The notes beneath the pieces were generated by a model. The model saw only the letters and a list, made by a program, of their open reading frames with translations, had not been told where the DNA came from and searched no databases. The translations under genes and the position numbers were made by a program. Of a stretch of DNA of 49,332 nt, positions 1 through 49,332 are shown piece after piece. The stretch is from the NCBI GenBank assembly GCA_944326765.1, contig CALVFE010000005.1, positions 1-49,332 of the forward strand. Reading direction: 5' to 3'. How positions within the stretch are numbered: the first letter of the stretch is position 1; each line of letters starts with the position of its first letter. The stretch is from an uncultured Elusimicrobiales bacterium (GTDB lineage: Bacteria; Elusimicrobiota; Elusimicrobia; Elusimicrobiales; Elusimicrobiaceae).

Positions 1-194
1 TCCGCCAGGTTATTGCCAAATAAACATCTTGGTGCGGCTACATCAAATACAACCTGTTGTTTTTTGCTGTGATAAGATACCACCGGCTTATTGTGGGGAT
101 TCTTAATTCGCTGGGCTTTCAAGGCCTCTATCGCCCCTGGCCACATTTCTTTTACATTTTCTGGTTCAATACCACCTTTTATTCGATCTATCAT
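1..194 (-). CDS. Phage/plasmid replication protein, gene II/X-like (N-terminus only)
   Basis: The first 64 codons of a minus-strand gene that runs off the left end of the window. The ATG is at 194-192, with AGGAG about 11 bases upstream. The segment near residues 48-64 (VVFDVAAPRCLFGNNLA) follows the pattern seen in filamentous-phage gene II/X replication initiators, in which a hydrophobic strand leads into a P-x-x-L-x-G-x-N turn (M13 gpII has SPAKVLQGHN at the matching place). Family members nick or initiate at a phage origin for rolling-circle replication; the catalytic part would lie outside the window. Three direct repeats just upstream fit a replication or repressor region. The family assignment rests on one short motif and is an inference. 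Confidence 0.45.
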   Translation of the reverse strand, partial: MIDRIKGGIEPENVKEMWPGAIEALKAQRIKNPHNKPVVSYHSKKQQVVFDVAAPRCLFGNNLA

Positions 195-260
195 ACTTGC
201 TGAAACTCCTTCAGTTCAAATCCAAGATTTTTCAATCTGGGAACTCTTTCGGGTTCAACA

Positions 261-505
261 AATGTATAAGTGTATACCTTCTTTAATCTCTCTTAATAAA
301 AGTTATGGGCTTTCTGGGTGGCCTTATAAACTGCCATTAAAGCTCATCAATCCCGTTATAATTTCTTATCCTCCCTTACTACTTAATGTATAAGTGTATA
401 CCAAGTACAATTCCTATTTACGGTATGGCGCTTTCAACCTGTATATTGGGGATCTTTTAGGCAAAAATCTTCTTGCCCGTTCTATATAATGGGTAAGTGT
501 ATACC
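261..505. repeat. Three spaced direct repeats (operator- or iteron-like)
   Basis: Copies lie at 261-278, 385-402 and 488-505. Two are identical (AATGTATAAGTGTATACC) and the third reads AATGGGTAAGTGTATACC. Spacing is 124 and 103 bases. Within each copy GTATA and TATAC form an inverted pair around AGTG (the third has GGGTA for the left arm), as expected of a site bound by a dimer. They sit directly upstream of the minus-strand replication gene, so repressor operators or origin iterons are both plausible. Confidence 0.6.
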
Positions 506-1114
506 ATTTTTAACTTTTGCTTAGAAATATAGCATCAGGTAAACAGTCTAGGAGAGTGCTACCCGCGCTTTGCACACGATTGCACTAGCCTTCTTATTTC
601 CAGCATCTTATTTGAGAAATATAATTTACAGATGATAGGGACAAAAGCCCTAATCAAAGCTGTCCCTAAAGGCCTAGTTTTGAGGGGCAGTATCGTGTAC
701 TGAAAAGGGTGGCAAAATCCCCGAGGGTATTCTTCCATAAATTCGGGTGTTTGGTAACTTTTTAATGGGGAAAATTATATGGGATAAGACTTGTGATTGT
801 TGATTTCCCCTGCCTACTAAGCACATGATCTAAGGAACAATATAATTGCAGGCAAAAGGAAATTCTCTAAAAATTTTCAGAAAAAATTTTTGACCGGACT
901 TTTATTTGAAAAGTCCAAAATTTATTTTTGTGATGTTGTCTTCCTCTCTTGGTGGTCTCCGTCCGCCGTCCTTATTTTTGGCAAGCGAAAAATAGCGGAC
1001 GAACAGAGAATTAGTCATCATCTGGTGTATTAATTGATGAACTAAATTTAAGGGTTTATAAGAAAACGAGGAACGCTAGCAAAATATAATATTAATCTTC
1101 TTCTTTTCATGTAT
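506..1114. other. AT-rich non-coding stretch with three hairpins
   Basis: No credible gene is visible. Three inverted repeats stand out: 636-643 with 661-668 (TAGGGACA/TGTCCCTA), 896-903 with 909-916 (GGACTTTT/AAAAGTCC, loop ATTTG), and 961-966 with 995-1000 (GTCCGC/GCGGAC) enclosing 974-979 with 988-993. Together with the direct repeats to the left this could be the origin and regulatory region of an integrated phage- or plasmid-like element. That function is inferred from position only. Confidence 0.4.
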
Positions 1115-1948
1115 CTATAAGCGCTCCAAGATATTTAATTTTTTCAGCATCCTTTGTTCTTTTTTTAATTCTTTCCAAATATTTGATTGATATTTGAAAG
1201 GAACTGTATGTAAATGAAAAACTCTTTTTCCAGTAATATCTAAAAAGAAAACTTTATCAAACTTTGAATAAAAAAATTGCTGAGTTAACTTTTCATCAAA
1301 AAATACATTCTCGGAAGATAACATCCTATTTGCGCTAACTAATAAATATACTTGATCGGCATATTTTTTATAATGTTTTAATTTATCTTGCTTTTTAATG
1401 ATCACTTTTTGAAGCAATTTATAAGGGTGTTGATTCATCCAAATCGGATTAATACGTTTCCAATGTGTGGGTTGTTCCCAACCCGTGTTATATACATAAA
1501 CTCTTCCTTCACGATTGCGATCTAAATACAACAGAAAGGTTCTGCTTTTGCAAGGTTTTATTTTTTTGATTCTTTTAACATTTGCAAGCAAAAGGCGCAC
1601 TATTTCCTTAGTTAATCTCTCCGCCTTATTTTTATTGATGTCTTCAGTATGCCATAAATGTACTGATGCTAGAAAATTTAATGAGGAATGCTCCTGATAT
1701 ATTTTTTGGGCATTACTTATGATGGAATTTAATAATCTTTCTTTTGCCGCCTTTTTAGTACCGGATTTCCCTACGCAACGTGTCAATTCAATGCCTAAAA
1801 TACCAGTTTTTGTATTGAATCTAAAATCAATGGCGCGATTCGTTTCTTCAATCATAGAAGCTAATGGTACTATAGGATTTAACCGTAGAAAAAGCGTCAA
1901 GATATTTTTTTCATAAGTATATTTTTGTATTTCTGCTTGAGACGACAT
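1115..1948 (-). CDS. Hypothetical protein, 277 aa, possibly nuclease-like
   Basis: Not recognised as a named family. I start it at the ATG at 1948 because GGAG lies 10 bases upstream. A GTG eight codons earlier (1972) has its purine-rich run too close. The protein is lysine-rich and hydrophilic with no signal peptide or membrane segment. Residues 41-57 read D-F-x-F then G-I-E-L-T-R, with D41 and E54 spaced as in PD-(D/E)XK-like folds where the usual lysine is replaced (E-x-T). That resemblance is weak and is inference. A second block near the C-terminus (KVFFLDITGKRVFHLHT) looks like a beta-strand pair. It is divergent from the restriction-modification genes, has the same AT-rich composition, and probably belongs to the same accessory island. 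Confidence 0.6.
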   Translation of the reverse strand: MSSQAEIQKYTYEKNILTLFLRLNPIVPLASMIEETNRAIDFRFNTKTGILGIELTRCVGKSGTKKAAKERLLNSIISNAQKIYQEHSSLNFLASVHLWHTEDINKNKAERLTKEIVRLLLANVKRIKKIKPCKSRTFLLYLDRNREGRVYVYNTGWEQPTHWKRINPIWMNQHPYKLLQKVIIKKQDKLKHYKKYADQVYLLVSANRMLSSENVFFDEKLTQQFFYSKFDKVFFLDITGKRVFHLHTVPFKYQSNIWKELKKEQRMLKKLNILERL

Positions 1949-2114
1949 AGTTTTATATCTCCAACATATCACCCTTTGGGATGATAACTTATATTTCTTA
2001 AACTTATATTTGTAGCTGACAAAAATTGAGCTTCATCTCTAGGAAAAGATTTGCTACTCGTGGTTAATTTGCATGCTAGTATAACGATATTAATATACAG
2101 GGATTCAAGGCTTT

Positions 2115-2146
2115 TTGAGATAAAATATTTTATAATAAATTATATT
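2115..2146 (+). promoter_or_regulatory. Possible promoter for the structured leader
   Basis: AT-rich stretch with TTGAGA at 2115-2120 and two -10 candidates, TATAAT at 2131-2136 and TATATT at 2141-2146. Spacing is poor (10 and 20 bases), so the exact element is uncertain. It lies just upstream of the inverted-repeat cluster that begins at 2166. Confidence 0.3.
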
Positions 2147-2165
2147 CTTAAAGGAGTATTTTTAT

Positions 2166-2447
2166 ATTGGAATAAGCCTTAAACGTGGCTTATATAAAAT
2201 TTATTCTGTTTTTGGGATCCTATCGGAAGGATAGGATAGCTATTGGGAAACCAATATCTAAGCTCACCAAAAACAGCCTATTTAGACACAATAACCGAAA
2301 GCTGATCCCTTTCACCTTATTGTGTCCAATGCTTCTTGCCATCTTTTTGATGGCAAGAAGTTACGGCTGTTTATATATCCAGGGCTGAGCTTAGACTTGG
2401 ATTAGACAGCCGTTTTTTATTTTCCTCCTCTCCTTTCGGATTCCAAT
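2166..2447 (+). ncRNA. Candidate structured leader RNA upstream of the methyltransferase genes
   Basis: Perfect inverted repeats occupy most of this stretch: 2172-2178/2187-2193; 2206-2215/2267-2276 enclosing 2217-2224/2230-2237 and 2241-2246/2251-2256 (GAAA tetraloop); 2285-2294/2317-2326 with an inner 2297-2301/2309-2313; 2332-2343/2349-2360 (12 bp, T5 loop); and 2363-2370/2406-2413 followed by six T. The 10-base segment 2257-2266 is perfectly complementary to 2386-2395 inside the terminator loop. It would therefore interleave with two other stems, making pseudoknots. ATTGGAAT (2166-2173) also pairs with ATTCCAAT (2440-2447). No open reading frame with a plausible start explains it. I do not recognise it as RNase P, tmRNA, 6S or a retron. 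It probably controls read-through into the gene starting at 2457, or acts as a free RNA. Confidence 0.6.
2363..2418 (+). terminator. Intrinsic terminator inside the leader, 39 bases before the methyltransferase start
   Basis: Stem ACGGCTGT/ACAGCCGT (2363-2370, 2406-2413) and T run 2413-2418. The unusually long 35-base loop holds the segment complementary to 2257-2266. No promoter or ribosome-binding site is obvious between it and the ATG at 2457, so expression downstream may depend on read-through. Confidence 0.6.
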
Positions 2448-2456
2448 TTTTTCTAT

Positions 2457-3110
2457 ATGGAACGAAAGGAACAACAAATAAAAAGCGAACATCGTGTAGC
2501 CACGTTTGGCGAAGTTCTTACCGCTCGCCGTGAAGTGGAGGCGATGTTGGACCTCGTCAAAAATGAAGCCGAACGAATAGATAGTCGCTTTCTGGAACCG
2601 GCGTGTGGAACAGGCAATTTTCTTACTGCTATTTTGGAAAGGAAGCTTAAAACATTGCGGGCCCGCTACCGCACCAAAAAGGCTGATTTTGAAGTCCAAC
2701 TTCTTTCCGCTATAGGAAGTATTTACGGAATTGATCTATTAGAAGACAATGTCCGGGAATCGCGAGAGCGCCTCTTTGATTTGGCGGTTCAAGGATATAA
2801 AGATTCTATTCATAAGGCCCCAGATGAGACCTTCCAGCAAATTATCCGTTTGATATTGAGTAAAAATATTTTACAAGGGGATTCCTTAAATGGGATAGAC
2901 CAAATTGTATTTACTCAATGGACTCTCGTTGGCTATCGTTTTATCCTCGAGGAATACAATTTCAAATCTCTAAATAACAACACTCCTGAGCCTGGCCAAC
3001 TATTCCAATCGTCTTTGTGTGATGCTCAGCATAAACCTGTGTACATTCCACAAGCCTTAAAACGATATCCACCCATACACTATCGTAAATTATTGGAGGG
3101 AAATAAATGA
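2457..3110 (+). CDS. N6-adenine DNA methyltransferase-like subunit lacking NPPY
   Basis: 217 aa. Residues 45-56 (FLEPACGTGNFL) are a clear motif I, the S-adenosylmethionine binding loop of gamma-type amino-methyltransferases. The expected catalytic motif IV (N/D-P-P-Y/F) is absent from the rest of the protein. The next gene has both a motif I-like loop and NPPY, so this one probably works as a partner subunit or is a remnant of a duplicated methylase. Its stop overlaps the next start by four bases (ATGA), pointing to translational coupling. No Shine-Dalgarno sequence is visible before the ATG, and the structured leader ends immediately upstream. Low G+C compared with the core genes suggests horizontal acquisition. 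Confidence 0.7.
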   Translation: MERKEQQIKSEHRVATFGEVLTARREVEAMLDLVKNEAERIDSRFLEPACGTGNFLTAILERKLKTLRARYRTKKADFEVQLLSAIGSIYGIDLLEDNVRESRERLFDLAVQGYKDSIHKAPDETFQQIIRLILSKNILQGDSLNGIDQIVFTQWTLVGYRFILEEYNFKSLNNNTPEPGQLFQSSLCDAQHKPVYIPQALKRYPPIHYRKLLEGNK

Positions 3111-4630
3111 CCTTTCTAAAAGAGCTTCATAAGCCAGATATTTTAGATTGTATTGCGCATTTATCTTCAGATGAAGTATTTACGCCACCTAAATTGGTAA
3201 ATGAAATGTTGAATCTGCTCCCACCAGAGTTATTCACCAGCCCAGACACCAAATTTTTAGAACCGGGGTGTAAATCCGGTGTTTTTTTAAGAGAAATAGC
3301 CAAGCGGTTAATCGAAGGATTAAAAGAACGAATTCCAGATTTACAGCAACGCATTGAGCATATTTTTACTAAACAATTATATGGAATTGCCATTACAGAA
3401 TTAACGGGGTTACTGGCACGTCGTTCTGTCTATTGTTCAAAAAGTGCCAATGGAAAATATTCTGTCTGCCACTTTGCTACATCCGATGGTAATATAGAGT
3501 ACACCCGCACGGAACATATATGGAAAAATGGAAAATGCATCTTGTGCGGAGCAAGTCAAAGCCAGTACGATCGAGGAGATATTTTAGAAACTCACGCATA
3601 TAGTTTTATTCACTGTAACGAAGAAGAGAATACAGCACAGTGGAAGAGGTTAAAAGATATGAAATTTGATGTCATTATTGGAAATCCGCCTTATCAATTA
3701 AGTGATGGAGGAAATGGCGCAAGTGCCCGTCCAATTTATCAATTGTTTGTGGAACAAGCGAAGCGTCTTAATCCTCGTTATATTACTATGATTACTCCTT
3801 CTCGTTGGTTCGCTGGAGGAAAGGGGTTAGACCAATTCAGAGAATCTTGTTTAGCTGATGAACATTTGCGTGTCATCGTAGACTTCGTGAATGCCAAAGA
3901 TTGTTTCCCAGGGATTAGTTTAAGTGGCGGTGTAAATTATTTCTTATGGGACAGGGACCATTCGGGGGAATGCTTATTTATCAATCATCATGATAAAAAA
4001 ACGAGTTCCTTGACTCGTAAGCTGAATGAATTCCCTATATTTATTCGGTTTAATGAAGCTATTCAAATAATTAGAAAAACTCAGCAGTTCAAGGAACCTG
4101 TTTTAACCAATATTGTGAGTTCGCGTAATCCATTTGGTATCCCATCTTACGAGAGAGGGGATTTTACAGCGTTTCATCATGCGTTGAAATTGTTCTCGAG
4201 CAAAGGGACTGGTTATATATCATCTAACGCGATAACTGGCAAAAATGTTGAATTGTCTACTTATAAATTAATGCTGAGTAAAGTTACTTCTGAACACGCT
4301 GGGGAGCCAGATAAAGAGGGAAAATTTAAAATTATATCCACAATACAGATTTTAAAACCTAATGAAATATGCACCGATTCTTATTTAACTATTGGCAATT
4401 TTAAAATTTTGGAAGAAGCTCAAAATGCATTGAAATATTTAAAGACGAAATTTGCTCGATTTTTATTACTCCAAGGAGTATCTTCTATTAATTTATCAAA
4501 AGAAAAATTTTTATTTGTTCCGATCCAGAACTTTACACAAGAATGGAGCGATGAAAAGTTATACAAAAAATACGGGCTTACCAAAGAAGAAATTGAGTTC
4601 ATTGAATCCATGATTAAGCCTATGGAATAG
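3107..4630 (+). CDS. Eco57I-type N6-adenine DNA methyltransferase, modification subunit
   Basis: 507 aa. A motif I-like loop is at residues 50-61 (FLEPGCKSGVFL) and the catalytic motif IV is NPPY at 193-196 within FDVIIGNPPYQLSDGG. This is the pattern of Eco57I / type ISP-like adenine methylases, which protect the host by methylating the recognition site. Between the two motifs is an insert with C110, C121, C144 and C147, spaced like a zinc ribbon. The C-terminal third (about 330-507) would be the place for target recognition. It overlaps the preceding partial methyltransferase and is followed by the restriction helicase after nine bases, so all three are one operon. Confidence 0.85.
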   Translation: MTFLKELHKPDILDCIAHLSSDEVFTPPKLVNEMLNLLPPELFTSPDTKFLEPGCKSGVFLREIAKRLIEGLKERIPDLQQRIEHIFTKQLYGIAITELTGLLARRSVYCSKSANGKYSVCHFATSDGNIEYTRTEHIWKNGKCILCGASQSQYDRGDILETHAYSFIHCNEEENTAQWKRLKDMKFDVIIGNPPYQLSDGGNGASARPIYQLFVEQAKRLNPRYITMITPSRWFAGGKGLDQFRESCLADEHLRVIVDFVNAKDCFPGISLSGGVNYFLWDRDHSGECLFINHHDKKTSSLTRKLNEFPIFIRFNEAIQIIRKTQQFKEPVLTNIVSSRNPFGIPSYERGDFTAFHHALKLFSSKGTGYISSNAITGKNVELSTYKLMLSKVTSEHAGEPDKEGKFKIISTIQILKPNEICTDSYLTIGNFKILEEAQNALKYLKTKFARFLLLQGVSSINLSKEKFLFVPIQNFTQEWSDEKLYKKYGLTKEEIEFIESMIKPME

Positions 4631-4639
4631 GAGAGAGCG

Positions 4640-7165
4640 ATGCCCGAATTATTGAATGGTCATAAAGTACCTAAAATTTATGTTTATACAGAACCCCAAT
4701 ACAAAACTGCTGAATGGGAAGGCGCCCGTAATGGAAGGGGTTTTTTAAAAATCGGTTTTACAACGGGGAACGTAGCAGAACGCATCCGTCAGCAATTTCC
4801 GACGCATAAGCCAATAGACAACCCCTTTGAAATCTTATTGGAAGAGGTCGCCATTCGGCAAGACGGTACATATTTTACCGATAAAGACGTCCACCGTATT
4901 TTGCGTAAAAATGGGGTGATGGAACGAACCACACAGGGCAAACATACCGAATGGTTTGAATGTACCTTGGAAGAGGTAGAAACTGCCATTTTTGCCGTTA
5001 AAAACCATAAAACTAACATTACAGAGCGCCATTTTGATTTTGCTATGAGGCCTGAACAAAAAAAGGCCGTAGAAGTAACCAGTGCTTATTTTAAAAACTT
5101 TTCTTATGAAAGGGAGCATAAAGCCCCGCATTTTTTATGGAATGCTAAAATGCGATTTGGCAAAACTTTTACGGCCTACCAATTGGCAAAAAAAATGGGC
5201 TGGAAAAAAGTGTTGGTGCTTACTTTTAAGCCAGCGGTACAAAACTCCTGGGAATCTGATTTAATGAGCCATGTGGATTTTAAGGATTGGCAATTTATTT
5301 CTCGGACAGGTACGCAATATAAAGACATAGACCCACAAAAGCCATTTGTATGGTTTGCTAGTTTTCAGGATGTCCTTCAAAAAACAGATGCTGGTGGTAT
5401 CAAACCTCGCAATGAGGAAATACACTGTATCAACTGGGATTGCATCATATTGGATGAATATCATTTTGGCGCTTGGCGGGAGAATGCTAAAGATCTGTAC
5501 GATGCAGAGGATAAAGCCGAGCAAAAAAAGCAAGACGGAGACGGCTTGGAATATTATGACGAAGAACAAATGCCGCTTACAACAAATGCATATTTGTATT
5601 TATCCGGTACTCCGTTCCGGGCGTTGCATAATGGAGAATTTTTAGAAGACCAAATATTCAACTGGACCTATACCGACGAACAAGAAGCCAAGGAAGAATG
5701 GCCAAACGATAAAGGTGAAAATCCTTATTTGGAATTGCCCAAAATGGTTATGATGACCTATCAAATGCCGGAAGAAATTCGTTCTATTGCACTATTAGGA
5801 GAATATAACGTATTTGACCTCAATGAATTCTTCAAGGCCAAAGAAGAAGGGGGCGTGTGCAAGTTCCTGCACGAAGCCGAAGTAACCGACTGGTTAAATT
5901 TAATTCGTGGCCAGTACAAGCCTACTACCCTGGACGACTTAAAAATAGGGAAAAAACCTCCTATGCCTTATTCTGATATTCGATTATTGAGTGCATTAAC
6001 ACACACATTTTGGTTTCTGCCATCAGTGGCCAGTTGTAAGGCCATGGGGGAACTCCTTTCCAAACATCCTTTTTATAAAGAATATAAGATCATTGTATGT
6101 GCTGGGGCTGAAGCCGGTATAGGAGTAGAGGCAATGAAGCCTGTACGACAGGCTATAGGTAAAGGATTTGATACAAAAACGATCACTTTATCTTGTGGGA
6201 AATTGACCACCGGAGTCACCGTCCCAGAGTGGGGTGGAATTTTTATGTTGCGTAATACTTCTAGCCCTGAAACATACTTCCAATCGGCTTTTCGGGTCCA
6301 ATCTCCTTGGACGGTACGGAATCCAGACGGATTGAATCCGAATGAAAAGAGCATTATTAAAGACACTTGTTATGTTTTTGATTTTGCCCCGGATCGTGCC
6401 TTAAATCAAATTGCCGAATATAGCGCACGGCTTAGTGCTAATAATAAAGAATCACCAGAAAAAAGGGTAGAAGAGTTTATTCATTTTCTACCCGTTCTTT
6501 GCTACGATGGCAGTAGTATGGAATTAATCAATGCCAGTGAGCTTTTGGATTTAGTTATTTCAGGAACTGCTTCGTCTATGTTAGCTAGACGTTGGGAAAG
6601 TGCCTTGCTTGTTAATGTAGATAATCCAACATTAATCAAATTATTGGGAAATGATAAAGCAATGGAGGCTCTTTCTCGCATCGAGGGGTTTAGAAACCTG
6701 AATAAAGATATTACGACATTAGTCAATAAATCAGAAGCCTTAAAGAAAGTAAAACTAGAAAACAAAGATAAGATGTCTAGAAAAGACAAAAAAGAACTTA
6801 CAGAGGAAGAAAAAGAGATTAAGTCAAAGCGTAAAGAGATACAAGAAAAATTGCTTAAGTTTGCTACGCGTATACCTGTATTTATGTATTTAACAGACTA
6901 TCGTGAACAGACCTTACACGATGTTATAACGCAACTAGAACCTGAACTGTTCCAAAAAGTCACCGGCCTCACCATTCCTGATTTTGAATTACTGGTAAGT
7001 ATTGGTATATTTAACGAACAGGTCATGAACTCGGCTGTATTTGCCTTTAGACGTTATGAAGAGGCCAGTTTGTCCTATACAGGTATAGTCAAACACAATG
7101 AACTATTAATCGGCGGTTTTAATACGAAGATTGAACGTAAGGAGTACGAAAGTATTACGATGTAA
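4640..7165 (+). CDS. Restriction helicase with N-terminal GIY-YIG/T5orf172-like domain
   Basis: 841 aa. Residues about 12-120 resemble the T5orf172/MUG113 branch of the GIY-YIG nucleases (FLKIGFTTGN, then AERIRQQF, and a closing TEWFEC). A superfamily 2 ATPase follows: Walker A-like MRFGKT near 171-176, DEYH near 272-275, SGTPF near 321-325, and a motif V/VI-like region (GKLTTGVTVPEW, then SAFRVQSPW). A charged, coiled-coil-like stretch lies near 700-745. The predicted role is the ATP-dependent translocating and cutting subunit that acts with the two upstream methyltransferase proteins. No PD-(D/E)XK site is evident, so the N-terminal domain may be the nuclease. AGGAG lies before the ATG. Confidence 0.8.
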   Translation: MPELLNGHKVPKIYVYTEPQYKTAEWEGARNGRGFLKIGFTTGNVAERIRQQFPTHKPIDNPFEILLEEVAIRQDGTYFTDKDVHRILRKNGVMERTTQGKHTEWFECTLEEVETAIFAVKNHKTNITERHFDFAMRPEQKKAVEVTSAYFKNFSYEREHKAPHFLWNAKMRFGKTFTAYQLAKKMGWKKVLVLTFKPAVQNSWESDLMSHVDFKDWQFISRTGTQYKDIDPQKPFVWFASFQDVLQKTDAGGIKPRNEEIHCINWDCIILDEYHFGAWRENAKDLYDAEDKAEQKKQDGDGLEYYDEEQMPLTTNAYLYLSGTPFRALHNGEFLEDQIFNWTYTDEQEAKEEWPNDKGENPYLELPKMVMMTYQMPEEIRSIALLGEYNVFDLNEFFKAKEEGGVCKFLHEAEVTDWLNLIRGQYKPTTLDDLKIGKKPPMPYSDIRLLSALTHTFWFLPSVASCKAMGELLSKHPFYKEYKIIVCAGAEAGIGVEAMKPVRQAIGKGFDTKTITLSCGKLTTGVTVPEWGGIFMLRNTSSPETYFQSAFRVQSPWTVRNPDGLNPNEKSIIKDTCYVFDFAPDRALNQIAEYSARLSANNKESPEKRVEEFIHFLPVLCYDGSSMELINASELLDLVISGTASSMLARRWESALLVNVDNPTLIKLLGNDKAMEALSRIEGFRNLNKDITTLVNKSEALKKVKLENKDKMSRKDKKELTEEEKEIKSKRKEIQEKLLKFATRIPVFMYLTDYREQTLHDVITQLEPELFQKVTGLTIPDFELLVSIGIFNEQVMNSAVFAFRRYEEASLSYTGIVKHNELLIGGFNTKIERKEYESITM

Positions 7166-7252
7166 AAAAATGAAAGAAAAGTTTTATGTAGTTAAAATAG
7201 TATGAACTTGACATTTTTGTGGAAACTTTATATTATTGTGTAGAGGTGGCTT

Positions 7253-7585
7253 ATGGCAAATGAAAAAATAGGGACGAGATACACTTTGGAAGACTTGCCC
7301 GATACTATGATAAAGGAATTGTCTCGCGCGCACAAGAACAACCGTGACGAGCAACTCTTTGAAATTTTAGAAAAGCAGTTCGGAGGAGCTGCTTCTGTAG
7401 ACGAGTTATGGGTTGCCTTATATCGGCAAACAAAGCAGGAAATACAACGGCGGTTAATAGGGGCGGCTATACGTCGTTTAGTTGCCGAAGGTAGAATCCA
7501 AAATATTCCTAAAAGGAAAGGATGTTATGCTACCCCACAATGGCTGAAAGAACATCCTCAGCCAACAGATGTTTCACAAATTTAA
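7253..7585 (+). CDS. Small hypothetical protein with a winged-helix-like C-terminus
   Basis: 110 aa, starting after AGAGGTGG. It is not a family I can name. Residues about 50-95 (helix, then AAIRRLVAEGRIQNIPKRKG, then CYAT) look like the recognition helix and beta-wing of a winged helix-turn-helix, which suggests DNA binding. It lies 87 bases after the restriction subunit, in the same direction and with the same base composition. It could be a regulator of the locus or an accessory subunit. A 42-base dyad begins at its stop codon. Confidence 0.6.
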   Translation: MANEKIGTRYTLEDLPDTMIKELSRAHKNNRDEQLFEILEKQFGGAASVDELWVALYRQTKQEIQRRLIGAAIRRLVAEGRIQNIPKRKGCYATPQWLKEHPQPTDVSQI

Positions 7586-7623
7586 TAAAGGGCACAACTG
7601 TTTTAACAGTTGCACCCTTATTA
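7582..7623 (+). terminator. Large imperfect dyad at the end of the winged-helix gene
   Basis: TTAATAAAGGG...ACCCTTATTAA with an inner CAACTGTT-TT-AACAGTTG. The stem is long but the following run of T is short, so this may be a weak terminator, an RNA 3' end or a DNA operator. Confidence 0.45.
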
Positions 7624-7630
7624 ATACGGG

Positions 7631-7740
7631 AGCTACTTATTAAAGTGGCTTTTGGAAGGGCCAGAATTAAAAGTAGCTATTTATTCTAACAAAATTATAA
7701 TAGCAATTTTGGCCTCTCCAATCAATCCCTACAGGGATTA
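7631..7740 (+). ncRNA. Candidate pseudoknotted leader of the small GIY-YIG gene
   Basis: AGCTACTT (7631-7638) pairs with AAGTAGCT (7671-7678). The segment 7654-7668 lies inside that pair and is complementary to 7705-7719, with 12 Watson-Crick pairs, two wobbles and one mismatch. The two interleave, as in a pseudoknot or a pair of alternative folds. A further hairpin ATCCC-TACA-GGGAT sits just upstream of the AGGAG ribosome-binding site of the next gene, which would allow translational control. Confidence 0.4.
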
Positions 7741-7752
7741 AGGAGAAAACAA

Positions 7753-8055
7753 ATGCCAGAAAAGGCTAGTAATATTATTCAAGAAGTTGATGGTTATATT
7801 AAAAAAGGCGGACGCCCTTATGGGGATTGGTATGTAGGAATTACAGATAATCCAATACGCCGTTTATTCTTAGAACATAATGTTTCAAGGGAAACGGGAC
7901 AGTGGATATATCGGGAAGCTTATTCCGATACCAGTGCCAGAGAAGTAGAATCTTTCTTCTTGGATTATAAAGGGACTCAAGGTGGGCCCGGCGGGGGAGA
8001 TGAAAACTCTCGCTTTGTATATGCCTATCGGATCACGTCCGCAACGAAAGAATAA
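7753..8055 (+). CDS. Small GIY-YIG-like protein
   Basis: 100 aa, with AAGGAG seven bases before the ATG. The core DWYVGITDNPIRRLFLEH corresponds to the GIY...YIG region followed by the conserved arginine. REVESFF supplies a later glutamate, and the C-terminal half has a glycine-rich GGPGGGDE turn and VYAYRI. Single-domain proteins with this layout recur in bacterial genomes as uncharacterised GIY-YIG-like proteins. A nuclease function is plausible but not shown. It is the second GIY-YIG-like domain in this locus and has the low G+C of the restriction genes, so I place it in the same island. Confidence 0.7.
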   Translation: MPEKASNIIQEVDGYIKKGGRPYGDWYVGITDNPIRRLFLEHNVSRETGQWIYREAYSDTSAREVESFFLDYKGTQGGPGGGDENSRFVYAYRITSATKE

Positions 8056-8061
8056 TATCCA

Positions 8062-8090
8062 ACCCCGGGTTTAAGCCCGGGGTATTTTAT
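8062..8090 (+). terminator. Intrinsic terminator closing the accessory island operon
   Basis: GC-rich stem ACCCCGGG/CCCGGGGT followed by ATTTTAT, just after the GIY-YIG gene stop codon. Confidence 0.75.
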
Positions 8091-8402
8091 ATTATCTACG
8101 CTGGAATGTTTAGCGGATTAAAGGTCTATGCTTCATTTTTTCTTTTGCTTCCTTGCGAGATAACCGTCAATTTTAGAATGATATAGGTTAAATAAGGATT
8201 GCTTGTCACCCTTCCCGCGTAGTAATCCGCCTTCCGTCGGAAAATGGTTGGCAAATTGCCAAAATAAGGCCCAGAAAAGGCCTGGTTGTATAGCTAAGAA
8301 TATTGCCAAAATCTTGCCAATAAAACTACAAAAACCTGCAAAAAATAGCAAAAAAGACCGTTTGGAGACTTGTACCTGCAAAGTCTTAAAATAGGGGGGA
8401 AA
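8091..8402. other. Non-coding stretch with a perfect palindrome
   Basis: No convincing gene. An 82-codon minus frame (8133-8381) has no ribosome-binding site and an unnatural hydrophobic composition. The only sharp signal is TTGGCAAATTGCCAA at 8248-8262, a 15-base perfect dyad with a single central base, too tight for an RNA hairpin but typical of a protein-binding operator. AGACTT/AAGTCT near 8363-8384 is a weak hairpin. Confidence 0.35.
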
Positions 8403-8431
8403 TAAAAAATCCTCGTCGGAGGACGAGGATT
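8403..8431 (-). terminator. Terminator of the tRNA-Val gene
   Basis: Read on the minus strand, AATCCTCGTC-CTCC-GACGAGGATT is followed by TTTTTATTT, immediately after the tRNA 3' end. Confidence 0.85.
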
Positions 8432-8436
8432 TGGAA

Positions 8437-8511
8437 TGGTGCCCAGTATAGGGATCGAACCTATGACCTTTCCCATGTCAAGGGAACGCGCTACCGCTGC
8501 GCCAACTGGGC
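8437..8511 (-). tRNA. tRNA-Val (anticodon GAC)
   Basis: The minus strand gives a 75-base cloverleaf with encoded CCA. The acceptor GCCCAGT pairs with ACTGGGC, the D arm contains AGCGGTAGCGC, and the anticodon stem TTCCC/GGGAA closes the seven-base loop TTGACAT, giving anticodon GAC. The T arm has GGTTCGATCCC. It decodes GUC. Its 3' end points to the accessory island on the left, the usual side for integrase-mediated insertion. Confidence 0.95.
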
Positions 8512-8535
8512 TTAAATCGGTTTAAGTACTTTTCT

Positions 8536-8544
8536 ATTATAGCA
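8536..8544 (-). promoter_or_regulatory. Extended -10 promoter of tRNA-Val
   Basis: Minus strand TGCTATAAT, an extended -10 with a perfect TATAAT, 24 bases upstream of the tRNA 5' end. No good -35 is visible. Confidence 0.7.
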
Positions 8545-8786
8545 TATTTGTTTTAGGAAGGGGGAAACCTCGTCGGAGCAATGCTTTTTGGAGCTTTAAT
8601 TTCACGCCACAAGAGCTTGCAATATACTCTTTAGATTGTCTTTATGAGTAAGAAAAGGGTTAGTATTATTTCAGCTTGCGTCAAATAAACGGGTTTGATA
8701 AGATAATAATAAGTATTTTAGTAAAAAGGGCATATAGACATACATCGATAATTAACACCTATATACGATTTAAAGATTATTGTCGG

Positions 8787-8938
8787 ATGCATGGGGAAAG
8801 CCTATGCATGGGGGAAAAGAAAAATCTTTCTTCTATTGAGAGTCCGAGAATAATCGCCTGCTTTACACCCACCCCTTCGGGGGTAGGTGGGCGACGATTA
8901 TCAAGGTCACTCTCAATGCTTTGAAATCGTCGTTTTTT
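8787..8938 (+). ncRNA. Candidate structured RNA with competing terminator
   Basis: Stems: ATGCAT repeats at 8788-8793/8803-8808; AAGAAA/TTTCTT near 8817-8832; ATTGAGAGT/ACTCTCAAT (8835-8843, 8909-8917) enclosing ATAATCG/CGATTAT (8850-8856, 8895-8901) and CCCAC/GTGGG around CCCC-TTCG-GGGG, a UUCG tetraloop. An alternative stem CGACGATT/AATCGTCG (8892-8899, 8925-8932) followed by T6 is a terminator. The two folds share bases 8892-8901 and cannot coexist, the logic of an attenuator or riboswitch. No + strand gene follows for more than 4 kb, so a stand-alone small RNA is also possible. I do not recognise a known class. Confidence 0.5.
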
Positions 8939-9490
8939 ATGAGCAAATCCCCTGTTAATACATCTCATGAAGGAGAAGGAGGCAAATTGACTGTTTGCTA
9001 AAGCGCATCTGATAAACGCGTTTTGTGTGCGTATTGAAAATTCAAAACCCATCAGAAACGCATTGTCTCGACGCTTGAATACCTGAAAGCGTTATCGCAG
9101 CCAATGAGGGATAAGGAAACGGGGGAAGTATTTCTCCGCCATTGAAGCGCTTTCCTGCAGATCCGGGGCCAAAGTCGGCTTGAAAGGTAACACTTTTCAC
9201 AATTAAAAACACTTCCTTGCAATAACTTTCCGCCTGCATCATGATCCATACCTAACTGGTAAGGCATCTTGGGGCATAGTTTCGCCCGGATGAGCAACCG
9301 TTACGCGCATTTCAGTCCGCAATGCTTGCGGGAAGTAATTGCTTATATGAGCCAGAAACCCTTAGCTTGAGAGTGACCGAAGGGGGTAGAAGCCCCGGCT
9401 TTTTCTGATAGCCGGGGCTCTATATAGGGGAAAAATGATATTTTGGACACTGACTGCGTTCAAAAGTACAACTCGGAGTGGGTAAAAACA
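8939..9490. other. Gene-free stretch with inverted repeats
   Basis: No credible coding region; minus frames here (8777-9052, 9042-9242, 9052-9297) lack start signals and look random. GGTCACTCTCAA (8905-8916) recurs inverted as TTGAGAGTGACC (9367-9378). A perfect 10-bp hairpin AGCCCCGGCT/AGCCGGGGCT lies at 9391-9419, and CCGCAA-TGC-TTGCGG lies near 9330. This could be the relic of a small mobile element or old gene decay. Confidence 0.35.
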
Positions 9491-9522
9491 AAAAAATTCT
9501 CGTTGTGAAACGAGAATTTTTT
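9491..9522 (-). terminator. Terminator of dnaE, symmetrical
   Basis: AAAATTCTCGTT/AACGAGAATTTT with A and T runs on both sides, so it can stop transcription in both directions. It lies 46 bases past the dnaE stop. Confidence 0.85.
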
Positions 9523-9567
9523 CTGTTATAAAACGGGAAAGAAAGGCTTCCCCGTCTAGGGAACGGG

Positions 9568-12500
9568 CTACTTAAAACTCCACGCGTTTCCCATGGTATC
9601 CTCGATATATTCCAACAAGCCTTTATGCAGCTGAATTTGTTTGTTAATGCGGATTCGGTGAATTTTGGCGGGATTTTCTTTGGAAGGGATTTCCAAAAAC
9701 ACCTGCGTGGCGCCGCGTGTCATATCCAGATAACTTTTGAGTTTTTGCAGGGCGTGATTGGAATAATGGGCTGGGATACGGATCGTAAATTCCCGCGCGT
9801 TATTGGCAATCAGTTCAATAACGCTGTTGGCTTCTTTTAAATTTAATTCCGTGCGGGCGCTTTCGTCATCTACGCGGATATCCCCCACAAAACTCAAAAT
9901 GGCGTTGGGGGCCAGTTTGTGCGACATATCCTTAAAAGCATTCGAGAACGCATTTACCATAATCGAGCCGGTGCAGTCTTCTATCATCATCTGCGCCCAT
10001 TCTTTTTTTTGTTTGTTTTGTCTTTTTTTGAATAAAGTAATAATGCCCAATACGTTTAAACGGCCTGTCGCGCGCCCTTCCAAGATATCGATGATAGGCG
10101 TGCATCTGAGCTGCGGCAAATACTCTTGATATTTGGCCATGGGGTGTCCGCTGAAATAGAGCCCCAACACTTCTTTTTCGAAATTGAGCAATTCGCTTTG
10201 TGTCAGCGGGTTGGCGGCCACGGGCGTTTTTTGTTTGACGCTTAAAACGGAAGTAAAATCATCGCCAAACAAATTACATGTATTTTTTTCTTTTTCCTTG
10301 GCCACCATATGGGCCAGATCCATCGCGTTGTCGATGTTGACCAGGATATTTGCCCGGGTAATTTTGGGATCTTGTCCGGGGGCGGTGCTGTCCAAAGCTC
10401 CGGCTTTAGCCAAGCTTTCAATCGTTTTCTTGTTAGCTTGGAACAAATCAATTCGGCTGCACAAATCCTCCAGCGATTTGTAAGGACCGTCTTTTTCCCG
10501 TTCTTTGACGATGGATAGACAGCCTTCCTCGCCGGCGTTTTTGATGGCTTCCAGTGCATAGCGAATATATTCTTTGCCGTTAATTTTTTCCACTGAAAAT
10601 TCCGGCTGGGATTTGTTGATATCCGGCGGCAAAATTTCAAAACCCATATTGCGCGCTTCTTCCAGATAGGTAACGATTTTATTTTCTTTGTCGTCCGCGC
10701 CGATGGCGTTATGCCCGATTTCGTTAGTAAGCGCGGCGCACATAAATTCGATGGGATAATTGGCTTTCAGATAAGCGGTTTGGTAGGATACTAATCCGTA
10801 GGCAAACGAGTGGGATTTGTTAAACCCGTATCCGGCAAAGGCTTTCATTTGTTCAAAAATATGCGTGGCGGTTTTTTCGGCGATATGATGAACCCGGCAG
10901 CCTTCCACGAATTTTTTGCTGAATTTTTCCATCACGTCCATCTTTTTTTTGCCCATGGCTTTGCGCAGGGTGTCGGCTTCTCCGGGAGTAAACCCGCCCA
11001 ATCGTTTGGAAATTTCCATAATTTGTTCCTGATACACCATGCATCCGTAGGTGTCTTTGAGCGTTTCTGCCAGCAGGGGGGTTTCGTAAACAATTTTTTC
11101 CTGACCGTTTTTGCGGCGCACAAACATATCCATCATACCCGATTCCATCGGCCCGGGGCGATACAAAGCCACTAAGGCGGACACGTCGCTGAATTTAGTA
11201 GGCTGTAATTTTTTAATAAGGTCACGCATTCCGCCGCTTTCTAATTGAAAGACCCCCAATGTTTTACAGGCGCAGAGCAGGTCAAACGTTTTTTTGTCAT
11301 CTAACGGGATTTTGTTGATATCGAAGTTGGGATTATGGCGTGCGCGGATCATTTTTTCGGCGCTGTCTATCACGGTTAAAGTGCGCAGTCCCAGGAAATC
11401 CATTTTTAAGAGCCCCAGATTGGAACAGGGTTCTCCTTCGAATTGGGTGGTAATGGCGTCGCGCGAACTGCGCGAAAGGGGCACATATTCGGAAACGGCT
11501 TCTTTGGTAATCAATACGCCGGCGGCGTGGATGCCGGTGTGGCGTTTTAATCCTTCCAATTTGCGCGCCATTTCATAGAGCCGTTTGCTTTGGGGATTGT
11601 TTTCGATTTCTTTTTGCAGATCGTTGATTTCCAACGCTTTTTCCAACGTCATTTTAGGATCGTTGGGAATCATTTTGGCGATACGGATAGCGTCTGCCAA
11701 AGGAATTTCCATGGCGCGGGCTACGTCTTTTAGCACCAGTTTGGCCTTCATGGTTCCAAACGTGATGATTTGGGAAACTTTATCGCTTCCGTATTTGCTG
11801 CGCACATAATCGATGACGCGTTCGCGTCCGGCGTCGGACATATCGATATCCAAGTCCGGCATGCTGACGCGGTCCGGATTCAAAAAACGTTCAAAAAGCA
11901 ATTTGTTTTCAATGGGGTCAATGCGGGTGATGTCCAGGCTGTAGGCCACCAGCGATCCGGCGCCGGATCCGCGTCCGGGGCCAATCGGGATTCCGTTGGC
12001 GCGCGCCCAGTTGATAAAATCCTGTACGATGAGGAAGTAACAATCAAACCCCATATTAATAATTACGTCAAATTCATATTCCAGCTGTTTCCAATAATGA
12101 TCCGGCACCCGGCCGTTCATTTTTTGGGTCAGGCCTTTGCGGCACAGATCCTTAAAATACTCGGCGGAGCTGGTAAATTCGGGGGGAATATCAAATTTCG
12201 GCAGAATGAAGCCGTGTTCCGGGAATTGCAGGTTACATTTTTCGGCGATGGCCAACGTGTTGGAACAAGCTTCGGGGGTATGGGAAAAGAGCGCGCACAT
12301 TTCTTCGGGTGATTTAAAATACAATTCGTGCGACATTTTCATCCGGTGCGGATCGTTGAGGGTTTTTCCCGTGGAAATGCAGACATGCACATCATGCGCT
12401 TCCCACTCCTCTTTTTTTTCGTAGTGGCAGTCGTTCGTGGCCACGACGGGGATTCCCGTTCGCTTGGCGACGTCTTTCAATAAAGGCATCGCTTCCACTT

Positions 12501-13059
12501 CTTCCCGAATGCCGTGATCCATCAGTTCAATATAATAGTTGCCTTTGCCGAAGATATCTTCATATTCTTTGGCCAGGCGGCACGCTTTTTCAAACCCGCC
12601 TTCTTCGCGCACATATTGGGACAGAAATCCCTTTAAACAGCCGGAAAGGCATAACAGTCCGCCGCTGTATTGGGCCAGCAGTTCCTTGTCTATGCGGGCG
12701 TGATAGTAGTATCCGTCCACCCAGGCCAGGGAGTTTAATTTCATTAAGTTTTTGTACCCTTCGTGGTTTCGTACCAGAATGGTTAAATGCCCGGTGCGGG
12801 ATTTATCTCTTTCGGTGTATTTGCCTTCCGTAATATAGAATTCACAGCCGATAATGGGTTTGATGCCGGCGGCGTGTGCTGATTCATAAAAATCCAATGC
12901 GCCGTACATATTGCCGTGATCGGTCATGGCCATAGCAGGGATTTTTTGGGCGGCCAAACTCTGCAAAAAGTGGGAGGGCTTGTGGTTTTCCGATACCCGC
13001 AGCATACCGTCTAAGAGGGAATATTCCGTATGATTATGCAGGTGTACAAATTCGGCCAT
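9568..13059 (-). CDS. dnaE: DNA polymerase III subunit alpha
   Basis: 1163 aa, normal length for the DnaE1 type. It is the replicative polymerase, extending primers in the cytoplasmic holoenzyme. Domains in order: a PHP domain from the N-terminus (FVHLHNHTEYSLLDG, then TDHGNMYG); the palm with GPGRGSGAGSLVAYSL and the catalytic aspartates in PDLDIDMSD near residue 400; fingers with the GYGFNKSHSFAYGLVSYQTAYLKA block; tandem helix-hairpin-helix near 800-860; and an OB fold (LNVLGIITLFKKR, then EDCTGSIMVNAF) near 1000-1060. The ATG has AAGGA 11 bases upstream. It is divergent from the NUDIX gene across an 87-base gap and stands alone with its own terminator. Confidence 0.97.
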   Translation of the reverse strand: MAEFVHLHNHTEYSLLDGMLRVSENHKPSHFLQSLAAQKIPAMAMTDHGNMYGALDFYESAHAAGIKPIIGCEFYITEGKYTERDKSRTGHLTILVRNHEGYKNLMKLNSLAWVDGYYYHARIDKELLAQYSGGLLCLSGCLKGFLSQYVREEGGFEKACRLAKEYEDIFGKGNYYIELMDHGIREEVEAMPLLKDVAKRTGIPVVATNDCHYEKKEEWEAHDVHVCISTGKTLNDPHRMKMSHELYFKSPEEMCALFSHTPEACSNTLAIAEKCNLQFPEHGFILPKFDIPPEFTSSAEYFKDLCRKGLTQKMNGRVPDHYWKQLEYEFDVIINMGFDCYFLIVQDFINWARANGIPIGPGRGSGAGSLVAYSLDITRIDPIENKLLFERFLNPDRVSMPDLDIDMSDAGRERVIDYVRSKYGSDKVSQIITFGTMKAKLVLKDVARAMEIPLADAIRIAKMIPNDPKMTLEKALEINDLQKEIENNPQSKRLYEMARKLEGLKRHTGIHAAGVLITKEAVSEYVPLSRSSRDAITTQFEGEPCSNLGLLKMDFLGLRTLTVIDSAEKMIRARHNPNFDINKIPLDDKKTFDLLCACKTLGVFQLESGGMRDLIKKLQPTKFSDVSALVALYRPGPMESGMMDMFVRRKNGQEKIVYETPLLAETLKDTYGCMVYQEQIMEISKRLGGFTPGEADTLRKAMGKKKMDVMEKFSKKFVEGCRVHHIAEKTATHIFEQMKAFAGYGFNKSHSFAYGLVSYQTAYLKANYPIEFMCAALTNEIGHNAIGADDKENKIVTYLEEARNMGFEILPPDINKSQPEFSVEKINGKEYIRYALEAIKNAGEEGCLSIVKEREKDGPYKSLEDLCSRIDLFQANKKTIESLAKAGALDSTAPGQDPKITRANILVNIDNAMDLAHMVAKEKEKNTCNLFGDDFTSVLSVKQKTPVAANPLTQSELLNFEKEVLGLYFSGHPMAKYQEYLPQLRCTPIIDILEGRATGRLNVLGIITLFKKRQNKQKKEWAQMMIEDCTGSIMVNAFSNAFKDMSHKLAPNAILSFVGDIRVDDESARTELNLKEANSVIELIANNAREFTIRIPAHYSNHALQKLKSYLDMTRGATQVFLEIPSKENPAKIHRIRINKQIQLHKGLLEYIEDTMGNAWSFK

Positions 13060-13110
13060 AAGAAAGAGAATCCTTGTTACAATGACGGCTGGGCGCGATG
13101 GGTACGCGCA

Positions 13111-13138
13111 GGACCGGAAAGGTCCAAAATGTTATAAG
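13111..13138 (+). promoter_or_regulatory. Promoter of the NUDIX gene with adjacent dyad
   Basis: Extended -10 TGTTATAAG ends at 13138, eight bases from the ATG at 13147. A small inverted repeat GGACC-GGAAA-GGTCC (13111-13125) lies just upstream, in the gap shared with dnaE. Confidence 0.5.
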
Positions 13139-13146
13139 ATATCTAT

Positions 13147-13686
13147 ATGAAACATTATAGTAAATTAAAAGAAACAAAAATTTCTTCCAAGACGCTTTTT
13201 CGCGGCGTTTTAGGGGTAAAATTAGACGAAGTGAAATTGCTGAACGGACGCACTTCTACCCGCTTGTATTTTGATCATCACGGTGCCAGCGGCATTTTGC
13301 CTGTGGAGAACGGGAATGTCTATTTGGTGCAGCAGTATCGGTATCCGATTCGGCAGGCGACTTGGGAAATCCCGGCCGGCAAGCGGGAAAAAGGCCAGAG
13401 TTTCTTGGCGTGCGCGCGGGCGGAGCTGAAGCAGGAAACGGGGCTGACGGCAAAATCGCTTAAAGAAATTATGGTATTTCACCCCTGCAATGCTTTTTCC
13501 AACGAGGAACAGCACCTGTATTTGGCTACCGGTCTGACGCGCGGCAAAGATCAGCCGGACGAGGACGAATTTTTAAACCTGCAAAAATTCCCGCTCAAGA
13601 AGGCCTACCAAATGATTCAAAAAGGCGAGATTACTGACGCCAAAACCATACTTACCCTGCAGTGGTACCAACTGCACGAAAAGTAA
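13147..13686 (+). CDS. NUDIX hydrolase, ADP-ribose pyrophosphatase-like, with an altered Nudix box
   Basis: 179 aa. The fold and the N-terminal half (VYLVQQYRYPIRQATWEIPAG) match ADP-ribose or nucleoside diphosphate sugar pyrophosphatases, which cut ADP-ribose to AMP and ribose 5-phosphate. The Nudix box reads GKREKGQ, seven residues, then AELKQETGL. Against the consensus G-x5-E-x7-R-E-U-x-E-E-x-G-U three positions differ: E to Q, R to A, and the first E of the EE pair to Q. Two glutamates remain, so activity may be kept, changed or lost. A -10 (TATAAG, extended TGT) ends only eight bases before the ATG and no Shine-Dalgarno sequence is seen, suggesting a leaderless or nearly leaderless message. 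Confidence 0.85.
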   Translation: MKHYSKLKETKISSKTLFRGVLGVKLDEVKLLNGRTSTRLYFDHHGASGILPVENGNVYLVQQYRYPIRQATWEIPAGKREKGQSFLACARAELKQETGLTAKSLKEIMVFHPCNAFSNEEQHLYLATGLTRGKDQPDEDEFLNLQKFPLKKAYQMIQKGEITDAKTILTLQWYQLHEK

Positions 13687-13706
13687 GCCGATTCGCGGTT
13701 GTTTTT

Positions 13707-13732
13707 AAACCCGCCTGCGGGCGGGTTTTTTG
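13707..13732 (+). terminator. Terminator of the NUDIX gene
   Basis: AAACCCGCC-TGC-GGGCGGGTTT followed by more T, 20 bases past the stop codon. Confidence 0.9.
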
Positions 13733-13818
13733 TGCCGAAAATTCCGGCTGAACCGGGGATATGTATATGGGGCGCCCCGCGCCGATGGCTGATTGACAGA
13801 ACACTGTTTGGCAAGGGG

Positions 13819-13870
13819 TTGACTCGTTTTCTTTTTTTTTGATAAATTTTGCGTATGAACAAAATTTATC
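13819..13870 (+). promoter_or_regulatory. Pilin promoter and inverted repeat around the start codon
   Basis: TTGACT (13819-13824), a 16-base spacer and GATAAA (13841-13846) make a plausible promoter whose start site would be at about 13853, next to the ATG at 13855. A perfect 10-bp inverted repeat, GATAAATTTT (13841-13850) and AAAATTTATC (13861-13870), encloses the start codon in its 10-base loop. No Shine-Dalgarno sequence is visible. Confidence 0.5.
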
Positions 13871-14427
13871 AAAAAACATTCCCCGGCGAAAAAAACGCCG
13901 GATTTACGCTCATAGAGTTATTAGTGGTCGTTTTAATTATTGGTATTCTGGCCGCCGTTGCCCTGCCGCAGTATCAACGCTCGGTAATGAAAGCCCGATA
14001 TACCAAGGCCATCATATGGACCAAAGCCGTCAAAGATGCCTTTGAACTATATTATTTGGCGAATGGAGCATATCCCAGTAATTTTGATGATGTGGATATC
14101 AATGTTCCGACTTTGCAGTTGGCGAAGGGACAACCGTTTCTTCGGGTTGTTGAGGGGGGAAAGCACATTGGATCAATATGGCGTTTTACCTCTGGCGGCG
14201 GAATGCTGAAAATGGAGTTTAAGAGCGATCCTGTTTTTGGCGAATTACAGTATTATATGATGCTGGATCATTCCCAGTATCCCGGAGAAAGATATTGCGG
14301 CTTTTATGGTGTTACGAGTGAAGCTAAAATAGCTGCGGCTACAGGATTCTGTAAGGGAATGGGGGGGACGCCGGCCCCTAAGATACCGGGCTATTCTTCT
14401 CTGCATAAGCGTTTTTTATTGCCATAG
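13855..14427 (+). CDS. Type IV pilin-like protein (PilE/pseudopilin type)
   Basis: 190 aa from the ATG at 13855; a TTG two codons earlier is possible but less likely. After a 14-residue basic leader comes the prepilin peptidase site (KNAG before FTLIELL), with the conserved Glu at +5. A 20-residue hydrophobic helix ending in AAVALPQYQ follows, which both anchors the precursor in the inner membrane and packs the assembled fibre. The globular part has one cysteine pair, in CGFYG...GFCKG, as in the disulfide-closed D region of pilins. Elusimicrobia carry many such genes. It has its own promoter and terminator, so it is monocistronic and not part of a pilus assembly cluster here. Confidence 0.9.
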   Translation: MNKIYQKTFPGEKNAGFTLIELLVVVLIIGILAAVALPQYQRSVMKARYTKAIIWTKAVKDAFELYYLANGAYPSNFDDVDINVPTLQLAKGQPFLRVVEGGKHIGSIWRFTSGGGMLKMEFKSDPVFGELQYYMMLDHSQYPGERYCGFYGVTSEAKIAAATGFCKGMGGTPAPKIPGYSSLHKRFLLP

Positions 14428-14461
14428 TTAGAAGAGGAGCCATTAAAAGTTTTGGCTGTGG

Positions 14462-14489
14462 ACGGGCTCTTTTTTTAGGAGCCCGTTTT
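14462..14489 (+). terminator. Terminator of the pilin gene
   Basis: ACGGGCTC with a T-rich loop and GAGCCCGT followed by TTT. An upstream GAGCC (14435 region) can alternatively pair with GGGCTC before the run of seven T. Confidence 0.7.
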
Positions 14490-14575
14490 GCTGGGGTTTG
14501 AGTTGCCGTTGTCGGAAATTAAGCCATGCGGAACCGGTGCGTATCTGGTCAGGCGACGCCTATCCGTTGGACTGA

Positions 14576-15073
14576 TTACCAGGATTGTTTCTTTCCGCCG
14601 TCATAAGCGTAGCCCAATCCGCGGCGGATCAGTTCTTCGGCCAGGTCTTTGCCGGCAGCGTTGGTTACGCCGCAAAGCAGGCGGAAGTATTTATCCCGTC
14701 CGCAGTCGGTCAGCGTGATAGGGGATTGGGAAAGGAAATTTTTCGTAAACGCCTTGGCTTCTTGAGCCAGGGATTTTTCGCGGGCTGTTTTGGCTTTGAT
14801 TTCGGGGCAGTCCACCCCGCGCACGCGTACGGGTACTTTCTCGCAATACACGGCAAACGAACAGTTTAGGTTGATTTTAAAAGTATCCCCGTCATATACG
14901 GACGCTACCGACACATCTCTTAACAAATCCCCGTTCTCCACCGCGCCGGTTTTGGTAAGCGGCTTGCCTTGCTGTTGCATTATAAACAACAAAACTGCGG
15001 CAATGAGCGACGCCCAGCATTTTAAGCGGCGGCTGAAACGGAAGGAAGGATAAGTTCGTTTTCTTCTGGCCAT
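14576..15073 (-). CDS. SNase-like (thermonuclease-family) protein, membrane-anchored or secreted
   Basis: 165 aa. Residues about 15-34 form one hydrophobic segment after a basic N-terminus, so the protein is secreted or tethered. The SNase fold follows: VYDGDTFKINL (metal-binding Asp), VRVRGVDCPEI (catalytic Arg), a basic stretch, RDKYFRLLCGVT in the place of the usual RDRYGRxLAxV, and LAEELIRRGLGYAY. The family hydrolyses DNA and RNA phosphodiesters with calcium. Three extra cysteines (C92, C98 area and C108 area) may form disulfides outside the cytoplasm. It begins one base after the lipid kinase stop codon and is the last gene of that minus-strand operon. Confidence 0.85.
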   Translation of the reverse strand: MARRKRTYPSFRFSRRLKCWASLIAAVLLFIMQQQGKPLTKTGAVENGDLLRDVSVASVYDGDTFKINLNCSFAVYCEKVPVRVRGVDCPEIKAKTAREKSLAQEAKAFTKNFLSQSPITLTDCGRDKYFRLLCGVTNAAGKDLAEELIRRGLGYAYDGGKKQSW

Positions 15074-15074
15074 A

Positions 15075-15962
15075 TTATAAACACGGACACCATACTTTTA
15101 ACGCGCGGGGTTCAACGGAGATTTCCAGCTGGTCTTTCGTCCGGCGCGGTTCTCCATCGACGTGGTAGATGATTTCGCCCGGCAGTTGTATCCGTGCATG
15201 GCTGACGTGGGCGGTTTGCGTAAGCCCAAAAGGACGCCAATTGTCCGTAAAAAAAGACGGCGCTGCCAAAGCCAGTTTCCATTTGGGGGCGTTCGATACG
15301 ATTACCATGTCTAATTTGCCGTCTGTCAGGCTGGCTTGCGGCGCAATTTTAAAATTGCTTCCATATTGCCGTCCGTTGGCAAAAACCAGCGTCAATGGCG
15401 CGAAGGAATGCGTTTCTCCGTCCGTTTCCACTGTCAGCGTTTTGGGAGTGTAAGTGAAAGCTGTTCTGGCGCCGATCTTAAAATAAGGCCACATTCCGCG
15501 TGCGCCATTTTTGCCCTGCTGCATAAATTGCCAGGCGATGTCGGCCTCTATGCCTACTCCCGCCAAATTCAGAAAAAGTTCGCCGTTGGCGCGGCCGGCG
15601 TCGCATAAAATGACGCGCGGTTTCTGCAGGCGCGCCAAGGCTTCTTCAAACAGCATCGGCATACCCAGTTCGCGCGCAAACCCGTTGCCGGAACCGTTGG
15701 GAATGACTCCCAACGCAGTTTCCGTTCCCGCCAACCCGCGGGCGGTTTCATTAAGGGTGCCGTCGCCGCCGATGGCGATAGCGGCGTCGTAACCGGCCAG
15801 TACCGCCGCGCGCGCCAGTTGGGTGGCGTGGCCGGGCGCCTGGGTCAGGCGCATATCGGAACCCGGAAAATTAATTTGTATGGCTTTGGCCATAGATTCA
15901 ATTTTTTCCGGATTTCCTTTCAGTTTGCCGCTTTGCGGGTTTAAGATAAAAAGAATTTTCAT
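15075..15962 (-). CDS. Diacylglycerol/lipid kinase family protein (YegS/DagK type)
   Basis: 295 aa, standard length. The N-terminal NADK-like domain shows NPQSGK near residue 8, the nucleotide loop AIAIGGDGTLNETARGL near 62-76 and PNGSGNGFARELG near 87-98. The C-terminal beta-sandwich ends with DGEPRR near 270. The family phosphorylates diacylglycerol or a related lipid at the inner membrane and recycles it for phospholipid synthesis; the exact substrate cannot be read from the sequence. Its ATG overlaps the stop of the upstream membrane protein (ATGA). Confidence 0.9.
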   Translation of the reverse strand: MKILFILNPQSGKLKGNPEKIESMAKAIQINFPGSDMRLTQAPGHATQLARAAVLAGYDAAIAIGGDGTLNETARGLAGTETALGVIPNGSGNGFARELGMPMLFEEALARLQKPRVILCDAGRANGELFLNLAGVGIEADIAWQFMQQGKNGARGMWPYFKIGARTAFTYTPKTLTVETDGETHSFAPLTLVFANGRQYGSNFKIAPQASLTDGKLDMVIVSNAPKWKLALAAPSFFTDNWRPFGLTQTAHVSHARIQLPGEIIYHVDGEPRRTKDQLEISVEPRALKVWCPCL

Positions 15963-16306
15963 AACTTTTTAAGGGTATCGGGTTCTTTGTCGGCGTTTTT
16001 GTTTTCCGTCAGGGCTTCATAAATGCGTTCGTTTTTGAGCAGCCCGTTGCCGACGCCGGCAATTTTTCCGCCCGCCGCCAAAACAAACACCATAAAGATG
16101 GCAAAAAGCCCTATATTAACTACGGTGCTGATGCTTTTCATCGGGATTTGTACTGCCCCGTACGCGGTATTTAATTGCAGGTCGGCCAGCTGGAGAACCG
16201 GAACGACGGCGTTGCCGTTTACGAACACTTTATACATTCCGATAAGAGAGAAAAAAATCAGCAAAAGCCCGGCGCAAATCAGCAAGTAACCAAAAATTTT
16301 ATTCAT
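15959..16306 (-). CDS. Small membrane protein, two predicted helices
   Basis: 115 aa; not recognised. AAGGAG lies seven bases before the ATG. Hydrophobic segments at about residues 6-27 and 62-82 are separated by a 35-residue loop, and the C-terminal tail is charged (KNERIYEALTENKNADKEPD). It lies between a HAD phosphatase and the lipid kinase with overlapping or short junctions, so it is co-transcribed with them. A role in the inner membrane linked to lipid turnover is only a guess. Confidence 0.75.
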   Translation of the reverse strand: MNKIFGYLLICAGLLLIFFSLIGMYKVFVNGNAVVPVLQLADLQLNTAYGAVQIPMKSISTVVNIGLFAIFMVFVLAAGGKIAGVGNGLLKNERIYEALTENKNADKEPDTLKKL

Positions 16307-16325
16307 AAAACGCTCCTTTTCACAA

Positions 16326-17024
16326 TTATAACAAAACAGGCAGTAAATCCGGCAGGCCGGAAATTTTTAAATACGGCGGCGTATCGGGTTCGGGCATTTC
16401 TTCGTGCTTCCAATTAAACGGGCTGGGCAGATAAGCGGCTTGGGCTCCGGTTTGCAGCGCGGGGAATACATCTGATTTTAAGGAATTGCCCACCATCAGC
16501 ACTTCTTGCGGTTTTGCCCCCAAGCGCACAAACAAGGCGCGGTAGGCTTCGGGGGTTTTGTCGCTCACGATTTCTACATGATTAAACAGGGGCATTAAGC
16601 CGGAGCGTTTTAGTTTGCGTTCCTGATCCAGCAAATCGCCTTTGGTAATTACGGACAGATTGTATTTGCCGGTTAGTTTCTCCAAGGTTTCTTTGACGCC
16701 GGGCAATAATTCCACCGGGTGCAAAATGAGCCGTCGGCCGATTTGCAGTATCTCCTTAACAGCAGCCGCCTGCGCGGCGGCGGGTAAGTTTTCCAGGGCG
16801 GTTTGCACCATGGAAAGCATAAAACTTTTGGCCCCGTAGCCAAACGTTTCCAAATTATCCATTTCCGTTTGAAAAAGTTTATCGATCGCTTCTTCCCGAG
16901 AAAAGCGTTTTGCCAGCAAAAGGGCGAATTCTTTTTCGGCCTGGCGGTAAAATTCTTCATTTTTCCAAAGCGTATCATCTGCATCAAAACAGACGAACCG
17001 AATGTTCCGTGCGGCAAGAGGCAT
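16326..17024 (-). CDS. HAD-superfamily hydrolase
   Basis: 232 aa. I start at 17024 because GGAG lies seven bases before that ATG; an in-frame codon at 17120 would add 32 residues with no homology-like features. Motif 1 is FDADDTLW (nucleophile Asp plus acid/base Asp), motif 2 is the Thr of SVITKGD, the motif 3 lysine lies near 150, and motif 4 is MVGNSLKSDVFPA. The cap is an alpha-helical C1 type between motifs 1 and 2. Members dephosphorylate small phosphorylated metabolites; the substrate is unknown. It is first in a minus-strand operon with the small membrane protein, lipid kinase and SNase genes, and divergent from alaS. Confidence 0.88.
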   Translation of the reverse strand: MPLAARNIRFVCFDADDTLWKNEEFYRQAEKEFALLLAKRFSREEAIDKLFQTEMDNLETFGYGAKSFMLSMVQTALENLPAAAQAAAVKEILQIGRRLILHPVELLPGVKETLEKLTGKYNLSVITKGDLLDQERKLKRSGLMPLFNHVEIVSDKTPEAYRALFVRLGAKPQEVLMVGNSLKSDVFPALQTGAQAAYLPSPFNWKHEEMPEPDTPPYLKISGLPDLLPVLL

Positions 17025-17106
17025 TTTTTTCTCCGTCGGAAGGCGCGCAGAGCGCCCCCCGTATTTGATATACTTTATTATATATGTTTTAGAATAAGAA
17101 GGTTTT

Positions 17107-19719
17107 ATGAAAACAAGCACAGAAATCCGAAACGGTTATTTACAATTTTTTCATTCCAAAGGGCTGCCGATTATCGCTTCCAGCTCGCTGATTCCTCATT
17201 CCGATCCGACTTTATTGTTTACTTCTGCCGGCATGGTGCAGTTTAAAGCGAATTTTTTGGGGATAGACAAATCCCTCAAAAACGCTACCACCTGTCAAAA
17301 ATGCGTGCGCACGACGGATATTGACAGCGTAGGTTTTACCGAACGGCATCTGACGTTTTTTGAAATGTTGGGTAATTTTTCGTTTGGCGATTATTTTAAG
17401 AAACAGGCCATTGCCTGGGCGTGGGAATATCTAACCAAAGTGCTTGAAATCCCGGCGGAAAAGCTTTCCGTAAGCATTTATAAAGGCGGCATCGCTCCGC
17501 GCGACGAAGAAGCCTATCGGGAATGGCTGAATTACGTTCCCAAGGAGCGTATTTTTGAACTGGGTGAAGCGGATAATTTTTGGACGATGGGCCCCACCGG
17601 GCCGTGCGGGCCGTGTTCGGAAATCTATTACGATTTCGGCGACAAAGGCTGCCAAAATCCGCATTGCGATATTACCTGCGACTGCGGCCGCTATGTAGAA
17701 ATTTGGAACCTGGTGTTTACGCAGTTTGACCGGCAGGAAGACGGTTCTTTCAAACCCCTGCCGCACAAAAACATTGATACGGGCATGGGGTTGGAGCGCT
17801 TGTGCATGGCCATGCAAAAAGCCAAAAACGTGTTTGAAACGGATCTTTTTACTCCGCTTACTTCTCAAGCTCAAAAAGACTTGGGGATTAAAGGGCAAAC
17901 CAAAGAGGAAATTTCTGCTTTGCGCATCATAGCCGACCATGTGCGCAGCTCCAGCTTTTTGATTGCCGAAGGCATTTTGCCTTCTAACGAAGGGCGCGGT
18001 TATATTTTGCGCCGTTTGATCCGCCGCGCCGCGCGTTATGCCAAATTGATGGGGAACGATAAGCCCTATCTCTATACGCTGGTTCCGGTGGTACAGTCGA
18101 TTTTTGCCGGTTTATATCCGGAGATTGATAAAAACCTTTCCCATATCCAAGATGTGTTAAAACAGGAAGAGAAAACCTTTTTAAAAACATTGGTAACGGG
18201 GGAAGAAAAATTGGCCGAGCTGCTGGCCTGCTGCGGCCAAACGCTGCCCGGCGAAGAAGCCTTCCATCTGCACGAAACCTATGGTTTTCCGCTGGAACTG
18301 ACCCAAGAAATCGCGGCTTCCCGCGGAGTGAGTGTGGAGGCCGCCGGTTATGAAAAAGCCAAAGCCTCGGCGCAGGAAAAGAGCCGTTCGTATGCCGATG
18401 AATTTACCAAGGGAAAAGCCGTAATGATGCAGAAAATCGAAAACGGCTATCCGGCTACGCGGTTTACCGGGTATGAAACGTTGGAAGACGAAGCGGAAGT
18501 GTTGGCTTTGCTCAACGAAAAATTTGAACTTGCAGACGCGCTTTGCGGCGTCGGGTACGCGGTGTTTAATCAAACGCCTTTCTATGCCGAGTCCGGCGGG
18601 CAAGTGGGCGATAAAGGAGCGGTGTTGGCCGACGGGAAAGAAATTGCCCAAGTGGAAGATGTACAAAAACCGTTGGGAAAGGTCTATTTGCATAAGGTAA
18701 ACGGGACGCTTAAGAAAGGAGAAAAAGTAACCCTGCGGGTAAATGCCGCTTTGCGCAAACGCTGCATGGCCAACCACAGCGCCATTCATTTGGTAAACGC
18801 CGCTTTGCGGCAAGTGTTTGGCACGTCGGTGCACCAGAGCGGTTCTTATGTGTCGCCGGAACGGTTCCGTTTTGACTATACGCTTTCCAAAACGCCGTCG
18901 GCTGAAGAATTAAACCGCGCTTGGAGCATTGCCAATCAAGCGGCCGAAAACGCTTTGCCGGTTACTTGTCAGGTACGTCCGCTTAAAGATGCGGAAAAAC
19001 TGGGAGCGGTAACCCTACTGGGCGAAACGTATGCCGATCCTGCCCGTTTTGTGATGATGGGCGGCGATTTTGAACATTCGGAAGATAAATACAGTTTGGA
19101 ATTATGCGCCGGTACGCACGTCAAGAACACGGCCGAGGTAATGACGGTATTGGTGCTTAAAGAAGGTTCCGTTTCCGCCGGGGTGCGCCGCATTGAAGGG
19201 GTGGCGGGATACGCCGCCTTGGATTATTTAAAAGCGGTTAATTGCCAGGCTGATGCGTTGGCCGGACGATTGGAAGTGCCCGCCAAAGATGTGTTTACCC
19301 GCGTGAGCGCCATTATGGACGAATTAAAAGAAGTTAAAAAGCGCTACACTCAATTCCGCGAGAAAACACTGGCGGCGGGCGGTATGAACGAGATAACGTT
19401 TACGATGAAAAACGGTTCTTCGCTGGTAATTCGCAATGCGGACGGCGCCGAGCCCAAAGAACTGCGTACGATTGCCGATACCGTAGCGCAGAAGTATAAA
19501 CAGGCATTGATCATTGTTACCTGTGATAAAGAAGGGAAACGTTCGTTTGTGGTAAAAATGGTTGGCAAACTTCCCAATACCGATGCGGCAACGGTGGCCA
19601 AACAAATTGCGGCGGATTTAAACGGCCGCGCCGGCGGACGGCCGGATTTTGCCCAAGGCGGCGGCGAAGCCAAACGCCCGTGGCAGGAGTTGGTCGGTCA
19701 GCTGAAAGAAACTTTATAA
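17107..19719 (+). CDS. alaS: Alanyl-tRNA synthetase
   Basis: 870 aa, close to the bacterial norm of about 875. It charges tRNA-Ala in the cytoplasm. The class II catalytic core is at the N-terminus (SSLIPHSDPTLLFTSAGM, then GNFSFGDYFK). RSSSFLIAEGILPSNEGRGYILRRLIRRAAR marks the end of the aminoacylation and start of the tRNA-recognition domain. The editing domain has zinc ligands in HSAIH near residue 560 and CAGTH near 665. The C-Ala domain ends with GGRPDFAQGGG. A Cys-rich patch (CDITCDCGR) lies in the core. AAGAAGG stands five bases before the ATG. The gene is alone and is followed by a strong terminator. Confidence 0.97.
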   Translation: MKTSTEIRNGYLQFFHSKGLPIIASSSLIPHSDPTLLFTSAGMVQFKANFLGIDKSLKNATTCQKCVRTTDIDSVGFTERHLTFFEMLGNFSFGDYFKKQAIAWAWEYLTKVLEIPAEKLSVSIYKGGIAPRDEEAYREWLNYVPKERIFELGEADNFWTMGPTGPCGPCSEIYYDFGDKGCQNPHCDITCDCGRYVEIWNLVFTQFDRQEDGSFKPLPHKNIDTGMGLERLCMAMQKAKNVFETDLFTPLTSQAQKDLGIKGQTKEEISALRIIADHVRSSSFLIAEGILPSNEGRGYILRRLIRRAARYAKLMGNDKPYLYTLVPVVQSIFAGLYPEIDKNLSHIQDVLKQEEKTFLKTLVTGEEKLAELLACCGQTLPGEEAFHLHETYGFPLELTQEIAASRGVSVEAAGYEKAKASAQEKSRSYADEFTKGKAVMMQKIENGYPATRFTGYETLEDEAEVLALLNEKFELADALCGVGYAVFNQTPFYAESGGQVGDKGAVLADGKEIAQVEDVQKPLGKVYLHKVNGTLKKGEKVTLRVNAALRKRCMANHSAIHLVNAALRQVFGTSVHQSGSYVSPERFRFDYTLSKTPSAEELNRAWSIANQAAENALPVTCQVRPLKDAEKLGAVTLLGETYADPARFVMMGGDFEHSEDKYSLELCAGTHVKNTAEVMTVLVLKEGSVSAGVRRIEGVAGYAALDYLKAVNCQADALAGRLEVPAKDVFTRVSAIMDELKEVKKRYTQFREKTLAAGGMNEITFTMKNGSSLVIRNADGAEPKELRTIADTVAQKYKQALIIVTCDKEGKRSFVVKMVGKLPNTDAATVAKQIAADLNGRAGGRPDFAQGGGEAKRPWQELVGQLKETL

Positions 19720-19740
19720 AATGTCGTACTAAAGATTTAC

Positions 19741-19769
19741 AAAATGCCCCGGCCAAACCGGGGCATTTT
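19741..19769 (+). terminator. Terminator of alaS
   Basis: AAAATGCCCCGG-CCAAA-CCGGGGCATTTT, a near-perfect symmetrical hairpin flanked by A and T runs, 21 bases past the alaS stop. Confidence 0.92.
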
Positions 19770-19854
19770 CTTATGAAAGAATGTCGGATTTGGGCGTCGG
19801 CCAAAGCACCAGAGAAATAATTTTTAACAGCGAAGAACCTTTTTCCTGTCTATA

Positions 19855-19871
19855 AAACCCGCTCTCGCGGG
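19855..19871 (-). terminator. Second copy of the tRNA-Tyr terminator
   Basis: On the minus strand CCCGC-GAGA-GCGGG is followed by TTTTATA. It is a shortened copy of the terminator at 20041-20063. Confidence 0.65.
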
Positions 19872-19878
19872 GGATAAA

Positions 19879-20036
19879 TGGTGGTAGGAATTCGCCTTCC
19901 GGTAATTTTCCTGACGGAAAATTCCTGCAGGCCGGACTCGCGGTTTTGGCCTTGCGCACTTAGCAGGTGCAAACCAAAACATCGCTCCGTCTTTCGAATC
20001 CTAACGCAGGCAAAGCAGTTTGCCTGCTTTCCTACC
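19879..20036 (-). ncRNA. tRNA-Tyr-bounded RNA-like cassette without a tRNA body
   Basis: On the minus strand this 158-base stretch starts GGTAGGAA and ends TTCCTACCACCA, the acceptor stem and CCA of the neighbouring tRNA-Tyr, and its own terminator copy follows. The inside is not a cloverleaf. It holds hairpins GCAGGCAAA/TTTGCCTGC (20006-20027), GTTTTGG/CCAAAAC (about 19943-19980) and AATTTTCC/GGAAAATT (about 19904-19923). It lies downstream of tRNA-Tyr on the same strand and could be co-transcribed. It may be a duplicated tRNA gene whose body was replaced, or a small mobile element. Confidence 0.4.
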
Positions 20037-20040
20037 CAAA

Positions 20041-20063
20041 CAAAACCCCCGCTCTCGCGGGGG
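20041..20063 (-). terminator. Terminator of tRNA-Tyr
   Basis: Minus strand CCCCCGC-GAGA-GCGGGGG followed by TTTTG, just past the tRNA 3' end. Confidence 0.8.
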
Positions 20064-20068
20064 ATAAA

Positions 20069-20155
20069 TGGTGGTAGGAATAGGATTCGAACCTATGTAG
20101 GGCGTAGCCCGACGGTTTTACAGACCGTTGCTTTTGACCGCTCAGCCATCCTACC
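20069..20155 (-). tRNA. tRNA-Tyr (anticodon GTA)
   Basis: An 87-base class II tRNA with encoded CCA. The acceptor GGTAGGA pairs with TCCTACC, the D arm has GCTGAGCGGTC, the anticodon stem ACGGT/ACCGT closes the loop CTGTAAA giving GTA, and a long variable arm (CGGGCTACGCCC) is followed by the T arm GGTTCGAATCC. It decodes UAC and UAU. Confidence 0.96.
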
Positions 20156-20226
20156 AAAACCGTTAAAAACACCGGGAACTGAAAGCCCCCGGGCATTAAC
20201 TGTTACTTAAACAACTAGGTAATAAT

Positions 20227-20255
20227 ATTATAACAAAAAAATTATTTTGTGTCAT
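20227..20255 (-). promoter_or_regulatory. Promoter of tRNA-Tyr
   Basis: Minus strand ATGACA (-35, 20255-20250), a 17-base spacer and TATAAT (-10, 20232-20227). This is the one promoter in the window with both boxes close to consensus. Confidence 0.75.
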
Positions 20256-20321
20256 CTCTCTTCCTCTTTGCCTTTTGCGTGCAGAAACTACGCTTTACGT
20301 CGGGCAAGAAGTTCACAAAAT

Positions 20322-20330
20322 TGCTAAAAT
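20322..20330 (+). promoter_or_regulatory. Extended -10 of mutS
   Basis: TTGCTAAAAT region: the TAAAAT hexamer is at 20325-20330, with TGC before it. The ATG at 20337 lies where transcription should begin, and no Shine-Dalgarno sequence is present, so the mutSL message may be leaderless. Confidence 0.5.
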
Positions 20331-20336
20331 ATCACT

Positions 20337-22901
20337 ATGCAAAAGACTAATGCCACCCCCTTGATGAAACAATACTATGATATCCGGGCTAAATACCCGG
20401 GGATTGTTTTGTTCTTCCGGTTAGGTGATTTTTATGAAATGTTTGACGAGCAAGCCCGCGAAGTAAGTGCGATTTTGGGGCTCACGCTTACCCAGCGGCA
20501 CGGCATTCCCATGTGCGGAATTCCGTATCATGCGGCAAACAATTACATCGTACGGCTTCTTAACGCCGGGAAGAAAATCGGCATTTGCGAACAAACTAGC
20601 TCGGTAATGGATAAAAACACCAAGCTTTTTGAACGCAAAGTGACGCGCGTGATTACTCCCGGAACGCTTATGGAAGATACCCTGTTGGACGCCAACCAAG
20701 CCAACTATTTAGTGGCGTTGATGGTTGGGAGCAACGGATGGGCGTTGTCTTGTGTGGAAGTATCTACGGGAGAATTTTGGGTCAATCAAAACGATAAAGA
20801 TCCCACCCTTACCAATTTGGCCGCGGCTCTGGCGGCGATTAATCCGTCGGAAATTATCGGGGACAAAGAAAGTTTGGCGCAGCTTAAAAATAAAATCGTC
20901 TTGCCGGGAACGCTGACCCTTACCGAACGACCCGCTTTCGACGGCGATTATACCCTGCCGGCTAGTTGGCCGGCTTTAGGCGCTTGGGAAAATAAGAAAA
21001 AAGCGCTCGCCTGCGCCCTGCAGACGATGCAGTATTTAAATGTTACCGAACCCAGCTTTAAAACGGTTCTGATCCCCTCTTACCGAGAGCTCAGAGAATG
21101 TTTGCAAATCGATGAAAACGCGGTCGATGCGCTGGAGTTGGTCAAAAGCCAGGAAGGCGGCCGCAAAGGAAGTTTGTGGGCACTTCTGGATAAAACCCAG
21201 ACGGCCGTAGGAAGCCGCAAACTCAAAGAATGGATTTTGCATCCGCTGATGGATCCCGGAGAAATTTCCCAACGGCAGGAATGTGTGGAAGCCTTTGTAA
21301 AAAATCAGGCTGCCGTAGCGGATTTGACGGCGCTTTTAGAAAATATATCCGATATCGAACGTATTATGACGCGTACCGCTACCGGTACGGCGTCTCCGCG
21401 GGATTTGTCGGGGCTGCGCCAATCTCTTTTAAATGTGGATCCGATTTCCCGCTGGTTTGAAACCTATGGGAAAAGCGTCGCCCCTCATCTGCAGGCCAAG
21501 TTTGTTCAAATTTTTCCGGTGCTGCAAAATATGGCACGCGTTTTATATGAGGCGATTGATGAAAATCCGCCGTTGCGCTTGTCAGACGGGCATGTGATTC
21601 GGCAGGGATACAATGCCGAACTGGACGAATTGCGCTCCCTTAAAACCAACGGCAGCAAATGTATGGAAAAAATTTGCGCCCGCGAACGCGAAAAAACCGG
21701 GATTGCTTCTATGAAAGTGGGCTATAATTCGGTGTTTGGGTATTATTTTGAAGTAACCAAAACCCATATTGACAAAGTGCCTTATTCCTATGTGCGCAAG
21801 CAGACGCTGGTCAACGCCGAGCGGTTTATTACCGAAGAACTCAAAGAGTTGGAAGATAAAATTTTAAATGCGGAACAGAAAATTCTGCGCTTGGAAAGCG
21901 CTCTGTTTGATGAAGTGCGCAAAACGCTGGCGGCACAAATCAATGATTTAAAAGCGTTTGCGCAAATCGTATCAGAATTAGACGTATATGTAGCGCTTGC
22001 CCTGTGTGCCATGAAAGGAAATTGGACAAAACCCGCAGTGGATCACGGCACCGAAATCCATTACGAGCACGGCCGCCACCCCTTGGTGGAAGCCACCTTG
22101 CCCGCGGGCAGTTTTGTACCTAACAGTTTGGAAATTGGTACGCCCCAAAATCAGATTATGCTTATTACCGGCCCGAATATGGGCGGTAAGAGCGTGTTTC
22201 TGAAACAGACGGCGCTATTGGTTATTTTGGCGCAAATGGGCAGTTTTGTTCCCGCCACTTCGGCGCGGATCGGCGTGGTGGATAAAATTATGACGCGGAT
22301 TGGCGCTCATGATGTTTTAAGCCGCGGAAATTCTACTTTTATGGTGGAAATGAACGAAACCGCTCATATCTTGGCCGCCATGACCCCGCGCAGTTTGATT
22401 CTATTGGACGAAGTCGGCCGCGGCACTTCTACTTTTGACGGCATTTCCATCGCTTGGGCGATTGTGGAATATCTCTACAAGCCGCACGGCGGACCGAAAG
22501 TGCTGTTTGCCACGCATTATTTCGAATTGGTGGATCTGGCAAACAAATACGAAAGCGTGTGCAATTTCCATGTAGAGGCCAAGGAATATAAAGACGCTTC
22601 CGGAGAGAGCCGCTTGGCTTTCCTATACCAGATTCTGCCCGGGCCGGCGGATCGTTCGTACGGGATACATGTGGCGGAAATTGCTGGTCTGCCGGCCGCG
22701 TGTACGTTGCGCGCCAAAAAAGTGCTGAAAGATTTGGAAGCGAAAAAGGGCACGAAAATATCCGTCAAAGAACAAGATATGGTAAAAGACCTGTTTTCTT
22801 CGCCCATTGTGGAAGAAATCAAAATGGCCGATACGGATCAGCTGACCCCGCTGGCCGCTTTACAGTTAATTTGCGAATGGAAGAAACGGATCAATGAGTA
22901 A
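20337..22901 (+). CDS. mutS: DNA mismatch repair protein MutS
   Basis: 854 aa, full MutS1 length. It recognises mismatches in newly made DNA and recruits MutL. The N-terminal mismatch-binding domain contains GDFYEMFDEQA, equivalent to the family's F-x-E motif, near residue 25. The connector, lever and clamp follow. The ABC-type ATPase has Walker A TGPNMGGKS near 615, a signature with STFMVEMNETA, Walker B LILLDEVGRGTSTFDG near 690-705 and the ATHYFEL switch. The C-terminal helix-turn-helix dimerisation region is present. The gene overlaps mutL by eight bases. Confidence 0.97.
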   Translation: MQKTNATPLMKQYYDIRAKYPGIVLFFRLGDFYEMFDEQAREVSAILGLTLTQRHGIPMCGIPYHAANNYIVRLLNAGKKIGICEQTSSVMDKNTKLFERKVTRVITPGTLMEDTLLDANQANYLVALMVGSNGWALSCVEVSTGEFWVNQNDKDPTLTNLAAALAAINPSEIIGDKESLAQLKNKIVLPGTLTLTERPAFDGDYTLPASWPALGAWENKKKALACALQTMQYLNVTEPSFKTVLIPSYRELRECLQIDENAVDALELVKSQEGGRKGSLWALLDKTQTAVGSRKLKEWILHPLMDPGEISQRQECVEAFVKNQAAVADLTALLENISDIERIMTRTATGTASPRDLSGLRQSLLNVDPISRWFETYGKSVAPHLQAKFVQIFPVLQNMARVLYEAIDENPPLRLSDGHVIRQGYNAELDELRSLKTNGSKCMEKICAREREKTGIASMKVGYNSVFGYYFEVTKTHIDKVPYSYVRKQTLVNAERFITEELKELEDKILNAEQKILRLESALFDEVRKTLAAQINDLKAFAQIVSELDVYVALALCAMKGNWTKPAVDHGTEIHYEHGRHPLVEATLPAGSFVPNSLEIGTPQNQIMLITGPNMGGKSVFLKQTALLVILAQMGSFVPATSARIGVVDKIMTRIGAHDVLSRGNSTFMVEMNETAHILAAMTPRSLILLDEVGRGTSTFDGISIAWAIVEYLYKPHGGPKVLFATHYFELVDLANKYESVCNFHVEAKEYKDASGESRLAFLYQILPGPADRSYGIHVAEIAGLPAACTLRAKKVLKDLEAKKGTKISVKEQDMVKDLFSSPIVEEIKMADTDQLTPLAALQLICEWKKRINE

Positions 22902-24753
22902 TATACGCGTATTAGACGACAAAACTGCCGGCAAAATTGCCGCCGGGGAAGTGATTGAGCGTCCGGCCGGGGTGCTCAAAGAGCTTTTGGAGAACGCCGT
23001 AGATGCTGGCGCCACCAGCATTCATATCGACATAGAGGGCGCTGGCCGCGATTTAATCCGTATTAACGACAATGGTTGCGGTATGAGTGCGGCAGATTTG
23101 GAATTAAGCGTGCTGCGCCACGCTACCAGCAAAATCCGTTCGTTTGACGACTTGGCTACCCTGCATACTTTTGGCTTTCGCGGCGAAGCCTTATATTCGG
23201 TTGCCGCGGTTTCCAATATGACGCTTATCAGCTGTACTGGCGAAGGCGACGGACACCGTTTGGAACTGCACGCCGGGAAAGTCATCTCCAAAAGCCCGGC
23301 TCCGGCTATCAAAGGAACGACCGTGGAAATACGGAATCTGTTTTACAATGTGCCGGCGCGGTTGAAATTTTTAAAGAGTGATTCCTATGAACGCGCCTGC
23401 CTGCTTAAAGTTATAGAAGAAAGCGCCCTGGCCAACTTAAACGTGGGGTATCAGGTGCATATTAACGGTCGGGCTGTTTATGATTTGCCCGCACCCGATA
23501 TGCCGTTTGAACAAGCGGTAATTGCGCGGGCCGAACAGATTTTGGGCAAAGAAGTGGCCGATTCCTTGCTGTTCAAAGAATTTAACGAAATGGGGTTGAA
23601 ACTGTTTCTTACCCCAACCGATAAATTGGTTACGGTGCGCGATATGCAATATGTGTTTGTAAATCGCCGGCCGATTGATTCCAAAACGGTTCAACAAGCT
23701 ATTTATAAAGCGTATCAAAACGTTCGCCCTAAAGACCGACACCCGGCTTTTTTGGTATATATGACGTTGGAGCCGTCGGATTTCGACGTAAATATCCACC
23801 CCCAAAAGCGGGATATTCGTTTTGTCAACGAAAACAATGTGTTTGGTTTTTTGATGAAAGCCGCCAGCGAGACGGTTTTTTCTCATGCGCGGCCGGTTGA
23901 AGCAGTTATCGCCGCGCCGGAAACTGCCTTACCCGTCGCCCCAAAGGAGGCGGAAAAACTTGCTGTTGCGCCGGCTGCCGCCATGGCATCTTTCGCGGCG
24001 ATCTGCGCCCGGCAAGATTCGTTTGATAAACCTGGGTTTCTCATTAAAGAAACGGAAGAACCCGTGGAATATATTGCCAAACCGGCGGCCGATGCCGTTC
24101 CTGCGGCGGAAGCCGCGGCCGCGAGTGTGCCGGATAAGCCGGCCCAGCTGCATACAGCGGCGGATCCTGATTGGTATCACGGACCGTACCATTATCTGGG
24201 GCAGCTGCAAAAAAGTTATTTGCTGTTTGAAAACCCGGAAGGATTGGTGTTGATCGATCAGCACGCCGCACAAGAGCGCGTTCTTTTCGAGCATTATTTA
24301 GATGCGTTTGAACGGCAGGACATCAAAGTACAAAAATTGCTGTTTCCCATTCATGTGGATTTGCCGCCGTCTAACGTGCAGACGCTGCTGTCGTGGGCGG
24401 ACTGGCTGAAAACGGCCGGATTTGAATTGGAGTCGTTTTCCGCCCGTACCGTTTTGGTGCGTACAACCCCGTATATGATTCGTTTTAAAGAAGATGATAT
24501 GAAGGAGTTTATCGTATCGCTTTCGCAGGTGGTGGGGGATCCGGTTAAATCTACGGAAAATTTAAAACGCAAAATGGTAGCCATGCTGGCGTGTAAAAAA
24601 GCCATCAAAGCCCACGATCAAATTTCGCCCGCGGAAGCGGAAGCTTTGTTGGAAAATATGAAAAAATGTAAAGACGGCATGCATTGTCCGCACGGGCGGC
24701 CATGCGTGGCGCAGGTAAATTTAAAGCAAATCGACAAACTGTTTGGCCGATAA
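22894..24753 (+). CDS. mutL: DNA mismatch repair protein MutL (endonuclease type)
   Basis: 619 aa. The GHKL ATPase is at the N-terminus: IAAGEVIERPAGVLKELLENAVDAGAT, DNGCGM and GFRGEALYSVAAV. A proline/alanine-rich linker (about 335-425) leads to the C-terminal dimerisation domain. This domain has the endonuclease motif DQHAAQERVLFE, matching DQHA-x2-E-x4-E, plus ACKKAIKAHD and the zinc-binding CPHGRP near the end. These show a latent nicking MutL as in bacteria without MutH, which makes the strand incision itself. No mutH is seen nearby. The start lies inside the mutS 3' end, so the two are translationally coupled. Confidence 0.97.
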   Translation: MSNIRVLDDKTAGKIAAGEVIERPAGVLKELLENAVDAGATSIHIDIEGAGRDLIRINDNGCGMSAADLELSVLRHATSKIRSFDDLATLHTFGFRGEALYSVAAVSNMTLISCTGEGDGHRLELHAGKVISKSPAPAIKGTTVEIRNLFYNVPARLKFLKSDSYERACLLKVIEESALANLNVGYQVHINGRAVYDLPAPDMPFEQAVIARAEQILGKEVADSLLFKEFNEMGLKLFLTPTDKLVTVRDMQYVFVNRRPIDSKTVQQAIYKAYQNVRPKDRHPAFLVYMTLEPSDFDVNIHPQKRDIRFVNENNVFGFLMKAASETVFSHARPVEAVIAAPETALPVAPKEAEKLAVAPAAAMASFAAICARQDSFDKPGFLIKETEEPVEYIAKPAADAVPAAEAAAASVPDKPAQLHTAADPDWYHGPYHYLGQLQKSYLLFENPEGLVLIDQHAAQERVLFEHYLDAFERQDIKVQKLLFPIHVDLPPSNVQTLLSWADWLKTAGFELESFSARTVLVRTTPYMIRFKEDDMKEFIVSLSQVVGDPVKSTENLKRKMVAMLACKKAIKAHDQISPAEAEALLENMKKCKDGMHCPHGRPCVAQVNLKQIDKLFGR

Positions 24754-24863
24754 CTGCAAAACCGAAAAACGCATGCGGAGTTTTATAAAGGCTTTGGCGC
24801 AGTAAGTCAAGCAAGACGGATTGCTGTGTTTGCTGCGTTTTGGAAGATCGTTTGGCGGGTGGA

Positions 24864-24892
24864 AACGCCGTGCTTGGGACACGGCGTTTTTT
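24864..24892 (+). terminator. Terminator after mutSL
   Basis: AACGCCGTG-CTTGGGA-CACGGCGTT followed by TTTT, about 110 bases beyond the mutL stop and 70 before hpt. Confidence 0.88.
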
Positions 24893-24963
24893 GCGGCATA
24901 TTCACTCTTCACAGTGGGGCTAAAATAAGGTATCCTTTATGTATATTCTCTATTGGGGGGCCT

Positions 24964-25491
24964 ATGCCTGAAAATCCGATTTTGGAACGTGTATTATTTT
25001 CTGAACAACAACTGGCTGACCGAGTGGCTGAACTCGGCCGTCAAATTTCCGCGGATTACCGCGGCAAGCTGCCGCTGTTTGTGGGGATTTTGCGCGGGTG
25101 TATTTTGTTTTATTCCGATTTAATGAAAAACATCAGCGTAGATTGCAATATGGATTTTATGTGTTTATCTTCTTATTCGGGTACGTCCAGCACTGGGCAG
25201 GTGCGCACCATGCTGGATTTGCGCGAAAGCATTAAGGGCCGCCACGTCATTATTGTGGAAGATATCGTGGATACGGGGCTGACGCTCAACTATCTGCTGG
25301 GCAATTTGAAAAACCGCGGCGCCGCCAGCATCGAAATTTGCTGTTTGTTGGATAAACCCTGCAACCGCAAAGTAGATGTACACCCCAAATATGTGGGGTT
25401 TACTGTAGAGAATGAATTCGTAATTGGTTACGGGCTGGATTACAATGAACTGTACCGTAACTTGCCGTATATAGGGGTATTTAGAAAATAA
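24964..25491 (+). CDS. hpt: Hypoxanthine phosphoribosyltransferase
   Basis: 175 aa from the ATG at 24964, preceded by a G-rich ribosome-binding region. An in-frame codon at 24826 would run through the terminator and is rejected. The enzyme salvages hypoxanthine or guanine to IMP/GMP with PRPP. LRGCILFYSDL is the flexible-loop region, VIIVEDIVDTGLTL near residue 97-110 is the PRPP-binding motif, and KYVGFTVENEFVIGYGLDYNELYRNLPYIG is the purine-binding C-terminal hood typical of Hpt. The stop codon overlaps the ftsH start (TAATG). The hpt-ftsH pairing is common in bacteria. Confidence 0.95.
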   Translation: MPENPILERVLFSEQQLADRVAELGRQISADYRGKLPLFVGILRGCILFYSDLMKNISVDCNMDFMCLSSYSGTSSTGQVRTMLDLRESIKGRHVIIVEDIVDTGLTLNYLLGNLKNRGAASIEICCLLDKPCNRKVDVHPKYVGFTVENEFVIGYGLDYNELYRNLPYIGVFRK

Positions 25492-27422
25492 TGAAGAACA
25501 ACAAACATCCAAACAACCGACGGATTATTTCCGTTGGGCAAATTGTAATGTGGCTGGCTATTTTTGCGTTAGCCGTATTGATTTTTAACAAACCGGGCGC
25601 CAAGCAGGTGGAGTTGGACTATTCCGAATTTAAAAACAAAGTAGCCGCGGCGGAAGTGTCGGATTTGACGATTGCTCCCGGCATAATTAGCGGTATGTAT
25701 AAAAATGACAAAGGGGAGTTCGCGCCGTTCAGAACGGTGCGTATGGAAGATCCGGAACTGGTCAATCAGCTTTCGGCTTCCCATGTCAAATATAAAGCCG
25801 AACTGGACAACAGCTGGGTCAGCAACATTTTGTTTAACGTATTATGGATTGTCCTCTTGATTGGCCTGTGGTGGTTTATTTTCTTGCGTCCGCAAAGAAA
25901 CGACGGCCGCAGCGCGATGAACTTTGCACGTTCCAAAGCCAAAATGCAGGATCCTTCCCAGCAAACGGTAACCTTTAAAGATGTGGCCGGCTGTGACGAA
26001 GCCAAAGAAGAACTGGAAGACGTTATCAAATTTTTAAAAAATCCCAAAAAATTTCAAAAGCTGGGCGGTAAATTACCCAAAGGGGTGCTGTTGTATGGCG
26101 CGCCCGGAACGGGGAAAACCCTGCTCGCCAAAGCCGTAGCGGGCGAAGCCGGCGTGGCTTTCTTTTCGGCGTCCGCTTCGGAATTTGTGGAAATGTTTGT
26201 AGGCGTGGGTGCGGCGCGCGTGCGCGACCTGTTTGACCAAGCCAAGAAAAATTCTCCCGCGATTATTTTTATTGACGAATTGGACGCAGTCGGCCGGCGC
26301 CGTTTTGCCGGAATCGGCGGCGGACACGATGAGCGTGAACAAACCCTCAACCAGCTGCTTATTGAATTGGACGGATTTGAGAGCAAACAAGGAATTATTT
26401 TGATGGCCTCCACCAACCGGCCGGACGTTCTGGATCCGGCGCTGATTCGCCCCGGCCGTTTTGACCGCCACATTTCCGTTCCCGCTCCCGATTTGAAAGG
26501 ACGCGAAGAAATTTTAAAAGTACACGCCAAAAAAGTGAAATTGGGTGCAGATGTGGATTTAAAGACAGTTGCCAAAGGAACGCCCGGTTTTGTGGGGGCG
26601 GATCTGGCCAACGTCGTCAACGAAGCCGCCATTTTGGCGGCCCGCGCCGACAAAGACGCCGTTTCCAAAAGCGATATGGACGAAGCCGTGGAACGCGTAA
26701 TTGCCGGCCCGCAGAAAAAAAGCCGTATCATTTCTCCCAAGGAACAGCGCATTATCGCCGCGCACGAAGTGGGGCATACGGTGGTGGCGCGTTTAACCAA
26801 CCATTCCGATCCCGTGCATAAGGTAACGATTATCCCCCGCGGGCAGGCGTTGGGCTACACCTTGCAGCTGCCGCTGGAAGATAAATTTTTAACCAGCAAA
26901 TCCGAACTGTTGGATAAGCTGTGCATTTTGCTGGCCGGCCGTGCGGCGGAAGAAATCGTGTTCGGCGAAATTACCTCCGGCGCCAGTGATGATTTAAATA
27001 AGACCATGGCCTATGCCCGCAAAATGGTGGTGGAACTCGGAATGAGCGAGAAATTGGGGCCGATTGCTTTGCCGAATGGCGAAGAAGGAGAGGTTTTCTT
27101 GGGGCGTGATTTGTCGCGTCACACCACCTATTCGCAGGAATTGGTGCGCACCATCGATGAAGAAATTATGAATTTGATTAAGTCGTCCTATGCGCGCGCG
27201 AAAGAGATTATCAACAACAACCGCGCCGCATTTGATAAATTGGTGGAAAGACTGCTGGAAAAAGAAGTAGTCGATGCCGCCGAAATCGACGAAATACTGG
27301 GCTTGAAACCCGCGGTAAAAGAGGACGCTTCGCCGCAGCCCGCCGTAGCGCAGCCTGAAACAGAGGAACCGAAGGCGCCGAAAGCCGAAAAGCCGGAGGC
27401 TCAACAGGCGGAACTCTTTTAA
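25491..27422 (+). CDS. ftsH: ATP-dependent zinc metalloprotease FtsH
   Basis: 643 aa. It is anchored in the inner membrane by two helices (about residues 17-34 and 107-128) that flank a small periplasmic domain, and degrades misassembled membrane and some regulatory proteins. The AAA module has Walker A GAPGTGKT near 205, Walker [12 protein letters not shown] and the second region of homology [22 protein letters not shown]. The peptidase site is HEVGH near 425, with the later zinc-binding Asp in TSGASDDL. The C-terminal tail (about 610-643) is rich in E, P, A and K and is probably disordered. The gene is translationally coupled to hpt. Confidence 0.97.
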
Positions 27423-27499
27423 GGTCTGTCCGTACAGGAAGGGAATTACCCGCGCCGTCCGGTATTGGTTTGCACCGCACGGAGCAAAAAGGAAGTTAT

Positions 27500-28852
27500 A
27501 TGGGAAAATATTTCGGAACCGACGGAGTCCGCGCCGTAGCCGGCCAGTTTCCGTTGGTGGATGATTTTATCCAAAAATTGGGCTATGCCGCTTTGCGCGA
27601 ATTGCAAGAGTACGCCAAAAGCGAGCACCTAAAGCCCCAAGTCATTATCGCGCAGGATTCGCGCGCGTCCGGCCCGGCGATATTGGCCGCCTTGGAAAAA
27701 GGAATCCGCGCCAGCGGGGCGGACGTCATCAGCATAGGCATTGCGCCTACGCCGGCGGTTGCTTACTTGGTCAAGCATACCGGCAGTTTGTGCGGCGTCG
27801 TCATTTCGGCCAGCCACAATCCGGCGGAATTTAACGGGATTAAATTCTTTACCAATCAAGGCACCAAACTCCCCGAAGAATTGGAAAATTCCATTGAAGC
27901 GGAAATTGAATCGCTTTCGTGCGTGCCGGAACCCAAAGGTTCTTTTACGCAAGATGAAACATTAATCCGCGCATATGAAAAGTTTTTAATGTCCACCGTA
28001 GATGCTTCGCTGCTCAAAGGCACGAAAGTAGTGTTGGACTGTGCCAACGGCGCCAGTTCCAAAGTGGCGGTAAATGTGTTTGCCGGTTTAGGTATGAACG
28101 TAACCGTAACGGCGGCTAAGCCGGACGGTACCAACATTAATAAAAACGTGGGGGCGCTGCATACGGAGTTTATGCAGCAGCTGACAAAAAAAGAACGCGC
28201 TTTTGTCGGATTCAGCTTTGACGGCGATGCCGACCGCGTGATTGCTTCCGACGAAAAAGGGCGCCAGCTGGACGGCGATAATATCATCGCTTCGTCTGCT
28301 TTGTGTATGAAACAGGCCGGCCAGCTCAACAACAACAAAGCCGTGCTTACCATTATGGCCAATTTGGGCTGTATTAATTATCTTAAAGAAAACGGTGTGG
28401 AAGTGGAATTGACCACCGTGGGCGACAAATATGTTTCCGAAGCGTTGGAAAAAGGCAATTTGTCCATTGGGGGGGAAACGTCGGGGCATATTATTTTTCG
28501 CCGTTTTGCCAATACCGGCGACGGTATTTTGTCTGCGCTGCAGTTTTTGCAATTCGTAAAAAAATCGGGTCGTCCCGTCAGCTGGTTTGCGGATCGCTGG
28601 AAAAAGTATCCCAGCAAATTAAAAGCCGTTGTAGTGGAACAAAAGCCGCCGCTCGAGAGCTTGGAAGGATTTTTGCCGGGGGTAGCGGAAATTGAAAAAA
28701 CGATGAACGGGCGCGGCCGGGTTGTGGTGCGTTACAGCGGTACCGAACCGAAACTCCGCATTTTGGTGGAGGGGGAAGAAGAAAACATGGTCAACCGCGT
28801 GCTGGAGGAAGTGGAAGCGTTATACCGTCAGAAAACGGAGGTCTGCCAATGA
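27500..28852 (+). CDS. glmM: Phosphoglucosamine mutase
   Basis: 450 aa from the ATG at 27500, which has AAGGAAG four bases upstream; ten extra codons from 27470 are unlikely. It converts glucosamine 6-phosphate to glucosamine 1-phosphate for UDP-GlcNAc, needed for peptidoglycan and lipopolysaccharide. Motifs of the phosphohexomutase family are KYFGTDGVRAVAG at the start, the catalytic serine in ISASHNPAEFNGIK near residue 103, metal-binding FDGDADR near 243, the sugar-binding GGETSGHI and the phosphate-binding RYSGTEP near 413. It overlaps pdxJ by four bases and lies close to glmS, the preceding enzyme of the same pathway. Confidence 0.96.
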   Translation: MGKYFGTDGVRAVAGQFPLVDDFIQKLGYAALRELQEYAKSEHLKPQVIIAQDSRASGPAILAALEKGIRASGADVISIGIAPTPAVAYLVKHTGSLCGVVISASHNPAEFNGIKFFTNQGTKLPEELENSIEAEIESLSCVPEPKGSFTQDETLIRAYEKFLMSTVDASLLKGTKVVLDCANGASSKVAVNVFAGLGMNVTVTAAKPDGTNINKNVGALHTEFMQQLTKKERAFVGFSFDGDADRVIASDEKGRQLDGDNIIASSALCMKQAGQLNNNKAVLTIMANLGCINYLKENGVEVELTTVGDKYVSEALEKGNLSIGGETSGHIIFRRFANTGDGILSALQFLQFVKKSGRPVSWFADRWKKYPSKLKAVVVEQKPPLESLEGFLPGVAEIEKTMNGRGRVVVRYSGTEPKLRILVEGEEENMVNRVLEEVEALYRQKTEVCQ

Positions 28853-29565
28853 GTTTGAAATTGGGCGTAAACATAGATCATATCGCTACGCTGCGCCAAG
28901 CGCGGCGCGAACCTTTTCCCGATCCGGTGGACGCCGCCGCCGTTTGTTTGGCCACCGGCGCCGATTATATTGTGGTGCACCTGCGTAAAGACCAGCGCCA
29001 CATCAACGAAAAAGATGTCGCCGTTTTATGCAAATTGTTTCCGGGTAAAATCCATCTGGAATGTTCCTATACGCCGGAGTTGGAAAAAGCCGCTTTAAAA
29101 TACAAACCGTTTTCCGTGTGTATCGTGCCGGAAGAACCGGGCGAAGTAACCACGACGGGCGGGCTTAAATTTACCCCCAAAGTAAACAAACGGCTGCTGG
29201 AGATGATCGAAAAACTTCATAAGAAAGGAATTTTAGTCAGTTTGTTTATCAGTCCGGACGCCGATTCGGTGCGTACCGCTGCGAAATTGGGAGCGGATAT
29301 CGTCGAACTTTGTACCCGGGATTACAGCGAAGCGGTGTCTGCAAAACAAGTGCGCAAATTGTTGCAGGATTTGGCGCTTTCTTCGTTGCTGGCCAAAGAG
29401 CTGGGGTTGGAAGTACACGCCGGACACGGCCTTGATTACCACAATGTCTTGGCGGTGGCGGATATTGGCGGGATGACGTGTATGAATATTGGATTTTCCA
29501 TTATTACCCGTTCCATTTTCGCCGGACTTCCTACGGCAGTCAGCGAGATGAAAGGTTTATTGTAA
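28849..29565 (+). CDS. pdxJ: Pyridoxine 5'-phosphate synthase
   Basis: 238 aa, normal length. It closes the pyridine ring of vitamin B6 from 1-deoxyxylulose 5-phosphate and 3-amino-2-oxopropyl phosphate. The TIM barrel opens with LGVNIDHIATLRQARR, includes the phosphate and substrate residues HLRKDQRHI and the catalytic Glu in LECSYTPE, and ends with HAGHGLDYHNV and the phosphate loop NIGFSIITRSIFAGL. ATGA overlap with glmM and nine bases to glmS indicate one operon. The product PLP is needed, among others, by the cysteine desulfurase encoded further on. Confidence 0.95.
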   Translation: MSLKLGVNIDHIATLRQARREPFPDPVDAAAVCLATGADYIVVHLRKDQRHINEKDVAVLCKLFPGKIHLECSYTPELEKAALKYKPFSVCIVPEEPGEVTTTGGLKFTPKVNKRLLEMIEKLHKKGILVSLFISPDADSVRTAAKLGADIVELCTRDYSEAVSAKQVRKLLQDLALSSLLAKELGLEVHAGHGLDYHNVLAVADIGGMTCMNIGFSIITRSIFAGLPTAVSEMKGLL

Positions 29566-29574
29566 GGGGCGACT

Positions 29575-31416
29575 ATGTGCGGAATTATTGGATATGTAGG
29601 AAATAATAACAGCGTTCCTTATATCATTGACGGACTGAAAAAATTAGAATATCGCGGCTATGATTCCGCTGGTATTTCCATTTTGCAAGGCGGGGAATTG
29701 GTTACGGTCCGGTCGGTAGGCAAAGTGACCGAATTGGAAAAAGCCGCTCTGATTAGCAATCCCAAAGGCAATACCGGTATCGGACATACCCGCTGGGCTA
29801 CCCACGGCAAACCCAGTGAAGAAAACTCCCACCCGCATACGGACTGCACCGGCGATATTGTAGTGGTGCATAATGGAATTATCGAGAATTATCTGGCCTT
29901 GCGCGGCAAATTGGAATCGCGCGGCCACCGTTTTAAAAGCGAAACCGATACGGAAGTAATCGCCCATTTGATTGAAGAAAATCTGCTGCATGTTCGGGCT
30001 TCCAACGATCCCGACCGCTTACTGAAAGCCGTTCAAAAAACCAATAAAGAAATTTCCGGCGCTTATGCCTATGGGGTTTTGTGGGCGCGTACTCCGGGGC
30101 TCTTAATTGGGGTAAAAAATCAGAGCCCGATGGTAGTGGGGATTGGAAAAGACGAAAATTTTTTGGCGTCTGATGTTCCTGCTTTTTTAAAACATACCAA
30201 TAAAGTGTTGTTTTTGGAAGACGGCGAAATTGCGCTTCTGCACGTTGACGGAGTAACTTTATTGGATAAAGAGGGCAAAGAAAAAACGGTTAAGCCCGTT
30301 AAAATTTCCTGGGACCAGCAAACGGCCGAAAAAGGCGGTTATGCCCATTTTATGCTGAAGGAAATCTACGATCAACCCCAAGCTATCGAAGATACTTTGC
30401 GCACCGCGCGTGCGGATTTTGGCAAAATTCTGGGGCTGGATACCGAAGGAATTCGGAAACTTCGCAACATTCACATTATCGCTTGTGGAACGGCGTATCA
30501 TGCGGGGTTGGTGGGAAAGTATTATATTGAACAACTGGCCGGGATACCCGTCAGCGTTGACTTGGCGAGCGAATATAAGTATCGCCCGGTGCCGCAGCTG
30601 CCAAACACGTTGGCGGTGGCGATCAGCCAATCCGGCGAAACGGCCGATACGATTGGCGCTATCAAAAAAGCCAAAGAATTGGGGTTTCGTACTTTGGCGA
30701 TTTGCAATGTGCTGGGATCTACCATTACCCGTACCTGCGACAGTACCTTCTTTACTCATTGCGGGCCGGAGATCAGTGTGGCTTCCACCAAAGCGTTTAC
30801 CAGCCAGATTACGTCGGTGTATGCGCTGGCTTTATTTTTAGGGCAGGCAAACGGAAATTTGAGTCAGGCCGCGTTTGAGAAAGCGTATAAGGGGTTGTTG
30901 GCTTTGTCTAAAGCGATGGGCGAAGTAGTCAAACTCGAATATGAAGTGCGCCATTTAACGCGCAAAATATATAAGGCCGACCGTTTTATCTTTTTAGGCA
31001 GAAATGTGAATTTTCCGATTGCCCTGGAAGGCGCATTGAAACTTAAAGAAGTTTCATACCGCAGCGCGGAAGGCTTTGCCGCCGGCGAAATTAAACACGG
31101 ACCGATTTCCATTATTGACAAAGGAACGCCGGTATTGATGATTATGCCGCACGACAGCTTGTTTGAAAAGATGTTGTCCGCTTGTCAGGAATGCCGCGCG
31201 CGCGGCGCGTTTGTCGTGGCGATTACGACTAAAAACGGGGTAAAGCAGGCCAAAGATGTTTCAGACAAAGTGATTGTCGTGCCGGAAACAGACGCTTTGC
31301 TACAGCCGGTCATCGATGTGGTGCCTTTGCAGTTTTTGGCGTATTGGATTGCCAAACGGTTGGGCTGTGATATTGATCAGCCGCGCAATTTGGCTAAAAG
31401 CGTAACGGTGGAATAA
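29575..31416 (+). CDS. glmS: Glutamine-fructose-6-phosphate aminotransferase (isomerizing)
   Basis: 613 aa. It makes glucosamine 6-phosphate from fructose 6-phosphate and glutamine, the entry step to amino sugars. The class II glutaminase begins with catalytic Cys2 (MCGIIGYVGNN) and has GHTRWATHGKPSEENSHPH. Two SIS isomerase domains follow, with CGTAYHAGLVGKYYIE, SQSGETADT and ASTKAFTSQ, then RSAEGFAAGEIKHGP. The C-terminus is the expected QPRNLAKSVTVE. No glmS ribozyme or long leader is present; the gene starts nine bases after pdxJ. The next gene starts directly at its stop. Confidence 0.97.
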   Translation: MCGIIGYVGNNNSVPYIIDGLKKLEYRGYDSAGISILQGGELVTVRSVGKVTELEKAALISNPKGNTGIGHTRWATHGKPSEENSHPHTDCTGDIVVVHNGIIENYLALRGKLESRGHRFKSETDTEVIAHLIEENLLHVRASNDPDRLLKAVQKTNKEISGAYAYGVLWARTPGLLIGVKNQSPMVVGIGKDENFLASDVPAFLKHTNKVLFLEDGEIALLHVDGVTLLDKEGKEKTVKPVKISWDQQTAEKGGYAHFMLKEIYDQPQAIEDTLRTARADFGKILGLDTEGIRKLRNIHIIACGTAYHAGLVGKYYIEQLAGIPVSVDLASEYKYRPVPQLPNTLAVAISQSGETADTIGAIKKAKELGFRTLAICNVLGSTITRTCDSTFFTHCGPEISVASTKAFTSQITSVYALALFLGQANGNLSQAAFEKAYKGLLALSKAMGEVVKLEYEVRHLTRKIYKADRFIFLGRNVNFPIALEGALKLKEVSYRSAEGFAAGEIKHGPISIIDKGTPVLMIMPHDSLFEKMLSACQECRARGAFVVAITTKNGVKQAKDVSDKVIVVPETDALLQPVIDVVPLQFLAYWIAKRLGCDIDQPRNLAKSVTVE

Positions 31417-31764
31417 ATGAAAATCATCGGCTTGGGAACGGATATTGTGGAAGTGAAACGCATTGCCCGATTCGCCCAAAAGCCGGGCGCGCTGGAACGT
31501 ATTTTTTCGAAAGAAGAAATTGCCTATTGCCGGGCTCGGAAAAATGAATATCAGCATTTGGCCGTTCGTTTTGCAGCCAAAGAAGCGGTTTACAAAGCGC
31601 TTCCTTTTGACGGGATTGCTTTCAAACAGATACAGGTGCGCAATTTAGAAAGCGGCCGTCCGGAAGTATGGGTGGCAGATGAACGGTGCAACGGGCTGTC
31701 TGTTTTAATTACGCTGTCGCATACCGATGAATATGCCACAGCCGTAGCGGTGGTGCAGCAATGA
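31417..31764 (+). CDS. acpS: Holo-[acyl-carrier-protein] synthase
   Basis: 115 aa. It transfers the 4'-phosphopantetheine of coenzyme A to a serine of acyl carrier protein. The signature GLGTDIVEVKRI (metal-binding Asp) is at residues 5-16 and RFAAKEAVYKAL (metal-binding Glu) near 50-61. The C-terminal strand ISHTDEYATAVAV appears here as LSHTDEYATAVAVVQQ. Its ATG directly follows the glmS TAA, and its end overlaps nnrD by four bases. Confidence 0.95.
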   Translation: MKIIGLGTDIVEVKRIARFAQKPGALERIFSKEEIAYCRARKNEYQHLAVRFAAKEAVYKALPFDGIAFKQIQVRNLESGRPEVWVADERCNGLSVLITLSHTDEYATAVAVVQQ

Positions 31765-32672
31765 AACAAATCACGCGGGAAACGATGAGTTTGTTTTTGC
31801 CCAAACGGGCGCGGCAGTCGCATAAAGGCTCTTTCGGCCGGGTGTTGGTGGTGGCTGGATCGCGCACGATGTGCGGGGCGGGGCTGTTGTGCGCCAAAAG
31901 TGCGCTGACGGCTGGCGCAGGATTGGTTTTTTGGGCGCTTCCCCAAAGCATGCAGCCCGCGTTTGCCGCCGCTTTGCCGGAGGCCATTACACTGCCCTTG
32001 CCGGAAACGGAAGACGGATTGTTGGCGGAGAAAGCTTTTCCCGTGTTGCGCGATTTTATCAACCAATACCGTCCCTCGTTAATGGTGGTGGGGCCGGGAA
32101 TGGGAATAGGGGAAAGTTCCCTGTTGGTGCGCCGTTTGACGAACGTAGATCTTCCTCTGATTATAGACGGCGATGCTCTGAATGCTTTGGCGCGGAAAGA
32201 CCATTGGATAGCAGATTGGTTGCAGGAGCGGCCTTGTATTTTTACGCCGCATCCTTTGGAAATGGCGCGTTTGTTAAAGACTGATCGAGCCGAAACGGAG
32301 GAACAGCGTATCAGCCAGGTGGAAACCCTATGCCGTCAAACGGAAGGGGTAAGTTTATTGAAAGGTTCCGGTACGCTGGTGGGGGCAAAAATAGAAGACG
32401 AACTGCAGCTTTGGCAGAACACGACGGGCGGGCCGGCTTTGGCAAAAGCCGGGTCGGGCGATGTATTGGCCGGCGTGATTGCCGGGTTGTGGGCACAGCT
32501 GGGTATGGCGGAGGGATTTACTGTTCCCAGCGCGCTGAAAGCCGCTTTATGCGGCGTTTATTTGCACGGTTTAGCCGGGGATCTGGCGGCCTTAAAACGC
32601 ACCGATTATTGCGTATTGGCCAGTGATACGGCCGATTATCTTGCGCAGGCCTTCTGGGAAGTATTGGCATAA
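31761..32672 (+). CDS. nnrD: ADP-dependent NAD(P)H-hydrate dehydratase
   Basis: 303 aa, the ribokinase-like C-terminal half of the YjeF family, without the N-terminal epimerase (NnrE) domain. It repairs damaged NADH/NADPH hydrates using ADP. Typical motifs are SHKGSFGRVLVVAGS near residue 20-34, VGPGMGIGESS near 110-120, DGDALNAL, TPHPLEMARLL, and the nucleotide site GGPALAKAGSGDVLAGVIAGL near 228-248 containing the catalytic Asp. Pairing of acpS with nnrD is frequent in bacteria. A separate NnrE partner is not in the window. Confidence 0.92.
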   Translation: MKQITRETMSLFLPKRARQSHKGSFGRVLVVAGSRTMCGAGLLCAKSALTAGAGLVFWALPQSMQPAFAAALPEAITLPLPETEDGLLAEKAFPVLRDFINQYRPSLMVVGPGMGIGESSLLVRRLTNVDLPLIIDGDALNALARKDHWIADWLQERPCIFTPHPLEMARLLKTDRAETEEQRISQVETLCRQTEGVSLLKGSGTLVGAKIEDELQLWQNTTGGPALAKAGSGDVLAGVIAGLWAQLGMAEGFTVPSALKAALCGVYLHGLAGDLAALKRTDYCVLASDTADYLAQAFWEVLA

Positions 32673-32686
32673 TGTAAGGAGAACAT

Positions 32687-33586
32687 ATGACTTCCGTTTT
32701 ATATATTATTTTAACGATACTGGGCATATTGGCGTTGTTAGTGTTGGGCACGGTATATTTTTGTATGCGTGCCGCTAAAAAAGTGCTTCATCCAATTTCC
32801 AAACGAAAACCGCTAGATGCGTGGCCCGACCAGTTTGGCTTGCCGTATGAAAACGTGTATTTCAAAACGGAAGACAAGGTGCAAATCAAAGGTTGGTTTA
32901 TTCCGGCGGAGAAATATACCAACAAAACGATTATTTTGATGCACGGCTGGGGAATGAACCGGTCGGATATTCTTAAAAACACATATTTTCTGCGTGATTT
33001 GGGATTTAACCTGCTCTATTTTGATTTTCGGGCGTTGGGGGAAAGCGGCGGAAAAACCAGCTCAATCGGCTATTTGGAACTGAAAGATGTGGCGGCCGCC
33101 GTACGATTTTTAAAGGAAACCCGTCCTCAGTTTTGTGAAAAAATTGGACTGTACGGATTATCTATGGGCGGTATGGTGGCGATTTGCGAAGCGGCGCATA
33201 ATCCGGAGATTTTGTGTGTGGTGGCGGAAGCATCCTATTATTCTTTCCGGCGGGTGGTATCGCGCTGGGCATGGGTACACCATAAAGTGCCGTATTTCCC
33301 GCTGATTCCCATCATTCTGCATTATATTCGTAAAAATTTGGGAGTTAATCCGGAACGATACAGCCCGAAATACAATATCCCGAAAATTGCCCCGCGCCCC
33401 GTATTTATCATTCACGGAAGATATGATAATTTGGTGCCGGCGGCTCAAGCCAAAATGTTGTTTAAGAAAGCGGGGGAACCTAAAGAAATATGGTTGGTTC
33501 CCGGCGCCAAACATAACAAATGCGCCGAAGTGGGCGGGTTTGAGTATAAGCAAAGGCTGGCCGATTTTTACCGGCAGTATTTATAA
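32687..33586 (+). CDS. Alpha/beta hydrolase with N-terminal membrane anchor
   Basis: 299 aa, with AAGGAG six bases before the ATG. One hydrophobic helix (about residues 4-28) anchors it in the inner membrane. The hydrolase fold has the oxyanion-region LMHGWGMNRSD, nucleophile serine in GLYGLSMGG near 164, the acid in HGRYDNLVP near 246 and the catalytic histidine in GAKHNKC near 274, so the triad is complete. The pattern matches the YqkD/FrsA-like or BAAT-like serine hydrolases; the substrate is unknown. It follows nnrD by 14 bases and is likely the end of that operon or near it. Confidence 0.88.
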   Translation: MTSVLYIILTILGILALLVLGTVYFCMRAAKKVLHPISKRKPLDAWPDQFGLPYENVYFKTEDKVQIKGWFIPAEKYTNKTIILMHGWGMNRSDILKNTYFLRDLGFNLLYFDFRALGESGGKTSSIGYLELKDVAAAVRFLKETRPQFCEKIGLYGLSMGGMVAICEAAHNPEILCVVAEASYYSFRRVVSRWAWVHHKVPYFPLIPIILHYIRKNLGVNPERYSPKYNIPKIAPRPVFIIHGRYDNLVPAAQAKMLFKKAGEPKEIWLVPGAKHNKCAEVGGFEYKQRLADFYRQYL

Positions 33587-33649
33587 TCCGCACCTACCAT
33601 TCCGGTGGGTGTTTAGTGTAAAAGCGCGCAGCTTATTAAAGGAGTCAGT

Positions 33650-34303
33650 ATGAACGAAGCGGGGCTGGTTATTTTTGATTTGGACGGGACCTTGTTAGAT
33701 ACGATTGCAGATTTGGCGGCTGCGGCCAATGCCGCGTTGAAAGAAAAAGGATATCCCGTTCGCACGCAGAAAGAATGCCAGCAATTTGTGGGAAATGGAG
33801 TCAATAAATTATTGGAACGCGCTCTGCCGGACGGACATAAAACCGCGCAGGAAGTGGCCGCCATACGCCCGGCTTTTTTTGCTTATTATGACCAGCATTT
33901 GGCAGACGTAACAAAACCCTATCCCGGTATGGCGGAATTGCTGGAGGCGCTGCATCTTCGCGGCGTGAAACTGGCGGTAGCTTCCAACAAATACCAAAGC
34001 GCTACGGAACGCTTAGTCAAACAATTTTTTCCCGATATTCCTTTTACAGCCGTCTTAGGGCAGCGGGAAGGGATTCCTGTTAAACCCGATCCTTCCATTG
34101 TAGAAGAAATTTTATGGGCAGCCGGGGTGCCGCGGGAAAGGGTTTTGTATGTGGGGGATTCGGATGTGGATATGCAAACCGCCCATAATGCCGGGGTACG
34201 CGTCTGCGCCGTTACATGGGGGTTTCGTTCCCGAGAGGAATTGGCGGCGTACAAGCCGGATTTTATAGCAAACACTCCGCCGGAAATTGAAGTAATGATT
34301 TGA
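33650..34303 (+). CDS. HAD phosphatase, phosphoglycolate phosphatase-like
   Basis: 217 aa, with AAGGAG just before the ATG. Motif 1 is FDLDGTLLDT at residues 10-19, motif 2 the serine in VASNKYQ, motif 3 the lysine in GIPVKPDPS, and motif 4 YVGDSDVDMQTAHNAG. The alpha-helical cap after motif 1 with QFVGNGVNKLLERAL is the Gph type. Such enzymes hydrolyse 2-phosphoglycolate, which arises from repair of oxidised DNA ends, but close relatives act on other phosphates. The symbol gph is therefore not assigned. A terminator follows. Confidence 0.9.
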   Translation: MNEAGLVIFDLDGTLLDTIADLAAAANAALKEKGYPVRTQKECQQFVGNGVNKLLERALPDGHKTAQEVAAIRPAFFAYYDQHLADVTKPYPGMAELLEALHLRGVKLAVASNKYQSATERLVKQFFPDIPFTAVLGQREGIPVKPDPSIVEEILWAAGVPRERVLYVGDSDVDMQTAHNAGVRVCAVTWGFRSREELAAYKPDFIANTPPEIEVMI

Positions 34304-34316
34304 GAAAGAATTTCAC

Positions 34317-34343
34317 AAGAACGCTAAACGCGTTCTTTTTTTT
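34317..34343 (+). terminator. Terminator of the phosphatase gene
   Basis: AAGAACGC-TAAA-CGCGTTCTT followed by a long T run. It overlaps the 3' end of the convergent glycerate kinase gene, whose last codons form part of the stem. Confidence 0.85.
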
Positions 34344-35454
34344 CTGGCAACGAAAGCGTACGGACAAGTTGGCGCAAGTAGCGCGTCGGATTTGTTAGGC
34401 AAGCGGCGGGGGTGGGGGAAAAATCGGTCAAGACGGCGATTCGGGTAGGCAGGTACTTTTGCCGATGCAGGGATTTCTCTTCCAAAATACCGCAAATAAA
34501 AAGTACGGGCTTTTTATGTTTTCGGGCTAATTTTAATACCGCCAGCGGCGCTTTGCCATAGAACGTTTGCCGGTCTAATTTTCCTTCTGAAGTAATAATT
34601 AAATCCGCCCAATCAAATTCTTTTTCCAGCTGGGCTTTTTGAAACAAGAAATCGCTTCCCAACAAAAGTTTTGCGCCGAAACAGCCATATAATCCCGCTG
34701 CAATGGCGCCGGCGGCGGCCGTACAGGGGGTATGCGCAATATCCCGGCGGGTTGCCCGCCAAACCACTTTAGCCCAACGCGCCATAGCGCGGTCTAATCG
34801 TTTGACTTGGTCGGGAGAGGCTCCTTTTTGGGGGCCGAATACCTTAGCGGAACTATTGCGTCCCAACAAGGGGTTCGTAACATCAGCTACGGCGTAGAAA
34901 CGGATCGATTTTAGATTCTTCTTTAACGCTTTTAAATCAAGTTGCTCCGCCTGCAGCAACGCTTCCGCTCCCGGCGCAATCGACTTTGCCCGCTTATTCA
35001 ATATACGGGCGCCGCAGGCCGCCGCCATTCCGGCACCGCCGTCGTTACAGGCCACGCCGCCTAGCCCGATATAGATGGTTTTGGCGCCTTTTTTGATGGC
35101 TTTTAAAATTACTTCTCCCACTCCGTAAGAAGAAGCCCCCAACGGATCTAATTGGTTTTGGGCTGTATTTCCCAGGCCGCAAATTTTGGCTGTTTCCAAA
35201 ACCGCTGTTTTACCGTCCGGGAGCATCAGAAAAGATGTCCGTTTCTTTTTTAAGAAGGCGTCGGTTGCGGTGACCGTTATTTTTTGAGAGTTTGGGTAGA
35301 GCGCGCGGAAGAAATCCATAAATCCGTCGCCCCCGTCGGAAATAGGATAAGCGCGGACCGTATGCTGGGGGCTCAGCGTTCGAGCCAATACGCCGGCGGC
35401 TCGGGTTGCGCTTAAAGAACCTTTAAACGCATTGGGAAGCAGTAGAATTTTCAT
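34324..35454 (-). CDS. Glycerate kinase (GlxK/GarK type)
   Basis: 376 aa, normal for the family. It phosphorylates D-glycerate with ATP, normally to 2-phosphoglycerate. Conserved stretches are LLPNAFKGSLSATRAAGVLARTL at the N-terminus, ISDGGDGFMDF near residue 39-49, GLGGVACNDGGAGMAAACG near 127-145 and TSEGKLDRQTFYGKAPL near 280. It overlaps the outer-membrane protein gene by one base and is last in the minus-strand run. Its termination codon lies inside the facing terminator. Confidence 0.93.
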   Translation of the reverse strand: MKILLLPNAFKGSLSATRAAGVLARTLSPQHTVRAYPISDGGDGFMDFFRALYPNSQKITVTATDAFLKKKRTSFLMLPDGKTAVLETAKICGLGNTAQNQLDPLGASSYGVGEVILKAIKKGAKTIYIGLGGVACNDGGAGMAAACGARILNKRAKSIAPGAEALLQAEQLDLKALKKNLKSIRFYAVADVTNPLLGRNSSAKVFGPQKGASPDQVKRLDRAMARWAKVVWRATRRDIAHTPCTAAAGAIAAGLYGCFGAKLLLGSDFLFQKAQLEKEFDWADLIITSEGKLDRQTFYGKAPLAVLKLARKHKKPVLFICGILEEKSLHRQKYLPTRIAVLTDFSPTPAACLTNPTRYLRQLVRTLSLPEKKERV

Positions 35455-36791
35455 TAAAATTTCCAGCTTAGTTTGGCTTGTATTACCGTGTTAGAAGAGG
35501 CGGACTCTTTAAGTTCTCCGCTGCGCGGGGCAAACACCTGACGCGCTTCCAACCCCAACATTACGTCATCTACCCAAGTTTCCACTCCGGCGCCTACCGC
35601 TCCGGAAAATCCGTTGGAGGTGAGGGCATCACGGAAGGGAATTTCCTGCGGAGTTCCCGAAGAAGAAGTGGTCGTAATATTGCCGCGGTAGTTAAGCGTA
35701 AGCATTTCATAGGAAGCGTTTGCGGTTAAGTAAAAAGAAAATCGGCTGGCCGGATTTAAATAATAATTGACGGCGGCTCCCAACGTAAGGATATTGCCGC
35801 TGCTGCTGGCAGAAAGCGTTTGTTCGGGAGAGAGTATGGCGGAATAGTCGTTGTTGGAAATATTTGCAAAGGCAAGCATAGGGCCTATCCACAAATTGCT
35901 TTCTTTGATGCGCCACATAAATTTAGATGAAATAACCGCACTGGTTCCGCCGGCGTCAACCGTTTGGTCGCCTAGATCCAACGTGGCGATATCCCCCAAT
36001 TTTACCACGCCTCCTATTTTTAAATCCAAGGGCATGGCGCCGGCTTCTACGGCGAAGTATTTATTGAAATCTTTTTCTTTGTAAGAGATTTTTGGGGTTT
36101 GTTTTTGAGGGGTGTTTTTTTTAGCAGCCAATTCTTCTTTGGCGGCGGCGGCATAATCCTGCTGACTGATTTCACCCGTTTTTACGCCTTTGATGAAAGC
36201 TTCTTCATCCGATAATAAGCGCGGCGCGGTTTGCGATACGGTCGCAGCGGGGGTAACCACCGTTCCGTTAACCACGGTGGCATTTTGCGCACCAAATACT
36301 TGATTGATATCCGAATCAAATGTTAGTCCGCCGGCGGCTTGCACGGTCGGGGCGGATCCCGTTTGTTGCGCCGCTTCTTGGGCAGCTTGGGCGGCTTGCT
36401 GCTGTTCTATATTCTGCTGTACAAACTGCTGTTGGGCTTTTTCTCCTTGGTCGTAATCATAGACTTCAATGGAAATGATTTGCGGCATATCGACGTTTAC
36501 AACTGTTCCGTCGTCGGTTTGTAATTTAAGATTAAATTCGTCTAAATCCAGAATGACGCCCACCAACTGGGAGCCGCCCTGTAAAATGATACGATGTTTA
36601 TCCGGCAGAATTTGTTCAATTTCGCGTTGGTTGAGCGTGATATTGCCGTAGGAGGTGGCCAGGTTCAGTGTATATTCGGTTTGGGATAAAATGGAACCGC
36701 TGATCAACTCTCCCGTTTTCATTTTAATGGTTTCTGCAGACAGCCCTCCGGCCGCCAACAGCACACATACGGCAAAAACGCTTTTTTTCAT
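35454..36791 (-). CDS. Outer-membrane protein with C-terminal beta-barrel
   Basis: 445 aa; not a named family. A signal peptide (about residues 1-19, AAGGLSA before ETIKMK) is followed by two short beta-rich modules (TGELISGSILSQTEYTLNLATSYGNITL, then GSQLVGVILDLDEFNLKLQTDDGTVV) that resemble each other. A Q/A-rich low-complexity linker covers about 115-150. From about 250 the sequence shows amphipathic strands with alternating residues and ends in KLSWKF, the terminal aromatic typical of barrel proteins inserted by the BAM machinery. The role could be a pore or adhesin. It lies between glycerate kinase and the small membrane proteins on the same strand. Confidence 0.8.
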   Translation of the reverse strand: MKKSVFAVCVLLAAGGLSAETIKMKTGELISGSILSQTEYTLNLATSYGNITLNQREIEQILPDKHRIILQGGSQLVGVILDLDEFNLKLQTDDGTVVNVDMPQIISIEVYDYDQGEKAQQQFVQQNIEQQQAAQAAQEAAQQTGSAPTVQAAGGLTFDSDINQVFGAQNATVVNGTVVTPAATVSQTAPRLLSDEEAFIKGVKTGEISQQDYAAAAKEELAAKKNTPQKQTPKISYKEKDFNKYFAVEAGAMPLDLKIGGVVKLGDIATLDLGDQTVDAGGTSAVISSKFMWRIKESNLWIGPMLAFANISNNDYSAILSPEQTLSASSSGNILTLGAAVNYYLNPASRFSFYLTANASYEMLTLNYRGNITTTSSSGTPQEIPFRDALTSNGFSGAVGAGVETWVDDVMLGLEARQVFAPRSGELKESASSNTVIQAKLSWKF

Positions 36792-36852
36792 ACTCCCTCG
36801 CTGAAAAATAGAAAGACAAAACAGCGGCGCGGAAAACTCCGCGCCGCCTCTA

Positions 36853-37203
36853 TTATTTGGATTCGCGCTCTACCACTTCTGCAATGGTCGGACAGGATTG
36901 TTCTTCCGTTTCTGCTGCGGAGCAAGCGCACGGAGCCACGGCTTTTTTGATTTTTCGAAGCGCTTTTAAAATCTTAGCCACCGTTAAAAACCCGATTGCG
37001 GCCGCCAAGTCGCTTGCCACATAAAAAGCGGCAGCCAGCCACATTTCGCTTCCGAACAGTTGCGGATGCGTAAAGATGGCATACGCCTGAAAAACAGCGT
37101 AAACCAATGCAAGATAAAAAAGCACCAAGAAAATGACAGACAACCCTTTTAAGCACAGCCAGTTGTGCGGCCACCATTTGGCGCATTTGCAACATTTAGA
37201 CAT
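36853..37203 (-). CDS. Small membrane protein, paralog A
   Basis: 116 aa, with AAGGAG six bases upstream. The N-terminus is cysteine-rich (CCKCAKWW) and is followed by PHNWLCLKGLS. Two hydrophobic segments (about residues 22-45 and 57-80) follow, then a basic stretch and a cysteine-bearing tail (CACSAAETEEQSC). It is clearly related to the next gene upstream, sharing PHNWL-x-LKGLS-x2-F-x2-LFY. Function unknown; the cysteine clusters could bind metal. Confidence 0.75.
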   Translation of the reverse strand: MSKCCKCAKWWPHNWLCLKGLSVIFLVLFYLALVYAVFQAYAIFTHPQLFGSEMWLAAAFYVASDLAAAIGFLTVAKILKALRKIKKAVAPCACSAAETEEQSCPTIAEVVERESK

Positions 37204-37282
37204 AGTTCACTCCTTTTGGGGAAAACGCCTTACCCCCCATATTCATATTGTATCAAAAAGCATATCGGTTTAAACGATTATA

Positions 37283-37600
37283 TTAATGGTCCGCCGGGTT
37301 TTTGAGGGGGATAGTTTCAAGCAGTGCTTGAAGCGTGCGGCATATTTGAATCAGCAGTGCCCAGCCGATGCAGGCCAATACCGCCTGAAAGGTTGCCAGC
37401 AGATAAATTTTGCGCAGAGGCGCCGAATGAACGGCTAGGGCGGCGGGATCGGTTAAGAAAGTGTTTATCCAGCAACCGGCCGCATAGATCCCCACGGTTA
37501 AGGTAGCATAAAACAAAGCAGAAAAGAGGCGGGATAAACCTTTCAGTTCCAGCCAGTTATGCGGCAGATAAGGGCGTATTTTTTTAGAAACGGTTTGCAT
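37283..37600 (-). CDS. Small membrane protein, paralog B
   Basis: 105 aa. It begins inside the recN 3' end (17-base overlap) and is likely translated by coupling. PHNWLELKGLSRLFSALFY near residues 13-31 matches paralog A, followed by two hydrophobic segments (about 24-48 and 68-88). It lacks the cysteine clusters of paralog A. Tandem placement suggests duplication, with later divergence of the ends. Function unknown. Confidence 0.75.
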   Translation of the reverse strand: MQTVSKKIRPYLPHNWLELKGLSRLFSALFYATLTVGIYAAGCWINTFLTDPAALAVHSAPLRKIYLLATFQAVLACIGWALLIQICRTLQALLETIPLKNPADH

Positions 37601-39242
37601 CTTTTAACAGCTCCTCAGCGTGAGAAAAGGCGGCGGAATGTTTATCCGCGCCGCCGCCCAACATACGGGCGATTTCGGTCACCAGCGTCTCAGCCTGCAA
37701 GGCTGAAACAGCCACCTCAGTCGTTGTAGAGGAGGCTTTTTTGGACACATGAAAATTTTGGTTGGCCTGCGCGGCTACTTGTGCCAGGTGCGTAACGCAT
37801 AATACCTGGCGTCCGTTGGCCGCCGCGCGCAGTTTCTGCCCGACCAGATGGCCGGTTTCGCCGCCGATGCCTGCGTCTATTTCGTCAAATACCATAACGG
37901 GCACCGTTGGCGCCAAGACGGTCTTAAGCCCTAGCATGACGCGGGAAATTTCGCCGCCGGAAGCGATATTTTTAAGCGGCCGAAGCGATTGGCCGGGATT
38001 GGGAGAAAATAAAAATTCCACTTTATCTGCTCCGCTTGGTCCCAGATTTTCTTCATCCATTTCTACCGCTACTGAAAATTTGACCGCGTTGAATCCCAGT
38101 GGGCGGATTTCATCGGTAATCCGTTTGGACAGGCGTTGCGCCGCCGCCATACGTTTATCATGCAGTTCGCCGGCCAGCTGCAAGAGTTTTTTCTGAGCGT
38201 GGGCGAGTTCCTGCAACAATTCTTGTTCGTGTTCTTCGCCGTGTTGCAGTTGATCGATTTTTTCACGCAGGGCGCGGGCGGTGTTTAACACGTCAGTAAT
38301 TTCCGGGCCGTATTTGGCTTTTAAACGTTTGATTTTTTCATGACGCGCCAGCATCTTGTCCAAAGCGTCTGGTTCCAGAGAAATGTCGTCTTTATAAGAA
38401 CCCAGCGTGGAAGCGGCGTCTTCCAACGTTACCAAAGCGGTATTTACATCTTGGGATAAGGAAGCTAAATTTTCGTCCAGCTCCGCCATGCTTTGCAGCG
38501 TGCGCAGCGCGCGCCCCGTTCGGGCGGTGGCAGAGTCTTCCGCTGCGTAAAGCTCCTCATACGCTTCCTGCGCCATTTCCAACAATCGGCCGGCGTGTTT
38601 CATTTTGGGCAGCGTTTGTTCCAATTGAAAATCTTCCTCGGCCGTAGGGTTTACGTCCTCAATTTCTTTCAGTTGGTATTGGCTCATATCCAGCAGCCGT
38701 TCTTTTTCCTGCTCGCTCATGCGGGCGGCGTCGAGTTTGGCTTGTATCGCCTGTCGTTCTCGGTAAGCCGATTGGGTTTTTTGTACCAATGCTTCGTGCT
38801 TGGCGAATTTGTCTAACAGCATTAAATGTACGGAAGAATGCAACAGGCTTTGATGCTCATGCTGTCCGTGAAAATCAATTAATACGCGGCCTAATTGCGC
38901 CAGGGCCGAAACGGTTACCGGGTGCCCTTCTATGAAGGCCTTGCTTTTGCCTTTACTGTCCAATTCTCTTTTTAGGGCAAAAACATCTCCAGCGACGGCA
39001 TATTCGCGGCGAAGTTCTTCCGGCAGGTCGGCGCTGGAAAATACGGCGCTGACCGCCATTTTTTCCGTTCCGTCTTTAATGGCCGAAACGTCTCCGCGCG
39101 CGCCCAATACAAAACTCAGCGCTTCTATCACAATGGATTTGCCGGCGCCGGTTTCTCCGGAGAAAACATTCAGCCCCGGGGCAAAATCCAACGACAAATC
39201 CGATATAATGGCAAAATTTTGTACGCGCATCCGCAGCAGCAT
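37584..39242 (-). CDS. recN: DNA repair protein RecN
   Basis: 552 aa, an SMC-like ATPase in double-strand break repair that gathers DNA ends for RecA. The N-terminal head has the ABC ATPase Walker A SGETGAGKSIVIEALSFVLG near residue 30-48. A long coiled coil (about 150-350) follows. The C-terminal head has the signature ASGGEISRVMLGLKT near 420-434 and Walker B VMVFDEIDAGIGGETG, then VTHLAQVAAQA. The ATG is one base from the nadK stop, an arrangement seen in many bacteria (nadK-recN). A second Met at codon 5 is an alternative start. Confidence 0.95.
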   Translation of the reverse strand: MLLRMRVQNFAIISDLSLDFAPGLNVFSGETGAGKSIVIEALSFVLGARGDVSAIKDGTEKMAVSAVFSSADLPEELRREYAVAGDVFALKRELDSKGKSKAFIEGHPVTVSALAQLGRVLIDFHGQHEHQSLLHSSVHLMLLDKFAKHEALVQKTQSAYRERQAIQAKLDAARMSEQEKERLLDMSQYQLKEIEDVNPTAEEDFQLEQTLPKMKHAGRLLEMAQEAYEELYAAEDSATARTGRALRTLQSMAELDENLASLSQDVNTALVTLEDAASTLGSYKDDISLEPDALDKMLARHEKIKRLKAKYGPEITDVLNTARALREKIDQLQHGEEHEQELLQELAHAQKKLLQLAGELHDKRMAAAQRLSKRITDEIRPLGFNAVKFSVAVEMDEENLGPSGADKVEFLFSPNPGQSLRPLKNIASGGEISRVMLGLKTVLAPTVPVMVFDEIDAGIGGETGHLVGQKLRAAANGRQVLCVTHLAQVAAQANQNFHVSKKASSTTTEVAVSALQAETLVTEIARMLGGGADKHSAAFSHAEELLKDANRF

Positions 39243-39243
39243 A

Positions 39244-40071
39244 TTACCGGTTCCCCCATTTTAGTTTGCGGTTTAAAATTTGAAAAAAGCCCCGTTCCGG
39301 CGGGCAAAGCAATTTGGCCTTGAGCGGACTGCGGGTAATTTGCACCTGCGCGCCCAAAGGAAGCGTTAGATTGATTTGGCCGTCTAAACTGCAAGTGGCG
39401 CGGTCAGTTTCATTTTTGAAAGAAGGGATTAGTGTTAAAGTGCCGCCAGCGGATAAAATCAGCGGCCGTTGGTTAAGGGTATGCGGGCAAATGGGCGTAA
39501 CCGCCAGCACATCTACCCCCGGTTCTACAATCGGTCCGCCGGAAGCCAGCGAATAGGCCGTTGAACCGGTGGGGGAAGCGATAATTACTCCGTCGCCGAA
39601 ATACGAAGGGATTTCTTTCCCGTTCCAATAGGCTTCCAACAAAAACGCCCTTGGCGCGGCGGCGCGGAGTACACAGTCGTTAAAAGCCAAAAATTCACGC
39701 GGTTTGGAGCCTTTTGCAGTAATGCGCGTATGCAGCATAAAACGTTCGTTGACGGTGCATTTGTCGTTTAATAAAGTTTGCAACGCCGGCAACGCGTCTT
39801 CGTGTTCGCAGGCGGCCAAGAAACCCAGGGTGCCGCAGTTAATGCCGAAGATTGGTATCCCCAGCGGTGCGGCGGCGCGGGCGCAATGCAGTATGGTGCC
39901 GTCCCCGCCCATACTGACCAGCAGTTCGGTTTCGGCGGTTAGACTTTCTAACTCGGTAATCAGTTGCACCTGCACATGGCGTTTGCGCAAAAAAGAACAC
40001 ACTTGTTGTGCTAACGGAACGGTATGTGTTTTATGTTTGTTGTAGAAAACGGCCGCTTGTTTAAAAATCAT
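39244..40071 (-). CDS. nadK: NAD kinase
   Basis: 275 aa. It phosphorylates NAD to NADP in the cytoplasm. The family's GGDG motif is in SMGGDGTILHCARA near residue 53-66, the second nucleotide motif is FGINCGTLGFLAA, the FNDCVL strand follows, and SPTGSTAYSLASGGPIVEP near 165-183 closes the active site. It is the first gene of the minus-strand run and divergent from nifU across a 127-base gap containing the nifU promoter. Confidence 0.95.
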   Translation of the reverse strand: MIFKQAAVFYNKHKTHTVPLAQQVCSFLRKRHVQVQLITELESLTAETELLVSMGGDGTILHCARAAAPLGIPIFGINCGTLGFLAACEHEDALPALQTLLNDKCTVNERFMLHTRITAKGSKPREFLAFNDCVLRAAAPRAFLLEAYWNGKEIPSYFGDGVIIASPTGSTAYSLASGGPIVEPGVDVLAVTPICPHTLNQRPLILSAGGTLTLIPSFKNETDRATCSLDGQINLTLPLGAQVQITRSPLKAKLLCPPERGFFQILNRKLKWGNR

Positions 40072-40163
40072 AGTATCTTTATTTTAGCAAAAAGAACTGT
40101 TTTGCGCGCAGGTCGGACTAACCTTTTTTAGCGTATGGCTTCCGCTTCGGTTTCGGGGCAAAA

Positions 40164-40172
40164 TGATATAAT
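40164..40172 (+). promoter_or_regulatory. Extended -10 promoter of nifUS
   Basis: TGATATAAT with a perfect TATAAT at 40167-40172, no good -35, 26 bases upstream of the ATG at 40199 and followed by the ribosome-binding site GGAAAGGGGG. Confidence 0.6.
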
Positions 40173-40198
40173 AATAAATATAGGAAAGGGGGCTTGTG

Positions 40199-41047
40199 AT
40201 GTGGGATTATACAGATAAAGTAATGGATCATTTTAGAAATCCGCGCAATGTGGGAGTCATTCCCAACGCCGACGGAACGGGACAGGTCGGCAGCCTGGTG
40301 TGCGGAGACGCCCTAAAGCTGACTATTAAAGTCAATAAGCAAACAGATGTCATTGAAGATGCCAAATTTGAAACTTTTGGCTGTGCCAGCGCGATAGCTT
40401 CTTCCTCTATCTTAACGGAAATGATTAAAGGCAAAACCATTGCCGAAGCTTCTAAAATTACCAACCAGGATATTGCAGACGCTTTAGGCACGCTGCCCGC
40501 TGAAAAAATGCATTGCTCCGTAATGGGTATGGAAGCCCTGGAAGCTGCGGTAAAAAGTTATCGGCAAGGCGGCGCGCCGGTGGTGTTTGAACAGGAAGAA
40601 GAAAAAATCGTTTGCCACTGTTTTAACGTGTCTGAAGAAACCATTATTAAAGCCATTCGCGCCAATCATTTAAAGACGGTGGAAGATGTTACCCATTTTA
40701 CCAAGGCCGGCGGCGGCTGCGGCCGTTGCAAAGGAGAAATCCAGAAAATTCTGGATAAAGTAAACGGGGCGGAACGGACGGCTGTTTCAAACGAAAAACC
40801 TTTTTCCCAGATGACGGTAGTAGAAAAAATAAAAACGATTGAGCGCGTGCTGGAAGAAGAAATTTGCCCCAAGCTTAATATGGACGGCGGATCGGCCGAG
40901 TTGGCGGATTTAGACGGAAACATAGTAAAAATCCGCCTTACGGGCATGTGCAGCGGCTGTGCGGGCGCCATGGGCACGCTGAAGAATTTTATTGAAAAAA
41001 CCTTAAAGGAAAAAGTAGATCCTTCCCTGACGGTGGAGCAAGCTTAG
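40199..41047 (+). CDS. nifU: Fe-S cluster assembly scaffold NifU
   Basis: 282 aa from the ATG at 40199, chosen over the GTG one codon earlier. Three modules: an IscU-like scaffold (about residues 1-125) with its three cysteines in CGDALKL, FGCASAIASSS and MHCSVMG; a BFD-like [2Fe-2S] domain (about 138-185) with CHCFNVSEE and GGGCGRCKG; and an Nfu domain (about 200-282) with CSGCAGAMG. Together with the cysteine desulfurase two bases downstream it builds and hands on Fe-S clusters. No nitrogenase gene is seen, so a general housekeeping role is likely. Confidence 0.95.
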   Translation: MWDYTDKVMDHFRNPRNVGVIPNADGTGQVGSLVCGDALKLTIKVNKQTDVIEDAKFETFGCASAIASSSILTEMIKGKTIAEASKITNQDIADALGTLPAEKMHCSVMGMEALEAAVKSYRQGGAPVVFEQEEEKIVCHCFNVSEETIIKAIRANHLKTVEDVTHFTKAGGGCGRCKGEIQKILDKVNGAERTAVSNEKPFSQMTVVEKIKTIERVLEEEICPKLNMDGGSAELADLDGNIVKIRLTGMCSGCAGAMGTLKNFIEKTLKEKVDPSLTVEQA

Positions 41048-41048
41048 C

Positions 41049-42218
41049 ATGAAAGTAATTTACTTGGATAACAACGCCACCACCCAATGTGCTCCGGCTG
41101 TAGTAGAAGCGATGCTTCCGTATTTTTCCCAAAAATACGGAAACGCTTCCAGCATGCATACCTTTGGCGGCAGCAACCGCCACGCCATTGACCTCGCCCG
41201 CGAACAAGTAGCCGCTTTGATCGGCGCGGCTTATGCCGACGAGATTATTTTTACTTCCTGTGCTACGGAAAGCGATAATACCGCTATTTTCTCTGCCGTA
41301 CGTTCGTTTCCCAAAAAGAAACATATCATTACATCGGCGGTGGAGCACCCGGCGATTATGGAACCGTTCAAATACCTGGAAGCGCAAGGATATCGGGTGG
41401 ATTTTATCGGGGTAGATGAAAAAGGCCGTTTTGATATGGATCGGTTTAAGAGCGTGTTAGATGAAGATACCGCCCTTGTTTCCGTAATGTGGGCCAACAG
41501 CGAAACAGGAACGATTTTTCCGATTGCGGATATTGCCCGTCTGGCGCATCAAAAAGGGGCTCTCTTTCATACCGATGCCGTACAGGCGGTCGGGAAAATT
41601 CCGGTTCAAGTACAGCAAGCCGAGATTGATATGCTTTCTTTGTCCGGCCACAAATTCCACGGCCCGAAAGGGGTGGGTGCATTATATGTGCGCCGCGGTA
41701 CGCGCTTTATGCCGTATTTGATGGGCGGACACCAAGAAAAGCACCGCCGTGCCGGTACGGAAAATGTACCGTGTATTGTAGGGCTTGGCAAAGCGGCGCA
41801 ATTGGCGCAGCAGCGTTTGGCGGCGGGCGCGTCGGTTCAAATTGCGGCTTTGCGGGATAAGTTGGAAGAGGGTATTTTGGCGGCTATTGCCGATGTCAAA
41901 ATAAACGGCGATCCGGCACACCGCGTGCCCAATACCACCAACATCAGTTTTGGATATATTGAGGGAGAGTCTATTTTGATGTATCTGAATGATTTGGGGA
42001 TTTGCGCTTCTTCCGGCTCGGCGTGTACATCGGGCTCGCTGGAGCCGTCGCATGTATTGCGCGCGATGGGGGTTCCCTTCCAATTTGCACACGGGTCGAT
42101 TCGTTTTTCGCTTTCCGATCAAACCACCGAGGCGGATATCGATTTTGTGCTTAAAGAATTGCCGCCCATTATTGAGCGGCTGCGCAAGATCTCGCCGTTT
42201 TCCCGGTTAGCCGCTTAA
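41049..42218 (+). CDS. nifS: Cysteine desulfurase (NifS/IscS family)
   Basis: 389 aa. This PLP enzyme takes sulfur from cysteine and passes it to NifU. Conserved parts are YLDNNATTQCAP at the N-terminus, TSCATESDNTAIFS (PLP phosphate), the HTDAVQAVGK block, the PLP lysine in SLSGHKFHGPKGVGALY near residue 202, and the persulfide cysteine in ASSGSACTSGSLEPSHVL near 325. The loop around that cysteine and the spacing are group I (NifS/IscS) rather than SufS. It lies one base after nifU and has a strong terminator behind it. Confidence 0.95.
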   Translation: MKVIYLDNNATTQCAPAVVEAMLPYFSQKYGNASSMHTFGGSNRHAIDLAREQVAALIGAAYADEIIFTSCATESDNTAIFSAVRSFPKKKHIITSAVEHPAIMEPFKYLEAQGYRVDFIGVDEKGRFDMDRFKSVLDEDTALVSVMWANSETGTIFPIADIARLAHQKGALFHTDAVQAVGKIPVQVQQAEIDMLSLSGHKFHGPKGVGALYVRRGTRFMPYLMGGHQEKHRRAGTENVPCIVGLGKAAQLAQQRLAAGASVQIAALRDKLEEGILAAIADVKINGDPAHRVPNTTNISFGYIEGESILMYLNDLGICASSGSACTSGSLEPSHVLRAMGVPFQFAHGSIRFSLSDQTTEADIDFVLKELPPIIERLRKISPFSRLAA

Positions 42219-42219
42219 T

Positions 42220-42248
42220 AAAACCGCGCCCAAAAGGGCGCGGTTTTA
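42220..42248 (+). terminator. Terminator of nifUS
   Basis: AAAACCGCGCCC-AAAA-GGGCGCGGTTTTA directly after the nifS stop and only 11 bases before the next start codon. Confidence 0.9.
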
Positions 42249-42259
42249 GGTAATAGCAA

Positions 42260-43723
42260 ATGAAACAAATTATTGGGTTGCTTGCATGTCTTTTTTTGCC
42301 GTTTGCCGTTTTTGCAAAAACGGCAACGATTTACCATACCAGCGATACCCATGGTTTCTTTTATCCTAAGAGGGGGCAAGGCGGCGCGGCGGCGTTGGCC
42401 GCTGTACTGCAGTCTGGTCCCAAAGAATATCTGTTGTTAGATGGGGGCGATTTTGCGGAGGGTACGGTGGAAACCCAGCGATCCAATGGTTTGAAAGCCG
42501 TGCAGATAATGAATCGGCTGGGGTATCAGGCGGCGACTGTTGGCAACCATGAATTCGCTTTCCAAGACGCGGGGTTTGAGCATATCCTTGCCGCTGCCCG
42601 TTTTGATATATTGGCGGCTAATATCGTGTCGGAGTCGGTGGGTGCGCTTGCTAAACCCGTGCTTGCGTATCAGCTGTACCGAATTGGCGGAGTGAAAGTG
42701 GCCGTAGTGGGGCTGGCCAACCGCAATCCTACGAAAAAAAGCCAAAAATATCAGTTTACCAAGCCGCTGCCCGCGTTGGAAAAAGCCTTGCGGGCATTGG
42801 AACGTCATAATCCGAATGTGGTGGTGGTGCTGGCGCATGATTCATTGGCGGACGATCGGCCGGGACAGCCCAATTATATAGGCGAAATCGGCCGTAAATT
42901 CGGCGGGCGCGTACACATCGTGCTGGGCGGGCATGCGCATCAAACGTTCCAAAACGAATGGCGCGGCGGCGTCTTTTTTGCAGAAAGCGGGTGCCATTGG
43001 CAGTATGTTACCAAAGTAACGGTGGAAATAGATGACAAAACCGGAGCCGTCAAGCAAATTCAGTCGGCATTAATTCCCTTAGATATCGTATATACCGGCG
43101 AAAATAAAAAAATCAAACAATATGCCGACTCCCTGCGGGAGCCGGGGGTAGATGAGGTGATTGGCCGTACGTCCGCGGCGATATCCAAAAAATCGTTTCT
43201 GCCGGGGCGGCAAGATTCTCCGATAGACAATTGGATTGCCGATGCCACCTGCCGTTATGCTCCGGCGGACGTATGTGTTCATAATACCGGCGGCGCACGG
43301 GTGGGTTTGCCCAAAGGGGATATTACGCGGCGCGATATTATTGAATTGTATCCATTTGACAATACGGTGGTAACGGCGTCCGTCAGCGGGACGTTTCTAA
43401 AAAAATTGGTGGCCGGCGGACTCGTCCCGTGGAACCGATTGGCTTATTCAGGGTTGACCCTTTCCTATAAAAAAACAAAAAAGGGAAAAATTAAAAACTT
43501 GAAAATTTGGGTGCGCGGAAAACGGCTGCAAGAAGATAAACAGTACACCCTCTCGGTTAACTCCTATATAGCCGGTGCCGGCAGCGAAGGCCGATTGTTT
43601 AAGACGCTTTCCCCAGATCAAATGCGTTCGGCCGGTTCCAAAACGATACAGCAGATTTTGGAGGATGACCTTAAGAACGGCATGCTTGCTCCTCCCCCAA
43701 CCGGTCGCATATTGGAAAAATAA
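42260..43723 (+). CDS. Periplasmic 5'-nucleotidase / UshA-family metallophosphatase, copy 1
   Basis: 487 aa. A signal peptide (residues 1-19, cut after FAVFA) sends it to the periplasm. The calcineurin-like domain has YHTSDTHGFF (Asp29, His31), LLDGGDF, GNHEF, VVLAHDSLAD and LGGHAHQ, so all dimetal ligands are present. The 5'-nucleotidase C-terminal domain (about 290-480) has HNTGGARVGLPKGDITRRD, then YPFDN. It should hydrolyse nucleotides or related phosphate esters outside the inner membrane for salvage. It is the first of three tandem paralogs. The start is only 11 bases past the nifS terminator, so some read-through or an unseen promoter feeds it. Confidence 0.9.
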   Translation: MKQIIGLLACLFLPFAVFAKTATIYHTSDTHGFFYPKRGQGGAAALAAVLQSGPKEYLLLDGGDFAEGTVETQRSNGLKAVQIMNRLGYQAATVGNHEFAFQDAGFEHILAAARFDILAANIVSESVGALAKPVLAYQLYRIGGVKVAVVGLANRNPTKKSQKYQFTKPLPALEKALRALERHNPNVVVVLAHDSLADDRPGQPNYIGEIGRKFGGRVHIVLGGHAHQTFQNEWRGGVFFAESGCHWQYVTKVTVEIDDKTGAVKQIQSALIPLDIVYTGENKKIKQYADSLREPGVDEVIGRTSAAISKKSFLPGRQDSPIDNWIADATCRYAPADVCVHNTGGARVGLPKGDITRRDIIELYPFDNTVVTASVSGTFLKKLVAGGLVPWNRLAYSGLTLSYKKTKKGKIKNLKIWVRGKRLQEDKQYTLSVNSYIAGAGSEGRLFKTLSPDQMRSAGSKTIQQILEDDLKNGMLAPPPTGRILEK

Positions 43724-43809
43724 AGAGGAAATTTTTCATTTTTTTCCTTGAACCAATACAACGTTTTTGTTACCATAAAATTATCCCTCCGGGGAAGGAG
43801 AAACTTCTT

Positions 43810-45273
43810 ATGAAAAAGACTTGGTTGCTAGCAGTTTTATTGTTTTTGCCGCTATTGCTGAGCGCAAAAACTACTACGATTTATCACACCAGCGATGTGC
43901 ATGGTTTTTTCTATCCGAAAGACGGCCAAGGCGGCTTTGCGGCGTTGGCGGCGGTTTTGAAAGAGGGACCTCGAAGTTATCTCTTGTTGGACAGCGGCGA
44001 TTTTTCCAACGGTACGGTGGAAACCCGTAATTCCAAAGGGCTGAAGGGCGTACAGATGATGAACCGTATGAGTTATGATGCGGCTACGATCGGCAACCAC
44101 GAGTTTGACTTTAAAGGGGAAGGAGTGGCTTCTATTTTAGCCAATGCACAATTTGCCGTGTTGGCGGCGAACTTTTTTGAAACGGCTACCGGCAAATATC
44201 CGCCGTCCGTACTTCCTTATAAAATCTTTGATGAAAACGGCGTAAAAGTGGCGGTCATCGGTTTGGCTAACCGTGAACCTACCAACCCTTCCAAATTATA
44301 CACATATAGCAAACCGCTGGCGGCTTTGGAAAAAGCTCTTAAAGAAGTAGAAACCAAAAATCCAAATTTTGTGGTGGTGTTGGTACACGATTCTTTGAAT
44401 GATAAAAAACACGGTACAAACTCTTATGTGGAAGAAATCGGGCGCAAGTTCGGTGGGCGCGTACATGTTGTTTTGGGCGGACACGCGCACAATATCCTCC
44501 AGAATGAATATGTGAACGGAACCCTGTTTGTAGAAAGCGGCTGCTATTTAAAAAATGTCAGCCGCGTAAGTGTGGAAACGGACGACGAAACCGGTAAATT
44601 TGTGTCGGCAAAGTCAGAATTAATCCCGTTGATTATTGCCAAAACCGGCGAAGATGAGGAAATGAAAGCATACGCCGATTCCTTGCGCGAACCGGGCGTA
44701 GATGAAGTGTTGGGAGAAGCGGCTGTCTGGATGAGCCGCGTGCCGCAGCAAGACGACCGCCAAGACGCGCCTCTAAATGATTGGATTGCGGATATTATTC
44801 GGGATTATTCCGGCGCACAAATCGCCGTTCATAATAACGGCGGCACCCGCGTGGATATGCAAAAAGGGCCGGTTACCAAACGCGATTTGATTGATATTCA
44901 CCCGTTTGACAATACGATTACGCTGGTTACGGTGGACGGAAAATTTTTGAAAAAATTTATTAAAACCAGTTTTGCGCCCAACAGTTTATATACCTATTCC
45001 GGCCTGACCATTACCTATAAACAAAATAAAAAGGGCAAGATCAAAGGTCTTGAAATTTTAGTGGACGGCAAACCTGTGGAAAACCGCAAAAAATATACGA
45101 TTGCCACCAACTCCTATATTGCGGGCGGCGGCAGCGAAGGCTGGATGTTTAAGAAGATTTCGGAGAAAGACAAAAAATTGGCCGGGGATAAAACAATCCG
45201 CGATTTGATGGAAGATGCCCTCCGGCAAGGACAAGTTGTTCCCCCTCAAACGGGGCGAATTCGCCGGCGCTAA
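43810..45273 (+). CDS. Periplasmic 5'-nucleotidase / UshA-family metallophosphatase, copy 2
   Basis: 487 aa, the same length as copy 1 and collinear with it. The signal peptide ends after LLLSA. Metal ligands are intact: YHTSDVHGFF, LLDSGDF, GNHEFDF, VVLVHDSLND, LGGHAHN. The C-terminal domain keeps HNNGGTRVDMQKGPVTKRD and HPFDN. AAGGAG stands nine bases before the ATG, stronger than for copy 1, and an 86-base gap with an AT-rich segment leaves room for a promoter. Differences from copy 1 are spread along the sequence, which points to an old duplication and perhaps a different substrate range. Confidence 0.9.
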   Translation: MKKTWLLAVLLFLPLLLSAKTTTIYHTSDVHGFFYPKDGQGGFAALAAVLKEGPRSYLLLDSGDFSNGTVETRNSKGLKGVQMMNRMSYDAATIGNHEFDFKGEGVASILANAQFAVLAANFFETATGKYPPSVLPYKIFDENGVKVAVIGLANREPTNPSKLYTYSKPLAALEKALKEVETKNPNFVVVLVHDSLNDKKHGTNSYVEEIGRKFGGRVHVVLGGHAHNILQNEYVNGTLFVESGCYLKNVSRVSVETDDETGKFVSAKSELIPLIIAKTGEDEEMKAYADSLREPGVDEVLGEAAVWMSRVPQQDDRQDAPLNDWIADIIRDYSGAQIAVHNNGGTRVDMQKGPVTKRDLIDIHPFDNTITLVTVDGKFLKKFIKTSFAPNSLYTYSGLTITYKQNKKGKIKGLEILVDGKPVENRKKYTIATNSYIAGGGSEGWMFKKISEKDKKLAGDKTIRDLMEDALRQGQVVPPQTGRIRRR

Positions 45274-45281
45274 GCAGTTAT

Positions 45282-46772
45282 ATGAAAGCAAAAAAAATAG
45301 TTTGGGCGCTGGCCGCGCTGTGTTTGATGGGCGGTTGCAACCGGGAAGATCTAACGGCTGTCGATATTTATTATACCGCTGATGTGCAGGGCTTTTATTG
45401 GTCACGTATGGAGCCGCGCTGGAATAACCGCGAGGCCGGCGGATATGCCATTTTGAAGAATTTTCTGCAAAGCCGGGAGGGAAACTTCCTTTTGTTTGAC
45501 GGCGGCAGCTGGTTCGGTTCGGCGCCGGAGGGAACCATGACCAAGGGAGCTTATGTTCTTGAGCTGGCGCGCACGCTCCCTTATACAGCCGGTACTATCA
45601 GCGACAAAGATCTGGTGTACGGTTGGCCTTCACTGCGTGGAATCGTAAGAGAACTGCCGTATCCGTTTGTGGTTGCCAATTTGCGTTTGGAAAATCAGAT
45701 TCCCTGGCCGCTGCATGATTATCAGATCCGCACGGTAAATGGCATTAAAATCGGCATTTTTGGATTAATTGATCCGGACGCCGTAAATAAAAATAAATCC
45801 CGTCTGTTGGGGCTGCACGCGTTAGATGCCGTGCAAACAGCCCAAAAGATGACTTCTTTACTAAAAGAAAAAGGGGTTGATTATATTCTTGTGCTCAGCT
45901 CTTTGGGCGCCGCTCAAAAAAACAGCATAAGTGACACCTCCCTGGCGGAAGAAGCACCCGGGATTAATTTGATTTTAAGTTCTAATAAAGACCGGGAAAA
46001 TTCCGAAACAGATCAGATCAATAAAACATTTATTGTTTATCCCGGTTCTAAGCTGGATAGCGTAGGCCATATTCGACTGTTGTTTGATAAAAACAAACAA
46101 TTTCGTGATATCTCTTTTGAGGACATCGCTCTCTTGAAAGACTCCTTTGGGGAAGACGGCGAAATCGCCGCACACGCGGCGTCGCTGCGGGCGGAAACCC
46201 GTAAAAAAATGAATGCGCGCGTAGCCCAAGTACCGCAAGCCATTGCCTTGGATCTTTCGCAGGAATCCGAATTGGGGGATTTGTTGGCGCAGTGTTTGCA
46301 TAAATGGGCGCGGCTGGACGGCGCCGTCATTAATTCCGATTCAATCCGAAACGCACTTCCTGCCGGTACGCTGACGGAATATGATGTATATAAAACATAT
46401 CCCTATGGGGATAATATCACTTTTATTACCATTAAAGGGGAAGCTTTTTTAAAAGCGATGGAAGCTTCCTTAAACGCCAAAGATAATTTTCCGCAGATTG
46501 CCGGGTTTACCGTTTCCTATGCCGACACGCCCTCCGGCAAAAAGATCCGACAGATTGTGTTGGACAACGGACGCATCGTTCGCCCGCGGGAAACCTATCG
46601 CTTTGCCGTGACCGACCATGTGCTGGCGGGCGGATTTGGACACGATGGGTTTATTGATTCGCTGGAATTTAAAAATACGTTTGTAGAAGCCCGGCAGATT
46701 ATGCGTTCCTGCCTGTACCGTCAAAAAACGGTGCAAGCTCCTAAACTTGACCGTTGGAAAAAAGTTTCATGA
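45282..46772 (+). CDS. Lipoprotein pseudo-enzyme of the 5'-nucleotidase family, copy 3
   Basis: 496 aa. The N-terminus is a lipoprotein signal (LMGGC, Cys19), unlike the two upstream paralogs. The fold follows theirs from YYTADVQGFYW on, but the metal ligands are gone. The His of D-x-H is Gln (residue 36), the GGDF block is FDGGSWFG, GNHEF is replaced by ISDKDLVYG, and the GGHAH block by SSNKDRE. In the C-terminal domain NxGGxR has become NSDSIRN. The frame is intact along the whole length, so it is a conserved non-catalytic relative, not a decaying gene. It may bind substrate or a partner at the membrane. It lies eight bases after copy 2 with no ribosome-binding site, and its stop overlaps the dus start. 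Confidence 0.85.
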   Translation: MKAKKIVWALAALCLMGGCNREDLTAVDIYYTADVQGFYWSRMEPRWNNREAGGYAILKNFLQSREGNFLLFDGGSWFGSAPEGTMTKGAYVLELARTLPYTAGTISDKDLVYGWPSLRGIVRELPYPFVVANLRLENQIPWPLHDYQIRTVNGIKIGIFGLIDPDAVNKNKSRLLGLHALDAVQTAQKMTSLLKEKGVDYILVLSSLGAAQKNSISDTSLAEEAPGINLILSSNKDRENSETDQINKTFIVYPGSKLDSVGHIRLLFDKNKQFRDISFEDIALLKDSFGEDGEIAAHAASLRAETRKKMNARVAQVPQAIALDLSQESELGDLLAQCLHKWARLDGAVINSDSIRNALPAGTLTEYDVYKTYPYGDNITFITIKGEAFLKAMEASLNAKDNFPQIAGFTVSYADTPSGKKIRQIVLDNGRIVRPRETYRFAVTDHVLAGGFGHDGFIDSLEFKNTFVEARQIMRSCLYRQKTVQAPKLDRWKKVS

Positions 46773-47749
46773 ACTATATTCGTCCGCTTGCGATTGGCGC
46801 GTTTACCGCCTCCAATAATTTGTTGTTAGCTCCTATGGCGGGGATTACGGATTCGCCGTTTCGGGTGCTGTGTTTGAAAGGAGGAGCGGGACTCGTGTGC
46901 GCGGAGATGGTTTCTGCCCATGCCCTTCATTACGGCAACGAAAAAAGCGGCCGCATGCTGCAAATAAATCCCAAAGAACACCCCGTTTCGATGCAGATTT
47001 TTGGATCCGACGAAGCGACAATTGCCGAGGCCGCCAAGAACGCCGAAGCCCGGGGCGCGGATATTGTGGATTTGAATGCCGGCTGTCCGGTAAAAAAAAT
47101 CAATAAGGCCGGTGCAGGCTGCGTGTTGATGAAAGACGAAGCAAAATTGGGGCGGTTGGTGGAAGCGGCGGTAAAAAGCGTCAAAATCCCGGTTACGCTT
47201 AAAACGCGTATTGCCTTAAATCACAAAGAAATGCTGGGGGCGCGGCTTGCCAAACTGGCGGAAAACGCGGGTGCCGCGGCTGTAACTTTACACGCGCGGG
47301 CAGCGGTAGATGTTCATTCCGGACCGCCGGATATTAACGCATTGGCCGAAGCGTGTGCGGCGGTAAAAATACCCGTCATTGGCAACGGCGGCGTACTAAA
47401 TGCCGATATCGCCCGACAATTTTTTCAAGCCGGCTGCGCCGGGGTAATGATTGGGCGCGGGGCGGTGGGCAACCCATTCATTTTTCGGGATATTATAGAC
47501 GTTTTTAACGGCAAAACGCCTTCTTCCCATACACCTAAAAACCGTTTGTCCGTTTATTTGGATTTAATTCGTGAAAATGTATCTTATTACGGGGAACGCA
47601 TTGGCGTAAACCGCAGCCGCAAGACCGCGGGATATTGGATTAAGGATTTTCCAAACGCCGCCGAAGTGCGCGGTCGGTTCGTTCGTTTGGATACGCTAAC
47701 GGACATAGAAGACCTGTTTGCCCAGACGTTGGCGCGCCTGGACGCATAA
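46769..47749 (+). CDS. dus: tRNA-dihydrouridine synthase
   Basis: 326 aa from the ATG at 46769, which overlaps the previous stop (ATGA); the codon at 46754 adds five unlikely residues. A flavin enzyme that reduces uridines in the D loop of tRNA. The TIM barrel shows LLAPMAGITDSPFR near residue 19, MQIFGSDEATIAEAA, the signature DLNAGCPVKKINKAGAGCVLM with its catalytic cysteine near 100-120, LHARA, IPVIGNGGVLNADIA and VMIGRGAVGNPFIF. It is DusB-like in pattern. It forms the end of the operon with the nucleotidase-like genes. Confidence 0.94.
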   Translation: MNYIRPLAIGAFTASNNLLLAPMAGITDSPFRVLCLKGGAGLVCAEMVSAHALHYGNEKSGRMLQINPKEHPVSMQIFGSDEATIAEAAKNAEARGADIVDLNAGCPVKKINKAGAGCVLMKDEAKLGRLVEAAVKSVKIPVTLKTRIALNHKEMLGARLAKLAENAGAAAVTLHARAAVDVHSGPPDINALAEACAAVKIPVIGNGGVLNADIARQFFQAGCAGVMIGRGAVGNPFIFRDIIDVFNGKTPSSHTPKNRLSVYLDLIRENVSYYGERIGVNRSRKTAGYWIKDFPNAAEVRGRFVRLDTLTDIEDLFAQTLARLDA

Positions 47750-47773
47750 AAACCGTAAAAAAATCGTAAATTT

Positions 47774-47861
47774 TGATATAATATATAAGAAACCACGAGT
47801 CATTAAGACAGCGGCCACCACTCCGCTGCGCATTAATTACAAAAGGTAGAAACAAAGAATT
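47774..47861 (+). promoter_or_regulatory. Promoter and leader of rplM-rpsI
   Basis: Extended -10 TGATATAAT (TATAAT at 47777-47782) without a good -35. The roughly 70-base leader has a hairpin CAGCGG-CCACCACT-CCGCTG (47809-47828), extended by ATTAA/TTAAT (47802-47806, 47833-47837). Other bacteria control rplM through an L13-binding leader, so this hairpin may do the same; the sequence alone cannot prove it. AAGG at 47843 is far (about 15 bases) from the ATG. Confidence 0.5.
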
Positions 47862-48287
47862 ATGACAAAAACTTTTTTGCCTTCCGTCAAGGAAGTTGAA
47901 ACCACCCGCAAATGGCATCACATTGACGCCACGGGCCAGACCCTGGGCAGATTGGCTTCTCAAATTGCCGTTTTGCTGATGGGCAAACACAAAAAAACCT
48001 ATACGCCGAATATGGACTGCGGCGATTTCGTCGTTGTGACCAACGCCGGCAAAATCAAATTGACCGGTAAAAAAATGGAACAGAAGGTTTACTTCTCTCA
48101 CTCCGGTTACGCCAAAGGCGCCAAAGAAACGCCGGTAAAAAGAGTGTTGGAAAAGAACCCCACCAGAGTATTGGAATTGGCCGTTAAGAGAATGTTGGAC
48201 GAAAACAAACTCCGCGCGCCCAGAATGAAACGCTTGAGACTGTTCGCCGGCGAAGAACACGCCTTCACCGAACGCTTTGGTAAATAA
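47862..48287 (+). CDS. rplM: 50S ribosomal protein L13
   Basis: 141 aa, normal length. It binds 23S rRNA early in large-subunit assembly. Recognisable parts are WHHIDATGQTLGRLASQIAVLLMGKHKKTYTPNMDCGDFVVVTNAGKI from residue 14 on in sequence order, then YFSHSGYAKGAKE and the C-terminal LRLFAGEEHAF. The usual partner rpsI follows after 15 bases, the standard bacterial pair. Confidence 0.97.
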   Translation: MTKTFLPSVKEVETTRKWHHIDATGQTLGRLASQIAVLLMGKHKKTYTPNMDCGDFVVVTNAGKIKLTGKKMEQKVYFSHSGYAKGAKETPVKRVLEKNPTRVLELAVKRMLDENKLRAPRMKRLRLFAGEEHAFTERFGK

Positions 48288-48302
48288 GAGGGATAAGAAT
48301 TT

Positions 48303-48698
48303 ATGAACAATACGAAAGAACTGAAAACCGGAAGAAGAAAAACCTCCGTCGCCCAAGTAGAACTTTTAAAAGGCAAAGGCAACATTACCGTTAACGCCAA
48401 ATCCTTGGACGAATACTTTGGCAACCACGCCCGCTGCAAAGCAGCCGTTAAGGCGCCGCTGGTGGTAACCAACTTGGAAAAAGAATACGATGTAACCGCG
48501 AAAGTAGTTGGCGGCGGCATCTCTTCCCAAGCCGGTGCGTTGCGCCACGCGATTGCCCGCTCCTTGGCGGCGATCAGCGAAGATCTTAAAAAAGCCGTGA
48601 AAAAGGCCGGTTACCTTACCCGCGATCCCCGTATGGTGGAAAGAAAGAAACCCGGTCAGCCCGGTGCCCGCAAACGCTTCCAGTTTTCCAAACGTTAA
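48303..48698 (+). CDS. rpsI: 30S ribosomal protein S9
   Basis: 131 aa. It belongs to the head of the small subunit, and its C-terminal tail reaches the P-site tRNA. The start TGRRKTSVAQVEL, the middle GGGISSQAGALRHAIARSL, the DPRMVERKKPGQPGARKRFQFSKR tail (read in two parts, DPRMVERKKPG and ARKRFQFSKR) and the terminal Lys-Arg are all typical. It is co-transcribed with rplM and followed by a terminator. Confidence 0.97.
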   Translation: MNNTKELKTGRRKTSVAQVELLKGKGNITVNAKSLDEYFGNHARCKAAVKAPLVVTNLEKEYDVTAKVVGGGISSQAGALRHAIARSLAAISEDLKKAVKKAGYLTRDPRMVERKKPGQPGARKRFQFSKR

Positions 48699-48731
48699 TC
48701 GTTGGCTGGAAACTTGCAGGAAATGTTTTAG

Positions 48732-48760
48732 AACCCCGCTCCAAGAGCGGGGTTTTCTTT
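48732..48760 (+). terminator. Terminator of rplM-rpsI
   Basis: AACCCCGCTC-CAA-GAGCGGGGTT followed by TTCTTT, 34 bases after the rpsI stop. Confidence 0.9.
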
Positions 48761-48973
48761 GGATAAAAGGGGATAAATTTTCTTCTGGGGGACTCGTTTT
48801 GATTTTTTCAAGGGGCAGTGCTGAAATAGTGTGGCTTAAATGAGTCGTGTTAACGGGCCTAGAGTAGGGAGGGGCGGCTCGCCTGCTGTTGTGTTTGAGC
48901 GCGACAGCGCAGAAACAGTGTGGCCTAAACCAATCATTTTAACGGGCATAGAGTGCCTGCCCCCGGCAAGGGG

Positions 48974-49100
48974 GTACTTTTTCTGACGGCAGAAAAAGTA
49001 CGAAAAAGACCGCCGCCCCAGTGTTCTATAATTATATACCTGTACTTTTTCCAACGGGAAAAAGTACCAAAAAGCGTCCGCCCCGGCGTCCTATAAAAAT
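48974..49100. repeat. Two hairpin-headed repeats
   Basis: GTACTTTTTCTG-ACGG-CAGAAAAAGTAC (48974-49001) and GTACTTTTTCC-AACG-GGAAAAAGTAC (49042-49067) each lead into a similar tail: AAAAAG, then CGCCCC, then a GT-CTATAA stretch. The units are about 68 bases apart, like REP or small MITE-type elements. Confidence 0.75.
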
Positions 49101-49102
49101 CA

Positions 49103-49199
49103 CTTTGCGGCAGGAAATTTTATAACTCGCTTTGCTCAAACAATAAAATTTCCATTCAGCCGCAAAGGCTTTTTATAAGCAGGACAAAGGGGGCGGTTA
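49103..49199. repeat. Long inverted repeat with an inverted copy of the neighbouring tail
   Basis: CTTTGCGGC (49103-49111) pairs with GCCGCAAAG (49159-49167), and GGAAATTTTAT (49113-49123) with ATAAAATTTCC (49143-49153), giving a 20-bp stem. The following 49168-49197, read backwards, resembles the tail of the hairpin-headed units (CGCCCC...GTCCT...TATAAAAA), so a third, inverted unit may be present. Confidence 0.65.
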
Positions 49200-49232
49200 A
49201 ACGGCAACGGCAACAGCAACAGTAACGGCACA
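49199..49232. repeat. Short hexamer tandem repeat
   Basis: About five units of AACGGC, AACGGC, AACAGC, AACAGT, AACGGC. It has no visible coding role. Confidence 0.6.
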
Positions 49233-49332
49233 AGCGGAAAAAGGCTTCCTTTTTGGATAGCGCGGCATTGCTCAAACAGTGTGGCCTAAAGGAATCGGAT
49301 TAATGGGCATAGAGTCGGGAGGCCAACCTTTG

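Follow-up and report, generated by a model that had tools for sequence, protein, structure and literature searches.

In the 49,332-nt stretch of DNA from an uncultured Elusimicrobiales bacterium analysed here (hereafter the window), a densely paired region ending in an intrinsic terminator precedes DNA methyltransferase and restriction genes, raising the question of what this RNA does and whether it serves restriction genes in particular. Comparison with related sequences makes it probable that the region belongs to a new family of two-state, cis-acting transcription-attenuation leaders, of which it would be a single copy.

The leader in the window

The stems described in a first sequence-only reading of the locus were all found (Table 1), together with the intrinsic terminator, a downstream ATG codon without a visible ribosome-binding site (no AGGAG upstream) and a 10-nt reverse-complementary match, hereafter the word. 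The MFE of positions 2150–2470 is −119.8 kcal/mol, against −70.6 ± 5.1 in dinucleotide shuffles (plus strand, z −9.7, 0/100 shuffles). The minus strand scores equally, as palindromic stems must; the T-run, the −10 box and the genes that follow give the leader its orientation. Membership of an ordinary known RNA class, which the sequence-only reading had left to be checked, was not found in Rfam: neither the window leader nor 20 of its relatives reached the gathering score of any family, and the strongest local hit of the window leader (E 0.49) was at chance level.

Table 1. Coordinates of the leader RNA and of the genes behind it in the window.
Feature	Position	Strand	Remarks
−10 box TATAAT	2131–2136	+	Probable −10 box of the leader promoter, from sequence
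P1 hairpin ATAAGCC/GGCTTAT	2172–2193	+	Optional 5' hairpin
P2	2206–2276 (strands 2206–2216/2266–2276)	+	Encloses P3 and P4; strands 2206–2215/2267–2276 in the sequence-only reading
P3 hairpin	2217–2224/2230–2237	+	Inside P2
P4 hairpin	2241–2246/2251–2256	+	Inside P2
Word, 5' strand TCTAAGCTCA	2257–2266	+	Partner 2386–2395
Antiterminator helix (AH), 5' strand AAACAGCC	2271–2278	+	Partner 2365–2372; compensatory changes
P5 hairpin	2285–2326	+	Apical loop CTGATCC (2302–2308), palindrome GATC; candidate kissing-dimer loop
P6 hairpin	2332–2360	+	
Intrinsic terminator hairpin	2363–2413	+	5' strand 2365–2372 doubles as AH 3' strand
Word, 3' strand TGAGCTTAGA	2386–2395	+	Inside the terminator loop
Terminator T-run (T6)	2413–2418	+	
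First gene behind the leader, N6-MTase part	2457–3110	+	MmeI-type MTase domain, below Pfam cut-off
Eco57I-type DNA methylase	3107–4630	+	
T5orf172 (GIY-YIG-like) and ResIII helicase protein	4640–7165	+	Probable restriction subunit

P1 is missing from many copies of the leader, such as those of genome G060. Divergent to the leader, the window carries an ORF of 285 aa (1115–1972, minus strand) with no Pfam or PADLOC match, and a partly palindromic, operator-like motif centred on ATGTATAAGTGTATACC occurs in three copies near the left edge (262–281, 384–401 and 486–505).

Distribution of the family and the genes behind it

With blastn, the window leader matched 45 of 101 related genomes and one further place in its own genome; an end-to-end alignment, running from the promoter region through the T-run, was possible for 31 copies. 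A covariance model (R1), which describes P2–P6 in 166 positions but neither the word pairing nor the complete terminator, detected the leader in 61 of 66 congeneric genomes and 18 of 18 of the sister genus, in none of the remaining genera of the same family, and in 13 genomes of a distant Elusimicrobiota family, with a repeat search of 12 of these. When genomes of the window's genus were searched individually, the six with the most copies held 127, 92, 46, 45, 29 and 24 (R1, E ≤ 0.01); the window's own genome held two. An exact three-part pattern was found in 73 stretches among 84,980 species genomes, 71 of them named Elusimicrobiota and two titled only 'uncultured bacterium'. A phage or plasmid origin was rejected, since no leader was found in viral contigs and blastn of the window leader gave no hits in phages and one chance hit of 27 nt in plasmids. 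No description of the family was found in the open-access literature, although absence there is no proof. Terminator/antiterminator leaders are a known kind of control; this family and its copy number are, as far as searched, new, and we know of no riboswitch class with that many copies per genome.

A co-directional ORF lies behind 191 of the 196 copies with enough sequence, as picked by a mechanical ORF finder with a few doubtful choices. The median distance from T-run to start codon in this set is 47 nt, leaving little space for a further promoter. The 3' strand of the terminator has 6–8 of 8 positions paired in these copies, with at least five T in the next eight bases in 187 of them, and an extended −10 TATAAT-like box, recognised by sequence only, is present upstream of 93 of 198 copies. 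Such a promoter-like box, a strong terminator in most copies and a compact fold would also suit a free-standing small RNA gene, the following gene having its own promoter. However, it is hard to reconcile this explanation with a same-strand gene so regularly and so closely behind, or with a helix that competes with both P2 and the terminator (AH, see below), and we consider it very unlikely. A stable leader could still have a function as an RNA by itself.

The sequence-only reading took the leader for a control of restriction operons. That specificity was not supported: the downstream genes belong mostly to other classes, and restriction genes are a minority class within a surface-plus-defence regulon. 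A prepilin N-terminus was found in 101 downstream ORFs of the 196-copy list, so that type IV pilin-like genes make up about half. Pfam assignments for 97 downstream proteins included N_methyl (32), glycosyltransferase 2 (13), OMP_b-brl (8), EcoRI_methylase (4), glycosyltransferase 8 (4) and SNF2 (3), to which PADLOC added type II/III methylases and DrmD-like helicases. The expansion of pilins does not require the leader RNA, since 74 N_methyl matches accompany just two leaders in the window genome, and genome G107 has 80 and no leader RNA. If the leader works as we infer, one RNA design would control as many as roughly a hundred genes for surface and defence functions in one small genome, and this could help to explain the choice that gut Elusimicrobiota make between their pilin-like genes, which number 38 to 150 or more in each genome. 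As further observations on pilins, N-methylation motifs number 80 to at least 150 per genome in G060, G026, G041, G047 and G107 (1.1–1.7 Mb), and the window contains a type IV pilin-like gene (GFTLIELLVVV; 13849–14427, plus strand) without leader RNA.

A regulon combining surface and defence genes might instead be read by a protein, such as a NusG paralogue or another RNA-binding factor, as with RfaH/ops or LoaP. The RfaH regulon comprises surface sugars and pili, the target genes of RfaH and LoaP antitermination are similar to those found here, and the junction letters UUUA, RARY and CA around P5 and P6 are conserved. The Elusimicrobiota element differs in being a leader of roughly 250 nt with its own terminator, and a protein reader would leave the palindromic loops and private words described below unexplained. 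We regard this possibility as rather doubtful.

Two mutually exclusive folds

Covariation was found in all five helices P2–P6, with two-sided changes in 42 of 49 pairs over 67 distinct copies, in an alignment that had been fitted to the structure. RNAalifold alone missed P3 and P4, due to loop-length classes. The strands of the word pair over at least 8 bp in 193 of 198 distinct copies, with a sequence that differs in most of them; the mean is 10.0 bp, against 5.35 bp in mismatched pairs.

The antiterminator helix AH, which took no part in building R1, is formed by the 3' strand of P2 and the next three bases (AACAGYYG) with the 5' strand of the terminator (CGGCUGUU); in the window, its 5' strand AAACAGCC overlaps the 3' strand of P2. 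The first two bases 3' of P2 are pyrimidines in 196 of 198 copies. In copies with a terminator 5' strand off consensus, AH still has 7/7 pairs (6/7 in L019): a G-C pair of AH is changed to A-U in L095 and L016, with P2 losing a pair, and C-G is changed to U-A in L166 and L266, a change to U-A being found also in L159. On one alignment (A4), two-sided changes were present in four of the seven pairs (0/500 shuffles) and slid versions of AH paired far less; both strands being strongly conserved, this support amounts to a few independent compensatory events.

The sequence-only reading described the 10-bp pairing as a pseudoknot, which is true only with respect to P2 and the terminator; with AH, a helix absent from that reading, the pairing is nested. 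Since word and AH are nested with each other, and the word is pseudoknotted with P2 and the terminator, we read them together as one antiterminator. Terminator and antiterminator helices are mutually exclusive, each is supported by covariation, and the leader lies between a predicted promoter and a co-directional gene, the arrangement of an attenuator.

In constrained folding of 186 copies, the antiterminator is the lower state before the terminator 3' strand exists (median 8.1 kcal/mol, 97% of copies), and the terminator state is lower afterwards (median 3.8 kcal/mol, 82%), a computed balance that leaves out the state-1 pseudoknot and co-transcriptional rates. For the window copy, the corresponding values are −86.1 (antiterminator) versus −80.3 before and −97.9 (terminator) versus −89.9 after. 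Pairing, covariation and computed energies thus back the earlier proposal that the 10-bp pairing belongs to a switch able to set termination on or off.

The two-state architecture is well supported by these comparisons, and each gene seems to have, in the leader before it, an on/off switch of its own; switching in vivo, its direction and a trans signal acting on the leader are what we infer from this architecture. Each copy would be transcribed from its own promoter and fold into one of two states. In state 1, P2–P6 and the intrinsic terminator would form, and the gene would be off. In state 2, the word strand and AACAGYYG would pair with the terminator loop and CGGCUGUU in a single long antiterminator hairpin enclosing P5 and P6, and the gene would be on. 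The antiterminator would be able to form first as the RNA emerges from the polymerase, and the terminator would be more stable once its 3' half is out, so that the outcome would be set by kinetics and by whatever holds or releases P2. An element following the terminator (CCAAAACAG, element D) resembles a second P2 3' strand and is common before pilins of two genomes; with 9.4 versus 8.5 of 11 pairs against a weak control, it was suggestive and was kept out of the model.

Two exclusive folds, a terminator, near-balanced energies and many copies per genome are also properties of a riboswitch, in which a small molecule bound at the P2/P3/P4 or P5/P6 junction would set the terminator. Riboswitches controlling pilins exist, and c-di-GMP class I and II riboswitches resemble the leader in exerting RNA control before type IV pilins; the leader differs from them in its fold, its many non-pilin targets and the lack of an Rfam match. 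However, no strongly conserved, unpaired aptamer-like core was seen in the alignments, the invariant bases lying mostly in P2, AH and the terminator, and this weak conservation of unpaired bases mildly disfavours a small-molecule aptamer. The absence of any Rfam family and of an obvious common metabolite among the controlled genes points the same way. A riboswitch seems rather unlikely.

Palindromic P5 loop and private words

The apical loop of P5 is self-complementary in 192 of 198 copies (97%; shuffled loops 37%), the palindrome being a hexamer in 136 copies (shuffles 5%), such as UAAUUA, UUAUAA, UCAUGA, UUCGAA, UUGCAA and CUCGAG, and a tetramer in the remaining palindromic copies, mostly GAUC or AGCU. 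Counted as unique loops, 31 of 36 are palindromic. The loops of P3, P4 and P6 are palindromic only at shuffle level, and the P5 hexamer has no partner elsewhere in the leader RNA (12 versus 14.6 expected). The distant family has the same kinds of P5 loop in most copies. The loop thus stays self-complementary while its sequence changes, as in a kissing-loop homodimer, and the simplest reading of these sequences would be that two leader RNAs make a homotypic kissing contact. The HIV-1 dimerisation initiation site likewise has a 6-nt palindrome in a hairpin loop, and in the P5 loop, as in HIV-1, this is often preceded by 2 nt and followed by 1 nt (e.g. AC-UAAUUA-C). The P5 loop, by contrast, belongs to a bacterial leader and has many different palindromes per genome; it is a candidate dimerisation loop, proposed from its sequence.

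The word is the most variable stem among the G060 copies (identity 0.32, versus 0.73 for P3, 0.58 for P5 and 0.62 for P6). Among the sampled copies, which come mainly from two rich genomes, identical words occurred in 0 of 1,458 pairs within a genome and in 69 of 18,045 pairs between genomes. Permutation of genome labels gave 5.2 expected within-genome sharing pairs versus none observed (p = 0.005), and column-shuffled words gave 0.2 identical pairs. Many of the between-genome sharing pairs are orthologues; others (for example L106/L221, L122/L173 and L141/L023) have unrelated genes and RNA identities of 0.66–0.77, near the random median of 0.67. Conversely, RNAs 0.91 identical within a genome differ in their words (L014/L146 and L124/L128). 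Ordinary helix drift explains neither observation well; possibly, selection disfavours cross-talk in trans while words turn over slowly and leader bodies and genes recombine.

A partner of the word in tRNA was rejected, since 8–10-mer matches to 28 tRNAs from the loci were at control level. In rRNA operon regions, 31 words had a nine-mer match versus 44 in the control, not enriched and if anything fewer, although dinucleotides were not preserved in this control and we do not build on the result. Over 1.2 kb of downstream sequence there was no enrichment of the word's reverse complement, and the word itself gave 19 versus 10 eight-mers. T-box leaders are also multi-copy, with a conserved antiterminator/terminator pair and a specificity stretch that varies per copy, and the Elusimicrobiota leaders share with them the multiple copies, the two states and the variable word. 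They differ in having no T-box match in Rfam, words that match tRNAs no better than chance, and downstream genes that are not amino-acid genes.

As the signal we favour, with far less confidence than we place in the switch, a contact that leaders would make by their palindromic P5 loops; the private word would prevent crossing between the circuits of different genes. In pT181-type attenuation, a two-state attenuator is set by an antisense RNA in trans. The Elusimicrobiota leader would share the two states and, hypothetically, the setting by an RNA in trans, but no antisense gene was found and the candidate trans RNA would be the leader itself. Palindromic loops and words unique within a genome suggest RNA–RNA recognition as the control, which is directly testable in vitro; neither feature is known to us from elsewhere or was found in Rfam or the papers searched. 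A bolder proposal, to which we assign a low probability, is a gene-private epigenetic switch with a self-reinforcing on or off state for each pilin, glycan or methylase gene. By way of the P5 loop, terminated leader RNAs would contact nascent leaders from the same gene, and owing to its private 10-nt word each would trap its own partner strand alone; words would then have to be unique within a genome, as observed.

An apparent recombination junction is visible inside leader L005, which matches window positions 2120–2215 at 98% identity, including the promoter, P1 and the beginning of P2, before continuing into another leader body and gene. A relative of the 285-aa ORF lies upstream of L005, the downstream gene of which differs from that of the window. 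Recombination between copies, and as many as 127 copies in a 1.7 Mb genome, could suggest a mobile or repetitive, MITE-like element that inserts before genes and has no regulatory role. However, the 40 copies of G060 are diverged (median identity 0.68, maximum 0.87), every helix covaries and the orientation to the gene is fixed. Near-identical, orientation-independent copies were not encountered; a MITE or insertion element is extremely improbable.

The two word strands of L254 belong to two different known words, a second sign of recombination among leaders; L254, L129 and L133, with mismatched word strands, may be hybrid leaders or assembly chimeras. In G240, tandem leaders (L266 and L275) precede an EcoRI-type methylase gene and have a word in common, the pairing of which is lost in the second.
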